From Streptomyces caniferus (lineage in GTDB: Bacteria; Actinomycetota; Actinomycetes; Streptomycetales; Streptomycetaceae), in assembly GCF_009811555.1 (NCBI RefSeq), contig NZ_BLIN01000003.1, positions 310,001 to 374,000 of the forward strand: a stretch of DNA of 64,000 nt, written 5' to 3'. Both the position numbers and the translations under genes were made by a program. Shown here piece after piece: positions 1 to 64,000 of the stretch. The first letter of the stretch is position 1, and each line of letters starts with the position of its first letter. A model generated the notes under the pieces. The model did no database searches. It worked only from the letters and a program-made list of their open reading frames with translations, and was not told the DNA's origin.

Positions 1-1135
1 CCACCGGCTGTGCGAACCGGCGACCGGCGGCCGGGAGCCGAGAGTGCTGCTCGTCGACGCACCCGTCGGGCCGCTCACGCCCCGGGAACGGACCTGGTGC
101 TACTGGGAGGCGCCCGACGGCGCGTTCGACTCCGCGCTGACCGCGTCATGGGAACGGCTGCGGGTGCACGGCCCCGACGGGACGGCGACGGAGGGCCGCC
201 CCGTGCCCTTGCGGTACAAGATGCTGCGCTCGCGCGACTTCGAGGCGCTCGTCGGCGCCCGGCTCGCCGGCCGGAGCACCGTCGTCCGGACCGGCGCGAC
301 GGTGGAGTCCGTGCGGGACGTCGCCGGGGGCGCGGAGGTACGGGGGCGCGACGGGGCGGGGCGGCCGGTGGCCTTCCGGGCGCGCTGGGCCTTCGACTCC
401 CGTCCGGGCGCCCGGCTCCCGCCCGCCCGCACCACCCTCCAGCAGCACTTCCGGGGCTGGTTCGTCCGCACCCGGCGGCCGTCGTTCGATCCCACGACCG
501 CGGACCTGATGGACTTCCGCACCCCGCAGCCCGCCCATGGCCTGTCCTTCGGGTACGTGCTGCCGCTGAGCGAGCACACCGCGCTCGTGGAGTACACCGA
601 GTTCTCCCGCCGGATCCTCGCTACCGCGGCCTACGAGCGGGCGTTGCGCGAGTACGCCGCGCGCGTGCTGCGGCTGGACGCGTTCCGGGTGACCGCGGTC
701 GAGCAGGGCGCGATCCCGATGACCGACGGCCGGTTCCCGCGGCGGACGGGCCGTTCGGTGTTCCGCATCGGGACCGCGGGCGGCGCCACCCGTGCGTCGA
801 CCGGCTACACCTTCGCCGCCGTCCAACGGCAGTCCGCACGCATCGCGGCCGCCCTCCTGGCGGGCCGGCCCCCGCTCCCCCCGCCCGCCCACACGGCCTG
901 GCACCGGGCGATGGACGCCGTGCTGCTGCGCGCGCTGGACAGCGGCCGGGTGGACGGCGCCGAGTTCTTCACCGGTCTGTTCCGCACGGTGCCGATGGAG
1001 CGGCTGCTGCGGTTCCTCGACGGCCGCTCCCGCCTGTGGGAGGACCTCAGCATCGGCCTGCGCACCCCGGTGCTGCCCATGCTCCGCACCGCCGTCGAGC
1101 TTCCGCTGCTGCCGCGTCGGGCCACCGTGCGGTGA
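1..1135 (+). CDS. crtY: Lycopene beta-cyclase, partial (5' end outside window)
   Basis: FAD-dependent lycopene cyclase that closes the ends of lycopene to give beta-carotene, acting at the membrane. The frame is open from the left edge (about 378 codons present), so the N-terminal nucleotide-binding glycines are cut off. Visible family landmarks are the RTWCYW segment near the start, FDSR and QQHFRGWFV in the middle, and the GGATRASTGYTF block that is typical of CrtY near residue 260. It is followed by a tiny frame and crtU in the order of the Streptomyces crtY-crtT-crtU set, but crtT is absent. CrtY plus CrtU implies that isorenieratene is the end product. Confidence 0.93.
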   Translation, partial: HRLCEPATGGREPRVLLVDAPVGPLTPRERTWCYWEAPDGAFDSALTASWERLRVHGPDGTATEGRPVPLRYKMLRSRDFEALVGARLAGRSTVVRTGATVESVRDVAGGAEVRGRDGAGRPVAFRARWAFDSRPGARLPPARTTLQQHFRGWFVRTRRPSFDPTTADLMDFRTPQPAHGLSFGYVLPLSEHTALVEYTEFSRRILATAAYERALREYAARVLRLDAFRVTAVEQGAIPMTDGRFPRRTGRSVFRIGTAGGATRASTGYTFAAVQRQSARIAAALLAGRPPLPPPAHTAWHRAMDAVLLRALDSGRVDGAEFFTGLFRTVPMERLLRFLDGRSRLWEDLSIGLRTPVLPMLRTAVELPLLPRRATVR

Positions 1136-1173
1136 ACCCGCCATCCGTACGCCCCCGGACCGGAGGAGACCCC

Positions 1174-1233
1174 GTGACACCGCTGCCCGAGAACGTCCCG
1201 CCCACCGCGTGCGCCCCGCGGGAGCGCGCGTGA
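1174..1233 (+). CDS. 19-residue frame between crtY and crtU (possible crtT remnant or coupling leader)
   Basis: A GTG start lies seven bases after GGAGGAG (1162-1168), a strong ribosome binding site. The frame codes for VTPLPENVPPTACAPRERA and its TGA overlaps the crtU GTG start as GTGA. In the crtY-T-U arrangement known from Streptomyces, this place holds the methyltransferase gene crtT. The frame may be what remains after crtT was deleted, kept because it couples translation to crtU. It could also simply be a leader that loads ribosomes for crtU, which has no clear binding site of its own. It has no recognisable domain. Confidence 0.4.
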   Translation: MTPLPENVPPTACAPRERA

Positions 1234-2792
1234 CCTCCCCCGGGCGCGCGCGGAGCGGGGCCGCGCGGCACGGACGCGACCGCCGGGCGCAACGGCTGCC
1301 GGGGCCGCCGGGGCGGGATCGGGCAGCGGCCGACGGGCCCGCTGTGGCGGTGGTCGGCGGCGGTATCGCGGGCCTCTCGGCCGCGACCGCGCTGGCCGAG
1401 CGGGGCGTGCGGGTGACGTTGTACGAACGGGGAGGGGAGCTGGGCGGCCGGCTGGCGGGCTGGCCGGTGCGGCTCGCCGACGGGTCGACGGCGACCATGA
1501 GCCGTGGGTTCCATGCGTTCTTTCCGCAGTACTACAACCTGCGGGGGCTGCTGCGCCGGGTTGACCCGGGGCTGGACGTGCTCAGGCGGCTGCCCGACTA
1601 TCCGCTGCACCACCGTGCGGGCGCGCGGGACAGTTTCGCGCGGGTGCCACGGACACCGCCGTGGAGCGCGCTGGGATTCGTGGCGCTCAGTCCGACGTTC
1701 ACCTGGCGGGACCTGGTGCGGATGCGGCCCGGTGCGGCCCTGCCGCTGCTCGACGTACGGGTGCCGCAGGTCTATGAGCGTCTGGACGGCATCAGCGCCC
1801 ATGACTTCCTCTCCCGCATCCGCTTCCCCGAGGCCGCGCGGCACCTCGCGTTCGAGGTGTTCTCCCGGAGTTTCTTCGCGGACCCGCGGGAACTGTCGGC
1901 CGCCGAGCTGGTGTTGATGTTCCACATCTACTTCCTCGGCTCCAGCGAGGGGCTGCTCTTCGATGTGCCCGCCGAGCCCTTTCCGCAGGCGTTGTGGCAC
2001 CCCCTCGCCCGGTACCTGACGGGGCACGGGGTGCGGCTGTGCACGGACACGGCGGTGACGGGGGTCGAGCCGGTGGCCGGCGGCGGGGTGCGGGTCGTCG
2101 CGCGGGGCGAGGAGCACCGGTTCGACGCGGTGGTGCTCGCGCTGGACACCGGTGGGCTGCGGCAACTCGTCGCCGCGTCCGGGAAGTTGGGGGACGCGGC
2201 ATGGCGGGCGCGTATCGGACGGCTGCGGACCGCGCCGCCCTTCCTGGTGTCGCGGCTGTGGCTGGAGCGGCGGGTGCGCGCCGACCGGCCGGGTTTCCTG
2301 GGCACCAGCGGCTTCGGCTCGTTGGACAATGTCAGTGTGCTGGAGCGCTGGGAGGGGGAGGCGGCCCGCTGGTCGGCCCGCACCGGCGGTTCGGTGCTCG
2401 AACTGCACGCCTACGCCGTCGCCCCGGGCGCCGACCGGGGGCGCGAACAGCGGCGTCTGGTGGAGCAGTTGCACGCCGTCTATCCGGAGACCCGCGGCGT
2501 GCGGATCGTCGACCGGCGGCACGAGTGGCGGGCGGACTGTCCGCTGTTCCCGGTGGGCGGCTTCGGCGACCGGCCGACCGTGCGCACGCCCGACCCACGG
2601 GTGGTGGTCGCGGGCGACGCGGTGCGCACACCGTTCCCGGTGGCCCTGATGGAGCGCGCCGCGACGACCGGGTTCCTCGCGGCCAACGCGCTGCTGGGGC
2701 GCTGGGGCGTACGCGGCCAGACCCTGTGGACCGTGCCGGACAGGGGGCGCTCCGCGGCGCTGCGGTGGGCGGCGCGGTGGGCGGACAGGTGA
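1230..2792 (+). CDS. crtU: Beta-carotene desaturase/methylase (aromatic ring formation)
   Basis: CrtU turns the beta-ionone rings of beta-carotene into aromatic rings while shifting a methyl group, giving beta-isorenieratene and isorenieratene. The 520-residue protein has the dinucleotide-binding motif GGGIAG at residues 43-48, an ERGGELGGR block typical of phytoene-desaturase-like FAD enzymes just after it, and a C-terminal VVVAGDAVRTPFP segment that closes the FAD site. The GTG at 1230 overlaps the stop of the preceding 19-residue frame, which supports this start; the first 35 residues are Arg/Ala-rich and poorly conserved in character, so a later start is possible. It is convergent with the Rieske gene 40 bases downstream. 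Confidence 0.9.
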   Translation: MTSPGRARSGAARHGRDRRAQRLPGPPGRDRAAADGPAVAVVGGGIAGLSAATALAERGVRVTLYERGGELGGRLAGWPVRLADGSTATMSRGFHAFFPQYYNLRGLLRRVDPGLDVLRRLPDYPLHHRAGARDSFARVPRTPPWSALGFVALSPTFTWRDLVRMRPGAALPLLDVRVPQVYERLDGISAHDFLSRIRFPEAARHLAFEVFSRSFFADPRELSAAELVLMFHIYFLGSSEGLLFDVPAEPFPQALWHPLARYLTGHGVRLCTDTAVTGVEPVAGGGVRVVARGEEHRFDAVVLALDTGGLRQLVAASGKLGDAAWRARIGRLRTAPPFLVSRLWLERRVRADRPGFLGTSGFGSLDNVSVLERWEGEAARWSARTGGSVLELHAYAVAPGADRGREQRRLVEQLHAVYPETRGVRIVDRRHEWRADCPLFPVGGFGDRPTVRTPDPRVVVAGDAVRTPFPVALMERAATTGFLAANALLGRWGVRGQTLWTVPDRGRSAALRWAARWADR

Positions 2793-2832
2793 CCGGGGTG
2801 TGCTCCCGGTACCTCCACGTGGCGGGCCGGGT

Positions 2833-3846
2833 TCAGCCCGGATGGCGTCCGCTGCTGCGCAGCTCCCAGCGGCGCTCGGCGTAGGCCAGGTCGTCGCGCC
2901 ACAGCCGTCGGGAGGCGGCGCGCATCAGCGGGCGCAGGGCGGGCGCGGCAGCGTGGGCGAGGGCGAATCCGGGGCGCCGGGACGTGGCGACGATCGCCTC
3001 GGTGACCGCGGTGCGCGGGCGTCCCCGGTCGTCCGGGCCCAGCGGCGTGGCATGGGTCTCCACCACGGAGCCCTGGCCCTCGCCCGCCTCGATGTGCATC
3101 ACCACGGTGCGGGGCTCGGGGGCGGCGAAACGGGCCGTGACCGGCACCACGGCGCGTCCGGCGACCTTGAAGGAGACCTCGACGGCGATGCCGTCGGACC
3201 GCTCCGTACCGCGCTCCGGTGAGGGGTCCACCACGGTCAGGTCGACGAAGGAGTACGGGTGGAACCATGCGCCGTGCCACGGGTCGAGGCGGTTGGCGAT
3301 CACGTCCTCGGGGTCGCAGACCCCGGTGACGGTGTGGACGGCGGTGACGGCGCCCGCCGTCCGCGGCCGGAGCGGGAGGACCGGCTCGGGCAGCGGCGGT
3401 TCGCCGCCGGCCTCGTCGAGGCGTACCCAGGCCAGCAGACCGTCGTCGTGGGCGGGGAACGGCTCCCAGCCGGCGAACGGGGCGCCGTCCAGGGCGAGTC
3501 CGTGCCAACGGCAGCGGAGGGTGCCGCCGTGCACGGGGCTCCGGTCCAGCGGCGCGCCGAGGTGCGGGCAGGCCCCCGGCCCGGCGAGCAGCCGGCCCGC
3601 CGCGTCGCGCCAGGCGACGACCTCGACGCCGGCGACGGTACGGCCGAAGGAGCGGCGGGCGCCGATGTCGCCGGTCGCGCCGAGGACGAACCAGTTGCCC
3701 GACGGGCGGGCGAGGGCGGCCTTGACGGCGTCGGCGAGGAGCGCGGGTTTCGCCTCGCGCCAGGTCGGACGCTGCGCCTCCCACCGCACGGGCCTGCGGC
3801 GCAGCCGGAGCGGGAGCCGCGCGGGCCGGCGGGCCTCCTGGGTCAT
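2833..3846 (-). CDS. Rieske [2Fe-2S] protein at the crtV position
   Basis: A 337-residue protein with an N-terminal Rieske domain: C93-P-H95 and C112-R-W-H115 are the four expected ligands of a [2Fe-2S] cluster. The C-terminal two thirds resemble the DUF5914 region seen beside carotenoid genes in Streptomyces. It is the last gene of the crtI-crtB run and its ATG overlaps the crtB stop as ATGA, so it is made with the carotenoid enzymes. The position equals that of crtV in crtEIBV clusters. The role is not visible from sequence; an oxygenase or an electron carrier for CrtU-type chemistry are both reasonable. The catalytic iron site of a full Rieske oxygenase alpha subunit was not established. 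Confidence 0.8.
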
Positions 3847-4832
3847 GAGGTCTCCTTCTGCGGGCGGTGCGGCACCCCGGCACGCGGCACGGCGGGGCGG
3901 CGGGCGGCGATGCGGGCGGCGGCTACCCGGACCAGACCGCCGGCGGCGGTGGCCGCGCGGCGTCGGCGGGAGACCACCGAGCGGCGGTGCAGCACGGCGT
4001 ACCCGTCGTCGCGCACGGCGTCGAGGATGGCGCTGTAGAGGACGAACGCGGTGCGGATGCACGGCCGCGAGACCGGGTCGAGCAGGGCGAGGCCGGGTGC
4101 CGCCTCGCGGTAGACGCCGCGGGTGAGTTCGGCGGCCGCCGTCATGGCCGCGGTGATCCGCGGGTCGCGGTGGCCGGTGTCCCGGCTCCACCGGAGCAGG
4201 GCGCGGTCGACGCCGTGCGCCGCCAGCAGGTCGGCGGGCAGATAGATCCGGCCCCGGTCGAGGTCCTCTCCGACGTCGCGCAGGAAGTTGGTGAGCTGGA
4301 AGGCGATGCCGAGGGCCGCGGCGTGCGGGGCGGCCTCCTCCTGCGGCACGACCGTGCCGAGCACCGGGAGCATCTCCAGCCCCATCACCGCGGCCGAGCC
4401 GTGCACATAGCGGCGCAGGTCCTCGTACGTCGGGTAGTCCGTGACCGTCAGATCGCTGCGCATCGACGCCATGAAGTCCGCGAAGTGCCGGTGGTCGATG
4501 CGGTACACGGCAGCGGTGTGCGCCACCGCGCGCACCACCGGCTCCGCGGTCTCTCCCCCGCGCAGGCCCTCCTCCAGGCAGCGCTGGAGGGCACCGAGCG
4601 CCCGTGCGCGGTCGGCGGTGGTGCGGCCGGGTCCGGGATCGTCGACGAGGTCGTCGGCCCGGCGGGCGAAGCCGTACAGGGCGTGGACGGCAGGCCGTCG
4701 CTCCACGGGCAGCAGCCGGGTGGCGAGGAAGTAGGTCCTGCCGTGCCGGGCGTTGAGCCGGCGGCAGTGGGCGTAGGCGTCGCGCAGGAGGGGGTCGGTG
4801 ATGCCTGCGGCGTCCAGTTCGCGAGCGGTCAT
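3843..4832 (-). CDS. crtB: Phytoene synthase
   Basis: Joins two geranylgeranyl diphosphates head to head to make phytoene. The 329-residue length is normal. The first aspartate-rich motif is DDLVDD at residues 60-65 and the second is in NFLRDVGED near residue 185; both bind Mg-diphosphate. The last 40 residues are an Arg/Ala-rich tail of no clear function. The start ATG overlaps the crtI stop (ATGA) and its own stop overlaps the Rieske gene start in the same way, so the three are translationally coupled. No geranylgeranyl diphosphate synthase (crtE) is present in the window, so the substrate must come from a gene elsewhere. Confidence 0.94.
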
Positions 4833-6364
4833 GCGGGGATGCCTCTCGGGGTGCGGCGGGCGGTGCCCGCGGGGGACCGGGCGGGCCGCGGGCCGGTGAT
4901 CCGGGCGGCGGCGAGCTTGCCGGAGATCAGGACGGTGGGGACACCGACGCCCGGGGTGGTGCCGCAGCCCGCCAGCACGGCGTTCTCCGTGCCGCGCACG
5001 AGGTTGCGGGGGCGGAAGGGGCCGGTCTGCGCCAGGGTGTGGGCGGCCGAGAAGGGGGTTCCGGCGGCGAGTCCCTGCGCGGTCCAGTCGGCGGGGGTGA
5101 CCAGGTGCTGGACTTCGATGGCGGTACCGATGCCGGTCAGTCCGCGGCGCTCCAGTACGGCGAGCAGGCTGTCGCGGTACCGGGGTGCCAGGTCGTGCCA
5201 GTCCGCTGCGCCGGGGCCGGTCTCGGTGTTGGGACAGGGCGCCAGGATGTAGTGCAAGTGCCGCCCGGGCGGGGCGAGTTCCGGGTCGGAGGCGGTGGGG
5301 CGGGTGACGAGCAGCGAGGGGTCGCTCATCAGCCGTCCGGTGCGGGTGAGTTCGTCGAAGGTCCGCTCCCACGCGGCGCCGAAGGAGAGCGTGTGGTGTG
5401 CCAGCCGTGGCCACGTGCGGTCGGTGCCGGCGTGCAGGACCACGGCGGAGGGCGCGTGACGGAGGCGCAGCGGGCGGCGGGGGCGGCGGCCGAGCAGCCG
5501 GTGGACGACCGGGAGGTCGGGGGTGAGGACCACCGCGTCGCAGGGGATGCGCTCGTGTGCGGTGACCACGGCCGTGATCCGGTCGCCGCGGCGTTCCAGC
5601 CGGGTGACCGGATGGCCGTAGCGGAACGCGGCACCGGCGTCGGCGGCCGCGGCGGCCATGGCCCGGGGCAGGGCGTGCATCCCGCCGCGCGGGAAGTACA
5701 CCCCGGCGACCGTGTCCATGTAGGCGATGACGGCGTAGGCGGCCAGGGCGCGGGCGGGCGGCACACCGGCGTACAGCGCCTGGAAGGAGAAGACCCGGCG
5801 CAGCCGCGGGTCCGGCAGGAAGCGGCCGATGCGGGCGTCGAGCCGGCCGAAGCCGCCGAGCGCGGCGAGGCGGACGAGGTCCGGGTGCAGCAGTTGCAGC
5901 GGTGAGTCGAAGTTGGCGTCGATGAAGCGGTGCCGCTGGACCGCGTACAGCTGCTGGAGCCAGTGCCGCAGCCGTCGGTAGCCGTCGGCCGCCCCGGCGC
6001 CGGCGAACCGTTCGACCTCCGCCTCCATGGCCTGTGCGTCCGTGTGCACGTCCAGCTCGCTGCCGTCGGCGAACCGGGCGCGGTACGCCGGGTGCAGTGC
6101 CCGCAGCTCCAGCCGGTCGGCGAGCCGTTCGCCGACCGCCGCGAACGCCTCGTCGATGAGGTCCGGCATGGTCAGCACGGTCGGTCCGGTGTCGATGCGG
6201 TAGCCGTGGCTGTCGATCCGGCCGGCCCGTCCGCCGGGCTGCGCCTCGCGCTCGACGACCGTCACCCGTCGGCCGGCACCGAGCAGATGCAGCGTGGCGG
6301 ACAGTCCGGAGAGACCGGCGCCGACCACCACCACATGGTCGGTGGGGCCTGTGACCGCTCTCAT
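4829..6364 (-). CDS. crtI: Phytoene desaturase
   Basis: FAD enzyme that takes phytoene to lycopene. The 511-residue protein begins with a classic dinucleotide fold, [20 protein letters not shown] from about residue 12, and ends with the CrtI signature [18 protein letters not shown]. The ATG at 6364 was chosen although the frame stays open upstream to 6538, because homology-like sequence starts only here and the start overlaps the TGA of a small upstream frame. It is followed by crtB and the Rieske gene with ATGA overlaps. Confidence 0.94.
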
Positions 6365-6492
6365 GAACCGCCCCCTTCGGCACTGCGGGCGGGCACGCCC
6401 CCGAACGGCCGGACGCGGGACAGCGGGCCGGTGTCGCGGTGTGCGTCCCTGCGCACCGCGGGGTGTGCGCCGGCCCCGGTACGAGGGCGCAT
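6361..6492 (-). CDS. 43-residue frame coupled to crtI (at the usual crtE position)
   Basis: ATG at 6492 follows GAGAGGA with good spacing, and the frame ends in a TGA that overlaps the crtI ATG. The product is Arg/Gly-rich, starts [18 protein letters not shown] and has no recognisable domain. In Streptomyces crtEIBV operons, crtE sits directly before crtI. This may be a scar of its loss, or a leader that feeds ribosomes into crtI. It lies 73 bases downstream of the ketosynthase gene on the same strand. Confidence 0.38.
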
Positions 6493-6565
6493 CGTGAGTC
6501 CTCTCGTCGCGTCGACGGGCGAAGGGGGCGGCGCGCACCCGGCTGTTCGCCGGTCCGGGCGCGCG

Positions 6566-7795
6566 TCAGGCGGAGCGGAAGACCAGTGCGGCGTTCTGGC
6601 CGCCGAATCCGATGGAGAGGCTGGCGGCGGCGGACTGGGCCGTGGTGCGGGGGACTTTGGCCACGATGTCCAGGTCGATGTCGAGGTCGGTGTCTTCGTG
6701 GTTGACGGTGGGCGGGACGGTGTCCCGTTGCAGGCTCATGACGGTGACGGCCGCTTCGATGGCGCCCGCGGCTCCGATGGCGTGGCCGAGCGCGCCCTTG
6801 AGGGAAGTGACGGCGGGAGGCGCGGGGAACACGCTGTGCAGCGCCTTGGCCTCGGCCAGGTCGTTGCGCCGGGTTCCGGTGCCGTGCGCGTTGATGTGGT
6901 CGATGTCCCCGGGCACCGCGCCGGCGTCCGCCAGGGCCGCGGTGAGGGCCGCCGCCGCTCCCCGGCCGTCCGGGTCGGGGGCGGCGTAGTGGTAGGCGTC
7001 GCAGCTCGCCCCGTAGCCGACCAGGTGTGCGCGCGGGCGGGCACCGCGGGCCTGCGCATGGGCGGGGCGTTCCAGCACCAGGACGGCCGCGCCTTCGGAG
7101 AGGACGAAGCCGTCGCGTGCGGCGTCGAAGGGGCGGCAGGCGCCCGCGGGGTCGGCCGTCCGTGTGGAGAGGGCGCCCATGCGGTGGAAGCAGGCGGCGG
7201 GGATGGGGTGGCGCGCGGATTCCGCCCCGCCGGCCAGGACGATGTCGCAGGTCCCGGAGCGCAGCAGGTCACGGGCGATGCCCAGGGCGCTGCTGCCGGA
7301 GGCGCAGGCGGTGGAGACCGCGAAGTTGGGTCCGGTGACCGTCAGGTCGAGGGCGATCTCGGCGGCCGCCATGTTGGGCACGCTGCGGGTGATGGCGAGC
7401 GGCGAGATGTCCAGCGGCCGGCCGGCCGCGAGCTTGGCGAACTCGCCGACGTAGCGCTCCATGCTGCCCGTGCCCGTCCCCATGACCACCCCGACGCGCG
7501 CGGGGTCCCAGTCAGTGGGGTCCAGACCGGCGTCGGCGACGGCGTGCCGGGCGGCGAGGAGGGCCATGGCGACGAAGCGGTCCAGCCGCCAGGCGGCTTT
7601 CCGGCCGACCAGGGCGGCGGTGTCGAAGTCCGGCACCCGGCAGGAGATGTCCACCGGCAGGCCCGCGAGTTCGGGGTCCCGGGCGGCGGTGGACCGGCCG
7701 GTGAGCAGGCCGTCCCAGGTTGCCCGGGCGCCGATCCCGGCCGGGCTGATGACCCCGAGGCCGGTGACGGCGACCTCGCGGCACTGACCGGGCAT
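6566..7795 (-). CDS. FabF-type beta-ketoacyl-ACP synthase
   Basis: Condenses an acyl thioester with malonyl-ACP. The 409-residue protein has a full set of catalytic residues: Cys164 in STACASGS, His304 in NAHGTGT, Lys333 and His338 in [10 protein letters not shown]. It is therefore an active ketosynthase, not a chain-length-factor homologue. Its start overlaps the ACP stop (TGATG), so the two are coupled partners. Primary fatty-acid fabF is normally beside fabD/fabH, which are not here. The context (ACP, thioesterase II, exporter, then carotenoid genes on the same strand) suggests a secondary pathway making or attaching an acyl chain. Confidence 0.88.
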
Positions 7796-8058
7796 CAGGC
7801 CCCGCTGTGCGGCGCCGCGAACAGCGCCGAGTCGGCGTCCTGGGCGTCCATGAGGGCCGCCAGCTCCTCGATGCTCGTCTGCAGCGGAACGTCCTCCAGC
7901 GAGATCCCGGTGCGTTCCTGCAGCATCAGCCCCATCTCGACCAGCGCGAGCGAGTCCAGCCCCAGGTCCTCGAAGGTGCGCTCGGGGGTGACCTCGGCCG
8001 GGTCCAGATCGAAGGTCTCGGTGAGAGTGCTGGTGATCAGCTCGGTACTGGTGGACAC
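7795..8058 (-). CDS. Acyl carrier protein
   Basis: An 87-residue carrier protein. Ser36 in DLGLDSLALVEMG is the expected phosphopantetheine attachment site. The GTG start at 8058 follows GAAGGAG with six bases between; the longer open frame upstream has no such signal. The tail after residue 75 (DADSALFAAPHSGA) is a short extension beyond the usual four-helix core. It is coupled to the downstream ketosynthase. About 280 bases separate it from the exporter gene upstream, enough for its own promoter, which could not be identified. Confidence 0.88.
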   Translation of the reverse strand: MSTSTELITSTLTETFDLDPAEVTPERTFEDLGLDSLALVEMGLMLQERTGISLEDVPLQTSIEELAALMDAQDADSALFAAPHSGA

Positions 8059-8336
8059 GGTGACTCCTTCGGTGGGTGAGGTGGTGCCGGCGAAGGCCAC
8101 GGCGCGGCACTGTCCGGGCGCGGTACGTCGGTGCCCGCGGGCACCGCGCGTCCGTTCAGCGGCGGCTCGGGACACCCCGGTACGTGCCGGTGCGGGCGGG
8201 GCGGTGCATCGCGGCTCCAGGCAGGCGGGCGGCGGTCGGCACCGGAGACCGGTGCGCGGGGAGCGGTCTCGCGCTCCCTACTTTCTCCGACCCGGTGCTC
8301 GGGCAGCGGCCTTGAAGGCACCTCCGAACGAGTGAC

Positions 8337-9983
8337 TTATCGCTCTATAGCCCCGGCTGCGGATCCTCGCCGGGCTCCGGCCGCGGCCGGCGGGGCGGCA
8401 GGGCCGTCACAGGGGAGGCGGGCGGCGTGGGACGCGGGCGGCCGGCCGAGCCAGCGTGCCGCCGCGACGGCGGTGACCAGGGTGACGGCTCCGGCGACGA
8501 CGGCGGTGAGCGTCATCGCGTCCGTGAAGGCCCGGCGCGCGGCGGCCAGCACCCCGGCGCGCAGCGGGCCGGGCAGCCGCATCGCCTGTGCGGGGACGGA
8601 CAGCATGCTGTGCTCGGCCGCTTCCGTCACCAGCGCCGGGGCGTGCAGACCGGCGAGGGAGGTGCTGAACCGGGAGGTGAAGACGGCGGCGAGCAGGGAG
8701 CCCTGGACGGCCACCCCGAGCGCGGAGCCGACCTGGCGGGTGGCGTCGTTGATGGCCGAGCCGAGTCCGGCCCGTTCGGTGGCGACCGAGCCCATCACCG
8801 ACTCGGTGGCCGCCGCCGCCACCAGGCCGGCGCCCACGCCCGCGACCAGTTGGAAGGCCGCGCAGTGCGGGTAGCCGGAGTCGGGGGTGGTGGTCGCCAG
8901 GACGGCGAAGCCGGCCGTCACCAGCAGCAGTCCGCCGACGACGGGGAGCCTGCCGCCCAGCCTGGCCCGTACGGGTACGGCGCACACCGCGCCCAGCGCG
9001 AGTCCGGCCGGCAGCGGCAGCGTCCGCACACCGGCCTGCCAGGGGCTGAAGCCGAGCACGCCCTGGAGGTAGAGGGTCAGGACGAAGAGCGCGCCGAACA
9101 TGGCGAAGGACATCAGGGCCAGGGCCGCCGCGGCCACGCCGATGCCCGGCACCCGCAGCAGGTACAACGGGAGCATGGGGGCGGGCGTGCGCAGTTGCCG
9201 GCCGACGAAGGCGGCCAGCAGCAGGGCGGCGACGGTGAATCCGGTGAGTGCGGCCGGGCTGGTCCAGCCGCGGTGCGGGCTCTCGGTGATCGACCACACC
9301 AGCGCCAGCAGTCCCGCGGCCGACAGCGCGGCACCGGGCACGTCGAAGCCGCCGCGCCGCCGCGTATGCGACTCGGGCACCAGGGCGAGGGCCAGGACGA
9401 TGACGACGGCGGACAGCGGCAGATTGATCCAGAACGCGGCGCGCCAGGAGGAGTGCTCCACCAGCCAGCCGCCGATGACCGGACCGCACAGCCCGCCCAT
9501 GCCGCCGACCGCGGCCCAGGCGGCGATCGCCCGGCTGCGCAGCCGGGGTTCGGGGAAGAGGTGGTGGAGGACCGCCAGCGTGGCCGGCATCAGCAGGGCC
9601 GCCCCGGCCCCCATGCCGCAGCGCGCGGCGATCACCTGCCAGGGGTGTCCGGCCAGCGCGCCGCCGAGCGAGGCGCCTCCGCAGACCGCCACCCCGCAGA
9701 CGAAGGACCGCCGCCGGCCCCAGGCATCGGTGAAGGCTCCGACGGCCAGCACCGTGCCGCCCAGTACCAGGGCGAAGCCGTCCACGATCCACTGCACCTG
9801 CGCGGTGGAGGTGTCCAGGTCGTCCTGCAGGTCGGGGACGGCGACGTTGAGGACCGTCAGGTCCAGGCCGAGCATGAACAGGCCGAGGCACACCACGGCG
9901 GCCGCTCCCCCGCGCCGCGCAGGTCCGGCGGGCCCTCCGGCCCGTCCTGCGGCCGGTCCCGCGGTCGGCGAAGCGGCCGTCAT
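8337..9983 (-). CDS. MFS drug-type exporter, DHA2 family (14 TM)
   Basis: A proton-driven efflux protein of 548 residues with about 14 hydrophobic segments. Motifs typical of the DHA2 (EmrB/QacA) group are LDLTVLNVAVPDLQ in the first helix region, GAFTDAWGRRR in the first cytoplasmic loop and the GGLCGPVIGGWLVEHSSWRAAF-like motif C region around residues 160-180. The ATG overlaps the thioesterase stop (ATGA). Coupled to a thioesterase and upstream of ACP and ketosynthase genes, it is a good candidate for exporting the acyl product of this set. The last 40 residues are Pro/Ala/Arg-rich and probably disordered. Confidence 0.9.
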   Translation of the reverse strand: MTAASPTAGPAAGRAGGPAGPARRGGAAAVVCLGLFMLGLDLTVLNVAVPDLQDDLDTSTAQVQWIVDGFALVLGGTVLAVGAFTDAWGRRRSFVCGVAVCGGASLGGALAGHPWQVIAARCGMGAGAALLMPATLAVLHHLFPEPRLRSRAIAAWAAVGGMGGLCGPVIGGWLVEHSSWRAAFWINLPLSAVVIVLALALVPESHTRRRGGFDVPGAALSAAGLLALVWSITESPHRGWTSPAALTGFTVAALLLAAFVGRQLRTPAPMLPLYLLRVPGIGVAAAALALMSFAMFGALFVLTLYLQGVLGFSPWQAGVRTLPLPAGLALGAVCAVPVRARLGGRLPVVGGLLLVTAGFAVLATTTPDSGYPHCAAFQLVAGVGAGLVAAAATESVMGSVATERAGLGSAINDATRQVGSALGVAVQGSLLAAVFTSRFSTSLAGLHAPALVTEAAEHSMLSVPAQAMRLPGPLRAGVLAAARRAFTDAMTLTAVVAGAVTLVTAVAAARWLGRPPASHAARLPCDGPAAPPAAAGARRGSAAGAIER

Positions 9984-10795
9984 GCCGTCGCCACCGGGCG
10001 GTGGAGGACGGTGTCGAGCGCACCGGTGAGGTGGTCCACCAGTGCCTTCGTCCCGGTCTGCAGGTAGGTGTGCCCGCCGGGGAAGAGCTGGGTGTCCGCG
10101 GGCGTGCTGACCAGGTCGTTCCAGGCCCGGAGTTCCGGTACGGGAGTGACGGGGTCCTGCTCGCCGCCGTAGAGGGCCAGCGGCACGTCGAGCGGGGGGC
10201 CGGTGCGGTGCCGGTAGTGCAGGAGCAGCAGGCAGTCGGCCAGCAGCGGGGTGCAGGCCGCGGCCATCAGCCGCGCATCGGCCAGCAGTTGTTCGGGGAT
10301 CGGGCCGACGAGTTCCCGGAGGCCCTCCAGGCCGGCCGTCAGGCGTGGCGGCAGCCCGGCACTGTAGGCGTCGATATGCGGTGCCGACAGCGAGGACACC
10401 GCCAGCAGTGCGGGCAGGCGGCCGTGGGTGCGCCGCAGATGCCGGGTCGCCTCGTAGGCCAGCAGCGCGCCCGCACTGTGGCCGAAGACCGCGAACGGGC
10501 GGGGGTCGGCCCAGTCGTCCAGCACCGAGGCGAGCCGGGCGCTGAGGTAGGCGGGGTCGGTCAGCGACGGCTCGGCGGAGCGGGCTCCCCGGCCGGGCAG
10601 TGCCACCGAGCACGGCTCGATCCAGGACGGCAGCAGGGGCGCCCATCGCAGATAGCAGTCCGGGCCGGCCCCGGCGGGCGGCACGCAGTACAGGCGCAGC
10701 GCCGCCTGCGGGCGGGCGGCGAGCACCACGCGCTGCGGCACCGCCGACGCCGCTGCCGTCACCGACGTCGACTCTTCCGTGAAACCGACACCCAC
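9980..10795 (-). CDS. Type II thioesterase
   Basis: Alpha/beta-hydrolase thioesterase of the kind that clears or releases acyl groups from carrier proteins in PKS/NRPS systems. With the GTG at 10795 it has 271 residues, the family size. The nucleophile is Ser107 in GHSAG; the closing His is in GGHTYL near the C-terminus. A GTG at 10762, preceded by GGAAGAG, is an alternative start giving 260 residues. It is the first gene of the leftward run and overlaps the exporter start. Its partner here is most likely the nearby ACP, since no PKS module is present. Confidence 0.87.
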   Translation of the reverse strand: MGVGFTEESTSVTAAASAVPQRVVLAARPQAALRLYCVPPAGAGPDCYLRWAPLLPSWIEPCSVALPGRGARSAEPSLTDPAYLSARLASVLDDWADPRPFAVFGHSAGALLAYEATRHLRRTHGRLPALLAVSSLSAPHIDAYSAGLPPRLTAGLEGLRELVGPIPEQLLADARLMAAACTPLLADCLLLLHYRHRTGPPLDVPLALYGGEQDPVTPVPELRAWNDLVSTPADTQLFPGGHTYLQTGTKALVDHLTGALDTVLHRPVATA

Positions 10796-11274
10796 GACAC
10801 ACGCCCTTCGCCTCGCGCTCCACTGGCCGGGCTCCGCCCTCGTACCGCAGGGCGCCCCGAACGGGGCCGCGTTCAGCCGTGGTGCCGGGACCGCCCGGCG
10901 CCACGGCCGCCGGCCGGCGGGGCCCGGGGGCCGTCCGGCCGGGCACAGGACCGATGCCCACGCCGACCCTGCCCTCCCCCGCCGCCTCACTCCACACACC
11001 ACGCACGGCACCGGTCCCCTCTGACACCAACGGCGGCAGCTCCCGGCGCGCGGGCCGGCGGCGGAGGCCCCGCGGCAGGACCAGCGGTGAAGCGGGTGGC
11101 CCCGTGCCCGCATCGGCCCCGGGTACCCCTCCCGCTTCCGCCGTGCGGCGGAGTCGCACCCCCTTGGGGGGCGATGTACAGCGGCGCGGCGCACGGAACC
11201 GTGGTGAGCAGCGGCGGGAATCGCCGCTCTGCCGCACCGATTCCGGTCGATGACCGCATCCCCAGGAGGACGCA
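10796..11274. other. 479-base intergenic region, no gene supported
   Basis: Lies between the leftward thioesterase and the rightward secreted protein, so it should hold two divergent promoters. Open frames cross it on both strands but are Arg/Pro/Gly-rich, with no start signal or domain. A short CCCCC/GGGGG hairpin occurs near 11160-11170. No convincing promoter was seen. Confidence 0.4.
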
Positions 11275-11862
11275 ATGCCTCGAATCCGCCGCTCGTTCGT
11301 CGTGGCCGCCGCCGCCCTCGCCGCCTGTACGGCGGCCGCGCTGACCCTGGGCACGACCGCGCCGGCCGCGGCCGCCGGGACCGGCCCCCGGGCCGTCCGG
11401 CAGGGCGCCGGGGAACCGTCGCTGACGGGCTCGGGCAAGCTCGCCCGGCAGCCCGGCGACGACGTCCGCTTCCGTTTCGACGCCCATGGGTTCGCCGACG
11501 GGGCGCGCGGCACGTTCTTCGTCAGCCACCACCTCGGCAAGGACTGGGGCGGATATGCCAAGGGCCGGATCGACTGCCTGCTGACGGGTGGTCCGGTGGC
11601 CGTCGCCACCGGCGTCGTGACCGAGTCGCACTTCAAGAACGCACCGGGCCTGCCGAAGATCGGGGACCTCCGGGGCAAGCGGTTCGGCTTCACCGTCCTG
11701 GACGGCGGCAAGGAGGACCGGCTGGGTTACAGCTGGGCCATGGACGGCCTGCCGAAGAACAGCGTCGGCAGGTGCCTGGGCTCGGCCCCGTTCGAGACCC
11801 TGGAGAAGGGCGGCTTCACGGTCCACCACTGGATGCCGCCGCGCGAGCCGGCCGGGCGCTGA
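11275..11862 (+). CDS. Secreted protein of unknown function
   Basis: A 195-residue protein with a Sec signal peptide: RIRRS, a hydrophobic stretch to about residue 27, then a likely cut after APAAAA near residue 35. The mature part is about 160 residues, contains two cysteines (in RIDCLL and GRCLG) that could form a disulfide, and is rich in Gly and beta-type sequence (RFRFDAHGFADGARGTFFV). The ATG follows AGGAGGA. Similar secreted proteins occur in Streptomyces but no function could be assigned. It stands alone and ends at a strong hairpin shared with the convergent TetR gene. Confidence 0.8.
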   Translation: MPRIRRSFVVAAAALAACTAAALTLGTTAPAAAAGTGPRAVRQGAGEPSLTGSGKLARQPGDDVRFRFDAHGFADGARGTFFVSHHLGKDWGGYAKGRIDCLLTGGPVAVATGVVTESHFKNAPGLPKIGDLRGKRFGFTVLDGGKEDRLGYSWAMDGLPKNSVGRCLGSAPFETLEKGGFTVHHWMPPREPAGR

Positions 11863-11873
11863 TCCCGCGCCCC

Positions 11874-11919
11874 CGGCGGCCGGGTGTGGAGCATACGCGT
11901 GCGCCGCACCCGGCCGCCG
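11874..11919. terminator. Bidirectional hairpin terminator
   Basis: A perfect 13-base inverted repeat, CGGCGGCCGGGTG and CACCCGGCCGCCG, with a 20-base loop. It sits between the convergent secreted-protein and TetR genes, so it can end both transcripts. Confidence 0.7.
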
Positions 11920-11958
11920 TTCCGTCCGCGGCCGTCACCGCGGCCGTCGCCACCGCCG

Positions 11959-12669
11959 TCACAACCGGAAGGAGTCGGCCAGGACGTCGATCTGGGCGGT
12001 GAGCAGCGTCTGCGCCTGATGCCCCATCCCGGCGTACTGGCCGGACACCTCCAGGCCGACCGTGCCGTGCAGTTGCGACCAGGCCAGCACCGTCCCGGCG
12101 AGGGCGGTCGCGGCCGCCGCGTCGTCCGGCGCCAGTCCGGTGTGCCGGGCCAGCCAGTCGGCGACGCCGTCGTCCCCGCGGGCCCAGGCGGCCATTTCGT
12201 CGACGACCGGCCGCAGCGCCTCGCCGGCGACGCCCGCGGCGAACACCTTGAGGAACGGGCCGAGGACGGCTCGCGCGCGCAGGAGCGTGTCGGGCGGCGC
12301 CGCGTAGCCGGGGACCGGGGTTCCCTGGATCAGCAGATAGCGGTGCGGCTGCGCGACGGCCCAGCTCCGGTAGGCGTCGGCGAGCGCATGCAGGGTGGCC
12401 CGCGCACCGTCGGCGGGCCTCGCGTCGACGCCCTCCATGGTGCGCGCCACCTCGTCGTACGCGTCCCGGATCAGCTCGCCCAGCAGGTCGTCCCGGCCGG
12501 CGAAGTAGCGGTAGAGGGCCGGGCCGGACAGCCCCATGTCCTTGGCGATCCGGGTGAGCGCCACGGCCTGGATGCCCCCTTCGGCGAGCTGTTTCAGCGC
12601 GGCCGTCTTGATCTCCGCGCGGTTCTGCTCGCGGTAGCGGGCCCGGGGGCTCCGTGCCTCGGCGGCCAT
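11959..12669 (-). CDS. TetR-family repressor with WHG-type C-terminal domain
   Basis: A 236-residue regulator. The N-terminal helix-turn-helix covers about residues 20-65 (ALTRIAKDMGLSGPALYRYFAGRDDLL). The C-terminal domain has the WSQLHGTVGLE segment that marks the WHG subgroup, which binds small ligands. The ATG at 12669 follows GGAGGAGAAC, a strong ribosome binding site, so it was preferred to an in-frame ATG at 12717. The gene is divergent from an SDR-like gene, and a GTTAT-N5-ATAAC palindrome lies between them, suggesting control of that gene and of itself. Confidence 0.9.
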   Translation of the reverse strand: MAAEARSPRARYREQNRAEIKTAALKQLAEGGIQAVALTRIAKDMGLSGPALYRYFAGRDDLLGELIRDAYDEVARTMEGVDARPADGARATLHALADAYRSWAVAQPHRYLLIQGTPVPGYAAPPDTLLRARAVLGPFLKVFAAGVAGEALRPVVDEMAAWARGDDGVADWLARHTGLAPDDAAAATALAGTVLAWSQLHGTVGLEVSGQYAGMGHQAQTLLTAQIDVLADSFRL

Positions 12670-12741
12670 GTTCTCCTCCTGCGTTCGCGACGGCATCCGG
12701 TGAGCGTGAGCGGTCATCGCCAACCCTAACCAACCCAACCG

Positions 12742-12770
12742 TTGCGATAGGGCTTCACTAGAGTTATGGT
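12742..12770 (+). promoter_or_regulatory. Candidate sigma-70-type promoter for the SDR-like gene
   Basis: TTGCGA (12742-12747) and TATGGT (12765-12770) are 17 bases apart and each matches four of six consensus bases. The gene start is 108 bases downstream. The -10 overlaps the palindrome described next, a usual layout for TetR repression. Confidence 0.4.
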
Positions 12771-12777
12771 CTATAAC
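12763..12777. promoter_or_regulatory. Candidate TetR operator
   Basis: GTTAT and ATAAC arms with five bases between, in the divergent gap between the TetR gene and its neighbour, in an AT-rich patch of otherwise very GC-rich DNA. It overlaps the predicted -10. Confidence 0.45.
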
Positions 12778-12877
12778 AGAACGGAACGCGGAACGAGAGG
12801 GCGCGGCGAAGCCCCTCCCGCTCCCCCACCCTTCGGGCCCCACCCGTCGGTCGTCGACCCGTAGAGAAGGAACCGCC

Positions 12878-13834
12878 ATGTCTGCCGCAGAACGCCCCCT
12901 CCACGCAGTGCTCGGCGCCGGGCCCGCAGGTACCGCACTCGCCGGCGAACTCGCCCGCCGTGGTCACGCCGTACGACTGGTGAGCCGTTCCGTACCGGAC
13001 AGCGCCGTCGAGGGCATCGAGCGGTACGCCGCCGATGTGAGCACGGCCGACGGGGCGCTGGCCGCCGTCGAGGGCGCCGCCGTCGTCTACCACTGCGTGA
13101 ACGTCGACTATCACCGCCAGGTCGAGGTGATGCCCCGGGTCCAGCGCGCGGTGCTGACCGCCGTGGAGACCACGGGCGCCCGCCTGGTCGTCCTGGACAC
13201 GCTGTACCCGTACGGCCCGACGCAGGGCGAGGCGATGACGGAGGACACCCCGTGGCGGGCGACCAGCCGCAAGGGGCGGATGCGGGCGGAGCTGGACGAG
13301 CGCTACCTCGACGCCCACCGCGCGGGGCGCGCCCAGGTCGTCCTCGGGCGGTCGGCGGACTTCGTCGGCCCCGGCGTGCTCAACTCGACCCTCGGCGGAG
13401 CGGTCTTCCCCGGCGCGCTGACCGGTGGGGAGGTCCTCGGTATGGGCGATATCGATCTGCCGCACAGCTACACGGACATCCGGGACGTCGCGACCGGCCT
13501 CGCCACCCTCGGCGCGCTCCCGGAAGGCGACGGCAGGGTCTGGCACCTGCCCACCGCGCCCGCGGTCACCACCCGCGAGATCCACACGATGATCGAGGAG
13601 CGGGTGGGCCGCCCGTTGCGCCGCGTGGTCCTTCCCGAGCCGCGCCCCTTCGGTCCGTTCGACGCCTCCTTCATGGCGGAGTACGCGGAGATGTTCTACC
13701 AGCACACCGAGCCGCAGATCGTGGACTCCACGGCCTTCACCCAGGCCTTCGGCGTCCACCCGACCCCCCTGGCCGCCACCCTCGACGCCACCGTCGAGTG
13801 GTACCGCGGACTGCTGGCCGGTGCCCGCGGCTGA
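12878..13834 (+). CDS. NAD(P)-dependent epimerase/atypical SDR protein
   Basis: A 318-residue protein of the extended SDR group. The nucleotide-binding motif is VLGAGPAGTALAGELARRGH at residues 11-30. The usual YxxxK pair is not evident; the equivalent region reads WRATSRKGRMRAELDERY, as in atypical SDR proteins that use other residues or act as sensors. DLPHSYTDIRDVATGL matches the typical C-terminal half. The ATG at 12878 follows GAAGGA. The gene is divergent from a TetR gene with a palindrome in the promoter, so it is probably induced by the TetR ligand. The substrate is unknown. Confidence 0.82.
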   Translation: MSAAERPLHAVLGAGPAGTALAGELARRGHAVRLVSRSVPDSAVEGIERYAADVSTADGALAAVEGAAVVYHCVNVDYHRQVEVMPRVQRAVLTAVETTGARLVVLDTLYPYGPTQGEAMTEDTPWRATSRKGRMRAELDERYLDAHRAGRAQVVLGRSADFVGPGVLNSTLGGAVFPGALTGGEVLGMGDIDLPHSYTDIRDVATGLATLGALPEGDGRVWHLPTAPAVTTREIHTMIEERVGRPLRRVVLPEPRPFGPFDASFMAEYAEMFYQHTEPQIVDSTAFTQAFGVHPTPLAATLDATVEWYRGLLAGARG

Positions 13835-13845
13835 CCCGGGCCGGA

Positions 13846-13892
13846 TGCACGCCGAGGGCCCGACGCGCGGTGCGTCGGGCCCTCGGTGTGCA
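13846..13892. terminator. Bidirectional hairpin terminator, 21-bp stem
   Basis: The core stem CCGAGGGCCCGACGC / GCGTCGGGCCCTCGG is perfect (15 bp, five-base loop). It extends outward through one G-T wobble to TGCAC/GTGCA. It separates two convergent genes (stops at 13834 and 13901). Confidence 0.8.
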
Positions 13893-13900
13893 GGCAGCGG

Positions 13901-14440
13901 TCAGGAAGCGCCGGGCGGGGTCGCCGCCCAGGCCGTCACGGACAGCTCCCCGCCGTCCACGGCGTTGTCGAACGCCACGACGCTGTGCGAGTTGCCGCCC
14001 GTCGGGGACACCTGCAGGTACTTCGCCTGCGCGGAGGACGGTCCGGCGTGCGACCAGACCAGGTCGGCGAAGGCGCTCTTGCCCGGCTTCAGGGTGATCC
14101 GGTGCGCCCCCGGGTCCTTGGCGAAGTAGGTGTCACCGTGGTGCGCGGTGGTCTTCAGGGCCGTGTGACCGGCACCCTCCAGCGCCAGCCCCGGGTAACC
14201 GGATATCGCGCACGTGCTGTCGCCGGCGTTGGTCACCTTCAGGTAGGTGCCCTCGTGATTCATGCCGGCCTGGCCCGAACCCGCGTCGGTGGTCGTGACC
14301 TTCAGCGTCCCGGGCCCGCACGCGGCGGCCGCAACGGTTCCCGCCGCACCGGCCGCGGAGGCCATTCCGGCGCCCGCTCCCACCGCAAGGGCGACAGCGG
14401 CGGTGACGGTGGCGGCGGTACGCAGACCACGAATGGTCAT
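13901..14440 (-). CDS. DUF4232 secreted protein
   Basis: A 179-residue protein of the DUF4232 group, common and multi-copy in Streptomyces, of unknown function. It has a Sec signal peptide (RGLRTAATVTAAVALAVGAG, cut near ASAAG) and the family signs: CGPGTL at the start of the mature part, a second Cys in STCAISGYPG and VTNAGDSTC. The ATG at 14440 has GGGAG ten bases upstream. The transcript leader contains two hairpins, described separately. It has no operon partner. Confidence 0.85.
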   Translation of the reverse strand: MTIRGLRTAATVTAAVALAVGAGAGMASAAGAAGTVAAAACGPGTLKVTTTDAGSGQAGMNHEGTYLKVTNAGDSTCAISGYPGLALEGAGHTALKTTAHHGDTYFAKDPGAHRITLKPGKSAFADLVWSHAGPSSAQAKYLQVSPTGGNSHSVVAFDNAVDGGELSVTAWAATPPGAS

Positions 14441-14457
14441 CAGTCATCAACTCCCTC

Positions 14458-14573
14458 TTCTCCGGCACCCGGAGAAACATCGGTGCACACCCACCGCCCG
14501 GCCCGCACGGCTCCCCCCAGCCGCCCGCGAAGGCGATCCCCACAGGAGAGCCGAGCGCGGGCCGGGCGGTGGG
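14458..14573 (-). promoter_or_regulatory. Structured 5' leader of the DUF4232 gene (candidate cis-acting RNA)
   Basis: Two strong foldable elements lie between the likely promoter and the start codon. A perfect 17-base inverted repeat (14490-14506 with 14557-14573, arms CCCACCGCCCGGCCCGC and its complement) closes a 50-base loop. The loop itself can pair further, GGCTCTCC with GGGGAGCC with one G-U. A second perfect hairpin, TTCTCCGG-N3-CCGGAGAA (14458-14476), ends only 17 bases before the start codon, next to the ribosome binding site. This fits a regulatory leader or attenuator; known riboswitch signatures were not recognised. Confidence 0.4.
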
Positions 14574-14829
14574 TCCTCTTTCGTTGCGCGTCACCCAGCC
14601 TGGGCGCCGCCGCTGATGATCGGCTAACGCCTGGCTAACACCGGGAAATCCAGGGGCACGAGGAAGACAAACGGGTCAAAGGGGAAGGAAAGGGGGTGAA
14701 AGTGCGGGGAGTTCGCGGGGGTATGCGGCCTCACGGATGCCCTGCGGCTGCGCCGGCGACGATGCGGATGAAGTCGTTCCGATCAGACGTGCGATGCTGG
14801 AGCATCCCTGATCATGGCAAGAAGCGGGA
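14574..14829. other. Remainder of the 389-base divergent gap
   Basis: Apart from the hairpins and the direct repeat listed, this stretch holds a purine-rich segment at 14655-14715 and the leader of the FUSC gene. No further gene or clear promoter was seen. Confidence 0.35.
14622..14639 (-). promoter_or_regulatory. 11-base-pitch direct repeat (OmpR/PhoP-like site)
   Basis: GTTAGCC occurs twice on the minus strand, spaced by AGGC, giving an 11-base pitch. This is the layout bound by OmpR-family regulators such as PhoP, whose Streptomyces direct-repeat unit is GTTCACCCGGC; the first unit here, GTTAGCCAGGC, shares eight of eleven bases. It is 180 bases upstream of the DUF4232 start and 190 bases upstream of the FUSC gene, so it could act on either. 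Confidence 0.3.
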
Positions 14830-17115
14830 GTGTACGGCACCGTGAGGGCAGCGATAAGGCGGGCTCGGACGAGAACCTGGGACCGCTTCGCGGCATCCGA
14901 CCCAGGGCTGCTACGGCTGAAGGCGGGGCTGCGGACGGTCGGGGCGATCGTCCTCACGCTCGTCGCCCTCGCCCTGCTCCACACCGGCGTCACCCTGATG
15001 GTCGCGGGCGCCATGGCGGCCATGGTCGCCACCTTCGCGATCAGGGAGAAGGAGGTGCGCGGCCAGGCGATCACGCTCGCGCTGGGCCTGCCCGTCGCGC
15101 TCACCGCCATGTCCCTGGCGGCGCTGCTGCACACCCAGGTCATCGCCGGGGACACCTTCTTCGTCCTGCTGATCTTCGGTGCCGTCTACGCCCGGCGGTT
15201 CGGCGACCGCGGCACCGCGCTCGGCCTGATCGGCTTTCAGGTCTACTTCGTCTCGCTGTTCGTGCGCGCCACCGTGCCGACCCTCCCCGAGCTGTATCTG
15301 ACCCTGGGCATCGCCTTCGCGTGCAGCGCGGTCGTCCGCTTCGCCGTCGTCCCGCAGACCCCCCAGCGCACCCTGGGCCGGCTGCGCGAGGCCTTCCGGG
15401 CCCGTCTCGCCCAACTGCTGGCGACCCAGCTGGAGCTGCTGGACGCCGGCCCCGACGAACTCGACAAGGTCCTCGACGACCTGCGGCGGCACACCGCCCG
15501 GCTGCACGAAGCGGCCCTGATGATCCAGGGCCTCCTGGAGGAGGGCACACGGGACGCGGCAGCGGCGGGACTGATACAGCGCCGCGTCGCGGATGCCGAG
15601 ATCGCCGCCGAACGCCTGGGCATGCTGATACTCAACGCCCGCAGCGCCGAGCGGGCGGACACCCTCACCATGCACCTGCCGCACGCCCCCGTGCCGGCCA
15701 CGGCGACCCCTGCCCGGACCGAGGACGATGCGACGGCCACCCTGCGCCGGGACCTGAACTCCCTGCTCCTGCTGGTCGCGCGGCGCGCGCCCGACGACCG
15801 CGGCACCGCGCTGGCCCACGTACGCAACAGGCTGCTCGGCTACCGCGACGAGGACAACCTGCCGCGCGCCTCCTCCGTCGTCCAGGACGTCTTCCGCGGG
15901 GTCGGTGAGGCCGCGCGTTCCGTTCTGGGTCTGCGGCTGGCGCTGGACGGGCCGCAGGACGAGTCGGACGACACTCCGGCCACCACCCGCTCACGCGAGG
16001 AGTTCGACGCCGAGGATCTCGCGATCGTCGGCGCCGAGGAGACCGAAGAGGCGGAGGAGGACCGCACCGGGCTCCAAAGGCCCACCACCCGTGCCGCGTT
16101 CCAGGTCGCGGTGGGCTCGACGCTGGCGATCATCGGCGGTGAGTTCCTCTCCAGCCAGCGCTGGTACTGGGCGGTGCTGACCTGCTGGGTGGTCTTCCTC
16201 AACACCGCCTCGACGGGCGAGATCCTGGTCAAGGGCTACCGCCGGCTGGTGGGCACGGTCCTCGGCGTGGTCGCCGGTGTCGCTCTTGCCGGGGTGGTCG
16301 GCAACCACACCTGGACCGCGTTCGCCCTGGTGCTGCTCTGCATCTTCGGGATGTGGTTCAGCGCGCCCGTGTCGTACGCGCTGATGTCCTTCTTCGTCAC
16401 CGCGATGCTCGGGCTGCTCTACACCCTGCTCAACACCTACAGCCTGAGCGTGCTGGTGCTGCGCATCGAGGAGACGGCGCTGGGCGCCGCCTGCGGGATC
16501 ATCGCCGCCATGCTGGTCCTGCCGGTCCACACGGACCGCCGTACGGACGAGCTGCTGGGCACGGTGCTGGTCCATCTGCGGGACGTCGTCTCCGCCGCGG
16601 TGGAGCAGCTCAGCGGCGGGCCGGCCGTCGACCTGCTCGGCAAGGCGCGCGATCTGGACACGGCGCTGGACGAGCTGCGCGCCTCCACCCAGCCCCTGAC
16701 GCATCCGATCACCCCGCTGCGGGTACGGCGGCAGACCGTCCGGTACCTGGTCGCGCTCCTGGAGACCTCCGCCTATCACGCCCGTTCTCTGGCCGCGACG
16801 GCGGAACTCGTGCCGTACAGCAAGACCATCGCGGCCGACCCGCGCCTGGCGGGCGCCGGCCGGCGGATCGCGCACAACATCGATCTCATCGTCGCGCGGG
16901 TCCTGGAGGAGACCACCGAGGGCGAGGTGGAGTCGGGCGTCAGCATCGCCGCGATGCTGGATGCCGCCGGTTCCGAGGCGCTGCGTTCGGGCACCGTCAC
17001 CTTCCGCGTGCTGCGGCACCTCCAGCGCCTCGACGAGGGCGTGGTCGGTATCGCCCGCCCGCTCGACGTGCCGGTGGCGGGCCCCAAGGGCGGCAAGGGC
17101 GGCAAGGCCGCCTAG
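14830..17115 (+). CDS. FUSC-family membrane protein (aromatic-acid-exporter-like)
   Basis: A 761-residue membrane protein with two membrane blocks. The first covers about residues 30-180. A long soluble middle follows, with a very acidic stretch near residue 400 (SREEFDAEDLAIVGAEETEE). The second block, about 420-565, contains the FUSC signature QRWYWAVLTCWVVF and GYRRLVGTVLGVVAGV. The C-terminal 200 residues are helical and soluble, ending in a Gly/Lys tail. Relatives include aromatic acid efflux and YccS-type proteins; the cargo here is unknown. Starts at GTG 14830 or GTG 14842 are both possible, as neither has a convincing binding site. Confidence 0.85.
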   Translation: MYGTVRAAIRRARTRTWDRFAASDPGLLRLKAGLRTVGAIVLTLVALALLHTGVTLMVAGAMAAMVATFAIREKEVRGQAITLALGLPVALTAMSLAALLHTQVIAGDTFFVLLIFGAVYARRFGDRGTALGLIGFQVYFVSLFVRATVPTLPELYLTLGIAFACSAVVRFAVVPQTPQRTLGRLREAFRARLAQLLATQLELLDAGPDELDKVLDDLRRHTARLHEAALMIQGLLEEGTRDAAAAGLIQRRVADAEIAAERLGMLILNARSAERADTLTMHLPHAPVPATATPARTEDDATATLRRDLNSLLLLVARRAPDDRGTALAHVRNRLLGYRDEDNLPRASSVVQDVFRGVGEAARSVLGLRLALDGPQDESDDTPATTRSREEFDAEDLAIVGAEETEEAEEDRTGLQRPTTRAAFQVAVGSTLAIIGGEFLSSQRWYWAVLTCWVVFLNTASTGEILVKGYRRLVGTVLGVVAGVALAGVVGNHTWTAFALVLLCIFGMWFSAPVSYALMSFFVTAMLGLLYTLLNTYSLSVLVLRIEETALGAACGIIAAMLVLPVHTDRRTDELLGTVLVHLRDVVSAAVEQLSGGPAVDLLGKARDLDTALDELRASTQPLTHPITPLRVRRQTVRYLVALLETSAYHARSLAATAELVPYSKTIAADPRLAGAGRRIAHNIDLIVARVLEETTEGEVESGVSIAAMLDAAGSEALRSGTVTFRVLRHLQRLDEGVVGIARPLDVPVAGPKGGKGGKAA

Positions 17116-17160
17116 CGGGTCGAAGGCCAGGCTCCGCCGCGGACCGGGGCGCGCGGCGGG

Positions 17161-17184
17161 GCCTGCCGGGGCCCGCCGGCAGGC
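17161..17184. terminator. Hairpin terminator
   Basis: GCCTGCCGG and CCGGCAGGC arms with a six-base loop, 45 bases after the FUSC stop and before the convergent RNase H stop. Confidence 0.6.
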
Positions 17185-17245
17185 TCGTGACCGGCGGACT
17201 CCCCGGCCCGCGCCGTAGGCCTCCGGGCGCCGCGGCCCGAGGAGC

Positions 17246-17965
17246 TCAGTCGCCGCTGCCCGCGCCGGAACGGCAGGCGGGGTGCCCCCAGCCGTCCGGG
17301 TTCTTGGTGATGGGCTCGCCCGCCGCGTAGGAGCGCCCGCAGCGGCAGCGTCCGGGGAACTTGGCGTTGAGGGTCCGCGTCGCGTTCCCCGAGGTGCGCC
17401 GCTTCGGCGAGGACGCCGTCTTCGCGGACGCGCCGGACGCTCCCCGGCGCGGGCCGGCGGGCCGGACGGCTCCGGTGGAGGGCGGCGGGTGCGGGGAGCC
17501 CAGCTCGCTGCCGGCGGCCTCCTGGACGATCGCTGCCTGGCTGGCGGCCCGGTCGGCGAAGTCGTTGAGCGGGTCGCCGTCCACCTGGTGCGCCGGCACA
17601 TACCGGAACTCCACGGAGCGGTCCGTGAGCAGCTCGTCGATGCGCATCACGAGTTCCTGATTGGCGACGGGCTTGCCCGCGGCGGTCTTCCACCCCTTGC
17701 GCTTCCAGCCGGGCAGCCAGGTGGTGACGGCCTTCATCGCGTACTGGGAGTCCATCCGGATCTCCAGGGCAACGGCCGGATCGGTGGCGGCCAGCAGACG
17801 TTCCAGTGCCGTGAGTTCCCCGACGTTGTTCGTCGCGGTGCCCAGCGGCCCGGCCTCCCACCGCACCACGGTTCCTTCACCGTCGGCGACGACCCAGGCC
17901 CAGCCCGCGGGCCCGGGGTTTCCTTTCGACGCGCCGTCACATGCGGCGATCACGCGTTCAGCCAT
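17246..17965 (-). CDS. rnhA: Ribonuclease HI with C-terminal zinc-binding extension
   Basis: Cuts the RNA strand of RNA-DNA hybrids. The first 145 residues are a complete RNase HI domain with its acidic site: Asp10 in ACDGASKGNPG, Glu50 in NNVGELTALE, Asp72 in RMDSQYAMK and Asp in NDFADRAA. The remaining 90 residues are unusual: a Pro/Ser/Ala-rich linker, then a small zinc-finger-like module (CRCGRSYAAGEPI and WGHPACR). The module may help bind nucleic acid or protein. The ATG at 17965 gives MAERVIAACDG; an in-frame ATG four codons earlier is possible. It stands alone between a FUSC gene and a gene relic. Confidence 0.9.
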   Translation of the reverse strand: MAERVIAACDGASKGNPGPAGWAWVVADGEGTVVRWEAGPLGTATNNVGELTALERLLAATDPAVALEIRMDSQYAMKAVTTWLPGWKRKGWKTAAGKPVANQELVMRIDELLTDRSVEFRYVPAHQVDGDPLNDFADRAASQAAIVQEAAGSELGSPHPPPSTGAVRPAGPRRGASGASAKTASSPKRRTSGNATRTLNAKFPGRCRCGRSYAAGEPITKNPDGWGHPACRSGAGSGD

Positions 17966-18068
17966 GGGCGCGATCATGCCAGCCGGGGACGCGCCGGGCG
18001 AAGTCGCCTCCGTCCCGTCCGGTGCCGGCCCGCGCCGGCGTCCCGGCGCACGCTGGGTAAGGGACCCG

Positions 18069-18381
18069 ATGGCCGGAAAGCACCCGTCCGCGGCTTGCGG
18101 CACCGCGGCAGCTCTGACCGAGGTCGCCGGGTACACGGTGGCGACGGTGACGGACCGGATCACCACGCCCCTGCTCGTCACGGATTCCGAGGGGGAGCAC
18201 TTCTGGCACCGGCGCGTCCCGTCGGCGCTACGACGCCCTGCCGGGCCCCAAGGAGCTGGTCGGCTTCTCCGCGGCCGAGGGGCGCATCCGCACCGCGAGC
18301 CGCTGGGACGCGCACGGTTCGAGCAGCGGGTCTTCGACTGGCTGGACGCGCGCCCGGCCACCGTTCCGCCGGCCCGAGACA
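18069..18381 (+). pseudogene. Alpha/beta-hydrolase C-terminal remnant with compensating frameshifts
   Basis: The frame starting at ATG 18069 reads ITTPLLVTDSEGEHFW, jumps to another frame at about 18229 for YDALPGPKELVGFSAAEG, and returns at about 18282 for HREPLGRARFEQRVFDWLD. Joined, this is the C-terminal end of an alpha/beta-hydrolase family common in Streptomyces, including the LLVTDSEGEHFW block. The N-terminal two thirds, with the nucleophile, are missing. Two small indels whose net effect keeps frame explain the jump. It is therefore a decayed gene fragment lying between rnhA and the AIM24 gene. Confidence 0.65.
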
Positions 18382-18390
18382 CCCGTGGGA

Positions 18391-19077
18391 TCAGTTGCCG
18401 GCAGCCTTCTCCGGACGGAGTTCGCTGGGCCGGACTATCACGAAGCCCTCGCCGTCGAGCCGGAGTTGGACGGCCTCGCCGGAGCCGCCGCGGAGCATCG
18501 AACCGAGGCTCTGCGAACGGTGCAGCGCGGTCTGCAGGCCGCTGCTCCAGCCCACCACGGCATCGGTGTCGACGAAGACCGGAGACTGGGGGGACACGGG
18601 GATGACGAGGGGGTTGCCCTCGCACATCACCGCCAGCCTGCCCTGTCCGCTGAACTCGGAGTTGAAGAGCCCGCCGCCGACCATGCCGGCGCCCTTGACG
18701 ACCTTGATCTCGTAGGAGAGGGACGGGTCGAAGCACAGCACATTGCGGCCGTTGACGGTGAGGCCGTCGCCGGGGGCGAGGTCGATGAGGAAGCAGTTGG
18801 CGGCTTCGTGCGCGAACCACACCTCGCCGCGGCCCCGTACGGCCATCAGCGCCAGCCCCTCGCCGGTGACCGCGCGCTTGAGGAACTTGCCGACGCCCTG
18901 GCCCTGCTTCTCGAACTGCAGATCACCGCGGTAGGCGATCATCGAGCCCTGACGGGCGTAACACTCGCCGTCCAGAGCGTACTTGACCGACTTGGCGTTC
19001 TGCTGGGTCATTCCGGGCGCCGTCGCGGGCGTGGCCATGTTCTCGGAAGAGAAGAGATCGCTGTTCATGGCCTGCAT
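18391..19077 (-). CDS. AIM24-family protein
   Basis: A 228-residue beta-rich protein of the AIM24/TIGR00266 group. Characteristic segments are ECYARQGSMIAYRGDLQF, GEGLALMAVRGRGEVWFAH and FDPSLSYEIKVVKGAGMVGGGLFN. Family members are widespread in bacteria and mitochondria; some are linked to membrane organisation, but no enzyme activity is known. No signal peptide is visible. Start choice is uncertain: ATG at 19077 (MQAMNSDLF) or ATG at 19068, neither with a good binding site. It is divergent from the exopolysaccharide sugar transferase and shares an AT-rich promoter region with it. Confidence 0.87.
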   Translation of the reverse strand: MQAMNSDLFSSENMATPATAPGMTQQNAKSVKYALDGECYARQGSMIAYRGDLQFEKQGQGVGKFLKRAVTGEGLALMAVRGRGEVWFAHEAANCFLIDLAPGDGLTVNGRNVLCFDPSLSYEIKVVKGAGMVGGGLFNSEFSGQGRLAVMCEGNPLVIPVSPQSPVFVDTDAVVGWSSGLQTALHRSQSLGSMLRGGSGEAVQLRLDGEGFVIVRPSELRPEKAAGN

Positions 19078-19159
19078 GCTAGGACGTGTCCACAGGGTCC
19101 CACCCGGCTCGCGACGTGTGCGGCACGGGAGGGCGGTGCGGCCCTCCGGGACGGGTCCC

Positions 19160-19290
19160 GGAGGAAAGGCCGAAAGCCGATCATACGACTGTTGGCTTGT
19201 AAACAATGAGACACAAGAACACTCAAAATAGGTAAACCACAGCAGTCGGGCGCAACGTGCTCTAGCGTCACGTCCGACACGGAGGCGGTT
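19160..19290. promoter_or_regulatory. AT-rich divergent promoter region
   Basis: Unusually AT-rich for this window, between the AIM24 gene and the exopolysaccharide sugar transferase. On the minus strand TATGAT (complement of 19180-19185) lies 15 bases after TTGTTT (complement of 19201-19206), a short-spaced candidate promoter for AIM24. No clear plus-strand promoter was fixed. Confidence 0.3.
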
Positions 19291-19348
19291 GTATGGCCGG
19301 GGGGCTCCAGCCGCGCCGGAAGGTGAGGGGACGACCAAGTGGGGGGCC

Positions 19349-20851
19349 ATGGGGTTGTTCGAAGCTGCCGGATCACGGGTGATGGAGTCACCCGCCGGAA
19401 CAGCCGAGTTGAAACATGCGCCGGAGCGCGACGAGAGAGGCAGGCACAAGCCGGCGGAACGCTGGCTGGTGCGGCTGACCTGGGCCGTGGACGCCTTGGG
19501 CGCCCTGGTGCCGGTCGGCGTGCTCTGTGCCGTGGCGCGGCAGCCGCAGCCGTGGCTGACGGCGGTGCTGGCCTGTCTGTCGTGGCTGGCGGTCGGCACA
19601 ACGAAGAATCGTTACACCAGAGATGAGCTGAGCGACGGCGACGGGGCGATGCCGGTCGTGCGGGACTGGCTGACCATGCTGGGCGTACTGGCCGTCATCT
19701 GTGTCGGGGCACGGCTCGAGGTCGACCTCGAGGTCTGTGTGCTCGCGCTGCTGCCGTGCCTGGGGCTGAGCGTGGCCCGGCGCAAGCTCGTGCACCGGTA
19801 CCTGCTGGTCATGCGCCGACGTGCGCAGGCGTTGCGACGTGTCCTGGTCGTCGGGGAAGCGGGCGCCGTCGATGTGGTGCTCGCGGAGCTGGCGCACCGC
19901 ACCGATCACGAGTACGTCGTCGTCGGCAGCTGTCTCGTCGGGGAGGAGGCCACCGACTCGGCGCTGCCCGTACCCGCCCGGCTCGCTTCCGAGGGGGAGA
20001 CACCCGAGGGGGCGCGGGACGGGGAGACCGTCCTGCGGTGCGCCGCGGAACTCGATGCCGATCTCGTCTTCGTGGCGCCGGGGCGTCAGCTCTCGGCGAC
20101 GCGGGTGCGACGACTGGCCTGGGCGCTGCACGACGGGGGGCGGAAATTGGCCATACTTCCGGGCCTGCTCGACGTGTCGCAGCACCGGGTCCGGCTGGCC
20201 AAGGCGGCGGGCCTGACGGTGATGCACATCGACCCGGCGGCGCGACGGGGGCTGCCGGTCCTGCTGAAGCAGGCCACCGACCGGCTGGGGGCGCTGCTGC
20301 TGCTCGTGCTGCTGGCCCCGGTGTTCCTTGCGGTGGCCGCGGCCATAAGGCTCACCACGGCGGGCCCGGTGTTCTACTGGCAGATCCGCATCGGCCGGGA
20401 TCTGATGCCGTTCCGGATGTGGAAGTTCCGCACGATGGTCGTCGCTGCCGACCGGATGCGGGCCGCGCTGGAGACGGCGAACGAGAACGACGGCGCGATG
20501 TTCAAGATCAGACGGGACCCCCGGGTGACCCGGGTGGGCCGTCTGCTGCGGCGCTTCTCGCTGGACGAGCTGCCCCAGCTCTTCAACGTCCTGGCCGGCC
20601 ACATGTCCTTGGTCGGCCCGCGCCCGCCGCTTCCCGAGGAGGTCGAGCGGTACGACGGGACCGAGATCCGCCGCTTATCGGTCAAGCCGGGACTGACCGG
20701 CCTGTGGCAGGTCAGCGGGAGATCCGACCTGTCCTGGGACGAGACCGTCGCACTGGACCTGAGCTATGTGGACAACTGGTCCTACGGCAGGGACATCGAT
20801 GTGCTCGTCCGGACCGTGCGCGCCGTGGTGGACGGGCGCGGTGCCTACTAG
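19349..20851 (+). CDS. Polyprenyl-phosphate sugar-phosphate transferase (exopolysaccharide initiation)
   Basis: Starts exopolysaccharide repeat units by moving a sugar phosphate from a nucleotide sugar to the lipid carrier at the inner membrane face. The 500-residue protein has several N-terminal membrane helices, a central nucleotide-binding-like region (RRVLVVGEAGAVDVVLAEL), one more helix near residue 320 and the catalytic bacterial-sugar-transferase domain: PFRMWKFRTM, RLLRRFSLDELPQLFNVL, SLVGPRPPLPEE and KPGLTGLWQVSGRS. The ATG at 19349 was preferred over a TTG at 19289. Codon 443 (20675-20677) is TTA, the rare bldA-dependent codon. It ends at a large hairpin. Confidence 0.93.
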   Translation: MGLFEAAGSRVMESPAGTAELKHAPERDERGRHKPAERWLVRLTWAVDALGALVPVGVLCAVARQPQPWLTAVLACLSWLAVGTTKNRYTRDELSDGDGAMPVVRDWLTMLGVLAVICVGARLEVDLEVCVLALLPCLGLSVARRKLVHRYLLVMRRRAQALRRVLVVGEAGAVDVVLAELAHRTDHEYVVVGSCLVGEEATDSALPVPARLASEGETPEGARDGETVLRCAAELDADLVFVAPGRQLSATRVRRLAWALHDGGRKLAILPGLLDVSQHRVRLAKAAGLTVMHIDPAARRGLPVLLKQATDRLGALLLLVLLAPVFLAVAAAIRLTTAGPVFYWQIRIGRDLMPFRMWKFRTMVVAADRMRAALETANENDGAMFKIRRDPRVTRVGRLLRRFSLDELPQLFNVLAGHMSLVGPRPPLPEEVERYDGTEIRRLSVKPGLTGLWQVSGRSDLSWDETVALDLSYVDNWSYGRDIDVLVRTVRAVVDGRGAY

Positions 20852-20861
20852 AAACACAGGG

Positions 20862-20916
20862 CCCCGGTGTGCGGCCGGCGCCCCGCCGAGGGGCGGGCGC
20901 CGGACGCGCACCGGGG
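20862..20916. terminator. Bidirectional hairpin terminator
   Basis: Outer arms CCCCGGTG / CACCGGGG enclose inner arms built from CCGGCGCCC / GGGCGCCGG. It lies between the convergent sugar transferase and fcl genes. Confidence 0.7.
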
Positions 20917-20927
20917 AAAGGGCCCGT

Positions 20928-21872
20928 TCACACCCGGGCGGGCTCCGCCTGCCAGGCGCGGTAGGTCCGGGCGATGCCCTCGGCCAGCGGGATCGTCGGC
21001 GACCAGCCCAGCGCACGCATCCTGCTGATGTCGAGCAGCTTGCGCGGGGTGCCGTCGGGGCGGGACGGGTCGAAGGAGATCCGGCCCTCGTAGCCCACCG
21101 CGGAGGCGACGCAGGACGCGAGGTCGGCGATGGTCAGGTCCTCGCCGCACCCGACGTTGACGGTGTCGTCGCTGTCGTAGCGGCGCAGCAGCACCTCGCA
21201 GGCCGCGGCCAGGTCGTCGACGTGCAGGAACTCGCGCAACGGGGTGCCGGTGCCCCAGAGCGTGAGCTCCGCCAGCCCCTTCTCCTTCGCCTCGTGGAAG
21301 CGGCGGATGAGGGCCGGCAGGACGTGCGAGGTCGCGAGGTCGAAATTGTCGCCGGGTCCGTAGAGGTTCGTCGGCATGGCGGAGATGAAGGAGGCTCCGT
21401 ATTGCCGGCGGTAGGACCGGATCTGGACCAGGCCGGCGATCTTGGCGATCGCGTATGCCTCGTTGGTGGGCTCCAACGGCCCGCTCAGCAGGGCGTCCTC
21501 GGTGATGGGCTGCGCGGCGTGCTTGGGGTAGATGCAGCTCGATCCGAGGAACAGCAGCCGGCGTACCCCGGCGTGGTGCGCCCCGGCGATGACGCTGAGC
21601 TGGATGCTCAGGTTGTCCTCCAGGAACTGCACGGGGTAGGTGCTGTTGGCCATGATGCCGCCGACTTTGGCGGCCGCCAGGACGACGGCATCGGGCCGGG
21701 CCGCGCGCAGGAATGCCGCGGTGGCCTCGGCGTCGCGCAGGTCGAGCTCGGCGTGCGTACGGGTCAGTACGTCATAGCCCTGGGCGGTCAGCCGCCGGGC
21801 CACGGCGGATCCCACCAGACCTCGGTGGCCCGCGACGAAGACACGGGCGGGTGTGGGCAGCAAGTCATCCAT
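20928..21872 (-). CDS. fcl: GDP-L-fucose synthase
   Basis: Epimerises and reduces GDP-4-keto-6-deoxymannose to GDP-L-fucose. The 314-residue protein starts its Rossmann fold with FVAGHRGLVGSAVARRL and has the family segments AAAKVGGIMANSTYP, GSSCIYPKHAAQPITED and NEAYAIAKIAG, which holds the catalytic Tyr and Lys. The ATG at 21872 begins just before the fold. It is divergent from gmd, which supplies its substrate, across a 177-base gap, so both are probably controlled from that gap. Confidence 0.94.
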   Translation of the reverse strand: MDDLLPTPARVFVAGHRGLVGSAVARRLTAQGYDVLTRTHAELDLRDAEATAAFLRAARPDAVVLAAAKVGGIMANSTYPVQFLEDNLSIQLSVIAGAHHAGVRRLLFLGSSCIYPKHAAQPITEDALLSGPLEPTNEAYAIAKIAGLVQIRSYRRQYGASFISAMPTNLYGPGDNFDLATSHVLPALIRRFHEAKEKGLAELTLWGTGTPLREFLHVDDLAAACEVLLRRYDSDDTVNVGCGEDLTIADLASCVASAVGYEGRISFDPSRPDGTPRKLLDISRMRALGWSPTIPLAEGIARTYRAWQAEPARV

Positions 21873-22049
21873 GGGCCGGATTGTGTCAGCGAACCCGATA
21901 CGTCTACCGGCTATTTCAGGAAATATCTGCCGCACTTCGCTCTCGACCACCGACAACGGAGCGGGTAGCGTCCACGCCCCGCGGTCCGCCGGCGCGTGGG
22001 TAATCCATCGATCGATCCCGATATACATCACTTCTCGTGGGGGGAAGCC

Positions 22050-23063
22050 ATGCCGAAAACCGCGGTCATCACCGGAATCACCGGCCAGGACGGGTCATAT
22101 CTCGCCGAATTGCTGCTCGGTAAGGGCTATGAGGTGCACGGGCTGATGAGACGCTCGTCGAGCTTCAACACCGAGCGCATCGACCACATCTACCAGGACC
22201 CGCACACCCCGGACCGCAAGCTGCTGCTGCACCACGTCGACCTCTCGGACGGGGTCGCCCTGGTGAACCTGCTGCGCGATGTGCAGCCCGACGAGGTCTA
22301 CAACCTCGGGGCCCAGTCCCATGTCCGGGTCTCCTTCGACGCTCCGCTCTACACCGGCGATGTGACCGGACTGGGCGCCGTACGGCTGCTGGAGGCCATC
22401 CGCGCCAGCGGGGTGCGAACCCGGCTCTACCAGGCCTCGTCCTCGGAGATGTTCGGTGCCACCCCGCCCCCGCAGAACGAGTCGACGCCCTTCCACCCGC
22501 GCAGTCCGTACGGCTGCGCCAAGGTCATGGCGTACTGGTCGACGGTCAACTACCGTGAGGCGTACGGCCTGTTCGGGGTGAACGGCATCCTCTTCAACCA
22601 CGAGAGCCCGCGGCGGGGCGAGACCTTCGTCACCCGCAAAATAACCCGCGCGGTCGCCCGCATACAGGCAGGACTGCAGGAACACCTCTACCTGGGCAAC
22701 CTCGATGCCGTCCGCGACTGGGGCTACGCCCCGGAGTACGTGGAGGCCATGTGGCTGATGCTCCAGCGGGACGAGCCCGACGACTATGTGGTGGCGACCG
22801 GTGTGGCCGCGACCGTACGCGACTTCCTGCAGGCCGCCTTCGCCACGGTGGACCTGGACTGGGAGCGCTATGTGCGCTTCGACCCGAAGTACGAGCGCCC
22901 CTCCGAAGTGGATGCGCTCATCGGCGACGCGTCCAAGGCCAAGAGCCTGCTGGACTGGTCGGCGAAGGTGCAGTTCGACGAACTCGCCCGGATCATGGTC
23001 GAGTCGGATGTGCGGCAGCTGGCGGACGAGCTCTCCGGCCACCGGGTGCGGGTGGACCGATGA
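22050..23063 (+). CDS. gmd: GDP-mannose 4,6-dehydratase
   Basis: First step from GDP-mannose toward GDP-fucose or related 6-deoxy sugars. The 337 residues match the family. Landmarks are [17 protein letters not shown], the long [16 protein letters not shown] segment, [27 protein letters not shown], the YGCAK catalytic pair and [15 protein letters not shown]. The ATG follows GGGGGAAGCC. The stop overlaps the next gene (ATGA), so gmd, an acetyltransferase and a glycosyltransferase form one coupled operon. Confidence 0.95.
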
Positions 23064-23596
23064 CGGTTTCCACCACCGCCCGCCGGCTGCGCGGTTTCAG
23101 CGGCGCCGGCTACGACAAGGGCCGGGGGCTGCTGACCCAGGCCGCCTGGTTCGCCGTGCTCAACCTCGTGTTCATGAAGTGGTGGTGCCCGCCGCGGCTG
23201 CGGCCCCCGCTGCTGCGGGCCTTCGGCGCCCGGGTCGGCGAACGGGTGCTGATCCGACACCGGGTGCGGGTGCAGTGGCCGTGGAAACTCACCGTCGGCG
23301 ACGACGTCTGGCTCGGTGAGGACTCCTGGCTGATCAACCTGGAGCCGATCAGCATCGCCCATGACGTCTGTGTGTCCCAGGGCGCCGTGCTGTGCACCGG
23401 GAGCCATCAACGGCGCTCGCCCACCTTCGAGTTCGACAATGCGCCGATCCATCTGGCGGAGGGGTCCTGGGTGGCCGCCCGCGCCATGGTGCTGCGCGGC
23501 GTCACCGTCGGGGCGGGCGCGGTGGTCGGCGCCGGCGCGGTGGCCCACCGCGATGTGCCCCCGGGTGCCGTGCACACCACCGGGGGTGCGGTATGA
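23060..23596 (+). CDS. WcaF-like sugar O-acetyltransferase (left-handed beta helix)
   Basis: A 178-residue hexapeptide-repeat acetyltransferase resembling the colanic-acid enzyme WcaF, which acetylates fucose. After a short conserved N-terminal part ([20 protein letters not shown]) come hexapeptide turns: [35 protein letters not shown] and [25 protein letters not shown]. His in GSH is the likely catalytic residue. It is coupled on both sides by ATGA overlaps to gmd and a glycosyltransferase, which supports a role on the fucose-containing repeat unit. Confidence 0.87.
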
Positions 23597-24717
23597 GGAT
23601 CACCCATGTCGTGACCCTGGTCAGCGACGACGGGGCGTACGGCGGCCCGGTGAGCGTGGCCACCGGACAGCTGGGCGAACTGGCCTCGCGCGGCCACGAG
23701 GTGGAGCTGATCTCGCTGTGGCGGGGGCGGGGCGCTCCCCCGCGGTCCGTGGACGGTGTGCCGCTCCGCGCCCGGCCGGCCCGGACCCTGGTACCGGGGC
23801 AGGGGTTCCTCGGCCTGTTCCATCCGGGGCTGCTGCCGGTGCTCTGGCGCAGTGCCGGGCGGGCCGAGGCGCTGCATCTGCACGCCGGGCGCGACTTGGT
23901 CTCGCTGGCCGCGCTCGCGGTGGCCGTGGTGCGCCGCCGGCCCTTCGTGGTGCAGACCCACGGCATGGTCCAGCCGCGCCGCTCGGCCGTGGCCCGGATC
24001 TTCGACCGGGTGTATGTCCCGCTGCTGCGCCGGGCGGCGGCGGCACTGGTGCTCACCGACGACGAAGAGGCCGGGCTGTGCCAGGTACTGGGGGCGCGCG
24101 GGCCGCACCTGGTCCGGCTGCCCAACGGGGTCCGCGCCCGGCCCGCCACCGCGGACCGCAGCGAGACGGATGTGCTGTTCCTCGCCCGCTTGCAGAGCCG
24201 CAAACGGCCGGAGGCCTTCGTGCGGATGGCGGCGCTGGTGCACCGCAAGCGGCCCGAGGTGTCCTTCACCCTCCACGGTTCGGACGAGGGGCGGCTCGCG
24301 GAGGTGCGGCGGCTGATCGCCGAGGAGGGACTCGGCGAGGTGGTGACGTACGGCGGGGCCCTCGCTCACGACGCCGCCGTGCGCCGGACCGCGCGGGCCA
24401 CGGTGTACGTCCTGCCCAGCATCGACGAGCCGTTCCCGATGAGCGTGCTGGAGTCCCTGGCGGTGGGCACACCGGTGGTCTGCACGGACAGCTGCGGTAT
24501 CGCCGCGGCCCTCCAGCAGCGCGAGGCCGCTCTCGTGACCGACGGTTCGCCGGAGGAGTTGGCGGACGCGGTGCTGCGGCTGCTGGAGGACCGCCCGCTG
24601 CGGGAGCGCGTCACCCGCGCGGGCCGTGCGGCCCTGGAGGCGGAGTTCTCCCTCGCGGCCGTCACCGACCGGCTGGAGGAGCGGTACGCCGCCCTCCCCC
24701 GGCCCGGCGGCGGGTGA
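23593..24717 (+). CDS. Glycosyltransferase, GT4-like
   Basis: A 374-residue GT-B fold enzyme that probably adds one sugar of the exopolysaccharide repeat in the cytoplasm. The N-terminal domain has [19 protein letters not shown] and HLHAGRDL. The C-terminal donor domain has DVLFLARLQSRKRPEAFVRMA and the E-x7-E motif as PSIDEPFPMSVLESLAVGTPVV. It is the last gene of the gmd operon, overlapping the acetyltransferase, and ends right before a perfect terminator hairpin. Donor and linkage cannot be read from sequence. Confidence 0.88.
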   Translation: MRITHVVTLVSDDGAYGGPVSVATGQLGELASRGHEVELISLWRGRGAPPRSVDGVPLRARPARTLVPGQGFLGLFHPGLLPVLWRSAGRAEALHLHAGRDLVSLAALAVAVVRRRPFVVQTHGMVQPRRSAVARIFDRVYVPLLRRAAAALVLTDDEEAGLCQVLGARGPHLVRLPNGVRARPATADRSETDVLFLARLQSRKRPEAFVRMAALVHRKRPEVSFTLHGSDEGRLAEVRRLIAEEGLGEVVTYGGALAHDAAVRRTARATVYVLPSIDEPFPMSVLESLAVGTPVVCTDSCGIAAALQQREAALVTDGSPEELADAVLRLLEDRPLRERVTRAGRAALEAEFSLAAVTDRLEERYAALPRPGGG

Positions 24718-24721
24718 TCCG

Positions 24722-24754
24722 GGGCGGCGGGGGCGGACACCGCCCCCGCCGCCC
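24722..24754. terminator. Bidirectional hairpin terminator
   Basis: A perfect 15-base stem, GGGCGGCGGGGGCGG with CCGCCCCCGCCGCCC, with a three-base loop, between convergent glycosyltransferase genes (stops at 24717 and 24759). Confidence 0.75.
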
Positions 24755-24758
24755 GCGG

Positions 24759-26000
24759 CTACCGGCCGGCCTTCGCGGTGCGCAGCAGCGCGGTGATCCG
24801 CTCCAGTCCGGCCCGGCTGCTCAGCCGCTGCTCGACGTACTGCGGGCCCCGGGCCCCCAGCCGGGCCGCCCGCCCGGGGTCGTCGGCGAGCGCCCGGACC
24901 TCCGCCAGCAGCGCCTTCGGGTCCTCCGGCGCGATCACCGACCCGGCGCCCGAACGCAGCACCTCCTGGGCGGTGCCCCCTTCGGCGGCAACCGAGGCGA
25001 TCACCGGCCGGCCCGTCATGAAGTACGAGGTGAGCTTGGACGGCAGGCTCATGTCCAGCACCGAGGCCTTCTGGGTCACCGCGAGCACATCGGCCGCGGC
25101 GAGCACCTCGGGGAAGTCCGCGGTGTCGGCGGGCGGCAGGAAGGTCAGCGAGGAGACGCCCGAGGCGAGCTGTTGCAGGTGTGCGCGCTGGTTGCCGTCG
25201 CCCATCAGCACGATCCGTACGGGCGCGGCCTCCTGGTCGGCGAGCCTGGCGGCCTCGACCAGTACCTCCAGTCCTTGCTTGAGGCCCATGTTGCCGGCGT
25301 GCAGCACCACGGTCTCCTGGTCGGACCAGCCCAGTCGCGTCCGGGTCCGTTCCCGGTCGCCGCTCGGGCCTTCCACATGCGTCCAGTTGGGCACCACATG
25401 CACCCGTGCGCGCGGCACCCCCATCGCCGTGACCCGGTCCACGAACGACTCGTGCACCACCCCCACGACGGCCGCTTTGCGCAGGATCCTGGCCTCCACC
25501 GCCCCGGCCAGGGCCGCGGCCCGGCCACCGCCCCGGATGCCGCTCTGTTCCGCTGCGGCGCCCATCAGGTCCTGGACGACCACGACATGGGGCACCCCCG
25601 CCTGTCGTGCCAGACGCCCGCCCAGCACTCCCCCGGCCAGGCTGGGCATCTGGGTGAGCACCACGTCGGGACGGATGCGTGGTGGTGCCAGGGCGCCGTG
25701 CGCCAGGATGCTGGCCTCGAACAGCGCCCGGCGCAGGGCGGTCTGACGTGGTGGAACGGTGTGGCGCCGGCGGTGCACCGTGACCCCGCCACGGCGCTCG
25801 CGTATCCGCCATCGGCCGCGATACCCCTCCGCCACCCGCCAGGCGGGGTAGTGCGGCATGCCCGCGAGGACATGGGTGTCGGCGCCGGATGCGGCCAGGT
25901 GCTCGGCTATCTGTGTCGAGTATGGTCCTATGCCGGTGTGTTCGGGTGCGTAGTTGGTCGAGACCACCAGCACGCACCGGCCCGCGAACGAGTCTTCCAA
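24759..26000 (-). CDS. WcaI-like glycosyltransferase
   Basis: A 413-residue GT4-type enzyme like the colanic-acid protein WcaI. Family signs are VVSTNYAPEHTGIGPYS at the start, GMPHYPAWRVAEGY, VVQDLMGAAAEQSG, VLHAGNMGLKQGLEVLVEAA for the donor site and SKLTSYFMTGRPVIAS. A TTG start at 26000 was chosen because GAGGGGGG lies six bases upstream; GTG at 25973 is the alternative. It is the only glycosyltransferase transcribed leftwards and is divergent from the polymerase gene. Confidence 0.88.
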   Translation of the reverse strand: MEDSFAGRCVLVVSTNYAPEHTGIGPYSTQIAEHLAASGADTHVLAGMPHYPAWRVAEGYRGRWRIRERRGGVTVHRRRHTVPPRQTALRRALFEASILAHGALAPPRIRPDVVLTQMPSLAGGVLGGRLARQAGVPHVVVVQDLMGAAAEQSGIRGGGRAAALAGAVEARILRKAAVVGVVHESFVDRVTAMGVPRARVHVVPNWTHVEGPSGDRERTRTRLGWSDQETVVLHAGNMGLKQGLEVLVEAARLADQEAAPVRIVLMGDGNQRAHLQQLASGVSSLTFLPPADTADFPEVLAAADVLAVTQKASVLDMSLPSKLTSYFMTGRPVIASVAAEGGTAQEVLRSGAGSVIAPEDPKALLAEVRALADDPGRAARLGARGPQYVEQRLSSRAGLERITALLRTAKAGR

Positions 26001-26152
26001 GACTGGCCCCCCTCTGGATGTGCGGTCATCGTAGGAGCCCGCCGGGGCCCGCGGGCTGTGAATTGCGTTGCGATTGTGTCCCGAAGGCGACCTTGTTTCC
26101 CGATGTCCCTTAGATTGTGCTCGCTGGTGGGGAGTTGGGGGGAGGTGGGGCG

Positions 26153-27658
26153 ATGAGGTACGGGAAACGGTCCGGTGCCGCGGCGCCGGTGCGGGGCATC
26201 GCCGCACTGTGCTGCTGGGCGCTGCTGCTGGTGGTGCTGCTGCCGGTGCTGATCCTGCAGTCGACGGACGCCCGTTTCGGCGCCGCCCTCGCCGTGCAGT
26301 GCGTGGTGGTGGTGCACACCGGCGCGGCGCTGGCCCGGGTGCTGACCGATGTCCGGGCCCGGGTGATCGCCTTCGGCTTCTGGCTCTTCTCGTACGTCTG
26401 GCTGGGGCTCGCGCCGCTGGCCATGCTGGCGACGGACGCGTATCCGCGGGGGTTCGTCGTCGACGCGAACACCGCGTTCGTGACAACGGCCGTGGTCGAG
26501 ACGGGACTTCTGGCGTACAGCGCGGGTTCGGCGGTGGCGTCCTGGCGGTCGGCGCGTTCCTCGACCGTCCTCGAACCGCTGCTCGCCCGGCGGCTGTCGG
26601 CGAGCCGGGTGCTGCTGCTGTGCGGTCTGGCGCTGCTGCTGGCGGTCGTGCTGATCCCCGGTCAGGGCGGACTGTCGGCGTTCTTCCTCAGCCGGCAGGC
26701 CGCCAACGAGGCGGCGGCGCAGGCGGCGCCCGCCGCGTCGGCGGACCGGGCGATGGCGGCCTGGGCCCTGTCGGTGCCGGCGTTCTGGGCGCTGGTGGCG
26801 CTGGTGCACGTGCCGCGCTTCAGCGAGGGCGACCGGACCCTGCGCGGCTTACGGTGGCTGCTGCTGCCCCTGCTGATCGCGGTGAACGTCGTGGTCAACA
26901 ACCCCATCAGCCAGCCGCGTTTCTGGGCCGGTACGGTCCTGCTGGCGCTGGTCTTCAGCGCCTCCTGGCTGCGAGGGCCGCGCGCCTTCCGCTTCGGTGC
27001 GGCGGCCGTGGCGGCCGTGGTGCTGGTGGTCTTCCCGTACAGCGACTACTTCCGCTACGACAAACGCGAACCCGTCCATGTGGTCTCGCTCGCCGAGCAG
27101 TTCACCTCCAACGGCGACTATGACGCGTTCCAGCAGATCGAGACGGGTGTGGACTACGTCCGGACCCATGGCCTGACCCCGACGGCCGCGCTGGGGCCGC
27201 CGCTGTTCTTCGTGCCGCGCGCCGTATGGCCCGGCAAGCCCGACGACGCGGGCATCCTGCTCGCCCGGCACGCGGGCTACACCTTCACGAATCTGTCCGC
27301 GCCGCTGTGGGTCGAGACGTACATGTGGGCCGGCTTCCCGTCGGTCATCGCCGTCTTCGGTCTGATCGGCGCGGTGGGACGGCGCATCGACAGCCTCCGG
27401 CACCGGCTGCGGCGGCGCCGGGGCACCCTCGCGGCACTGGTGGTGCCCGCGTTCGGCTTCTACCAGCTGGTGTTGCTGCGCGGCAGTCTGATGGCCATCG
27501 TGGGCCCGCTCGCGCTGCTGGTGTGCATCCCGCTACTGATCACCCGTAAACCGGGACGGCAGGTCCTGCCGCCGTCCGTGGAGGAGTCCGCGAGCGCACC
27601 GACGTCCTCGGAGCACCGCGCCGCCTCACCTCTACCCACAGGAGGAGCACGTACGTGA
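26153..27658 (+). CDS. Wzy-like oligosaccharide polymerase
   Basis: A 501-residue membrane protein with ten or more hydrophobic helices and a large outside loop around residues 295-385 (SDYFRYDKREPVHVVSLAEQ and GPPLFFVPRAVWPGKPDD). This loop layout and the WPGKP segment are typical of O-antigen/EPS polymerases that join repeat units outside the membrane. The ATG follows GGAGGTGGGG. Codon 233 (26849-26851) is TTA, so translation should need the bldA tRNA. Its stop overlaps the Wzz-like gene (GTGA), which starts a coupled Wzy-Wzz-Wzx run. Confidence 0.82.
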   Translation: MRYGKRSGAAAPVRGIAALCCWALLLVVLLPVLILQSTDARFGAALAVQCVVVVHTGAALARVLTDVRARVIAFGFWLFSYVWLGLAPLAMLATDAYPRGFVVDANTAFVTTAVVETGLLAYSAGSAVASWRSARSSTVLEPLLARRLSASRVLLLCGLALLLAVVLIPGQGGLSAFFLSRQAANEAAAQAAPAASADRAMAAWALSVPAFWALVALVHVPRFSEGDRTLRGLRWLLLPLLIAVNVVVNNPISQPRFWAGTVLLALVFSASWLRGPRAFRFGAAAVAAVVLVVFPYSDYFRYDKREPVHVVSLAEQFTSNGDYDAFQQIETGVDYVRTHGLTPTAALGPPLFFVPRAVWPGKPDDAGILLARHAGYTFTNLSAPLWVETYMWAGFPSVIAVFGLIGAVGRRIDSLRHRLRRRRGTLAALVVPAFGFYQLVLLRGSLMAIVGPLALLVCIPLLITRKPGRQVLPPSVEESASAPTSSEHRAASPLPTGGART

Positions 27659-29331
27659 GCGTCTTCGACGAGCCTGCGGAGGAGCCGGACCAGATCCGTG
27701 ACCAGCTCCGCCAGCTCTTCCGGTATCGCGCCCTGCTCGTGCTCGGGCTGGTGCTGGGTCTGCTCGGCGGTGGCGCCGTCTCCCTGCTCGGTGGCTCGAC
27801 CTATACGGCGACCGGTGAGGTCGTGGTGCATGCGATCAGTACGGCGCCCTTCGAGGCCGGCGGGGTCTCGGCGGACAAGCAGATCAGCATGGGCACCGAA
27901 CGGCAGATCGCGCAGAGCGCCTCGGTCGCGAGCGCCGCGGCGAAGTCCCTGCGGATCGGGACCGACCCGGCCACGCTCCAGCGGGATCTGCGGGTGAGCA
28001 ATCCGCCCGAGACGCAGACCCTGATGTTCGAGTACAGCGCGGACTCGGCGGACCGGGCGTCCTCGCTGGTCAACGCCTTTGTGCATGCCTACCTCGACTA
28101 CCGTCAGGACGCCGCGGCCCAGCGGATCGACAAGACCGTCAGCAAACTCGGCACGGAACTGAAGCCCCTTCAGGAGCAGCGCAAGGTACTGGACCGGCGG
28201 ATCGCGGGCGCGAGCGGCTCGGGGCGGGCCACCGACGAGTCCGAGCGCAGCAACCTGGTGTCCGAGATAGCGGATCTCCAGGGGCGGATCTCCAGCCTCA
28301 AGTCCCTCGACACCACACCCGGCGACATCGTCCGCAAGGGCGATCCCCCGGCCTTCCCGTCCAGTCCCGGGCTCACCCTGCTGCTGCTCGCGGGCGCCGT
28401 GATCGGTCTGGTGCTGGGCATCCTGGCGGCCTGGGTCCGCTCGGTGCTGGAACCGCGGGTCCGGTCGGTGGCGGATGTGCAGGACAACCTGCGGGCGCCG
28501 GTGCTCGGCATCCTGCCGCGCCGTCAGGGCGGTACGGAGCTGCTGGAGGTCGGCCGCGGCGGCCGCGGCAACCGTGCCGAGGCGTACCGCACGATCGCCT
28601 TCCGGCTGGTGCACGACCAGCGGTTCGCCGGACCGGGCAGCCTGCTGATCGTCGCGCCCCGGGAGAACGCGGACGCCGTCTCGGTCGCGGTCAACCTGGC
28701 CGCCGCGTTCGCCGAGATAGGCAACGACATCCTGCTGGTCGAGGCCGATCTGCGCACCCCCCGGCTCGCCCAGCGGCTGCCGGTGCACCCCGGCCACGGC
28801 CGGCCGGTGCCGGGCAGCTGGGCGGACGGCGAGCGGCTCGCCGTGGACGCCGGGGTCGACGGGCGCTTCGATCTGCTGCCCGGCCGGGAGGTGCCCAATC
28901 CGGCGCGCACCCTGTCCTCCCCGCAGTTCGCGCGGCTGCTCAACGCGCCGTCGGGGCCGAACGAGAACGTCGTGGTGATCACGGGTCCGCTGCTGTCGCA
29001 TGCGGACGGGCTGGCCGTCGCCAAGCAGGCGGCGGGCGTCGTGGTGGTCTGTGATCTGAACGAGGTCCGCCGGGACGATCTGGACCGGGTGTGGGAGCTG
29101 ATCACCGGGGCCGGCGGGCACATCCTGGGTGCCGTCCTGGACAAGGGCAGCCGCGGTCCTTCGCTGCGCCGGCTGTCGGACGGCGGGCCCACCCACCGCA
29201 AGCGCGGCCGCCGTGCGCCTGCCGCCGCGGCGGCGCCTCCTCAGCTGCCCGGCCCGCCGTCGCCCCACACCGGTCCCGCACCGGTGGGCAGAGGGCCCCT
29301 CGACGCCGACACCACCTCGCTGCGCAGGTGA
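27655..29331 (+). CDS. Wzz-like chain-length protein fused to a degenerate BY-kinase-like domain
   Basis: A 558-residue polysaccharide co-polymerase. A first helix near residues 25-47 and a second near 238-262 bracket a periplasm-side domain with coiled-coil character (ELKPLQEQRKVLDRRI). The C-terminal part resembles CpsD/BY-kinase ATPases (RNRAEAYRTIAFRL, DILLVEADLRTPRLAQ, NVVVITGPLLSHADGLAVAKQA). However, the Walker A lysine motif is replaced by VAPRENADAVSVA, and the C-terminus has no tyrosine cluster, so kinase activity is unlikely. The domain may act as a scaffold. GTG overlaps the polymerase stop; GGAGGAG lies upstream. Confidence 0.85.
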   Translation: MSVFDEPAEEPDQIRDQLRQLFRYRALLVLGLVLGLLGGGAVSLLGGSTYTATGEVVVHAISTAPFEAGGVSADKQISMGTERQIAQSASVASAAAKSLRIGTDPATLQRDLRVSNPPETQTLMFEYSADSADRASSLVNAFVHAYLDYRQDAAAQRIDKTVSKLGTELKPLQEQRKVLDRRIAGASGSGRATDESERSNLVSEIADLQGRISSLKSLDTTPGDIVRKGDPPAFPSSPGLTLLLLAGAVIGLVLGILAAWVRSVLEPRVRSVADVQDNLRAPVLGILPRRQGGTELLEVGRGGRGNRAEAYRTIAFRLVHDQRFAGPGSLLIVAPRENADAVSVAVNLAAAFAEIGNDILLVEADLRTPRLAQRLPVHPGHGRPVPGSWADGERLAVDAGVDGRFDLLPGREVPNPARTLSSPQFARLLNAPSGPNENVVVITGPLLSHADGLAVAKQAAGVVVVCDLNEVRRDDLDRVWELITGAGGHILGAVLDKGSRGPSLRRLSDGGPTHRKRGRRAPAAAAAPPQLPGPPSPHTGPAPVGRGPLDADTTSLRR

Positions 29332-30896
29332 CGGCCATCCGTCCGGCGGGCTCCGGCCGGCCCGCGCCGACGGCCCCCGGGCCGTCCGCGGGCGGCGGGC
29401 GCGGAGTCGCCACGACCGCCCGCGGCAGTCTCTTCGGCCTGGCGGGCTCGGCGGCGAACGCGCTGTTCGGGTTCGTCCTCGTCGCCGTCGTCACCCACGG
29501 GCTCGGGGCCCGCGGGGCCGGCGCGGTCTTCACCGGGGTCGCGGCCTTCACCATCCTGAGCAATGCGCTGAAGCTGGGGGCCGACACCGCCCTGGTCCGC
29601 TTCGTCTCCCGGGACCTCGAACTCAGCGGCGGGGGCGGGGTACCGGGGCTGCTGCGGATCTCGGTGCTGCCGACCCTGCTGGCGAGCGCGGCGGGGGCGG
29701 CGATGCTGCTGTGCTCCCCCGGGCTCGCCGGGCTGCTGCTGCCCGATCTGGATCCGGGGCAAGCCGTCGCGCTGATGCGGCTGTTCGCGGTGTTCCTGCC
29801 GGTGGCGACGGTGGCGCTGGTGCTGCTCGGGGCCACCCGGGGGTACGGCTCGGTGGTCCCGTTCGTGGGCGTGGAGCAGATCGGCAAACCGGCGCTGCGT
29901 GTCCTCCTCGCGGTGCCGCTGGTCCTCCTCGCGCCGAGTGTGACCGCGCTCTCCGCGGCCTGGCTGGTGCCCGGGGTGCTGGGTGCGGTGGCCGCCTGCG
30001 TGTCGCTGCGCAGGTCCCGCCGTACGCATCCGGGCACCGGCCGACCACCGCCGCAGACACGGGAGTTCTGGGCCTTCGCCGGTCCGCGGGCCATCTCCTC
30101 GGTCTTCGATATCACCGCGGTGTGGACCGGAGTGATCCTGCTGTCGGTGCTGGGCACCGCCGCCGAGGCCGGCGTCTACACCGCGATCGGCCGTCTGGTC
30201 ACCGCGGGGACGCTGCTCCAGCTGGCGATCCGGCTGGCGGTGGCCCCGCAGATCAGCCGGCTGCTCGCGGGCGGCGACACATCCGGCGCGCACCACCTGC
30301 ACCGGCTGTCGACGCGCTGGATCGCGCTCTTCTCGTGGCCCGTGTTCCTGGTCCTCGCCGCCTACCCGCGAACCGTGCTGTCGCTCTTCGGTCCCGGCTT
30401 CTCCGGTGGGGCGGCGGGTCTGGTGACGCTGGCGGCGGCCTGTCTGGTCAACGTCGGTGTGGGCAACGCGCAGACGGTCATCCTCATGGCCGGACGGAGT
30501 GTCTGGAATCTGGCTGTCGCCGGCACCGCGTTCGTGGTCCAACTGGGCAGCGCCGTATGGCTGGTTCCGCGCTACGGGGTGCTGGGTGCGGCGGTCTCCT
30601 GGGCTCTGGCGATCGTGGTGGACAACGGTGCCTCGGCGCTGCTGGCCCGCTACCGGCTGGGCTTTCGCACCGTCGACCGCGGCTATGTCTGCGCCGCGCT
30701 GGTCGGCCTGGTGGCGGTGGCGGTCCCGGTGTTCGCCATGCGGACGCTATTCGGCGACAGCGTTCCTGGTTGCTTCTTGGGAATTGTTTTGTCGATTGGG
30801 GCTTTCGGGGCCGCCGTCTGGCGCTATCGTTTGCCGCTGGGGGTAGGGGAGTTCTTCGGTGCGCTGCGCAAGCGTGGTTCGGAAAACTCGCGGTGA
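29328..30896 (+). CDS. Wzx-like polysaccharide flippase (MATE/MOP superfamily)
   Basis: A 522-residue membrane protein with about 12-14 helices, starting with GSLFGLAGSAANALFGFVLVAVV. It belongs to the flippase families that move lipid-linked repeat units across the membrane. The GTG overlaps the Wzz-like gene stop (GTGA). The 3' end (around 30760-30890) is clearly less GC-rich than the rest, reading CFLGIVLSIGAFGAAVWRYRL. Together with the polymerase and Wzz-like protein it completes a Wzx/Wzy assembly route. Confidence 0.87.
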   Translation: MTAIRPAGSGRPAPTAPGPSAGGGRGVATTARGSLFGLAGSAANALFGFVLVAVVTHGLGARGAGAVFTGVAAFTILSNALKLGADTALVRFVSRDLELSGGGGVPGLLRISVLPTLLASAAGAAMLLCSPGLAGLLLPDLDPGQAVALMRLFAVFLPVATVALVLLGATRGYGSVVPFVGVEQIGKPALRVLLAVPLVLLAPSVTALSAAWLVPGVLGAVAACVSLRRSRRTHPGTGRPPPQTREFWAFAGPRAISSVFDITAVWTGVILLSVLGTAAEAGVYTAIGRLVTAGTLLQLAIRLAVAPQISRLLAGGDTSGAHHLHRLSTRWIALFSWPVFLVLAAYPRTVLSLFGPGFSGGAAGLVTLAAACLVNVGVGNAQTVILMAGRSVWNLAVAGTAFVVQLGSAVWLVPRYGVLGAAVSWALAIVVDNGASALLARYRLGFRTVDRGYVCAALVGLVAVAVPVFAMRTLFGDSVPGCFLGIVLSIGAFGAAVWRYRLPLGVGEFFGALRKRGSENSR

Positions 30897-30984
30897 ACAC
30901 TGGACTCATTTCCGCACAGAAATCGTCTCGTTCCCGCTTCCTATCCTGACAATTCCCATCGCGCCATGCTTCCAGGGGGGACCT

Positions 30985-32523
30985 GTGCGCCAAAGAAGCC
31001 GACCCATCCATCTCTTGCTCGCGGCCGCGGTACTGGGTACCGCGTCGACGGCGCTCTCCGCCGGTCCCGCTCAGGCCGCCGGCGAAACCACACTGACCGC
31101 CGATCCGCTGAGCACCTGGCAGACCGACGGCATCGTGTGGGCCATGGCCTACGCCAAGGGCATCGTGTACGTAGGAGGCACATTCAGCCACATCCGGCCG
31201 CCGGGCGCGGCCCCGGGCACCGGTGAGGTCGCCCGCACGAACTTCGCGGCCTTCGACGCCAAGACCGGTGAGCCGCTGCCGTGTGCCCCGGCGTTCACCG
31301 GCGGCACGGGCACGATCCGGGCCATGAAGGCGTCGCCCGACGGCTCGATGATCTACATCGGGGGCTCGTTCGGGAAGGCCGGGCCCGTGGGACGGTCCAA
31401 CACGGCCGCCCTCAACACCGACGACTGCACGATCGGTGCGGACTGGAAGCCGACGGTCAGCTCGACCGTACGGGCCATCGACGTCACCCCGGACGCCGTC
31501 TACCTCGGTGGTGGCTTCGGCACCGTCCAGGGGCAGACCCGCGAGCGGGTCGCCGCCCTGCGGCCCGACAGCACCCTGCTGCCGTTCAAGGCGACGATCC
31601 GGGGCTCCTCGGTCGGCAACGACCCGACCCCGGCGGTCAACGCCCTCACCGTGGCCCCCAAGCTGAACAAGGTCATCATCGGCGGCCGGTTCACCTCGGT
31701 GAACGGAAGCCTCTTCGGGGTGCACGCACTCGCCGGACTCGATGCGACCACCGGCAGGGTCGTCAACTCCTTCACCGGCTGGATCCCCAACCGCTCGGCG
31801 GTCAAGGCGCTGGTCAACGACGGGACGAACTTCTATCTGGGCGCCGAGGGCACCGGCGGCGGGGTCTTCGACGGCCGGGCGGCCGGCCGGCTCTTGGACG
31901 GCGCCCAGCTCTGGAAGGACACCTGCCTGGGCGCCACCCAGACGGTGCTGCCGTACAAGGGCGTGCTCTACAGCGGTTCGCATGCGCACGACTGCTCCGA
32001 CACCCCGGGCGGATTCACGGACATCAACAACCGCCAGCACTTCCTGGCGCAGTCGATCTCCGACAAGACGATCCTGCCGTGGTTCCCGGACACCAACGAC
32101 GGGATCGGCGAGCAGATCGGCCCGCGGGCGCTGACCATGGCGGACGGCGTCCTGTGGGCGGGCGGCGAGTTCACCACCGTCAACGACGCGCCGCAGCAGA
32201 GCCTGACCCGGTTCACGGCGGCGCCGGACACCGGGGCGCCGCAGGTGCCGCTGCTCAGCGGTTCGAGCGGCTCCCGTGGCCGGATCACGCTGAACTGGAA
32301 GGCTTCGTGGGACCGGGACAACGGCGTTCTGACCTACAAGATCTACCGTGACGGCGAGTACCTGACCTCGCTCAACCAGGACTCGCGCTACTGGAACCGG
32401 CCCAACATGAGCTTCACGGACACCGTGGAGCCCGGGTCCCAGCACCGTTACTCGATCGAGGTCACCGACGGCACCAATGTCTCGGGACGCAACGGACCGG
32501 TCTATGTGACCGCCAGGAACTGA
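30985..32523 (+). CDS. Secreted beta-propeller protein with fibronectin type III domain
   Basis: A 512-residue exported protein. The signal peptide is LLLAAAVLGTASTALSAGPAQAA. The mature part has at least five repeats around a GG-x-F core (VYVGGTFSHI, IYIGGSFGKAG, VYLGGGFGTVQG, VIIGGRFTSVNG, LWAGGEFTTVND), as in delta-60/WD-like propellers. The last 90 residues are a fibronectin type III domain (RITLNWKASWDRDNGVLTYKIYRDG). Four cysteines may form disulfides. The GTG start follows CAGGGGGG. Placed in the export operon, it may bind or organise the extracellular polysaccharide; no catalytic site was recognised. Confidence 0.83.
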   Translation: MRQRSRPIHLLLAAAVLGTASTALSAGPAQAAGETTLTADPLSTWQTDGIVWAMAYAKGIVYVGGTFSHIRPPGAAPGTGEVARTNFAAFDAKTGEPLPCAPAFTGGTGTIRAMKASPDGSMIYIGGSFGKAGPVGRSNTAALNTDDCTIGADWKPTVSSTVRAIDVTPDAVYLGGGFGTVQGQTRERVAALRPDSTLLPFKATIRGSSVGNDPTPAVNALTVAPKLNKVIIGGRFTSVNGSLFGVHALAGLDATTGRVVNSFTGWIPNRSAVKALVNDGTNFYLGAEGTGGGVFDGRAAGRLLDGAQLWKDTCLGATQTVLPYKGVLYSGSHAHDCSDTPGGFTDINNRQHFLAQSISDKTILPWFPDTNDGIGEQIGPRALTMADGVLWAGGEFTTVNDAPQQSLTRFTAAPDTGAPQVPLLSGSSGSRGRITLNWKASWDRDNGVLTYKIYRDGEYLTSLNQDSRYWNRPNMSFTDTVEPGSQHRYSIEVTDGTNVSGRNGPVYVTARN

Positions 32524-32545
32524 CCGCAGGGCAAGTGGGGGGTAA

Positions 32546-32974
32546 ATGACACACCGAGTAGGTTACGCACCCGGGGTCTACGACCTTTTCCACGTCGGAC
32601 ACCTCAACATTCTCCGGCACGCCAAAAGCCAGTGCGACTATCTGGTGGCCGGTGTGGTGTCGGACGAAATGGCGACCCAGGCCAAGGGGAAGGCACCCGT
32701 TATTCCGCTCACCGAGCGGCTGGAGATCGTACGCAGTGTCCGGTTCGTGGACGCGGCGTTCGTCGAGACGGTGCCCGACAAACTGGAAACCTGGCAGCAG
32801 GTGCGTTTCGACGTCATCTTCAAGGGCGACGACTGGCGGGGAACGAGCAAGGGCGACAAGCTCGAACGGGATTTCGCGACGGTCGGGGTCGATGTGATCT
32901 ATTTCCCCTACACCGTGCACACCTCGAGCTCCTTGTTGCGCAAGGTGCTCGACGGGCTCGCGAATTCGGCGTGA
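32546..32974 (+). CDS. TagD-like cytidylyltransferase
   Basis: A 142-residue nucleotidyltransferase. The signature HxGH is in GVYDLFHVGHLNILRHAK at residues 9-26; the C-terminal RTxGISTT-like element is altered to VHTSSSLLRK. Relatives such as glycerol-3-phosphate cytidylyltransferase make CDP-activated alcohols. The gene lies 23 bases after the propeller gene and faces a CDP-alcohol transferase gene, so the two probably act in sequence: one activates a phosphoalcohol with CTP, the other transfers it. The exact alcohol (glycerol, ribitol or other) is not evident. Confidence 0.9.
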   Translation: MTHRVGYAPGVYDLFHVGHLNILRHAKSQCDYLVAGVVSDEMATQAKGKAPVIPLTERLEIVRSVRFVDAAFVETVPDKLETWQQVRFDVIFKGDDWRGTSKGDKLERDFATVGVDVIYFPYTVHTSSSLLRKVLDGLANSA

Positions 32975-32993
32975 ATCCGCCGAAGTGACCCCG

Positions 32994-33026
32994 CGAGGTA
33001 CCCGGGCAGCGCGCCCGGGTACCTCG
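32994..33026. terminator. Bidirectional hairpin terminator
   Basis: A perfect 14-base stem, CGAGGTACCCGGGC with GCCCGGGTACCTCG, five-base loop, between the convergent cytidylyltransferase and CDP-alcohol transferase genes. Confidence 0.78.
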
Positions 33027-33040
33027 TCCGTCCTCTGCCC

Positions 33041-33772
33041 TCAGCAGCCGGGGGCGGAGAGTTCGCGGTACCACTTGACCAGGAACGCCACCATGAAGAG
33101 CACATGGGCGACGAGCAGGCAGCAGTACAGCGCCAGGAACAGGTCCCGGCTGCCGAACAGCAGGAATATCGCGCAGAACACCCCGTAGTCGACCGGGAGC
33201 AGGGCGACGGAGCGCAGTGTGGAGACCGGGGCCGCGGGCGCCGTTCCGCCCGCTCCGCTCTTCTGCCGTTCGCCACGCTTGAGTTGTTCGGTGAGAATGC
33301 CGCCGAAGAAAACCATCACCGCGGCGAACTGGAACACGACCGGAACGAGGAGCCAGCGGGGATCGGAGAATCCGAAGTAGCGGTAGAACGAGAGCAGCAC
33401 GGCCATATGAAGGGCCAGCATCTTCGCGCAGTCGACCACATGGTCCAGCCACTCCCCCGCGGCGCTGCCGGCCCGGGTCAGCCGGGCGAGCTGCCCGTCG
33501 GCGGAGTCGAGGGCGAAACCGACCACCAGGGCCGCGAAGACACCGACCGCCACAGCGGGAGAGGGCCGCAGCGTCGCAATCATGACCACACCGGTAAAAG
33601 TGAACACCGCGCTGATCATGGTGATGTGATTGGGCGTCAATTTGAGGCAGTAGCCCGCGGCGGCCAACACCCGCCCGGCCGGCCGGTTCACATGACGCGA
33701 GTACAGGGACACCCCCTTCGCGGATTTCTGGGCCGCTGACAGCTGTCTGATCGCATATCCGAACTGGCTCAT
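33041..33772 (-). CDS. CDP-alcohol phosphatidyltransferase
   Basis: A 243-residue membrane enzyme that moves a phosphoalcohol from CDP to an acceptor. The full signature is present: D-S-A-D-G-x2-A-R followed by G-x3-D-x3-D (GEWLDHVVD), around residues 91-115, and four to six hydrophobic helices follow. The ATG follows GGGGGAC. Beside a TagD-like cytidylyltransferase in a polysaccharide island, a likely role is to make a phosphoalcohol-decorated polymer or lipid anchor instead of a housekeeping phospholipid. It is divergent from the Tat lipoprotein gene 40 bases away. Confidence 0.88.
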   Translation of the reverse strand: MSQFGYAIRQLSAAQKSAKGVSLYSRHVNRPAGRVLAAAGYCLKLTPNHITMISAVFTFTGVVMIATLRPSPAVAVGVFAALVVGFALDSADGQLARLTRAGSAAGEWLDHVVDCAKMLALHMAVLLSFYRYFGFSDPRWLLVPVVFQFAAVMVFFGGILTEQLKRGERQKSGAGGTAPAAPVSTLRSVALLPVDYGVFCAIFLLFGSRDLFLALYCCLLVAHVLFMVAFLVKWYRELSAPGC

Positions 33773-33812
33773 GTCCCCCACCTGATGAATGGACCCCCGA
33801 AGGAGCAACATC

Positions 33813-35114
33813 ATGGCAGGCAGCACCTCCCCGTCAACCGGTGGCGCCAGTCGCCGGTCCGTTCTGGCGGGCACGGCCGCCGCGCTGGCAGCCGCCCTCA
33901 CCGGATGCGACTCCCAGACGCCCCCTGCCACCCGGCAGACATCCGACGACGCGAAGGCGCCCGTGGTCACCGGTCACAAGCCCAAGGGCAAGGACGTCAT
34001 CGACGTGGTGGCGGACTTCGGGGCCAAGGGCGACGGGCGCACCGACGACAGCCGGGCGTTCGCCCGCGCGTATGCGTACGCGGCGGGCCGGGTGTGGGAC
34101 CACGTGGGCCGGACCGTGATCGATGTGCCGGCCGGTACCTACCTGATCCGGTCCCCCAACGCCCTGCTCGACGCGCAGGGGGGAAAGCTCAAGGCCAACG
34201 GCTTACGGTTCCGCGGGGCCGGCAAGCGCATGACCCAGCTGCTCTTCGCGCCGCACCGGGCCGAGAACGCCTATCTGTGCCGCAACGAGGACAGCTGGGC
34301 GAACGTGATGTTCGAGCAGATCGGCTTCGCCGCCGCCACCCCCGGCGCCTCGTTCTTCTACTCGTACTCGACCGGCCAGGCGCAGGACTACCGCTTCACC
34401 GAATGCGAGTGGACCGGCGAGTGGACCTACGGGGTCGCCCTCGACGGCAGCAACACCAACTCGGAGATGCGCTGGGACGCCTGCCGGGTGGGCGGCGCCT
34501 ACCGCAAGGCGTTCCTGTACTCCGGGCTGTCCCAGAAGTCGCTGAGCCGCCCGCAGCAGGACCAGTTCCTCAACTACTGGTTCAACGACATGAAGGTCGA
34601 GTACGCCTGGGGCAACTTCCTGGAGTTCCCCTACGGCGGTTCCATCACCTGCCGCGGCGGCTCCTACATCGTCACCGGCCGCCGCCCCGACGACTCCGGC
34701 GACTACGGGCGCACCAGCACCTTCTTCCGCTTCCCGCGCGGTCCGCACCACGACTCCGTCCAGCGCTTCCACGCCGAGGACATCCGCTTCGAGGTGCGCG
34801 ACCCGGACACCGTCGTGATCGACTGCGCCTGGGACAGCGGGACGGTGCACTTCAACGACTGCGACGACACCGCCCAGGCGTTCAAGTCCTTCGCGGAGGA
34901 GAGCAGCCCCCACCGCTACCGCATCGGCTCCCAGGGCCCGCTGGTGCGCTACGACTCGTGCCAGCTGTCGGGGCAGCACGCCTACGAGGCGGAGAGCGGC
35001 GGGTCCGGCCCCCGGGCCCGCTACGACATGTGCCGCTTCCGCAACCACGCCCAGCAGGACTTCATCAAGGGCTCGGGGGACCGGGTGTCGTTCGTCGACT
35101 GCCTGGGGGCCTGA
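33813..35114 (+). CDS. Tat-exported lipoprotein with pectate-lyase-like beta helix
   Basis: A 433-residue protein. The start has a twin-arginine signal with lipobox: SRRSVLAGTAAALAAALTGC, so it is exported folded and lipid-anchored at Cys about residue 33. DFGAKGDGRTDDSRAFARA marks the pectate-lyase superfamily beta-helix fold used by polysaccharide lyases, hydrolases and phage depolymerases. Catalytic residues could not be fixed. The ATG at 33813 has GAAGGAG seven bases upstream, better than ATG 33789. Codon 131 (34203-34205) is TTA, as in two other genes of this island. It may trim the exopolysaccharide. Confidence 0.83.
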   Translation: MAGSTSPSTGGASRRSVLAGTAAALAAALTGCDSQTPPATRQTSDDAKAPVVTGHKPKGKDVIDVVADFGAKGDGRTDDSRAFARAYAYAAGRVWDHVGRTVIDVPAGTYLIRSPNALLDAQGGKLKANGLRFRGAGKRMTQLLFAPHRAENAYLCRNEDSWANVMFEQIGFAAATPGASFFYSYSTGQAQDYRFTECEWTGEWTYGVALDGSNTNSEMRWDACRVGGAYRKAFLYSGLSQKSLSRPQQDQFLNYWFNDMKVEYAWGNFLEFPYGGSITCRGGSYIVTGRRPDDSGDYGRTSTFFRFPRGPHHDSVQRFHAEDIRFEVRDPDTVVIDCAWDSGTVHFNDCDDTAQAFKSFAEESSPHRYRIGSQGPLVRYDSCQLSGQHAYEAESGGSGPRARYDMCRFRNHAQQDFIKGSGDRVSFVDCLGA

Positions 35115-35304
35115 GCGGGCCGGCGGCGAGGGCGGCCGGGGAGCGCGGCCGCCGGGACCCGGTGCGGCGGCTCGCTGCCGACGGTGATCAACGGCACACG
35201 TACTGGCCAGTAGCGTTCTCGCCGTGCGGGCCTAGAGTGAGGGCCGAATGGCGCCGCCGGGCACCCGGCGGCGGACCGCCCTCCGAGCCGACCAGGGAGA
35301 ATGC

Positions 35305-36366
35305 ATGCGCTCTCCGAAGGACTTCTTCCGCCCGCTGGCCGTCGGGGCGCCGACCCCGGTACGCGAGGTACCGTTCCGGCCGTCCCGGATGATCCACTTC
35401 TTCGACCCGGGCAACGAGAAGATGGCCGCGAAGGTGCCGTCCATCGCTCCCACCGTGGACGTCCTGCTCGGCAACCTGGAGGACGCGGTCGCCGCCGACC
35501 GCAAGGAAGCGGCCAGGTCGGGTCTGGTGAAGATCGCCAAGGCCACGGACTTCGGCGACACCCAGCTGTGGACCCGCATCAACAGCCTCGATTCGCCCTG
35601 GGCGTTGGACGACCTGCTGACGCTGGTCACCGAGATCGGCGACAAGCTGGACGTGATCATGGTGCCGAAGGTGGAGGGCGCCGAGGACATCCACTACGTC
35701 GACCGGCTGCTGGCCCAGCTGGAGGCGAAGGCGCAGGTCCGGAAGCCGATCCTGGTGCACGCCATCCTGGAGACCGCCACCGGCGTCGCCAACGTCGAGG
35801 AGATCGCCGGGGCCAGCCCCCGGATGCAGGGCATCTCGCTCGGCCCGGCCGACCTGGCCGCCAGCCGCCGGATGAAGACGACCCGGGTGGGCGGCGGCCA
35901 CCCCGGATACCTGGTCCGGGAGGACCCGCACGGCGAGGACGGCGCAGCCCCGCGGGCCACCTTCCAGCAGGACCTGTGGCACTACACCCTCGCGCGGATG
36001 GTCGATGCCTGTGCGGCGCACGGCATCCTGCCGTTCTACGGCCCGTTCGGCGACATCAAGGACACCACCGCCTGCGAGGACCAGTTCCGCAACGCCTTCC
36101 TGCTCGGCTGCGTCGGCGCGTGGAGCCTGCACCCGGTGCAGATCGGCATCGCCAAGAAGGTCTTCTCGCCCGCTCCCGCCGATGTCGCCTGGGCCCGTCG
36201 GGTCATCGAGGCGATGGGGGACGGCACCGGCGCGGTGATGATCGACGGCAAGATGCAGGACGACGCCACCTACAAGCAGTGCCAGGTGGTCGCCGAACTC
36301 GCCGACGCACTCGCCGCCCGCGACCCCGAGCTGCGCGACGCCTACGCCGCGGCCGAGAAGGAGTAA
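35305..36366 (+). CDS. HpcH/HpaI-type CoA lyase (malyl-CoA lyase-like)
   Basis: A 353-residue citrate-lyase-beta-like TIM-barrel enzyme that splits or forms C-C bonds of acyl-CoAs. Characteristic segments are [36 protein letters not shown] with the Mg-binding acidic pair, [34 protein letters not shown] and [17 protein letters not shown]. The closest known role is L-malyl-CoA/beta-methylmalyl-CoA lyase of the ethylmalonyl-CoA pathway. The ATG at 35305 follows AGGGAGA. The partner genes ccr, mcm and mcd, usual for that pathway, are not here. The next gene is a second member of the same superfamily. Confidence 0.85.
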
Positions 36367-36371
36367 GTCCC

Positions 36372-37247
36372 GTGTCCGACGCGATCCTGCGGCCGCGCCG
36401 CTCCGTGCTCTACATGCCCGGTGCCAACGAACGCGCGCTGGAGAAGGCCAAGTCCCTGCCCGCCGACGCGCTGATCCTCGACCTGGAGGACGCCGTCGCC
36501 CCCGACGCCAAGGCCGACGCCCGGATGCGGGTCGCGGCCGCCGCGGCCTCGGGCGAGTACGGCTACCGCGAGGTGGCGATCCGGGTCAACGGGCCGGGCA
36601 CCGCCTGGCACGCCGACGACCTCCGGGCCGCGGCCGAGGCCGGTCCGGACGCGGTGGTGGTGCCCAAGGTGGACTCCGCCGAGACCGTGTGGGAGGTCGA
36701 GCGTGCGCTGGAGGCCGCCGGCGCCCCGGACCACACCGCTCTGTGGGCCATGGTCGAGACGCCGCGCGCGATGCTGGACGCCCGTGCGGTGGCGGCGGCC
36801 GGCGAGCGGCTCACCGTGCTGGTGATGGGCACCAACGACCTGGCGAAGGAGCTGCACGCCGAGCACGTCCCGGGCCGGGCCCCGCTGCTGACGGGGCTGT
36901 CGCTGGCGCTGCTGGCGGCCCGCGAGAGCGGCAAGGTGATCCTGGACGGCGTCTACAACGACGTGAAGAACCCCGAAGGGTTCGAGGCCGAGTGCGTCCA
37001 GGGGCGGCAGTTCGGGTTCGACGGGAAGACGCTCATCCATCCGTCGCAGGTCGAACCGTGCAACCGGGTGTTCGCGCCGTCGGCGGAACAGGTCGCCCGC
37101 TCCCGGAAGATCATCGACGCGTTCGACGAAGCCACCCGCGAGGGACGCGGGGTCGTCACCGTCGACGGCCGGCTGATCGAGAACCTGCATGTCGAGGACG
37201 CCCGCCGGATCCTCGCGTTCGACGAGGCGCTCGCCGGGCGCGGGTAG
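36372..37247 (+). CDS. CitE-like CoA lyase/malyl-CoA thioesterase-like
   Basis: A 291-residue CitE-family protein. Landmarks are RRSVLYMPGANERALEKAKSL, LILDLEDAVAPDAKADAR, EVAIRVNGPGTAWHADD, VVVPKVDSAETVWEVE, ETPRAMLDARAV, MGTNDLAKEL and FDGKTLIHPSQV. Members act on malyl-CoA or citramalyl-CoA, as lyases or as thioesterases paired with malyl-CoA lyase. GTG at 36372 follows AAGGAG eight bases upstream, five bases after the previous stop, so the two lyase genes form an operon. The pair probably handles the same CoA esters in successive steps. Confidence 0.85.
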   Translation: MSDAILRPRRSVLYMPGANERALEKAKSLPADALILDLEDAVAPDAKADARMRVAAAAASGEYGYREVAIRVNGPGTAWHADDLRAAAEAGPDAVVVPKVDSAETVWEVERALEAAGAPDHTALWAMVETPRAMLDARAVAAAGERLTVLVMGTNDLAKELHAEHVPGRAPLLTGLSLALLAARESGKVILDGVYNDVKNPEGFEAECVQGRQFGFDGKTLIHPSQVEPCNRVFAPSAEQVARSRKIIDAFDEATREGRGVVTVDGRLIENLHVEDARRILAFDEALAGRG

Positions 37248-37391
37248 ATCCGCCCTGTCCAGGGCCGTACCGGTGAAACCCATAATCGGACAGGGTGAAC
37301 GTGTGAGGCGGGCCGTGGCTCCTGCTTGGTCGTTGCGGGCATCCGGGATAGCAACATCCCGGGAACCATCAATGAGGTGCAGGAGCACACT

Positions 37392-37766
37392 GTGAAGAAC
37401 ATGGCACGTGTCAATGTTGTGGTGGCAGGAGCTTGCGGCCTGTTCCTGGCCGCGGGCGGGGCAGCGCCCACCCTGGCGTGGGCCGGATCCGGCGGCGACG
37501 GGGTCTCGAACAGCAACACCATCGCCCGCTTCGACGCCCGCTTCAACTGCGGGCACCGGGCCAGGTTCTGCATCAACGGGCCGGTGCTCAGCGGAAATCC
37601 GCGGCAGTCGGAGAACGTCCATGTCGCCGGCTCCAACAGCAACAGCGGCAGCCCGAAGACCTCCCAGGGAAACACCAACGACGACAGCGGCGGCACGACC
37701 GGCGCCGCGAAGAAGTCCAGCAACAACCAGCAGGCCATCGGCTCCTACGGCAGCCAGAAGCTGTAA
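37392..37766 (+). CDS. Small secreted Asn/Ser/Gly-rich protein with CINGPV motif (first of pair)
   Basis: A 124-residue exported protein. After VKNMARVN a hydrophobic stretch ends near APTLAWA. The mature part has two Cys 8 residues apart (FNCGHRARFCINGPVLSGNP) and then a low-complexity tail rich in Asn, Ser, Gly and Lys. GTG at 37392 has AGGAG six bases upstream. The motif CINGPV.SGN recurs in the convergent gene at 37907-38317, so the two are diverged paralogues. They are not chaplins: the chaplin domain with its conserved spacing is not present. The function is unknown; a cell-surface role is likely. Confidence 0.75.
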   Translation: MKNMARVNVVVAGACGLFLAAGGAAPTLAWAGSGGDGVSNSNTIARFDARFNCGHRARFCINGPVLSGNPRQSENVHVAGSNSNSGSPKTSQGNTNDDSGGTTGAAKKSSNNQQAIGSYGSQKL

Positions 37767-37779
37767 CAGCACACTGATT

Positions 37780-37808
37780 CCACCGGCCCCGTGCCCCGGG
37801 GCCGGTGG
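37780..37808. terminator. Hairpin terminator, first of two
   Basis: CCACCGGCCCCG with CGGGGCCGGTGG, five-base loop, just after the first small secreted protein gene. Confidence 0.65.
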
Positions 37809-37826
37809 GATGCCGATGCGGAAACG

Positions 37827-37860
37827 ACGAGCGCCCGGCGGATCTCCGCCGGGCGCTCGT
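37827..37860. terminator. Hairpin terminator, second of two
   Basis: A perfect 16-base palindromic stem, ACGAGCGCCCGGCGGA with TCCGCCGGGCGCTCGT, two-base centre. With the preceding hairpin it separates the convergent small secreted protein genes. Confidence 0.7.
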
Positions 37861-37906
37861 GCGCGGGCCGTCGGACGTACCGGGTCCGTCGGGCGCCACG
37901 TCCGGA

Positions 37907-38317
37907 TCAGTGGAAGAGCAGGCCTCCGAGGATCCGCTGCACGTTGTTGGAGCTCCCCGTGGAAGCACCCGTGACGGAGTTGGCGCCGTTGGTGGTTCCG
38001 TTGGTGTTGGAGAGGTTGCCGCTGTTGTTCGGGTTTCCGTGGTTGATGAAGTTGCCGCTGTTGAGGCTGTTTCCGCTGTGCACCGGACCGTTGATGCAGG
38101 CGTGGGGCGAGCCGAGCACCGGCGACTTGTAGTGGACCTGGCCGAGGCGGTTGTTGCACACCACCCCTCCGACCATGCCGGTCACGGTGCCGACATCGGC
38201 GTCCGCCACTGCCGAGAGCAGGGAGTCCGGAATCGTCACTGCTCGGGCGACCCCACCGCCGAGCAGCACCAGCCCGCACGCCCCGACGATGCTTCCCGCC
38301 CGCATAATTCTTCTCAC
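37907..38317 (-). CDS. Small secreted Asn/Gly-repeat protein with CINGPV motif (second of pair)
   Basis: A 136-residue exported protein. The signal peptide is RAGSIVGACGLVLLGGGVARA. The mature part has Cys in VVCNNRLGQ and in HACINGPVHSGN, matching the motif of the convergent neighbour. It then runs into repeats of the form N-S-G-N (SGNSLNSGNFINHGNPNNSG), which recall Asn/Gly ladder repeats of surface proteins. It ends in a hydrophobic RILGGLLFH. GTG at 38317 follows GAGGAGC; ATG four codons later is an alternative. The function is unknown; adhesion or self-assembly at the surface is plausible. Confidence 0.75.
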   Translation of the reverse strand: MRRIMRAGSIVGACGLVLLGGGVARAVTIPDSLLSAVADADVGTVTGMVGGVVCNNRLGQVHYKSPVLGSPHACINGPVHSGNSLNSGNFINHGNPNNSGNLSNTNGTTNGANSVTGASTGSSNNVQRILGGLLFH

Positions 38318-38521
38318 GACGCTCCTCGCCTCTACGTCCTTCTGCTGCCAGACGTATCGTGCTGCCGTTGACGGCCCGCATCGTCGTTCAACCCGCGGGG
38401 AGCCAAACGCCCGTCGGCCACAATCAGCCGGGTGGCCCAACCCTCCGCAGGGGGCCACCGGTGCGTCCGGCTCCCTCCGGCGCTGCACTGTCCGCGGGCC
38501 GAGGCGCGGTCGCCCCACCCC

Positions 38522-39805
38522 CTATGTGGTGCTGTGCGGATGGCAGGCCGTGACCGAGCGCGGCGGCCAGGTCTGGGGGTCGAGGATGCCCAGGACGTAG
38601 GCGCGGGCGACGAGGGCGGGGCGGGTCGGGGCGTCGAGGAGGTCGCGCAGACGGCTCAGGTGGTAGTCGACGGTCTGCCGGGACAGGTGCAGGGAGGTGG
38701 CGATCTCCGCGTTGCTGCGGCCGGCGGCCAGCAGGGACAGGATGCGGACCTGGCTTGCCGTCAGCGAGGGGTGGGCCTCGTGGGCCAGGCTCTGGTGGGT
38801 GACGACCGCCCAGACGCTCGTGGCACGGTCCGCGCTCCGGCCGACCGTGGTGAGGTGCAGCCGGGCGCGGCGCTGCCGGCCACGGGCGTCCTGGAACACG
38901 GCGGAGGTCTGTATCCGCCGGCTGCGGCGCGCTATCAGGTCGTGCCAACTGCGCAGCAGTGCCCCTAACTCCGGGGCGGGGGCCAGCACCGTGTGCGCCC
39001 GGCGGCCGACGAGGTCCGAGAGCCGGGTCTGCAGCAACTCGGCGGCCGCCGCGCTCGCCTGCTGGATCCGTCCGCCCGCGGAGATCAGGGCACAGGCCAG
39101 CCCGCTGTGGTCGCGCAGCGCGTGCAGGTTCTCCTCGGCCTCCCGGCGCTGGCGCAGGGCGCGGGTGTAGTCGCTGATGTCGACGTAGATGCCGGCGACG
39201 CAGGTCTGGCCCCCTTCCCGGACGGGGAAGCGATGGCCGACCGCCTGCCCGCTGGTGCCGTCGGAGCGGTGGTAGGTGAGGGTGTGCCGCACGGGCTTGC
39301 CGCGGGCGAGCACCTCCCGGTCCAGGGCGATGACCTGCGGGGAGTCGGCGGTGCCGTCGACGTCCGTGATGTACGCGCCGATGACGTGCTCCGGCGTGGT
39401 CCCGTAGAGGTGGGCGTAGGCGTGGTTCGCCCAGAGGTAGCGCCCGTTCGCGTCCCGGATGAAGGCCGCGGCGGGGGCGAGGTCCGCGAAGGCGTCGTAG
39501 CGGCGCACGCCCGGTGCCCGCGCGGCGACCTCCACCGCCAGGCCACGGGAGCGGCCCTGGCGGGGCACGCCGAGGGGCCAGTTCACATCGAAGACACGAC
39601 CGTCGAACTGGGCTTGCCAATGGCTGGTTTCAGGTGCTGCGGCAGGTTCGGGGAGCTCTCTTCGCACGGTGTCGAGGAATCGCTGGGCCGTCACCGTGTC
39701 GTCGAAGGCACCACCGCCGCTGTCGATCACGCGCAACTCACGATCGGCCTCCCACCAGGACACCGGGAGGCGTTCCAGCAGCGACTTCAGACTGGTCTCG
39801 TCCAC
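38522..39805 (-). CDS. PAS-domain LuxR-type regulator with TTA codon
   Basis: A 427-residue regulator. PAS-like sensor domains lie at the start (LPVSWWEADRELRVIDSGG), near residues 125-240 (AAAFIRDANGRYLWANHAYAHLYG) and near 250-350. The C-terminal LuxR helix-turn-helix is LTASQVRILSLLAAGRSNAE followed by LHLSRQTVDYHLSRLRDLL. GTG at 39805 follows AAAAGGGG six bases upstream; the frame continues open further upstream. The Leu codon at 38966-38968 (complement) is TTA, typical of pathway-specific regulators under bldA control. It is divergent from the ATP-grasp operon and is its likely regulator. Confidence 0.87.
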   Translation of the reverse strand: MDETSLKSLLERLPVSWWEADRELRVIDSGGGAFDDTVTAQRFLDTVRRELPEPAAAPETSHWQAQFDGRVFDVNWPLGVPRQGRSRGLAVEVAARAPGVRRYDAFADLAPAAAFIRDANGRYLWANHAYAHLYGTTPEHVIGAYITDVDGTADSPQVIALDREVLARGKPVRHTLTYHRSDGTSGQAVGHRFPVREGGQTCVAGIYVDISDYTRALRQRREAEENLHALRDHSGLACALISAGGRIQQASAAAAELLQTRLSDLVGRRAHTVLAPAPELGALLRSWHDLIARRSRRIQTSAVFQDARGRQRRARLHLTTVGRSADRATSVWAVVTHQSLAHEAHPSLTASQVRILSLLAAGRSNAEIATSLHLSRQTVDYHLSRLRDLLDAPTRPALVARAYVLGILDPQTWPPRSVTACHPHSTT

Positions 39806-40135
39806 GACGGGCCCCTTTTGTGGTGAAGAGTTCAATGGTTTTGGACGGCGCGCCATGGCCATAGGTATCCCCCAGCGCTGCGCGACATGCCCGGTTCTCG
39901 GCCGATCTGGCGCGGCCGCGCGCCTCCGCGTCGCCGCGGCCGCCATACGGCATCACGGAACCTTCACTGCTGATCAACGGTATCCACAACTCTGGCATTT
40001 GCCTGAGCGGTTGCGGCCCGATGCGGGGAACGGTGTGCCGCATGGCTGCTTCGCTTGAGGCACGGCGTCCGGATGTGAGATACGGACGTCCCCGGCCGTT
40101 TGGTCCATACCCGTATGAAGAGGAGTCGGATTCCA
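39806..40135. other. 330-base divergent regulatory gap, no gene supported
   Basis: Lies between the PAS-LuxR gene and the ATP-grasp operon. It contains a CGTCCG-N11-CGGACG inverted repeat at 40066-40088, 48 bases before the ATP-grasp start, a possible regulator site. Short open frames here have no start signal or domain. Confidence 0.35.
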
Positions 40136-41506
40136 GTGAGCAAGGTGCTGTTCGTGTATGCCAAGGGCGGACCGCCCTTGGGGTACGCCCTGTCACGGGT
40201 CGCCGCACGGTCGGCAGTGCACCTGCTGGCGCTCAGCGCGCTCCCGCCCACCGTGGCCGCGTCCGCGGACCGGCTGTGCGCCTCGGTGCTGAGCCCGTCC
40301 GAATGCGAACGGCGTGACCTGGTGTCCCTGATCGTCTCCCGGGCCCAGGCGGTGGGCGCGGACGCGGTCGTCACCTTCTCCGAGTACGCGGTCGTCGCCG
40401 TCGCGGAGGCCTGCGAGAAGCTCGGCCTCGCCGGGGCGGGCGGCTCCTGCGCGCTCGCCCGCGACAAGCGGATGATGCGGCGCACCTGGCAGGACCAGGG
40501 CATATCCCAGCCCCGGTTCCGTCCCGTCGCCACCGAGCAGGATCTGCACGACGCGGCCGCCGCGCTCCGGTTCCCCCTGCTGCTCAAGGCCGCCTGGAGC
40601 GCCGGCTCCACCGCCCACCGGACGATCCGCCACGCCGACGAGGTGCCGGCGGCCTGGGAGCGGGCGCGGGAGGTGATGGCCGAATCCGCGCAGCTGGGGT
40701 ACGCCGAGCTCCATGTGGCCGGTGCCGGGGCGGACTTCCTCGTGGAGGAGATCGTGCAGGGCACCGCGTCGGAGTGGTTCGACCAGGACGGCTGGGGCGA
40801 CTACGTCAGCGTCGAGGGCGTCGTGGTGGACGGCGAGTTCCGCCCGGTGTGTCTCAGCGGGCGGATGCCGACGGTGGAGCCGTTCACCGAGCGTGCCGGC
40901 ATCACCCCCGCCGCGCTGCCGCACGACGCCCAGCGGCGCATCGTGGCCCTCGCGCGCGATGCCGTCGACGCGCTGGGGCTGCGCAACTGCGGTACCCACA
41001 CCGAGATCAAGCTCGGCGCCGACGGGCGGATGTGGGTGATCGAGACCGCCGCCCGGTTCGGCGGGGCGATGACCGTCCCGCAGATCGAGGAGGTCTTCGG
41101 CCTGGACCTGATCGGCATGCTCACCGACCATCTGCTGGGGCGTCCGGTCTCCTGGCCCGCCGAGGCCCGCACCCCGCAGGAGGCGAACGGCGCGGCCGGC
41201 TCGCTGGTCGTCCTGGCCGTCGACGGCGCCGGTGAGGCCTGGCCGGACCGGCGCCTCTGGGACTTCCCGACGGTGCGCGAGACGGTGCCCGTCAGCGCGG
41301 GCAGCCGCCTGTCCGTGGTGGCCGAGAACTCCCTCCCGGACGGGACGCTGGTGCCGGTGTACGACCCGGCCGCGGGCGCCAACACCATGGCGGCGCTGTG
41401 CCTGTTGTCCGCCACCGATCCGGAGACCGTGATCCGCGACTTCCGGACCCTGGTGGACGCCCTCCCGCAGATCCTGCCCCACGGCACCACGGAGGCACAG
41501 TCATGA
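40136..41506 (+). CDS. ATP-grasp carboxylate-amine/thiol ligase-like protein
   Basis: A 456-residue protein of the ATP-grasp superfamily, which joins a carboxylate to an amine or other nucleophile through an acyl phosphate. The N-terminal pre-ATP-grasp part is VLFVYAKGGPPLGYALSRVA. The central part has FPLLLKAAWSAGSTAHRTIR and FLVEEIVQGTASEWF; the metal site is in HTEIKLGADGRMWVIETAARFGG. The order resembles L-amino-acid ligases and natural-product peptide-bond formers. GTG at 40136 lies after GAGGAG; ATG at 40115 is an alternative. It is the first gene of a coupled operon and its stop overlaps the next gene. Confidence 0.88.
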   Translation: MSKVLFVYAKGGPPLGYALSRVAARSAVHLLALSALPPTVAASADRLCASVLSPSECERRDLVSLIVSRAQAVGADAVVTFSEYAVVAVAEACEKLGLAGAGGSCALARDKRMMRRTWQDQGISQPRFRPVATEQDLHDAAAALRFPLLLKAAWSAGSTAHRTIRHADEVPAAWERAREVMAESAQLGYAELHVAGAGADFLVEEIVQGTASEWFDQDGWGDYVSVEGVVVDGEFRPVCLSGRMPTVEPFTERAGITPAALPHDAQRRIVALARDAVDALGLRNCGTHTEIKLGADGRMWVIETAARFGGAMTVPQIEEVFGLDLIGMLTDHLLGRPVSWPAEARTPQEANGAAGSLVVLAVDGAGEAWPDRRLWDFPTVRETVPVSAGSRLSVVAENSLPDGTLVPVYDPAAGANTMAALCLLSATDPETVIRDFRTLVDALPQILPHGTTEAQS

Positions 41507-43515
41507 CCACCACCGTCCTGCCCTCCGGCGCACCGGGCCCGGCCACCGACCGCACCGTCGTCGGCGAGAACCTCTCCCTGCCGCTCTTCCGCACCCTCTC
41601 CGGCGTCCTGGCCGGCCACCCGTACCTCAAGGTCGTGGTGGACCGGATCGAGAACACCTGGCATCTGCTGGACACCGCGGCCCACCCGTTCCACGTCAAC
41701 TACATCGCCACCCGCGTGCTCGGCATGGAACTCGCCGACCTGGACTCCTGCCTGGACGCGTTCAACGCCTCGGTCTACATGGATCCCGAGCGCCGCTTCC
41801 TGCTGGGTGTGCTCTCGCTGCACACCGACGAGGACACCGAGGGCCGGGAGCGGCCCTTCCTGGTCATGGAGACGACCGAGGCCGACACCATGAACGGCCG
41901 GCTGCTGGAGGAGTTCTACACCTTCGTCCGGCACCGGGTCGACGGCCGGCTGCCGCTGCTGCTGAAGCCGGCGAACCACGGGCAGGAGCACGAACTCGCC
42001 GCGATCAGCGACGTCCACGTGCCCCGGATCCTCGGCCACGAGCTCTTCGGCAACCGCACCCGCACCCCGCTCAACCTCGGCGAGGCCGTCGGACGGCTGC
42101 GCTACTTCCGTACCCCGGAGGAGTACACCGCCGCGGCCGCCGGGCTCGGCTGGTCCGACATCGTGGCCATGTCGTCGCTGCCGGACGATGTGCCGCGGGT
42201 GGCGGGCTTCATCAACACCGCGCCCGGGACACCGCTCTCGCACACCAACGTCCTCGCCTCCGGCTGGGGCATCCCCAACGCGATCGTCCGCGACCTGGAC
42301 CGCCTCGTGGCGGCGGACGACCTGGACGACGCCTGGATCCGCTACCAGGTGCAGGACGACGAGATCACCCTGGCCCCGCTGGCGCACGTCCCCGCACTGG
42401 ACGCCCCGGCCTGGCACCAGCAGCGGATCCGGATGGAACCGCCGCTGCTGGAGGATGTGCCCGCGCTGTTCCTGCACCGGCTGCGCCGCGCCGACCAGGA
42501 CCGGTACGGCACCAAGGCGGCCAGCCTCGGGGAACTCCATCACGTCCTCGACAGCCGGTCCGCCGACCTCACCACCTTCTACGGGCAGCCGAGGCCGCCC
42601 CGCAGCGATCTCTACGGGCACCTCGCGGCCCGTCTGGGCACCCCGGACGCCTCGGGCGCCGAACTGCGCGACCTGGCCGCCGACTTCGTGGCCGGCACCA
42701 TCGCCGCGCCCGACGGCATCGCCCTCCCCTTCGCGCTGCAGCACCGCTTCCTGACGTCCTCGCCGGCCGTGCAGCAGGGCCTGGGCAAGCTCAAGATGGC
42801 CCTCGAACTCGACGCCCTCGACGTCCTGGACGCGCTCTGTCTGCATCTGCAGCAGCTCATCCGGAACACCCCCATGCCCGACGAGGTGACCCGGCAGATC
42901 ACCCAGGCACTGCCCGACGGACCCGACGCCGGCCGCCGCCTGGTGGTGCGCTCCTCCTCCAACGCCGAGGACCTGCCCGGCTTCTCCGCCGCCGGGGTCT
43001 ACGACTCGGTCAGCACCGTCCACGGCGCGGACGAACTCCTCGATGCGGTACGCCAGGTGTGGGCCTCCCTGTTGTCCCCGCGCAGCGTCCGGCTGCGCCA
43101 CCAGGCGGGCATCTCCCTCGACGACACGTACATGGGCGTGATCATCCAGCAGTACGTGCCCGCGGACCTCGGCGGTGTCCTGGTGACCTGCAACCCGACC
43201 CGGCGCACGGACTTCCGCAATGTCTACGTCAACTGCTCGCCCGGCTCGCCCGAGACGGTCGTCGACGGCACGACGCTGCCGCTGCAGTACCTCTACAACA
43301 CGGTCGAGGGCGGCGGCCGCACCGTGGCCCTCGGCTCGTCCGGCAAGGACCTGCCCGTCGGCACCCGGGACAAGCTGGCCCGCCTGGCCCTGACCGGACG
43401 GCTGCTGCAGTCCCACTTCAGCGAGGGCGATGTGGACCATCCGCTCGACATCGAGTGGCTGATGACCGATCAGGGGGACTTCCGCCTGGTCCAGATCCGC
43501 CCCTACGCGCTGTGA
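41503..43515 (+). CDS. PEP-synthase/dikinase-like protein with swapped domain order
   Basis: A 670-residue protein. A unique N-terminal region (1-190) is followed by a swivelling phosphohistidine domain, GTPLSHTNVLASGWGIPNA with His247 as the likely phosphorylated residue. Last comes a PEP/pyruvate-dikinase ATP-binding domain (RRLVVRSSSNAEDLPGFSAA with Arg483, then GVIIQQYVPADLGGVLVTCN, and EWLMTDQGDFRLVQIRPYAL at the end). PEP synthase has ATP-binding domain first, histidine second and a PEP barrel last; here the order is reversed and the barrel is absent, closer to glucan water dikinases. It probably transfers the ATP beta-phosphate to a small substrate. ATGA-coupled to the ATP-grasp gene. 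Confidence 0.82.
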   Translation: MTTTVLPSGAPGPATDRTVVGENLSLPLFRTLSGVLAGHPYLKVVVDRIENTWHLLDTAAHPFHVNYIATRVLGMELADLDSCLDAFNASVYMDPERRFLLGVLSLHTDEDTEGRERPFLVMETTEADTMNGRLLEEFYTFVRHRVDGRLPLLLKPANHGQEHELAAISDVHVPRILGHELFGNRTRTPLNLGEAVGRLRYFRTPEEYTAAAAGLGWSDIVAMSSLPDDVPRVAGFINTAPGTPLSHTNVLASGWGIPNAIVRDLDRLVAADDLDDAWIRYQVQDDEITLAPLAHVPALDAPAWHQQRIRMEPPLLEDVPALFLHRLRRADQDRYGTKAASLGELHHVLDSRSADLTTFYGQPRPPRSDLYGHLAARLGTPDASGAELRDLAADFVAGTIAAPDGIALPFALQHRFLTSSPAVQQGLGKLKMALELDALDVLDALCLHLQQLIRNTPMPDEVTRQITQALPDGPDAGRRLVVRSSSNAEDLPGFSAAGVYDSVSTVHGADELLDAVRQVWASLLSPRSVRLRHQAGISLDDTYMGVIIQQYVPADLGGVLVTCNPTRRTDFRNVYVNCSPGSPETVVDGTTLPLQYLYNTVEGGGRTVALGSSGKDLPVGTRDKLARLALTGRLLQSHFSEGDVDHPLDIEWLMTDQGDFRLVQIRPYAL

Positions 43516-44837
43516 TCCGCCCGTTCGGCGGCCTGCGGGGAGCCCGTGGCCCCCGGGCGTCGGCCGTGCCCCTGCCCCCGCGGGCCCGCCGGATCATCCG
43601 GCTCAACAACGGCTTCCAGCTGCTGTTCAACCTGTTGTGGTGGATGCCGGTCTTCTACGCCTACCAGCGGGAGGCCGGGCTCTCCGACGGGCAGATCTTC
43701 GGCATCCAGAGCATCTACTACATCGCGTTCTGCCTGTTCGAGATCCCGACCGGGCTCGTGGCCGACCGGATCGGTGCCCGCAACTGTCTGCGGGCCGGTG
43801 CCGTCGTGATGACCGCGGCGAACCTCGCCCCGGTCCTCTCCCCCAGCTACACCGGCTTCCTGGTGCACTTCCTGGCCATCGCCGCCGGCCGCTCGCTGAC
43901 CTCGGGCGCCGCCAGCGCCTATCTCTACGACGGCCTGGCCGCCGAGGGTGCCGGAGAGCACTACCTGAAGGCCGAGGGGCAGGCGCGGGCGCTGGGGCTG
44001 GCCGCGAAGGTGCTGTGCTGGCCGCTGGTCGGTCCGTTGATGGCCCTGGCGCATGCCACGCCGTATGTGCTGAGCGCCGCGAGCGCGGCGGGCTCGCTCG
44101 TCTGCGCCGTGGTGCTGCCGCGCCAGATCGCGCCGGAGGGACGCGACCGGGCCGGGAAGAGCCCGGGCGGCGGGCTCACGTTCCTGCGCGATGCCACCAC
44201 GGCGCTGCGCTGTGTGTGGGCCACGCCGTGGCTCGCCCTGCTCATGGTGCAGGGCGTGGCCGTCTTCACGCTCTCGCGGATCTGCCAGGTCAACCTCTTC
44301 CAGCCGGTGCTGCTGGACCACGGCATCCCGGAGGGCTCGCACGGCGGTGTGCTGGCCGCCATGACCGTCGCGGAGGCGGTGGCCTCGGCCCGGCCGCAGT
44401 GGCTCGGCTCGCGGCTGTCACCGGTGGCCTGGGTCTCGCTGCTCAGCCTCGCGATGGCGGCCGCGCTGGCGGGCAGCACCCTCGGCGGGCCCTGGACCGT
44501 CATCGCCCTGCTGTGCGTGTTCGCCGCGGTCACCGGGTTCGCCTATCCGCTGCAGCGCAAGCTGGTGAACGACGCCATTCCGGCGGGTGCGCCACGGGCC
44601 ACCCTGCTGTCCGTCGAGAGCATCGTGGACCGGGCCGTGTGCGCGCTGGCGGCCGTGGCCGCGGGCGTCTATCTCTCGGCGGGCCGGCTGGACGCGCTGC
44701 TGTGGCACAGCGCGGTGGTCACCGGCGTGGTGATGCTGGTCCTGCAGCTGGTCCTGCGGCGGGCCCCGGGACGGCCCCGCAAGCAGCCGGCCGCGGAGCC
44801 GGTCCCGGAGCTGGTCACCACGGCAGGAAACCCCTGA
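43512..44837 (+). CDS. MFS exporter
   Basis: A 441-residue, 12-helix transporter. The first helices read RLNNGFQLLFNLLWWMPVFYAYQ, and the loop after helix 2 has FEIPTGLVADRIGARN, a variant of the MFS motif A. A long basic loop near residue 220 (PEGRDRAGKSPGG) divides the halves. GTG overlaps the dikinase-like gene stop (GTGA), so it is coupled to the biosynthetic genes and probably exports their product or gives self-protection. Confidence 0.87.
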   Translation: MIRPFGGLRGARGPRASAVPLPPRARRIIRLNNGFQLLFNLLWWMPVFYAYQREAGLSDGQIFGIQSIYYIAFCLFEIPTGLVADRIGARNCLRAGAVVMTAANLAPVLSPSYTGFLVHFLAIAAGRSLTSGAASAYLYDGLAAEGAGEHYLKAEGQARALGLAAKVLCWPLVGPLMALAHATPYVLSAASAAGSLVCAVVLPRQIAPEGRDRAGKSPGGGLTFLRDATTALRCVWATPWLALLMVQGVAVFTLSRICQVNLFQPVLLDHGIPEGSHGGVLAAMTVAEAVASARPQWLGSRLSPVAWVSLLSLAMAAALAGSTLGGPWTVIALLCVFAAVTGFAYPLQRKLVNDAIPAGAPRATLLSVESIVDRAVCALAAVAAGVYLSAGRLDALLWHSAVVTGVVMLVLQLVLRRAPGRPRKQPAAEPVPELVTTAGNP

Positions 44838-44859
44838 GCATCACCGTCATACTGAGGGG

Positions 44860-45681
44860 GTGCGCGGTACCGGTGCCGGGCGCTACGGCGAAGGCATGTT
44901 CCGCCCGGAAGAGACCGGCGAGGCCGGTCGTATCGACCTGGGAGCGCTCGCCTACGACGAGGGGAGCGCCGCCCGGTTGGCGACGCTGGGCGCCGGTCCC
45001 GGCTGGAACTGCCTGGACGTGGGCGCGGGAACCGGCACCCTCGCCCGGTGGCTGCTGGAGTCCGCCGGTGTGACCACGGTCCTCGCGGTGGACCGTGACA
45101 CCCGGTTCCTCACCGCCCACGGCACACCTGGCCTGTCGGCGCTGAGCGCCGACATCACCGCGCCGGACTTCGATCCCGGCCGGTTCCAGCTGGTGCACGC
45201 GCGGTTCGTCCTGATGCATCTGCGCTCCTGGCGCCGCATGATCGCCAAACTGGTCTCGCTGGTCGCGCCCGACGGGGTGCTGGTGCTCAGCGACGCCGTG
45301 GACCTGACGAGCGCCGCCGCACTGAGCACCCCGTACACCACGGTCATGCGGGCGATGTGGCAGGCGCTGCGGGAGACCATCGGCACCGACATCTCGTGGG
45401 TGGCGGACTACCCGCAGCTCCTGCACGAGGAGGGGCTGTGCGAGGTGGCCGCCGAGATCCACGTTCCCCCGTTGGTGCCGGGCAGCGCGATCAGCCGCTT
45501 CTGGGCCGATACGTGGGACCGGGCCCGGGGCGCCGTGCTGGCGACCGGGCGGGTGGACGAGGCGCAGCTCGAACGGGCGGTGCACGATCTGTCCTCGCCC
45601 GGGTGCGCCGGCCTCTCCCCCGGGATGCTCACCGCTTGGGGATGGAGGACCGAGGAGGCCGCCCGTGACCACCACTTCTGA
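44860..45681 (+). CDS. SAM-dependent methyltransferase
   Basis: A 273-residue class I methyltransferase. Motif I is LDVGAGTGTLARWL; the acidic residue after strand 2 is in LAVDRD; motif for strand 4 is FQLVHARFVLMHLRSW, and DGVLVLSDAVDL follows. The C-terminal 90 residues form a cap that should set substrate choice. GTG at 44860 was used, with ATG at 44896 as an alternative; both have weakly placed purine-rich signals. It follows the exporter by 22 bases and overlaps the next gene by 17, so it belongs to the ATP-grasp operon. Confidence 0.85.
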   Translation: MRGTGAGRYGEGMFRPEETGEAGRIDLGALAYDEGSAARLATLGAGPGWNCLDVGAGTGTLARWLLESAGVTTVLAVDRDTRFLTAHGTPGLSALSADITAPDFDPGRFQLVHARFVLMHLRSWRRMIAKLVSLVAPDGVLVLSDAVDLTSAAALSTPYTTVMRAMWQALRETIGTDISWVADYPQLLHEEGLCEVAAEIHVPPLVPGSAISRFWADTWDRARGAVLATGRVDEAQLERAVHDLSSPGCAGLSPGMLTAWGWRTEEAARDHHF

Positions 45682-46198
45682 CCGGGAGCGTGTCTGGGAG
45701 CTGCACACCACCAGCGAGTTCAGCAGCCTCGATCTCGACACGACGATGGCCACCATGTCGGACGAGCCGGAGGTGGTGCATGTGCCCACGGCGATGGGCG
45801 CCCGCGGCAGGGCGTCCGTGCGGCACTTCTACCGCCGCTGGTTCGTGGGGCACAACGCGGCGGATTTCGCCATCGCGCCGCTGACCCGCACCACGGGCGG
45901 GACGCGGCTCGTCGACGAAATGCTGGTCTCGTTCACCCACGACGTCGAGGTGCCGTGGATCCTCCCCGGTGTGCCGCCGACCGGACGGCGCGTCGAGATC
46001 CCGCTCATCGCGGTGGTCTCGTTCGAGGGCGCGCTGATCTCCGGTGAGCACATCTACTGGGACCAGGCCGCGGTGCTCGGCCAGACCGGCCTCCTCCCGG
46101 CGGAGACGATGGCGCGGCTGCCGGTCGTGGCGGATCAGCACGGGGCGCTGACGGACGGCCCGCTCAATCAGCTGGCCGGCGAACAGCGCCGCGGCTGA
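45665..46198 (+). CDS. SnoaL-like (NTF2-fold) protein
   Basis: A 177-residue protein with a cone-shaped NTF2-like fold, judged by the pattern RVWELHTTSEFSSLDLDTTMATMSDEPEVVHVPT, then GRASVRHFYRRWF and VDEMLVSFTHDVEVPWILPG. Proteins of this group include polyketide cyclases, small isomerases, hydrolases and binding proteins; catalytic residues cannot be assigned. GTG at 45665 lies inside the end of the methyltransferase gene. As the last gene of the operon it probably acts on the pathway intermediate. Confidence 0.78.
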   Translation: MTTTSDRERVWELHTTSEFSSLDLDTTMATMSDEPEVVHVPTAMGARGRASVRHFYRRWFVGHNAADFAIAPLTRTTGGTRLVDEMLVSFTHDVEVPWILPGVPPTGRRVEIPLIAVVSFEGALISGEHIYWDQAAVLGQTGLLPAETMARLPVVADQHGALTDGPLNQLAGEQRRG

Positions 46199-46208
46199 GT
46201 CCGCCACC

Positions 46209-46226
46209 GGGCCGGGCCCCCGGCCC
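46209..46226. terminator. Short hairpin terminator
   Basis: GGGCCGGG with CCCGGCCC arms and a two-base centre, directly after the ATP-grasp operon and before the convergent deiminase gene. The small loop makes it less certain. Confidence 0.45.
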
Positions 46227-46283
46227 CGCACTGCCCCGCCGGCACCACCCCAGCGCTTCGACGGCCGTGCCGGGCAGGGAGGT

Positions 46284-47423
46284 TCAGCCGGCCTTGGGGA
46301 GTTGCTGGGTGGAGCAGTGGATGCCGCCGCCGCCCTCGCCGAGGTGGTCGACGGGCACCGGCACCACCTTCCGCCCCGGGTACAGCTCCCGCAGGACGGC
46401 CGCGGCCCGGTCGTCGGCCTTCCGGTCGCCGAAGCGGGGCATGATGACCCCTCCGTTGACCACGTAGTAGTTCACATAGCAGGCCAGGAAGCCCTTCCCC
46501 CGGCGCCCGATGTCGGCGGGCTCGGGCAGTTCGACGACATCGAGCCGCTTCCCCCGGGCGTCGACGGCCCGTTCCAGGACCGTGCGGGCCTGTTCGTAGG
46601 CGGGGGTGAAGGCGTTCGGGCGGGCGTGCTCGGCCGGGGTGCTCAGGACCACGACGCCGGGTTCGGAGAACCGTGCCAGCGCATCGATGTGATAGTCCGT
46701 GATGTCCTTGCCCTTGACGCCCTTCACCCAGATCACCGTGGTGGCGCCGAACAGGTCCTCCAGCGCCCGCTCGATGTCCTTGCGGGAGGCGCCGGGGTTG
46801 CGGTTGTCGTTGACCAGCGAGCTCTCCGCGACCAGCAGGGTCCCCCGGCCATCGCCCTCCACCGCCCCGCCCTCGGCGGTGATCGGCGCCTTGATCCTGG
46901 TGAGGCGCTCGTCGTCCAGGACCGTGCGGGCGACCCGGGCGTCGCGGCCGTGCTCCTGCTTGTTGCCCCAGCCGTTGAAGTTGAGGTCGACGCCGGCGAC
47001 GCCGTCGGGCCCGAGGACGAAGACCGGGCCGCTGTCCCGCATCCACAGGTCGTCCACCGGGACCGGGACGACCTCCACGCCGGACCCGCACGCCCGACGG
47101 GCCGCCTGCGCCTCCTGTTCGTTGGCCAGAAGGGCCACCGGCTCGAACTCGGCGATGGTACGGGCGATGCGGGCGATGTCCTCGCGCACACCGGCGAGGT
47201 CCGGCCCCCAGATCCGGCGGGTGGGCCACGCCATATAGGTCGACTCGTGCGGATGGGCCTCCTCGGGCAGCCGCCATCCGCCGCCTGACTCGGCGCCCGC
47301 GGGGACCGCGCTCCCTCCGCGCGCCGCGGGCCGGCCGCCGTCCTGGGCGCCGCAGGCACCCAGGGCTCCGCCTACGGCCGCGACCATCGCCGCTTGCAGT
47401 GTCCGACGTCGGGATATATCCAT
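46284..47423 (-). CDS. Agmatine deiminase-family protein, Tat-exported lipoprotein
   Basis: A 379-residue member of the agmatine deiminase/peptidylarginine deiminase fold. Catalytic features are DDLWMRDSGPVFVLG, EGGAVEGDGRGTLLV, the DYHID segment and the nucleophile Cys in GGGGIHCSTQQLP near the C-terminus. Unusually it carries a twin-arginine signal with lipobox (SRRRTLQAAMVAAVGGALGAC), so it acts outside the cell, whereas agmatine deiminases of polyamine metabolism are cytoplasmic. ATG at 47423 follows GGGGG seven bases upstream. It is divergent from a TetR gene, with a palindrome 11 bases before the start codon. Confidence 0.88.
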   Translation of the reverse strand: MDISRRRTLQAAMVAAVGGALGACGAQDGGRPAARGGSAVPAGAESGGGWRLPEEAHPHESTYMAWPTRRIWGPDLAGVREDIARIARTIAEFEPVALLANEQEAQAARRACGSGVEVVPVPVDDLWMRDSGPVFVLGPDGVAGVDLNFNGWGNKQEHGRDARVARTVLDDERLTRIKAPITAEGGAVEGDGRGTLLVAESSLVNDNRNPGASRKDIERALEDLFGATTVIWVKGVKGKDITDYHIDALARFSEPGVVVLSTPAEHARPNAFTPAYEQARTVLERAVDARGKRLDVVELPEPADIGRRGKGFLACYVNYYVVNGGVIMPRFGDRKADDRAAAVLRELYPGRKVVPVPVDHLGEGGGGIHCSTQQLPKAG

Positions 47424-47433
47424 GATCAAGCCC

Positions 47434-47455
47434 CCTGACTGAAATTTTGGTCAGG
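47434..47455. promoter_or_regulatory. Palindromic TetR operator between deiminase and regulator
   Basis: A 22-base palindrome, arms CCTGAC and GTCAGG, with AAATTT at the centre; 18 of 22 positions are symmetric. It lies in the 93-base divergent gap, close to the deiminase start and 61 bases before the TetR start, and stands out by its AT-rich core. Confidence 0.6.
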
Positions 47456-47516
47456 ACGATAGTAGGGCATGATCGGGTCCGAGCCACCTTGATTCCTCGG
47501 ACCCCGGGAGCATGCG

Positions 47517-48092
47517 ATGCCGGACAGGCCCACCCAGATCCTCGAAGCCGCCGCCCGGCTGATCGCCCGGCGCGGCGTCCGCGGGCTGCGCGTCGAGGAG
47601 GTGTCAGCGGAGGCCGGCGTCTCGACCGCACTGATCTACTACCACTTCAAGGACCGCACCGGACTGCTGCGCCGCACCCTGGAGTTCATCAACCGGCGCG
47701 CGGTCCGCTACACCGACGCCGCCTTCGACGTCTCCGACGATCCGCGGACACAGCTCACCGAGATCCTGCTGCGGGAGCTGCAGGACGTCCCGCACGTCAG
47801 GGAGAACAGCGCGGCGTGGGGCGAGTTGCGCGCCACCGCCGTCTTCGACCCGGACCTGCGGGAGCTGCTGGCCACCGCGACCCGCGAGTGGAACGACGAT
47901 CTCGCCGACCTGATACTCCGGGCCCGGGCGGCCGATCCGGCGCTCGCCGGGACCGACCCGCAGGCGGCGGCCGAGCGGCTCACCGCCCTGGTCGAGGGCG
48001 TGAGCGAACGCTGGCTGAGCGGCACCACCTCGCTCCAGCGGGCCCACGAGCTGATCCGCGGTGCGGTCGAGGCGGAACTCCGGCCCGCCTGA
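47517..48092 (+). CDS. TetR-family regulator
   Basis: A 191-residue repressor. The helix-turn-helix is at residues 5-50 (QILEAAARLIARRGVRGLRV, then VSTALIYYHFKDRTGLL). The ligand domain is helical with no recognised substrate signs. ATG at 47517 has GGGAG six bases before it. It probably represses the divergent deiminase gene and itself through the palindrome at 47434-47455. It ends at a strong intrinsic terminator. Confidence 0.9.
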   Translation: MPDRPTQILEAAARLIARRGVRGLRVEEVSAEAGVSTALIYYHFKDRTGLLRRTLEFINRRAVRYTDAAFDVSDDPRTQLTEILLRELQDVPHVRENSAAWGELRATAVFDPDLRELLATATREWNDDLADLILRARAADPALAGTDPQAAAERLTALVEGVSERWLSGTTSLQRAHELIRGAVEAELRPA

Positions 48093-48111
48093 GGAGCGTT
48101 CCGACCGGCCT

Positions 48112-48155
48112 GCCCGGCCCCGCGGCTGTCATGGCCCGCGGGGCCGGGCCTTTTG
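48112..48155 (+). terminator. Intrinsic terminator with T tract
   Basis: A perfect 14-base stem, GCCCGGCCCCGCGG with CCGCGGGGCCGGGC, a ten-base loop and then CTTTT, 19 bases after the TetR stop. One of few hairpins here with a T run. Confidence 0.8.
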
Positions 48156-48316
48156 CCGTGGAGCGGCGCCATACCGGAGGAACTGAGTTCTTCGGCCAAT
48201 AAGAGGACATCAACGACTGTTTTCGGTCGGATTCCGTCGCGTGACCCTCTGTGACGATCCCCCTCTCCCGGCGCACCATCACCACGGAATCTCCTTCTCA
48301 CGAGGAGAGTCAACAT

Positions 48317-48379
48317 ATGGCGGTCATGCGGTTGTTGCCGGAATCTGCCGGAGAATTTTCGGTTCTGGTGTGTAAATAG
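48317..48379 (+). CDS. 20-residue frame with strong binding site upstream of the NRPS exporter
   Basis: ATG at 48317 follows CGAGGAGAG with good spacing. The product would be MAVMRLLPESAGEFSVLVCK, ending in TAG. It lies in an AT-richer 282-base gap between a terminator and the MFS gene, about where a transcript for the NRPS cluster should begin. It may be a leader peptide affecting downstream translation. It has no known family and is too short to prove by composition. Confidence 0.35.
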   Translation: MAVMRLLPESAGEFSVLVCK

Positions 48380-48437
48380 TGAAGAAACGCGTCCGAAAGT
48401 GTGCATCGGGTTTTGACCCTTGATCGACCGGTCAGCC

Positions 48438-49766
48438 ATGGTCGACCACATGCCCGACATACCCCGACCCGCGGCCAGCGGCCCGCTGCGTCTGCGCGAC
48501 TTCCGCCTTCTGCTCGCCGGTGCCGCGGCCGGACAACTCGGCGCCCAGGTCACCCTGGTCGCCCTGCCGCTCGTCGCGGTGCTCGTACTCGACGCCCCCG
48601 CCTTCCAGGTGGGACTGCTCACCGCCGCGGAGACCGCCGCGTTCCTGCTGGTCGGGCTGCCGGCCGGGGCCTGGGTCGACCGGATGCGCAAGCTGCCGCT
48701 GATGATCCGCGCCGATGTGGTGCGGGCCCTGGCGATGGCGAGCATCCCGCTGGCCGCCGTCGCCGGTGTGCTGACGATGGCGCAGTTGTACGTCGTCGCC
48801 CTGGTGACCGGCGTGGCGACGGTCTTCTTCGACGTCGCCCACCAGAGCTTCCTGCCCCAGCTGCTCCCCCATGACCAGTTGGTCTCGGGCAACGGGGCGC
48901 TGGAGACGGTCCGTTCCTCGGCGCAGGTCGCGGGTCCCGGGATCGGCGGCGGTCTCGTCCAACTGCTGGGCGCCGCACTGGCCATCGTCGCCGACGCCGT
49001 CGGCTATGCGCTCTCCGCGCTGTTCCTGTGGGGCATCAAGCACCCCGAGAGCCTCCCCGAACGCGGGCCGGAGGCCTCGCTGCGCCGGGACGTCGGTGAG
49101 GGGCTGCGCTTCGTCTTCGGGCACCGGCTGCTGCGCGTGATCGCCGTGACGACCGGGCTGGGAAACTTCTTCACCGCGGTGCTGATGGCCACTCAGTCCG
49201 TCTTCCTGGTGCGCGTGCTGGGACTGGCCCCCGGAGTGGTCGGCCTCCTGCTGGCCGCCTCGGCCGTGGGCGGACTGGCCGGGGCGCTGTGCGCGGGCCG
49301 GCTCGCCGCCCGGCTCGGCCAGGCCCGGATCATCTGGCTGTCCGCGCTGGTCACCGGCCCGTTCGCGCTGCTGTGGCCGCTTTCCGGACGCGGCGCCGGG
49401 GCCGCGCTGTTCGCCCTCGGCTCCGGCGTGGTCTTCTTCGGCGCCGTGGTCTACAACGTGGCTCAGGTGAGCTTCCGCCAGTCCCTGTGCCCGCCCCGGC
49501 TGCTCGGCCGGATGAATGCCACACTGCGGTTCCTGATGTGGGGCACCCTGCCGCTCGGCGCACTGGCCGGCGGCGCCCTGGCGGATGCCTTCGGGGCCCG
49601 GGTGGCGCTGGTGTGGTGTGCGGCCGGATTCCTGCTCGTACCGCTGCCGCTGCTGCTCTCCCCGCTGCGGCGGATGCGTGAACTGCCCGTCGCCGCACCG
49701 GCGGAGGACACGGATGCCGTCCCGGACGGCACCTCCGACCAGGCCGAGCCCGCGCCCCTCGGCTGA
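48438..49766 (+). CDS. MFS exporter of the NRPS cluster
   Basis: A 442-residue, 12-helix transporter of the DHA3-like group (LRDFRLLLAGAAAGQLGAQV at the start, then GLPAGAWVDRMRKLPLMIRAD for motif A). ATG at 48438 was used; ATG at 48450 and a TTG at 48420 are alternatives and none has a clear binding site, so a leaderless message is possible. TTGACC lies just upstream. It precedes the NRPS genes by 155 bases in the same direction and probably exports the peptide product. Confidence 0.87.
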   Translation: MVDHMPDIPRPAASGPLRLRDFRLLLAGAAAGQLGAQVTLVALPLVAVLVLDAPAFQVGLLTAAETAAFLLVGLPAGAWVDRMRKLPLMIRADVVRALAMASIPLAAVAGVLTMAQLYVVALVTGVATVFFDVAHQSFLPQLLPHDQLVSGNGALETVRSSAQVAGPGIGGGLVQLLGAALAIVADAVGYALSALFLWGIKHPESLPERGPEASLRRDVGEGLRFVFGHRLLRVIAVTTGLGNFFTAVLMATQSVFLVRVLGLAPGVVGLLLAASAVGGLAGALCAGRLAARLGQARIIWLSALVTGPFALLWPLSGRGAGAALFALGSGVVFFGAVVYNVAQVSFRQSLCPPRLLGRMNATLRFLMWGTLPLGALAGGALADAFGARVALVWCAAGFLLVPLPLLLSPLRRMRELPVAAPAEDTDAVPDGTSDQAEPAPLG

Positions 49767-49921
49767 CGGCAGGGCACCACGTCCGGCCCCACCCCTGCGG
49801 CCTGCGCTCGCGCACGGCCTCTTTTCCCTGCGCCACCGTTCCTGCTTCTTCAGCCCTGCTTCCTGCGTCTTTGCCCTGCGTCGCCTCCCGCGACGCCGGT
49901 CCCCACGTCAGAGAGGATCAC

Positions 49922-51217
49922 GTGCTCAGCATCACGAGCCAGTACCTGGCCCGCTACCGGCGACTCGACACCGGCGACGGGGCCCCGGTCCTGCTGCCCG
50001 TCACGGGCGCCCAGCGTCGCTTCGCACTGGTGCGTGCCATGGACCCCGCCGGGCGGCCGGACCTCGTGCCGATGTTCTTCGCCTTTCCGCACGGCACGGT
50101 GGATCCCGTACGCCTCGCGGCGGCCGCGAACCGGCTCGCCGCCCTGCACCCCGTGCTGCGCTCCCGGCTCACCGTGCTGCGCGGCACCCCGGTGCTCCGC
50201 CCGGAAGAGCCGCAGGTGCCCGTGACCCGGCTGGCCTGCGCGCCCGGTGAGGACGCGGCCACCGTGCTGCGTCGCGCCCTGGGCAGCTGGCCCCCGCAGG
50301 GTGCGCCGCTGCGGCTGTTCCTGGTGCAGGACGGTCCCGGGGGCACCGAAGAGGTGCTCGCCGTGGTCCTGGACCACACCGCGTGCGACGGCCAGTCGCT
50401 GGCCCGGATCGTCGAGGAACTCGGCGCGGCCTACGACGAGGGTCCCGGCTCCGGACGGCCCGACGCCTTTGAGGTCGCGGCCGAGCTGGCCGCCTACCGG
50501 GACGCCGTGCTGCTCCAGCTCGACGCCGAGGAACGCGCGGGCGCACCGGCGGCGATGGCGTACTGGGGGGAACGGCTCCGCGCGGTGCGCGAACAGGCCC
50601 CGTTGCCCCGGCCGGACTCCCCCGCCGCCGGGTCGGCGCCGAGCGGTTCGGCCGCGGTGCGGATGCCCGCGCCGCCGGCCGGTGTGCCCTTCCCCGACCT
50701 GCTCCACGCCTGCCGGGCGGCGGCAGCGGTGCTGTTCGGGGCCGGCCATGTGGTGCCGCTCGGCTACCCGTGGGGCGGCCGGCCGCCCGGCGCCGCACCG
50801 GTGCTCGGCTGCTTCCTCAACACCGTGGTCTTCCCGACCGCCACCGGGGACGCACCCGCGGCGTCCGCGACGGCCGAGGCCTGGTGGGACGACCTGGACC
50901 ACGCCGCCACCCCCTTCGACGCCGTGGTGCACGCCGCCCGCGCGGCCGGCTCCGGCTGGACCGGACGGCTCGACGGCATGCTGACCGTCGACGACGCCCG
51001 GCGACACCCCCCGCTGCGGCTGGGCGGCGTGACGGGCCGTGAGGTCCATATCGACGGCCGGGCCGTGCGCGGTCCGTTCGCGGTCTCCGTCACCCAGGGC
51101 CCCCAGCTGCACCTGCGGATGGTGTGGGACCGCGCGATCCTCCCCGACGACACCGCCGAGAGCGCCTTCACCGCGCTCGCCGACGCGCTGCGGACGCCGG
51201 CGCCGACGCCCGCCTGA
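49922..51217 (+). CDS. Free-standing NRPS condensation domain
   Basis: A 431-residue protein made only of a condensation-like domain. The catalytic region reads LDHTACDGQSLARI, i.e. the second His and the DG of HHxxxDG are kept while the first His is Asp. GCFLNTVVFPT and LDGMLTVDDARRH match later condensation-domain elements. Stand-alone C proteins act in trans on carrier-bound peptides, as amide or ester formers or for N-acylation at the start of a chain. GTG at 49922 follows AGAGAGGA. Next is the C-A-T protein on the same strand. Confidence 0.85.
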   Translation: MLSITSQYLARYRRLDTGDGAPVLLPVTGAQRRFALVRAMDPAGRPDLVPMFFAFPHGTVDPVRLAAAANRLAALHPVLRSRLTVLRGTPVLRPEEPQVPVTRLACAPGEDAATVLRRALGSWPPQGAPLRLFLVQDGPGGTEEVLAVVLDHTACDGQSLARIVEELGAAYDEGPGSGRPDAFEVAAELAAYRDAVLLQLDAEERAGAPAAMAYWGERLRAVREQAPLPRPDSPAAGSAPSGSAAVRMPAPPAGVPFPDLLHACRAAAAVLFGAGHVVPLGYPWGGRPPGAAPVLGCFLNTVVFPTATGDAPAASATAEAWWDDLDHAATPFDAVVHAARAAGSGWTGRLDGMLTVDDARRHPPLRLGGVTGREVHIDGRAVRGPFAVSVTQGPQLHLRMVWDRAILPDDTAESAFTALADALRTPAPTPA

Positions 51218-51362
51218 CCCGCTCCGGGGCCCCGCCCCGCACTCGCCTTCCGACACCCGCCGGACCACGCCGCGCGATCCGCGGCCCGGTCCGTGCACCC
51301 CAGGCCGGGCCCGACCATGCCCCGGCCGGAGAAACCCGCCCCGACAACCTCAGGGATCGCCC

Positions 51363-54300
51363 ATGCTTCCGCTCTCCTCCTCGCAGGAGATCGTCTGGCT
51401 GCACGAACAGGTGCAACCGGGCAGCCGCGCCTACAACTTCACCGCCGCACTCGACCTGTGGGGCACCCTCGACACCGAGGCGCTGCGCCGTGGACTCGCC
51501 GCCACCCTCGACCGCCACCCCGGTCTGCGGCTGGAACTCGTCGCCGTCGCCGGGGCGATGCCGGGGCAGCGGGTCGCCGAGGCCTGTGTGCCGCGGCTGC
51601 ACACGGTGGACCTGAGCGGGGAGGCGGACCCGGAGCGCGCGTTCCAAGAGCTGCTGCGCACCGAGGCGGAGACTCCGCTCGACACCTTCGAGGCACCGCT
51701 GCTGCGCTGGACGCTGGTCCGGCTCGCGGACGAGCGGCACCGGCTCATCCACGTCGAACACCACCTGATCCACGACGGTCACTCGTTCGCGATCCTGCTG
51801 CGCGACGTGTTCTCCGTCTACCGGGGCCACGTCCTGGGCGAGCCGGTGGAGCTGCCGTCCGCGCCGTCGTACGCCGACCACGTCCGGGCGCGTACCCGGG
51901 ACGAGGAGGCCGCGGAGCGGCGGGACGGTCTGGAGTTCTGGGCCGGTGAACTGCGCGAGATGTCCTACGACATGCCGCTGCCCGGTCTGACCCGGCCCGG
52001 CTCCCGGCGCCGGCACCACGGCGGACAGCTGCGGCAGTCGATCGGTGCGGATCTGGCGGAGGCGCTGCGCGGCCATGCCCGTGAGCGCGGTCTGACGCCG
52101 TTCGCCACGCTCCTGGGGCTCTTCGCCGAACTGCTGCGCCGGCACAGCGGCCGCTCGCAGATGGTGATCGGCACCGCGGTAGGCAACCGCCCGCGCGGTT
52201 TCGAGGGCGCGGTGGGCATGTTCGTCAACACCATCCCGCTCGCGCTCCGGCTGGACCCGGCCGCCCCGGCCGAGGAGTCCATGGACGAGGTGACCGACAC
52301 CCTCATCCGTGCGCTGCCGCACCAGGAGGTGCCGATCCAGGAGCTGACCCGCACGCTCGGCCTGCACACCTCGGGCGCCGACAACCCGCTGTTCAGCGTC
52401 ATGTTCAGCGCCCACGACGCCGAGCTGCCCGAGGTCGACGTCCCCGGTCTGGACATCACCCTGTTCGAGGGCTTCAACACCGGCACCACCCGCTTCGACC
52501 TGGACGTCGTGCTGCTGCCGGACGACCGGCGCGGGGTCGGCCCCCGGCACGGCGCGGCGGGGATGACCCTGGTCTGGGACTACGACGCCGACATGTTCGG
52601 CGAGGACGTGGCGAAGCTGCTCGCCGGACGGTTCCTGGACCTGCTGCGGGCGTACCTCGACGCGCCCGGCGCCGCCCTGGCCGACCTGGCTTTGCCGGCC
52701 GCGCCGCAGGCCCTCCCGGCCGCCGCCGCGCCGGCGCCGGAACACGATCCGCTCGACCCCGCGACCGCGCACGACGCATCCCTGCCCGCCCTGCTCGTCG
52801 GCGCCCGCCGGATCACCTACGGCGACCTCGATGCCCAGGTCACCTCGCTGGCGGAGCGGATGCGGGCGGCGGGAGTGACCGCCGGGCAGCCGGTGGCCGC
52901 CGTGCTGCCGCGCGGTGCCGACTCGGTCGTGGCGCTGCTGGCCTGTCTGCGGACCCGGGCGGTGTACTGCCCGCTGTCGCCGTCCGACCCGCAGGCCCGC
53001 CTCGAACTGCTGCTGGGCCGGCTGGGTCCGGCGCTGGTGCTGACCTCCGCGGACGCCTCGGTCACGCTGCCCGACGGGCTGCCGACGGCGACGGTCGACG
53101 CCCCGGTCCTGCCGCCGGCCCGGGCCGCCGAGGTCGTGCCCGGTGCCGCCTACATCATCCACACCTCCGGCTCGACGGGCGTGCCCAAGCCCGTCGCCGT
53201 CGGCCGTGCGGCGCTGGAGAACCATCTGACGGGCGCCGCCGACCGGTTCGGGCTCGGCCCGGGCGACCGGGTGCTGCTGTTCGCCCAGCCGTCGTTCGAC
53301 GTGGCCCTCGAAGAGGTGCTGCCGTCGCTGTACGCCGGGGCGTGCCTGGTCGCCCCCGAGCGCGAGGTACCCACCGGCACCGAGCTGGCCGCACTGCTGG
53401 TCGCCGCCCGGGTCACCGTGGCCAACCTGCCGACGAGTTACTTCCTCGCCACCCGCGAGGAGATGCGCCCCGTACTCCGCGACGGGCACTGGGCGCCGCG
53501 GCTGCTGGTGCTCGGCGGGGAACGCCTCCCGGCGGACGTGATGCGGGCCTACCTGGCCGACTCCGACAGCACCGTGCTCAATGTCTACGGCGTCACGGAA
53601 GCCGCCATCAGCTCCACCGTCCAGGAGATCACCCGGGACGGGCTCGCCGACGGCGCGGAGATTCCGCTCGGCACCGAGCTGCCCGGCGAACGGATCCATG
53701 TCCTGGACGCCCACCACCGGCCGCTGCCGGACGGCGCGGTCGGTGAACTGGCCATCGCCGGAGCCGGGTTGGCGGAGGGGTACGTCGGCAACCCGGAGAC
53801 CACCGCCGCCCGGTTCATCGACGTCGAGGCCCTCGGCGGCGAGCGGGTCTACCTCACCGGCGACCTCGGCTACCGCGGCCTCGACGGACTGCTCTACTTC
53901 CTGGGACGCCGCGACCACCAGGTCAAACTGCGGGGCTACCGCATCGAGCTGGAGGAGGTGGAGGCCGCCGCCTCCGCCGCGCTCGGCGGCCGGTCCTGCG
54001 CCGTCGTCCTGGACCGTGACGCCGCGGGCGGGCCCCGGCTGGTCGGCTTCCTGGAGAGTGCGGACGACGGTGCGCCGTGGGACGAGCAGGCGTTGCACAC
54101 GGAGCTGAGCCGCCGGCTGCCGAGCGCCCTGGTACCGGGGCGCTGGGCACGGCTCGATGCCATGCCGCGGCTGGCCGGGGGCAAGCCGAACCGCGTCGCG
54201 CTGACCCGCCAGGCCTCTGCGCTGGAGCCGGCCGTCCCCGTCGAGGAGAACCCGGGCGCACCCGCGCCGCTGCCGTCCGATCCGATGACGGAGCTGCTGG

Positions 54301-54551
54301 CCGAGGGCTGGCGGGAGGCGCTGGGCCACGGCCGCTTCGACGCGTCCTCGGACTTCTTCCGGTCCGGCGGCCATTCGCTGCTCGCCGCGCAGTTGGCGGC
54401 CTGGCTGGAACCGCGGCTGGGGCAGCGTCCGCCGCTGCGGCTGCTCTTCCAGAACCCGGTGCTGGCCGACCAGGCCACCGCGCTCGCGGCCGTCGGCACC
54501 CCCGCCGTGTCCGCCCCCGCCGCCTCGACCACTGTGACGGAGTCCCGATGA
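51363..54551 (+). CDS. NRPS module C-A-T
   Basis: A 1062-residue module. The condensation domain has HHLIHDG at 133-139 and GMFVNTIPLALR. The adenylation domain (about 460-950) has IIHTSGSTGVPKP, NVYGVTEAAISS, YLTGDLGYRGLDG and the GGKPNR lysine region. The carrier Ser is 1005 in FRSGGHSLLAAQ. Reading the specificity positions from FAQPSFDVALEEVL onward gives roughly D-V-E-N-V-G-V-I-S-K; the Glu at the third place suggests a basic amino acid such as ornithine or arginine, as an inference only. The stop overlaps the next gene (ATGA). Confidence 0.92.
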   Translation: MLPLSSSQEIVWLHEQVQPGSRAYNFTAALDLWGTLDTEALRRGLAATLDRHPGLRLELVAVAGAMPGQRVAEACVPRLHTVDLSGEADPERAFQELLRTEAETPLDTFEAPLLRWTLVRLADERHRLIHVEHHLIHDGHSFAILLRDVFSVYRGHVLGEPVELPSAPSYADHVRARTRDEEAAERRDGLEFWAGELREMSYDMPLPGLTRPGSRRRHHGGQLRQSIGADLAEALRGHARERGLTPFATLLGLFAELLRRHSGRSQMVIGTAVGNRPRGFEGAVGMFVNTIPLALRLDPAAPAEESMDEVTDTLIRALPHQEVPIQELTRTLGLHTSGADNPLFSVMFSAHDAELPEVDVPGLDITLFEGFNTGTTRFDLDVVLLPDDRRGVGPRHGAAGMTLVWDYDADMFGEDVAKLLAGRFLDLLRAYLDAPGAALADLALPAAPQALPAAAAPAPEHDPLDPATAHDASLPALLVGARRITYGDLDAQVTSLAERMRAAGVTAGQPVAAVLPRGADSVVALLACLRTRAVYCPLSPSDPQARLELLLGRLGPALVLTSADASVTLPDGLPTATVDAPVLPPARAAEVVPGAAYIIHTSGSTGVPKPVAVGRAALENHLTGAADRFGLGPGDRVLLFAQPSFDVALEEVLPSLYAGACLVAPEREVPTGTELAALLVAARVTVANLPTSYFLATREEMRPVLRDGHWAPRLLVLGGERLPADVMRAYLADSDSTVLNVYGVTEAAISSTVQEITRDGLADGAEIPLGTELPGERIHVLDAHHRPLPDGAVGELAIAGAGLAEGYVGNPETTAARFIDVEALGGERVYLTGDLGYRGLDGLLYFLGRRDHQVKLRGYRIELEEVEAAASAALGGRSCAVVLDRDAAGGPRLVGFLESADDGAPWDEQALHTELSRRLPSALVPGRWARLDAMPRLAGGKPNRVALTRQASALEPAVPVEENPGAPAPLPSDPMTELLAEGWREALGHGRFDASSDFFRSGGHSLLAAQLAAWLEPRLGQRPPLRLLFQNPVLADQATALAAVGTPAVSAPAASTTVTESR

Positions 54552-56491
54552 CCCAGCCGACGACCGCCCGGACGGCGGCCCCGACGACGGCCGCCGGCAC
54601 CCGGCGGACCGACCCGTACAGCAGCACGCTCAGCATCGCCCGCACCGCCGCCCCGGCCACCGAGGACCCGGGCGGAGTGCTCGCCCTCTTCGAGGAGTGG
54701 GCCCGGCGTTCGCCGGAGGCTCCCGCGGTGATCGACGGTGCCCACACCTGGACGTACCGGCAGATCGACGACGCCGCCGAGGAGAGTGCGCGGGCGCTGC
54801 GCGACCGGGTGCGGCCCGGAGACCTGGTCGGCGTCTGCCTCGACCGTTCGGCCGCGCTGGTGGTGACCGCCGTCGCGCTCGCCAGGCTCGGCGCCGTCTA
54901 TCTGCCGATGGGCCCCCGCCCCGGCGAGCGCCGCACCGAGGCCGTCACCGAGGACCTCGACGTCGCCTGTCTGATCGGCGATCCCGAGGTCCTGCCGCCC
55001 CGGCACCGGGCGGCCGAGCACCTGCCGCTGGCGCTGCCCGGCGAGGGCGCCAACGCCACCGCCACGGTGGTGGCGGCGTTCGCCGCGCCCGCCGCCACGG
55101 CCCGTCGCGCCCCCTCCGGGGCGTTCTACGCCGTGCTGACCTCGGGCTCCACCGGCCGCCCCAAGGCGGTGGCGGTCGGCGAGCCCGCGCTGGCCGCGCT
55201 GTTGGACTGGCACCGTGCCACGAGCGGTCTGGCCCCCGGCGACCGGCAGTCCCTGCTGATCGGCGTCGCGTTCGACCCGCATCTGCTGGAGCTGTGGGCC
55301 GGGCTGACGTCCGGTGCCGCGCTGGTGCCCGCGCCGGACGAGGTCCGCTGGGACCCGATGGTGCTGGCCGACTGGTGGCGGGAGTCCGCGGTGTCGGTGT
55401 GCGTCGCGGCCACCCCGATGGTGGAGCCGCTGCTGGAGCGGCCCTGGCCACAGGACCTGACACTGCGTCATCTGTTCGTGGGCGGCGACCGGATGCGCCG
55501 CCGGCCCGGCGCGGACGTGACCGCCGCCGTCCACAACGCCTACGGTCCGGCCGAGGCCACCGTGGTCTCCACCGTGTACACCATGCACGGCTCGGACAGC
55601 GCGGCGGGCACCGGGTCCGCGCCGCCGATCGGCCGCCCCCTCCCGGGGGTGACCGTGGTCGTCGCCGACGCGGACGGCCGGCCCGTCGAGCGGGGCGCGG
55701 AGGGTGAACTCCTCATCGGCGGAGGCGGTCTGGCGCTCGGCTACCTCGATCCCGAACTGACCGCGCGCCGCTTTCGCGCGATGCCCGAGGGGCTCGACCT
55801 GCCCGGCGTGGAGCGCCTGTACCGCACCGGGGACCGGGTGCGGATGCCGGATGACGGGGAGCTGGAGTTCGTCGGCCGCCTCGACGACCAGGTCAAGATC
55901 AGTGGGGTACGGATCGAACCGGCCGAGGTGGAGGCCGCGTTCGAGAAGGACCCGGCGGTGCTCGGCGCCGTCGTCGCCGCGCCGCGTACCGCCGACGGCC
56001 GCACCCGCCTGGTGGCGTACGTCCGGGCTGCGGCCGGCGCGGTGCTCACCGCGGAGGCGCTGCTGCCTGCCGTACGCGCCTGGCTGCCGGAGCAGGCGGT
56101 GCCCTCGGACGTACGGATCGTGGACTCCTTCCCCCTGGACGCCAACGGCAAGGTGGACCGGGCCGAGCTGGCCCGGCGGGCGGCCGGCGGCCACGAGCCC
56201 CGCCCCGGCGACGCCCCCGAGGACGGCGGCCTGCCCGCCGACGCCACCCCCGGCGAGCGGCTGGTGCTGAGCGCCGTCCGTGAGCTGCTCGACCGGCCCG
56301 GGACCTCGCTGACGGACAGCTTCACCGGCTCCGGCGGCACCTCGCTGCTCGCCGCCCGGCTGCTGACCGTCATCGAGAAGGAGAGCGGGGTACGGCTGCG
56401 CGCCCCCGAACTGCTGCGGCAGCCGGACCTGCGCGCGGTGGCGCTGCTCGTCGACACCCGCCTCGCCGCCCGGCAGCCGGCGGGAGCCTGA
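54548..56491 (+). CDS. NRPS adenylation-carrier didomain (A-T)
   Basis: A 647-residue protein with an adenylation domain (AVLTSGSTGRPKAVAV, NAYGPAEATVVS, YRTGDRVRMPDDGE, FPLDANGKVDR) and a carrier domain with Ser599 in GSGGTSLLAAR. There is no condensation domain, so it loads an amino acid for a C domain on another protein. The specificity positions read roughly D-P-L-V-F-G-A-V-V-K, hydrophobic but not matching a code known to me. It overlaps the preceding gene; the following A-T gene starts at the next ATG, two bases past the stop. Confidence 0.91.
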   Translation: MTQPTTARTAAPTTAAGTRRTDPYSSTLSIARTAAPATEDPGGVLALFEEWARRSPEAPAVIDGAHTWTYRQIDDAAEESARALRDRVRPGDLVGVCLDRSAALVVTAVALARLGAVYLPMGPRPGERRTEAVTEDLDVACLIGDPEVLPPRHRAAEHLPLALPGEGANATATVVAAFAAPAATARRAPSGAFYAVLTSGSTGRPKAVAVGEPALAALLDWHRATSGLAPGDRQSLLIGVAFDPHLLELWAGLTSGAALVPAPDEVRWDPMVLADWWRESAVSVCVAATPMVEPLLERPWPQDLTLRHLFVGGDRMRRRPGADVTAAVHNAYGPAEATVVSTVYTMHGSDSAAGTGSAPPIGRPLPGVTVVVADADGRPVERGAEGELLIGGGGLALGYLDPELTARRFRAMPEGLDLPGVERLYRTGDRVRMPDDGELEFVGRLDDQVKISGVRIEPAEVEAAFEKDPAVLGAVVAAPRTADGRTRLVAYVRAAAGAVLTAEALLPAVRAWLPEQAVPSDVRIVDSFPLDANGKVDRAELARRAAGGHEPRPGDAPEDGGLPADATPGERLVLSAVRELLDRPGTSLTDSFTGSGGTSLLAARLLTVIEKESGVRLRAPELLRQPDLRAVALLVDTRLAARQPAGA

Positions 56492-56492
56492 G

Positions 56493-58409
56493 ATGACCAT
56501 CCGCACCCCGCACACCCCCGACACCCGGAAGGAAGGCCCCGTGCCCACCGAAGGCACCTCGCAGGGCGGGCACACCCCGTCCGGTGACCGTCCCGCGCCC
56601 GCCCCGGCGGCCGAACGGCCCGCGGCCGCGGCCGGACCGGCGGCCCTGGTGGCCCGGCATGCCGCACGGACCCCGCAGGCCCTGGCCGTGGCGGACGGCG
56701 ACACCACGCTCACCTACGCCCAGCTCGTCTCCTCGGCCCGTGCGCTCGCCGCTCACCTGCGCGCACACGGCGTGCGCCGGGGCGACTCGGTGGCGCTGCT
56801 GATGCCGCGCTCCGCACGCACGGTCGTCGCCCAGCTCGCGCTGTGGTGGGCGGGCGCCGTGTGCGTACCGCTCGACCCGGCACATCCGCGTTCGCGTTCC
56901 GAGGCACTGGCCGCCGACGCGGGCGCGACGCTGACCGTCGGGGACGCCAAACTCCTCGAATCCGCGGCCCTCTCCGGCGCCACGCTCGCGCTGCCCGGTG
57001 AGCCGCTGGTGGACGGCGAGGACCTCCCCGGCGCCGAACTCGCGCCGGACGACGCGGCGTTCATCATGTTCACCTCGGGATCGACCGGCCGGCCCAAGGG
57101 CGTCGCGATCCCGCACCGCGCGATCGCCGAGCTGGTCTCCGACCCGGCGTACCTCACCCTCACCTCCCGCGACCGGGTGCTCTTCCACTCGCCGATGACC
57201 TTCGACGCCTCGACCTTCGAGGTGTGGGGAGCCCTCGCCAACGGAGCCGCCGTAGTGGTGTGCACCGCCGAACGGCCCTCGTTCGAGGACCTGGCCCGGC
57301 ACGTGGAACGCCACGGCGTCACCGTCGCCTTCTTCACCACCGCGCTCTTCCACCAACTCGCCGCCCGCCGCTCCCGGATCTTCTCGCTGCTGCGCACGGT
57401 GGTCGTGGGCGGCGAGGCGCTGTCCGCGCACCATGCCCGCGAGGTGCTCCACGCCTTCCCCTGGCTGGAACTGGTCAACGGCTACGGGCCGACGGAGGCG
57501 ACGACCTTCACCACGGCGCACCGCGTCACCGCCGGCGACTGCGACGGCCAGGTACCCATCGGCCGGCCGGTCGCCGGGGCGACCGTGCACCTGCTGGACG
57601 AGGCCGGCCGGCCGGTCCCGGACGGGGAGCACGGCGAACTGTGGATCGGCGGCAGCCGGCTGGCGCACGGCTACACCGGGCAGCCGCAGCTGACCGCCGA
57701 GCGCTTCCGCGACCACCCCGGTCTGGGGCGTCTCTACCGCTCCGGCGACCTCGTCTCCCGGCGTCCGGACGGCACCCTCGACTTCCACGGGCGGACGGAC
57801 GACCAGGTGAAGGTCCGTGGCTTCCGGATCGAACCGGCGGAGATCGAACACGCCCTGCGCGAGCAGCCCGAGGTGGCGGACGCGGCCGTCGCCGTGCACC
57901 GCCCCTCCCCCGACGACGCCCGCCTGGCCGCCTTCCTCGTGGCCTCGCCCGGTCCGGTGCCCCGCCCCGAGACCGTGCGGGACCGGCTCGCCGCCGTCCT
58001 GCCCGCCCATCTGGTCCCCGACGACGTGCGGATGGTCGACGCGCTGCCGCTCACCGCCTCGGGGAAGGTCGACCGCCGCGCGCTGACCGATCTGCTCACC
58101 ACGGACGGACCCGACGCACCGGCCGGACCGCTCGGTCCACTGGAGCAGGCCGTCGCCGAGGTCTGGGGCCGGTCGTTGGGCCGCGAGGTCACCCGCCCGG
58201 ATGCCGACTTCCTCGCGCTGGGCGGTCACTCGCTGCTCGCGCTCGCGGTCACCGACGACCTGCGCGAGGAGCTCGGCGTCGAGCTGACGCTCGCCGACTT
58301 CTTCGCCGCCCCCACGGTGGCGGGGCACGCCGCGCTGGTCGAGCGCGCGCTCCTCGCCGCGCACAGCGATCTGCACCCCGGCGCCCCGGAGGACACCGAT
58401 GGCCACTGA
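56493..58409 (+). CDS. NRPS adenylation-carrier didomain (A-T), branched-chain type
   Basis: A 638-residue protein. Adenylation motifs are FIMFTSGSTGRPKGV, NGYGPTEATTFTT, YRSGDLVSRRPDG and TASGKVDRRAL; the carrier Ser is 580 in ALGGHSLLALA. The specificity positions from MTFDASTFEVWG onward read about D-A-F-F-V-G-G-T-F-K, close to codes known for valine and isoleucine, so a branched-chain amino acid is the likely substrate. ATG at 56493 follows GGGAG; GTG at 56541 after GGAAGGAAGG is an alternative. It overlaps the next gene by 11 bases. Confidence 0.91.
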   Translation: MTIRTPHTPDTRKEGPVPTEGTSQGGHTPSGDRPAPAPAAERPAAAAGPAALVARHAARTPQALAVADGDTTLTYAQLVSSARALAAHLRAHGVRRGDSVALLMPRSARTVVAQLALWWAGAVCVPLDPAHPRSRSEALAADAGATLTVGDAKLLESAALSGATLALPGEPLVDGEDLPGAELAPDDAAFIMFTSGSTGRPKGVAIPHRAIAELVSDPAYLTLTSRDRVLFHSPMTFDASTFEVWGALANGAAVVVCTAERPSFEDLARHVERHGVTVAFFTTALFHQLAARRSRIFSLLRTVVVGGEALSAHHAREVLHAFPWLELVNGYGPTEATTFTTAHRVTAGDCDGQVPIGRPVAGATVHLLDEAGRPVPDGEHGELWIGGSRLAHGYTGQPQLTAERFRDHPGLGRLYRSGDLVSRRPDGTLDFHGRTDDQVKVRGFRIEPAEIEHALREQPEVADAAVAVHRPSPDDARLAAFLVASPGPVPRPETVRDRLAAVLPAHLVPDDVRMVDALPLTASGKVDRRALTDLLTTDGPDAPAGPLGPLEQAVAEVWGRSLGREVTRPDADFLALGGHSLLALAVTDDLREELGVELTLADFFAAPTVAGHAALVERALLAAHSDLHPGAPEDTDGH

Positions 58410-61260
58410 CACCCCCGCCGCCGCGGCGCTCCAGGAGGAGTTGCTGCGCCGGGCGCGCGCCCGCGCCGGCCGCCCCGCCGCCGCTCCCGCTCCCGCACCC
58501 GTCCGGCAAGGTCCCGCGCCGCTCTCCCACGCCCAGCGCCGCATGTGGCTGATGGACCGGCTGGGCCACGGTGACGCCTCGTACAGCGTGCCCTTCGCCA
58601 CCCGGCTGCGCGGCCCGCTCGACCTCGACGCACTGACCGCCGCGCTGACGTCGCTGGTACGCCGCCACGAGATTCTGCGTACCCGCTACGGGCAGCAGGA
58701 CGGTGAGCCGTACCAGGAGGTGCGGCCGGCTCCGGAAACGATCGCCGTGCGTGTCGTGGAGGCGGACGCGGACGGCTCCGGCACGCTGCTGGCCGAGGAG
58801 GCGCACCGCCCCTTCGACCTCGCCGCCGGTCCCCTCCCGCGCGCCCTGGTGCTGCGGCACGGGGAACAGGACCACACCGTACTGCTGACGTTCCATCACA
58901 TCACCATCGACGGACCCTCGTTGGAGACCGTGGCCGGGGAACTGGCCCGGGACTACGCGGCGGCCGCCCGGGGCACCGCCGCCGAGGAGCAGCCCGAGCC
59001 GCCGCAGTACGCGGACTTCGCGCGCCGCGAGCAGGCGGCCGCCGACCGTCTCGAACAGGGCCTGAGCCACTGGGCCGGCCGCCTCGAAGGCATCGCCCCG
59101 CTGCGTCTGCCGCGCCCCGCACAACCGCCCGCCGACACGGTCCGCCGTCCGGCCGGCACCCGGACCGTTCCACTCGACCCGCGGGTGCCCGCCGCGCTGC
59201 GCGCACTGGGCCGGCAGCACCGGGCCACCCTGTTCACCGTGGCGCTCGCCGCGTCCTTCGCCGCACTGCACCGTTTCACCGGCGAGGGCGACCTGGTGAT
59301 CGGGGTCGCCGGCACCCACCGGCAGGGCGCGGACATGCGCGGCCTGGTCGGACTGTGCGTCAACACCCTCCCGGTGCGGGTGGACACCACGGGCGACCCG
59401 TCCTTCGGCGCGCTGGTGGAACGCGTACGGGACGCGCTGCTGGAGGCCCAGCAGCGCCGCGAGGTGCCCTTCGACCTCATCCTGGAGCGGCTCGGCGCCG
59501 CCGCCCGCGACACGGACGGGTCGGCGCTGATCCGGGTGACCGCGGACGTCCTGGGCACACCCACCACACTGCGGCTGCCGGGTCTGACGGACGAGTACGT
59601 CGAGGTCGGCGCCGGCGAGGCCAAGTTCGACCTCTCCTTCGGCATGGTGGACACCGACGCCCCCGCCGGACTCGTCCAGTACAGCCGGACCGCGCTGGAC
59701 GAGGAGGCGGCGGCCGCGCTCGGTGCGCACTACGCCGCCCTGCTCACCGCGGTGGCGGACGAGCCGGGGCTTCGGCTGTCCCGGCTGCCCGGTGCGCCGC
59801 CGGCACCCCGCGAGGAGACCGGCGGGCACCCGGCCGAGGTGCTGCTGCGCTCGCACCCCGAGGTGGCCGAGGCCGCCGTGGTCGCACCGGCCGGCGGACC
59901 GCTGCTGGCGTACGCCGTCCTGCGCGGCATCGGCGGCCCGTCGCCCGCCGAGCTCCGCTCCCGTCTGCGCACGGCGCTGGCCGCGGAACTGGTACCCGCC
60001 GCGGTGACCCTGCTGGACACCCTGCCGCGCAAGGCCGACGGTACGGCGGACGTGGCGCGGCTCCCGGGCCTCCCGTCGGCCCCCGCGCCGGAAGGGGCGC
60101 ACGCCGATGCCGTGACCGAAGGGTTCACCGACCTCCTGGGGAACACCCCCGGGCCGGACGACGACTTCTTCCTCCTCGGCGGCCACTCCCTGATCGCCGT
60201 CCAGCTCGCCGAGCGGCTGCGCCAGGCGCTGAAACTGCCGCTGACCGGCCTCGACATCATGCAGGCGCGCACCCCGCGCGCGGTCACCGCCCTGTTGGAC
60301 GCACGGGAGGCGGAGCGCGTCGCCGCGCCCTCGGCCGCCCCTTCCCGCCCGCGGCGTACGCGCGAGGGGACGGTCCTGGTCACCGGCGGCACCGGCGGTG
60401 TCGGTGCCTTCGTGCTGCGCGAACTGGCCGCCCGGGGACGTCCGGTACTGGCCCTGGCCCGCCCCGAGTCGGCGCATCTGGTCGCAGCGGAGGGCGTGGA
60501 CGTCGTCGAGGGCGACCTCACCGACCTGGACGGGCTGCGCAAGGCCGTCGACAGCGCCGATGCGGTCATCCACGCGGCGTGCACCTTCACCCGCCCCGAG
60601 GTCGATGTGACGGCGATGGCCGCGATGGTCGGCGCCTGGTCGCGCGGTCCGTTCGTCTTCGTCAGCAGTGTGGACGCCTACGGCCACCCGGCCGGCGAGT
60701 GGGTGGCCGAGGAGTCGGCGCCCCGGCAGCCGCTGAGCGGCTACGGGCAGGCGAAGGTCGACTGCGAGGGGCTGCTGCTGCGGGCGGCCGGCGCCCAGGG
60801 CCGGGGCGGCGCGAGCGCGGTCCGTTCCCCGCTGGTCTGGGGGCCGCACCAGCGGCTGCGGGACCAGTTGCGCTGGGGTGCGACCGGTGTGCTCTACCAG
60901 GCGGCGCGGGAGGGCCGGCCGATCGTCCTTCCGCAACCGGGGACGCAGGGTCATACGTGGTACGGCGCGGCCTGGGTGCATGCCGCGGCGCTGGCCCGGG
61001 CCGTGGTGTCCGCGCTGGATTCCCCCGTGCACGGCGTCGCCAACGCCGTCAGCGGTCACCTCGCCTGGCGGGACCTCGCCACCGGGCTCACCGAACTGCT
61101 CGGCAGCGACAGCGAGATCCGTGAGACGGACGAGGTCCACCCGGACCTCGATCACCGCTGGCACTACCGCGCCGACCGGCTGGCCCCGTCCCTGCGCGCA
61201 CGGCCGGACGAGGACTGGCGCTCCGTGCTGGCCGCGATGGTCGGCCCGTCCGAGCGCTGA
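58399..61260 (+). CDS. Terminal NRPS protein: C, adenylation remnant, T, SDR-type NAD(P) domain
   Basis: A 953-residue protein. The condensation domain has HHITIDG at 166-172 and GLCVNTLPVRV. Residues about 486-560 (HPEVAEAAVV to LPRKADGTADVARL) look like the small C-terminal part of an adenylation domain, but the large part with TSGSTG is absent. The carrier Ser is 597 in LLGGHSLIAVQ. The last 290 residues form an NAD(P)-binding SDR domain (VLVTGGTGGVGAF near 661, Tyr782 and Lys786 in YGQAK), shorter than usual thioester reductases. It may release the peptide reductively or modify a bound residue. ATG follows GGAGGACACCG. Confidence 0.9.
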   Translation: MATDTPAAAALQEELLRRARARAGRPAAAPAPAPVRQGPAPLSHAQRRMWLMDRLGHGDASYSVPFATRLRGPLDLDALTAALTSLVRRHEILRTRYGQQDGEPYQEVRPAPETIAVRVVEADADGSGTLLAEEAHRPFDLAAGPLPRALVLRHGEQDHTVLLTFHHITIDGPSLETVAGELARDYAAAARGTAAEEQPEPPQYADFARREQAAADRLEQGLSHWAGRLEGIAPLRLPRPAQPPADTVRRPAGTRTVPLDPRVPAALRALGRQHRATLFTVALAASFAALHRFTGEGDLVIGVAGTHRQGADMRGLVGLCVNTLPVRVDTTGDPSFGALVERVRDALLEAQQRREVPFDLILERLGAAARDTDGSALIRVTADVLGTPTTLRLPGLTDEYVEVGAGEAKFDLSFGMVDTDAPAGLVQYSRTALDEEAAAALGAHYAALLTAVADEPGLRLSRLPGAPPAPREETGGHPAEVLLRSHPEVAEAAVVAPAGGPLLAYAVLRGIGGPSPAELRSRLRTALAAELVPAAVTLLDTLPRKADGTADVARLPGLPSAPAPEGAHADAVTEGFTDLLGNTPGPDDDFFLLGGHSLIAVQLAERLRQALKLPLTGLDIMQARTPRAVTALLDAREAERVAAPSAAPSRPRRTREGTVLVTGGTGGVGAFVLRELAARGRPVLALARPESAHLVAAEGVDVVEGDLTDLDGLRKAVDSADAVIHAACTFTRPEVDVTAMAAMVGAWSRGPFVFVSSVDAYGHPAGEWVAEESAPRQPLSGYGQAKVDCEGLLLRAAGAQGRGGASAVRSPLVWGPHQRLRDQLRWGATGVLYQAAREGRPIVLPQPGTQGHTWYGAAWVHAAALARAVVSALDSPVHGVANAVSGHLAWRDLATGLTELLGSDSEIRETDEVHPDLDHRWHYRADRLAPSLRARPDEDWRSVLAAMVGPSER

Positions 61261-61319
61261 CGGGCGTGACGGCCGGCGGAGGGAGACGCCCGATGGCCCC
61301 CCGGCCACCGGGTGCTCTC

Positions 61320-61368
61320 CCGCCGCCGGCCTGCCGCGGCCCGCTCGGGCCGTGCGGGCCGGCGGCGG
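61320..61368. terminator. Bidirectional hairpin terminator at the NRPS cluster end
   Basis: Outer perfect arms CCGCCGCCGGCC / GGCCGGCGGCGG and inner arms CGGCCCG / CGGGCCG, between the NRPS stop (61260) and the convergent CAP-domain gene stop (61370). Confidence 0.7.
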
Positions 61369-61369
61369 T

Positions 61370-61909
61370 CTACTTGCGGCCGAGTTCCTGCGTCCAGTAC
61401 GGCCGGAGCTTGCCGTCGAAGGCGACGCCCACGCCGGTGGTGTGGGAGGAGCAGCTGAGCATCTCGGTCCGGTCCTCCGGGTTGTCCCGCCAGGCGCGGA
61501 AGGCGTCCTCGGGTTCGGCGCCGTTCGGGGCGCGGTCCGCAGAGGAGTGGCGGTCGGCCATGTCCTGGCTGTGCCGGCGGGCGGTCTCCGTCAGGCGCGC
61601 ATCGCGCCGCAGCGGTTCGCAACCGTGTTCCGCACGGGCTTCGTTGACGAGCCGGAGGGCCTCCGCCTCGTAGCGGTCGGCCCGCGGTGCGTCGTGCCGG
61701 GCGGTGGGCTGCTCGTCGGCGGACGCCCGGGTGGGGGCCGGGGTGTCCGGGTACTCGCTCGCCTTCGCGTCGTTCTGGGAGGAGAGCACGGCGAGGGCAC
61801 CGATGAGCGCACCGGCCGAGACGACGATGCTCGGGGGAACCCTTCGGACCCGTTGCGGAGGGGCACCGCGGGAGTCGCGCGCAGGCGTGGACGAGTATTT
61901 CGCATTCAA
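61370..61909 (-). CDS. Membrane-anchored short CAP-domain protein
   Basis: A 179-residue protein with a basic N-terminus, one helix (SIVVSAGALIGALAVLSS, residues about 27-44) and an outside CAP/SCP domain (EALRLVNEARAEHGCEPLRRDARLTE and ARRHSQDMADRH, ending VGVAFDGKLRPYWTQELG). The domain is shorter than usual: the stretch with the conserved GENI and second His appears compressed, so metal-site function is doubtful. The two Cys (HGCEPL, LSCSSH) may pair. The TTG start at 61909 follows GGAGA; no ATG gives a better start. Confidence 0.75.
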   Translation of the reverse strand: MNAKYSSTPARDSRGAPPQRVRRVPPSIVVSAGALIGALAVLSSQNDAKASEYPDTPAPTRASADEQPTARHDAPRADRYEAEALRLVNEARAEHGCEPLRRDARLTETARRHSQDMADRHSSADRAPNGAEPEDAFRAWRDNPEDRTEMLSCSSHTTGVGVAFDGKLRPYWTQELGRK

Positions 61910-62429
61910 CTAAATATTCTCCATGCGTGGGGGGAGATACCCGGGAGCGGGCACGTCGCATTCAACGCACCACCCCTTCACCGGAGATGAAACCGGTCAT
62001 GCGAAGGGGGCCTCCCGGAAGCCGGATTACCGTAACAAGACAACGGGCCCGGAGACCCTCTCAGGCCTTGGTTCAGCAACAATCTCTGCCGTGAGCTGGG
62101 AAATCAGGGCGGCATAATCCCTCGACACCACCCCGTCCGGGCATTCAGCATCGGTGGAATGATTCATCGACAAACCGGACCTGTTCGCCTCACGAAGCCC
62201 GCGCTTCCGTGTGTCCGAAAGTATGCGGGCGGTCACGGATCCGGGAAATTCCCGCCGCTCGGCCTGCCCCGCACGGAATCCCGCGGCCGGCTTGCGACGA
62301 TGGGCGAGCTGCCGGGGCCGACGCCCTCCGGGTGCGGGACCGCCACCGGAGCGCGACACCTCGGTCAACCGGTACCGGTATCCGCGGACCTTCCGCGCGA
62401 AGACCTCCGTCGCCGCAAAGGAGCCCTGT
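61910..62429. other. 520-base gap with one doubtful small frame
   Basis: Less GC-rich than its surroundings between 61910 and 62230. It should hold the promoters of the leftward CAP gene and the rightward DinB-like gene. Apart from the 46-residue frame listed next, no gene is supported. Confidence 0.35.
62027..62167 (-). CDS. 46-residue frame, doubtful
   Basis: ATG at 62167 codes for a product starting MNHSTDAECPDGVVSRDYAA and ending in PVVLLR with TAA. Composition is protein-like (acidic, Leu/Val/Ile pattern) and unlike the Arg/Pro shadows elsewhere, and the frame is open further upstream. It lacks a clear ribosome binding site and uses a TTA codon next to its end. It could be a small protein or the end of a decayed gene. 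Confidence 0.25.
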   Translation of the reverse strand: MNHSTDAECPDGVVSRDYAALISQLTAEIVAEPRPERVSGPVVLLR

Positions 62430-62936
62430 ATGAACGCCAGCACGGATCTGCTCGTCGACGCCTTCGGACGTATCCGTGAGGCCGTCGAGGACGCGGTCAC
62501 CGGGCTCGACCCCGAGGACCTCGGCACCCGCCCCGACGACGCCAATTCGATCGCCTGGCTGGTCTGGCACCTCACCAGGATCCAGGACGATCACGTCGCC
62601 GGGGTGGCCGGCACCGAGCAGATCTGGACCTCGGACGGCTGGTACGACCGCTTCGAGCTCCCCTTCGCCGCCGACGACACCGGCTACGGCCACTCCGGCA
62701 AGGACGTGGCGGCCGTCCGCGGACTGAGCGCCCAGTTGCTGACCGACTATCACGGCGCCGTCCACGACAACACCGTGCAGTACCTCGCCGGGGTCGACGA
62801 CAAGGACATGAAGCGCGTCGTCGACCGCGCCTGGACACCGCCCGTCACCCTGGGAGTGCGCCTCGTCAGCGTGATCGCGGACGATCTGCAGCACGCCGGA
62901 CAGGCCGCCTACGTCCGTGGCCTGCTCGGTCTGTGA
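62430..62936 (+). CDS. DinB-like four-helix protein
   Basis: A 168-residue protein of the DinB/mycothiol-dependent group (DUF664-like). The metal-binding His pattern is visible in WLVWHLTRIQDDHV (residues 44-57) and DDLQHAGQAAYVRGL near the C-terminus. Members use mycothiol or bacillithiol in detoxification or isomerisation, or have no known activity. ATG follows AAAGGAG with good spacing. It stands alone and its tail faces the convergent phosphoesterase gene. Confidence 0.88.
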   Translation: MNASTDLLVDAFGRIREAVEDAVTGLDPEDLGTRPDDANSIAWLVWHLTRIQDDHVAGVAGTEQIWTSDGWYDRFELPFAADDTGYGHSGKDVAAVRGLSAQLLTDYHGAVHDNTVQYLAGVDDKDMKRVVDRAWTPPVTLGVRLVSVIADDLQHAGQAAYVRGLLGL

Positions 62937-62971
62937 GGACCGGCCCGGACCCCGCCCCGGTCACCGCGGCC

Positions 62972-63475
62972 TCATCCGCCGCGGGGCAGGCGGTGCAGCT
63001 CCACCGCGGTGAGCCGGCCCGCCGAGAGCTCCGCCGTCATGTACGTGCAGTACGGCTGCCGGCGGCGGTCGGTCGGCGATCCCGGGTTCAGCAGGCGTAG
63101 CCGGTCGTCCGCCGTGGAGTCCCAGGGGATGTGGCTGTGCCCGAACACCAGCACATCGAGCTCGGGGAACCGTTCGGTGCAACGGCGCTCCCGCCCCGGC
63201 GCGGGTCCCGTCTCGTGCACCACGCCCAGCCGGACCCCCGCCAGTTCCGCGTACGCCACCTCGGGCAGCCGGGCCCGCAGCTCCGGACCGTCGTTGTTGC
63301 CGTACACCGCGATCAGCCGCCGGGCACGGGACTCCAGCAGATCCACCGTGGCGGTGTCGACCCAGTCGCCGGCGTGCACGACGACATCGGCGCGGGGCAG
63401 GTCGTCGAGCAGCTGTGGGGGCAGCTCCTTGGCGCGCCGGGGCACATGGGTGTCGGAGACGAGCAGCAGTCGCAC
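62972..63475 (-). CDS. YfcE/MJ0936-type metallophosphoesterase
   Basis: A 167-residue calcineurin-like phosphodiesterase. All metal-binding motifs are present: SDTHV at the start, HAGDWVD, YGNNDGP, VVHETG and FGHSHIP. The protein is cytoplasmic and of family length. GTG at 63475 follows GAGGAGA. It lies downstream of an SDR gene on the same strand with 34 bases between, so both may be co-transcribed. The natural substrate is unknown; relatives cut simple phosphodiesters. Confidence 0.9.
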   Translation of the reverse strand: MRLLLVSDTHVPRRAKELPPQLLDDLPRADVVVHAGDWVDTATVDLLESRARRLIAVYGNNDGPELRARLPEVAYAELAGVRLGVVHETGPAPGRERRCTERFPELDVLVFGHSHIPWDSTADDRLRLLNPGSPTDRRRQPYCTYMTAELSAGRLTAVELHRLPRGG

Positions 63476-63509
63476 GGGCTCTCCTCGGGTGTGCGTGCGG
63501 GCCTGACGG

Positions 63510-64000
63510 TCAGCGTTCCTGGGCGGTCGGCCGCACGGTGATCTCGTTGACCGCCATATGCGGCGGCTGCGTGACCATGAAGGTGATGACGCGGGCGATG
63601 TCCTCGGCCCGCAGCCAGGCCTCCGGCGGCATCCCGTGCGCCGCTCCGGCCTGGCTGCCGCCTCGGGTCATCTCCGTCGTGGTCATGCCCGGTTCCACGA
63701 GTCCGACCCGGACCTGCCGTCCGGTCACTTCCTGCCGGAGCGCCTCGCTGAAGGAGCACACCGCGTGCTTGGTGGCCGAGTAGACGCTGTTGTCCTTGCG
63801 GGGCACCCGGCCCGCGACCGAGCTGACGGTCACCAGGTCGGCCACGCCGCGCGGACCGTCCTGCGCCGCACGCAGCAGATGCGGGAGGGCCGCGTGCGAC
63901 ATCCGCAGCACCGCGGTGAAGTTGAGGTCGACCATCCGGTCCCAGTCCTCGGGATCACTGTCCTCCACCGCGCCGCGCGCACCGAAGCCCGCGTTGTTCA
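63510..64000 (-). CDS. Short-chain dehydrogenase, partial (5' end outside window)
   Basis: The visible 163 codons start inside the NNAG motif (NNAGFGARGAVEDSD) at the right edge, so the nucleotide-binding N-terminus is missing. Catalytic Ser is in TVSSVAGR and the Tyr/Lys pair in YSATK; VEPGMTTTEM is the usual following segment. This is a classical SDR of the YdfG-like type. Substrate unknown. Confidence 0.9.
   Translation of the reverse strand, partial: NNAGFGARGAVEDSDPEDWDRMVDLNFTAVLRMSHAALPHLLRAAQDGPRGVADLVTVSSVAGRVPRKDNSVYSATKHAVCSFSEALRQEVTGRQVRVGLVEPGMTTTEMTRGGSQAGAAHGMPPEAWLRAEDIARVITFMVTQPPHMAVNEITVRPTAQER

Follow-up and report, generated by a model that had tools for sequence, protein, structure and literature searches.

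Organization of the locus

Five open reading frames span positions 40136-46198 of the window (the whole 64,000-nt stretch analyzed here), preceded by a divergent regulatory gene and a palindrome. The features are:

38522..39811, minus strand: divergent PAS-LuxR (GerE) regulator (Pfam PAS_4 and GerE), with one TTA codon
39990..40007, no strand assigned: operator-like palindrome CTCTGGCATTTGCCTGAG (consensus CTCAGGCAWWTGCCTGAG), between the regulator and the ATP-grasp gene
40136..41506, plus strand: putative ATP-grasp L-amino-acid (dipeptide) ligase, BacD-like (NCBIfam and PDB profile matches)
41503..43515, plus strand: candidate N-P-bond-forming dikinase (PPDK_N, model, fold match, invariant residues)
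43512..44837, plus strand: MFS exporter (PF07690)
44860..45681, plus strand: SAM methyltransferase, accessory (Pfam Methyltransf_23/11/25)
45665..46198, plus strand: SnoaL-like protein, accessory (PF12680, 1.7e-7)

The sequence-only reading had described an operon of five genes, the second of which places a domain with His247 ahead of the dikinase ATP domain; this observation is confirmed, the protein being 670 amino acids long. The TTA codon that it reported in a regulator of natural-product style is indeed there, at codon 282. The ATP-grasp and dikinase genes overlap by ATGA.

Distribution and conservation of the cassette

Searching by the dikinase yielded 95 loci. Of these, 79 are non-duplicate loci of Streptomyces (42 named, 37 further), and 16 come from other Streptomycetaceae. 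The ATP-grasp and dikinase genes occur together in all 95 (one ATP-grasp is a fragment). The recurring set consists of the ATP-grasp enzyme, the dikinase and the MFS exporter; in most cases the divergent PAS-LuxR regulator accompanies them. All 79 Streptomyces loci have the exporter (those of L016 and L025 are truncated), and a regulator at least 55% identical to that of the window adjoins the cassette in 74 of them (a fragment only in L016). The methyltransferase and the SnoaL-like gene, counted in the earlier five-gene set, fall outside this conserved part: the former lies next to the cassette in 11/79 other loci, with three changes on the tree, and the latter was found, among the 79 other loci, in L112 only (91% identical).

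The flanks of the cassette vary, and its hosts include chromosomes and two linear plasmids; in L107 it is a bare three-gene unit surrounded by transposases. The constant pairing of the ATP-grasp enzyme with the dikinase amid changing flanks, together with this bare unit, suggests that the product needs little else. Of the 392 Streptomyces genomes sampled, 46 have the cassette, counting that of the window; it is common in the genus. Among the matches listed, database entries for the dikinase homologues have unspecific names, for example 'PEP/pyruvate-binding domain-containing protein' or 'phosphoenolpyruvate synthase'.

The regulator carries a TTA codon in 26/42 loci (36/74 over the aligned parts). 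The palindrome, with at most three of its 14 fixed positions off, is found in 71 of 73 intergenic regions between the regulator and ATP-grasp genes, compared to 22 of 1337 equally long random stretches. In the window's own genome the loose pattern (at most one mismatch) occurs in 158 + 165 places, against 251 + 256 for the reversed control, and as it is no commoner than the control we claim no regulon.

Domain structure of the dikinase

The dikinase consists of an N-terminal domain (about residues 20-183), a phosphohistidine domain (184-294, with His247) and an ATP domain (317-670), and is matched by PPDK_N (PF01326, 1.6e-39). Non-conservation of His247, which would have spoken against the earlier interpretation, is ruled out, as the residue is invariant in 67/67 sequences. 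The same holds for R483, E651, Q664 and R666, and K338 is kept in 66/67; the catalytic roles of K338, R483, E651 and R666 we presume by analogy with rifampin phosphotransferase. Altogether 98 positions are invariant, including the stretch TPLSH.N..A.GW..PN, in a set that takes in the enzymes of the tal type described below (rows such as P0133 and P0181, matched to L149 and L160).

A first structural model, based on 18 near-identical sequences, had a pLDDT of 60.6 and did not resolve the His domain; it was replaced by one from the diverse 67-row alignment. In the latter, the phosphohistidine and ATP domains match those of rifampin phosphotransferase in a fold search, and, according to this model, the complete dikinase machinery is present. 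The N-terminal (substrate) domain has no credible sequence match in PDB (one chance match, E 1.3), and among the matches listed from fold searches with the whole model none is confined to it.

The NCBIfam models of PigC and RedH also match the ATP domain, which would suit a role as in prodigiosin synthesis, where such proteins activate a group that then enters a second condensation, and the product contains no phosphorus. We consider this very unlikely: the scores are 68.7 and 75.7 bits against cut-offs of 1300 and 1350, the models of PEP synthase and rifampin phosphotransferase score higher, the three-gene unit encodes no second coupling partner, and the tal pathway offers a precedent for phosphorylation.

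The ATP-grasp ligase

Among solved structures, the ATP-grasp enzyme is closest to BacD, the alanine-anticapsin ligase of bacilysin synthesis, which gives the best PDB profile matches (3wo1, 3wnz, 3vmm; 1.6e-73 to 1.2e-72) with about 330 residues aligned. The NCBIfam BacD model (NF053745) matches with 6e-55 and 186.5 bits, below its equivalog cut-off of 850. The residue corresponding to BacD Trp332 is Trp in 3wnz and Ala in 3wo1; it is Ala in enzymes of the window type, Leu in those of the tal type and Val in most divergent exporter types.

Clusters resembling tal were also sought around ATP-grasp homologues that occur in Streptomyces without this dikinase; four relatives (L141-L144, 42-46% identical) lie in other clusters. 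They indicate no more than a part of the ligase family in further pathways. Both they and the kinship with BacD would fit a bacilysin-like dipeptide antibiotic made by the ATP-grasp enzyme and the exporter, with the dikinase in a side role, but the unbroken pairing of the two enzymes in 95/95 dikinase loci and the overlap of their genes in the window make such a product highly improbable.

Kinship with the talopeptin/phosphoramidon pathway

In a sister clade, in 10 of the 16 loci from other Streptomycetaceae, the third gene encodes a deoxysugar-type glycosyltransferase, TalC, in place of the MFS exporter; the link to TalC came from genera other than Streptomyces. Identity to the TalC entry of S. 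mozunensis is 97.4% in L164, 76-89% in eight other loci and, over a piece ended by the contig edge, 84% in L150. Compared to the pair beside TalC (L149-L154, L160, L162-L164), the window dikinase is 45-49% and the ATP-grasp enzyme 44-47% identical. No TalC-like match (E up to 1e-5) was found in the window or in 86 scanned Streptomyces cassette loci (79 non-duplicates).

The tal kinase is named TalE, and TalC is the glycosyltransferase of that pathway. TalE is not among the best 120 of 1068 or the best 120 of 1340 dikinase matches; it probably belongs to this dikinase family, to judge by the position of the family beside TalC and by the title of the paper on the pathway. The assembly of L164, the locus nearest to the known TalC, has an interrupted dikinase reading frame. 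By the title of that paper on the tal pathway (PMC6482885), talopeptin/phosphoramidon biosynthesis employs an N-P-bond-forming kinase, and a review describes both compounds as N-phosphoryl dipeptide metalloprotease inhibitors.

Hence the operon, which had looked undescribed, is only partly so. Its ATP-grasp and dikinase homologues (44-49% identical) adjoin TalC, and the core chemistry is very likely, judging by these sequences, that of a known product family. For the exporter-type cassette no assigned product was found in the open-access literature searched; PMC6482885 may mention clusters of this type.

Proteases adjacent to the cassette

The idea of a talopeptin/phosphoramidon relative arose before the flanks were inspected. 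A thermolysin-type (M4) protease gene adjoins the cassette in 11/79 Streptomyces loci, 9/42 named and 2/37 further ones, the expectation being about 0.07 adjacent cases per 42 loci (271 M4 genes in 42 genomes, 1,150 bases per gene). The second sample is weaker, and both its cases fall in lineages already seen. On the tree the M4 label changes seven times, four of the changes being forced by starred branches, and so the independent events are few. In the 600 bases preceding each of the 11 M4 genes, the best palindrome match is four to six positions off, so the palindrome does not link the protease to the same regulator. The window has no M4 match anywhere, and neither do the 16 loci outside Streptomyces. 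A partial M4 match lies about 8 kb beyond the MFS gene in L022 and was left out of the adjacency count.

The substrate of the dikinase could also be a different group: a side-chain hydroxyl, guanidine, imidazole or amide, or, ahead of ligation, a single amino acid, giving a phospho-amino-acid dipeptide with another target. The fold matches of the family include a rifampin-phosphorylating enzyme and HpeI, whose substrates are phenols, and the window dikinase is only 45-49% identical to the tal-type enzyme. Moreover, the L-glutamine kinase Cj1418 of Campylobacter, once listed as a putative PEP synthase or dikinase, acts on an amide nitrogen. We regard this possibility as unlikely, as the gene pair is the same as beside TalC, the protease adjacency suits an N-phosphoryl inhibitor, and the 98 positions are invariant across a set that includes the tal-type enzymes.

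Proposed pathway and product

The operon is probably a relative of the talopeptin/phosphoramidon pathway that has an exporter and adds no sugar, making an exported N-phosphoryl dipeptide. Gene content, conservation, the modelled domain architecture, the kinship of the pair beside TalC and the protease adjacency in relatives were observed as given above; every reaction, both amino acids and the target we infer. Very probably, two amino acids are joined and the dipeptide is then phosphorylated, as in talopeptin without the sugar. By homology with BacD, the ATP-grasp enzyme would couple the amino acids via an aminoacyl phosphate. The domains and invariant residues of the dikinase suggest that ATP is bound in the C-terminal domain and its beta-phosphate passed to His247 on the middle domain, which swivels, with release of AMP and Pi. 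Phospho-His247 would then swing to the N-terminal domain holding the dipeptide, and phosphorylation of the alpha-amino nitrogen would create a P-N bond. The resulting N-phosphoryl dipeptide would be secreted, unglycosylated, by the MFS protein. Its likely role is inhibition of thermolysin-type (M4) zinc metalloproteases, as for phosphoramidon, talopeptin and FMPI. The palindrome is probably the site of action of the PAS-LuxR regulator, which depends on the rare TTA codon, and the methyltransferase and SnoaL-like protein may decorate the product in this strain. In this respect the sequence-only reading appears right: it proposed a pathway to a small molecule, with ligation of a metabolite, phosphorylation of the dikinase kind, and export. 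Its interpretation as a whole is partly supported.

A broader reading is possible, though we hold it somewhat less than probable. The mobile ligase, N-kinase and exporter pathway, present in about one in nine Streptomyces species, would secrete N-phosphoryl dipeptides without a sugar, a general class of inhibitors of zinc metalloproteases to which FMPI also belongs; the residue equivalent to Trp332 would set the first amino acid, that of the window product being bulkier than Leu; the clade-specific methyltransferase would cap the phosphate or carboxylate; and the cassette would travel with the controlled thermolysin-like protease in several lineages.

P-N bonds are seldom found in natural products, and phosphoramidon serves as a standard protease inhibitor in the laboratory. 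If the proposal is true, 46 of the 392 sampled genomes hold a three-gene route to P-N inhibitors, small enough for one-step transfer to a laboratory host. The exporter or glycosyltransferase type would make the product class readable from genomes, experiments can show whether the ligase residue in which the two types differ controls the first amino acid, and the dikinase offers a compact model of reversed domain order.

Comparison with known systems

The window dikinase shares the ATP-domain fold with rifampin phosphotransferase and PEP synthase, and the phosphohistidine-domain fold with the former, but its domain order is reversed relative to both and its N-terminal domain is different. The swapped order relative to PEP synthase had been proposed from the sequence and holds, as does the absence of the PEP/pyruvate barrel of PEP synthase and pyruvate phosphate dikinase (Pfam up to E 0.1; fold match). 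In glucan water dikinase the phosphohistidine domain precedes the ATP domain, as it does here. An enzyme of that kind acting on a polysaccharide is, however, extremely improbable, as no carbohydrate- or starch-binding domain is found (Pfam up to E 0.1) and the gene sits in a small-molecule operon, its partners being a dipeptide ligase and an exporter.

The known tal producers are Streptomyces mozunensis and S. tanashiensis, and in relatives the homologous dikinase and ATP-grasp pair adjoins TalC, unlike the window-type cassette, which has the MFS exporter and usually the PAS-LuxR regulator instead. For the genes of FMPI no report was found in the literature searched. A review describes this compound of Streptomyces rishiriensis (phosphophenylalanylarginine, phospho-Phe-Arg) as an unglycosylated phosphoramidate dipeptide inhibitor of metalloproteases. 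Such a sugar-free N-phosphoryl dipeptide is what a ligase, a kinase and an exporter together would yield.

Operon composition and the conserved unit

The five ORFs of the operon at 40136-46198 and their overlaps, as described in the sequence-only reading, were confirmed on the window sequence. The Pfam assignments of these genes and of the divergent regulator gene are the following.

ATP-grasp ligase, first gene of the operon: ATP-grasp_4
41503-43515, dikinase: PPDK_N, residues 399-668 of 670
Exporter: MFS_1
Operon methyltransferase: methyltransferase family
SnoaL-like protein: SnoaL_2
Divergent regulator: PAS/GerE

The closest NCBIfam model of the ATP-grasp protein is alanine-anticapsin ligase BacD (6e-55, far under the equivalog cut-off), and the closest models of the dikinase ATP domain are rifampin phosphotransferase and PEP synthase.

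All 95 analyzed loci were found via the dikinase, so that dikinases too divergent to match fall outside the sample. The first set comprises 42 Streptomyces loci (two of them, L016 and L025, carry truncated genes), the second one 37 non-duplicate Streptomyces loci (35 genomic and two on linear plasmids), and a further 16 loci belong to the family's other genera. Across the first set the three cassette genes (ATP-grasp, dikinase, MFS) are grouped with the regulator gene, with varying flanks, and all three are retained in 37/37 loci of the second set. The regulator adjoins the cassette in 74 of the 79 Streptomyces loci, in one as a fragment; in the divergent loci L103-L107 (dikinase 49-60% identical) it is absent, or a weaker relative is located elsewhere. 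The methyltransferase gene adjoins the cassette in 11/79 loci besides the window (three changes on the tree), and the SnoaL gene in one. Given the constancy of the cassette and the rarity of these two genes, the conserved unit is the ligase, the dikinase and the exporter, usually with the regulator; thus, from the five-gene set proposed initially, three genes are retained, while the methyltransferase and SnoaL genes drop out.

Counting the window's own genome, the dikinase family is present in 46 of 392 Streptomyces genomes, in 26 of 200 genomes of the family sample, and in five of the 296 sampled from the class, each of these five being a Streptomyces; a full-length dikinase is found in 3/396 phylum-sample genomes, and four further ones contain weak, partial matches.

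Low-complexity inserts, between the domains and near the C-terminus, are present in the dikinases of L030, L036 and L037, which are longer by 97-144 aa. L107 is a minimal cassette lacking the regulator, where the dikinase, MFS and ligase genes stand in a different order among transposases (transposase-like by eye). In a distant phylum member, L072 (1-2565, minus strand), a lipoprotein-like protein pairs a His motif, TPLAHVNVLALNRGIPN, with an ATP motif resembling that of dikinases, in the same order, and hence the reversed order may exist beyond biosynthetic cassettes.

Relation to the talopeptin pathway

The ATP-grasp and dikinase genes occur together in all 16 loci from other genera, the third gene being MFS in six and a glycosyltransferase in ten (nine whole, one cut by a contig end). 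EryCIII-like domains were found in both glycosyltransferases scanned. Database relatives of the one from L149 include TalC of Streptomyces mozunensis (A0A4P8VRN9), to which the nine whole proteins are 75.9-97.4% identical. TalC adds the sugar in the talopeptin pathway, whose N-P-bond-forming kinase is named TalE. Being the evident kinase candidate in the short glycosyltransferase-bearing (tal-type) operons, their dikinase is taken by us, from operon content, as the TalE family. The dikinases of these loci form a single clade (one change, SH-aLRT 99).

Ligase pocket

BacD structures have Trp within the motif AARF-x-G-x (Ala in 3wo1), which we take to be Trp332, the gatekeeper for the first amino acid. 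Among the 78 Streptomyces ligases readable at this position, 74 have Ala, as in the window, and four have Val (L104-L107); Val is also found in 5/5 exporter-type ligases read from other genera, and Leu in 10/10 tal-type ligases. These differences suggest that the first amino acid may differ among the ligase types, as a prediction only.

Two other groups contain related ligases. In L143 and L144 a BacD-like ligase (42%) is adjacent to genes that encode, by eye, an asparagine-synthase-like protein, an exporter resembling MFS proteins and a protein of 340-353 aa, a set that looks like another small dipeptide pathway; in L141 and L142 a ligase (45%) is clustered with cysteine-synthase-like, TauD-like, aldolase-like and more ATP-grasp genes (by eye).

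Regulation

A TTA codon is present in the regulator gene in the window and in 26/42 loci, at varying positions. Over the aligned parts, TTA occurs in 36/74 regulators, 18/79 ligases, 4/79 dikinases and 1/79 exporters. A palindrome with the consensus CTCAGGCAWWTGCCTGAG is located between the regulator and ligase genes; with at most three mismatches of 14 positions, it is observed in 71 of 73 regions versus 22 of 1337 random stretches, and is probably an operator.

Flanking genes

Flanking genes were clustered after the talopeptin/phosphoramidon lead had been set down. The commonest Pfam family among the 123 flanking genes of the first 42 loci is the thermolysin family M4, with nine members, all immediately next after the cassette; these 42 genomes contain 271 M4 genes, and the adjacency expected by chance is 0.07 cases (assuming 1,150 bases per gene). 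In the second sample, adjacency was found in 2/37 loci, both close to lineages already seen. The M4 label requires seven changes on the tree, four of them forced by well supported branches, and the genes occur on both strands and both sides of the cassette. No M4 gene was found at the 16 loci from other genera or in the whole window. We read the linkage of inhibitor and protease genes as real but episodic.

Other genes were noted around the cassettes:

37377-38239, a convergent pair of small ORFs with no Pfam match; by eye their products are rich in N and G and look secreted, and L001 and L034 contain relatives
46284-47429, minus strand, directly after the operon, Porphyromonas-type peptidyl-arginine/agmatine deiminase (PF04371, 9e-107), among the first 42 loci common only to L001 and L034
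51363-61260, small NRPS cluster starting about 5 kb past the operon: a C/A/PCP protein, two A/PCP proteins and a final protein combining a condensation domain, a PCP and, at its C-terminus, an NAD-epimerase-like domain

In six loci (L004, L005, L008, L009, L040, L042), the MFS gene is followed by one for a HAD-like hydrolase (by eye, cluster c6).

Predicted product and comparison with known systems

A ligase, an N-kinase and an exporter, with no sugar transferase, would yield a free N-phosphoryl dipeptide. A known compound of this kind is FMPI, phosphophenylalanylarginine from S. rishiriensis, which is an inhibitor in the nM range, and thermolysin is inhibited by phosphoramidon and talopeptin (review PMC6429109).

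The initial claim of novelty is divided by these results: the core chemistry is very probably that of a known product family, while for the exporter-type cassette no assigned product was found in the literature search, although the talopeptin paper may already mention exporter-type clusters. The kinship with talopeptin makes the system less novel than first supposed, but more specific and testable. The homologous ligase/dikinase pair is common to the window cassette and the tal type (44-47% identity for the ligase and 45-49% for the dikinase), whereas the TalC-like glycosyltransferase is found only in the latter, with no match in the window or the 86 Streptomyces cassette loci scanned. In our view, the cassette is probably a sugar-free version of the talopeptin/phosphoramidon pathway, mobile and widespread.
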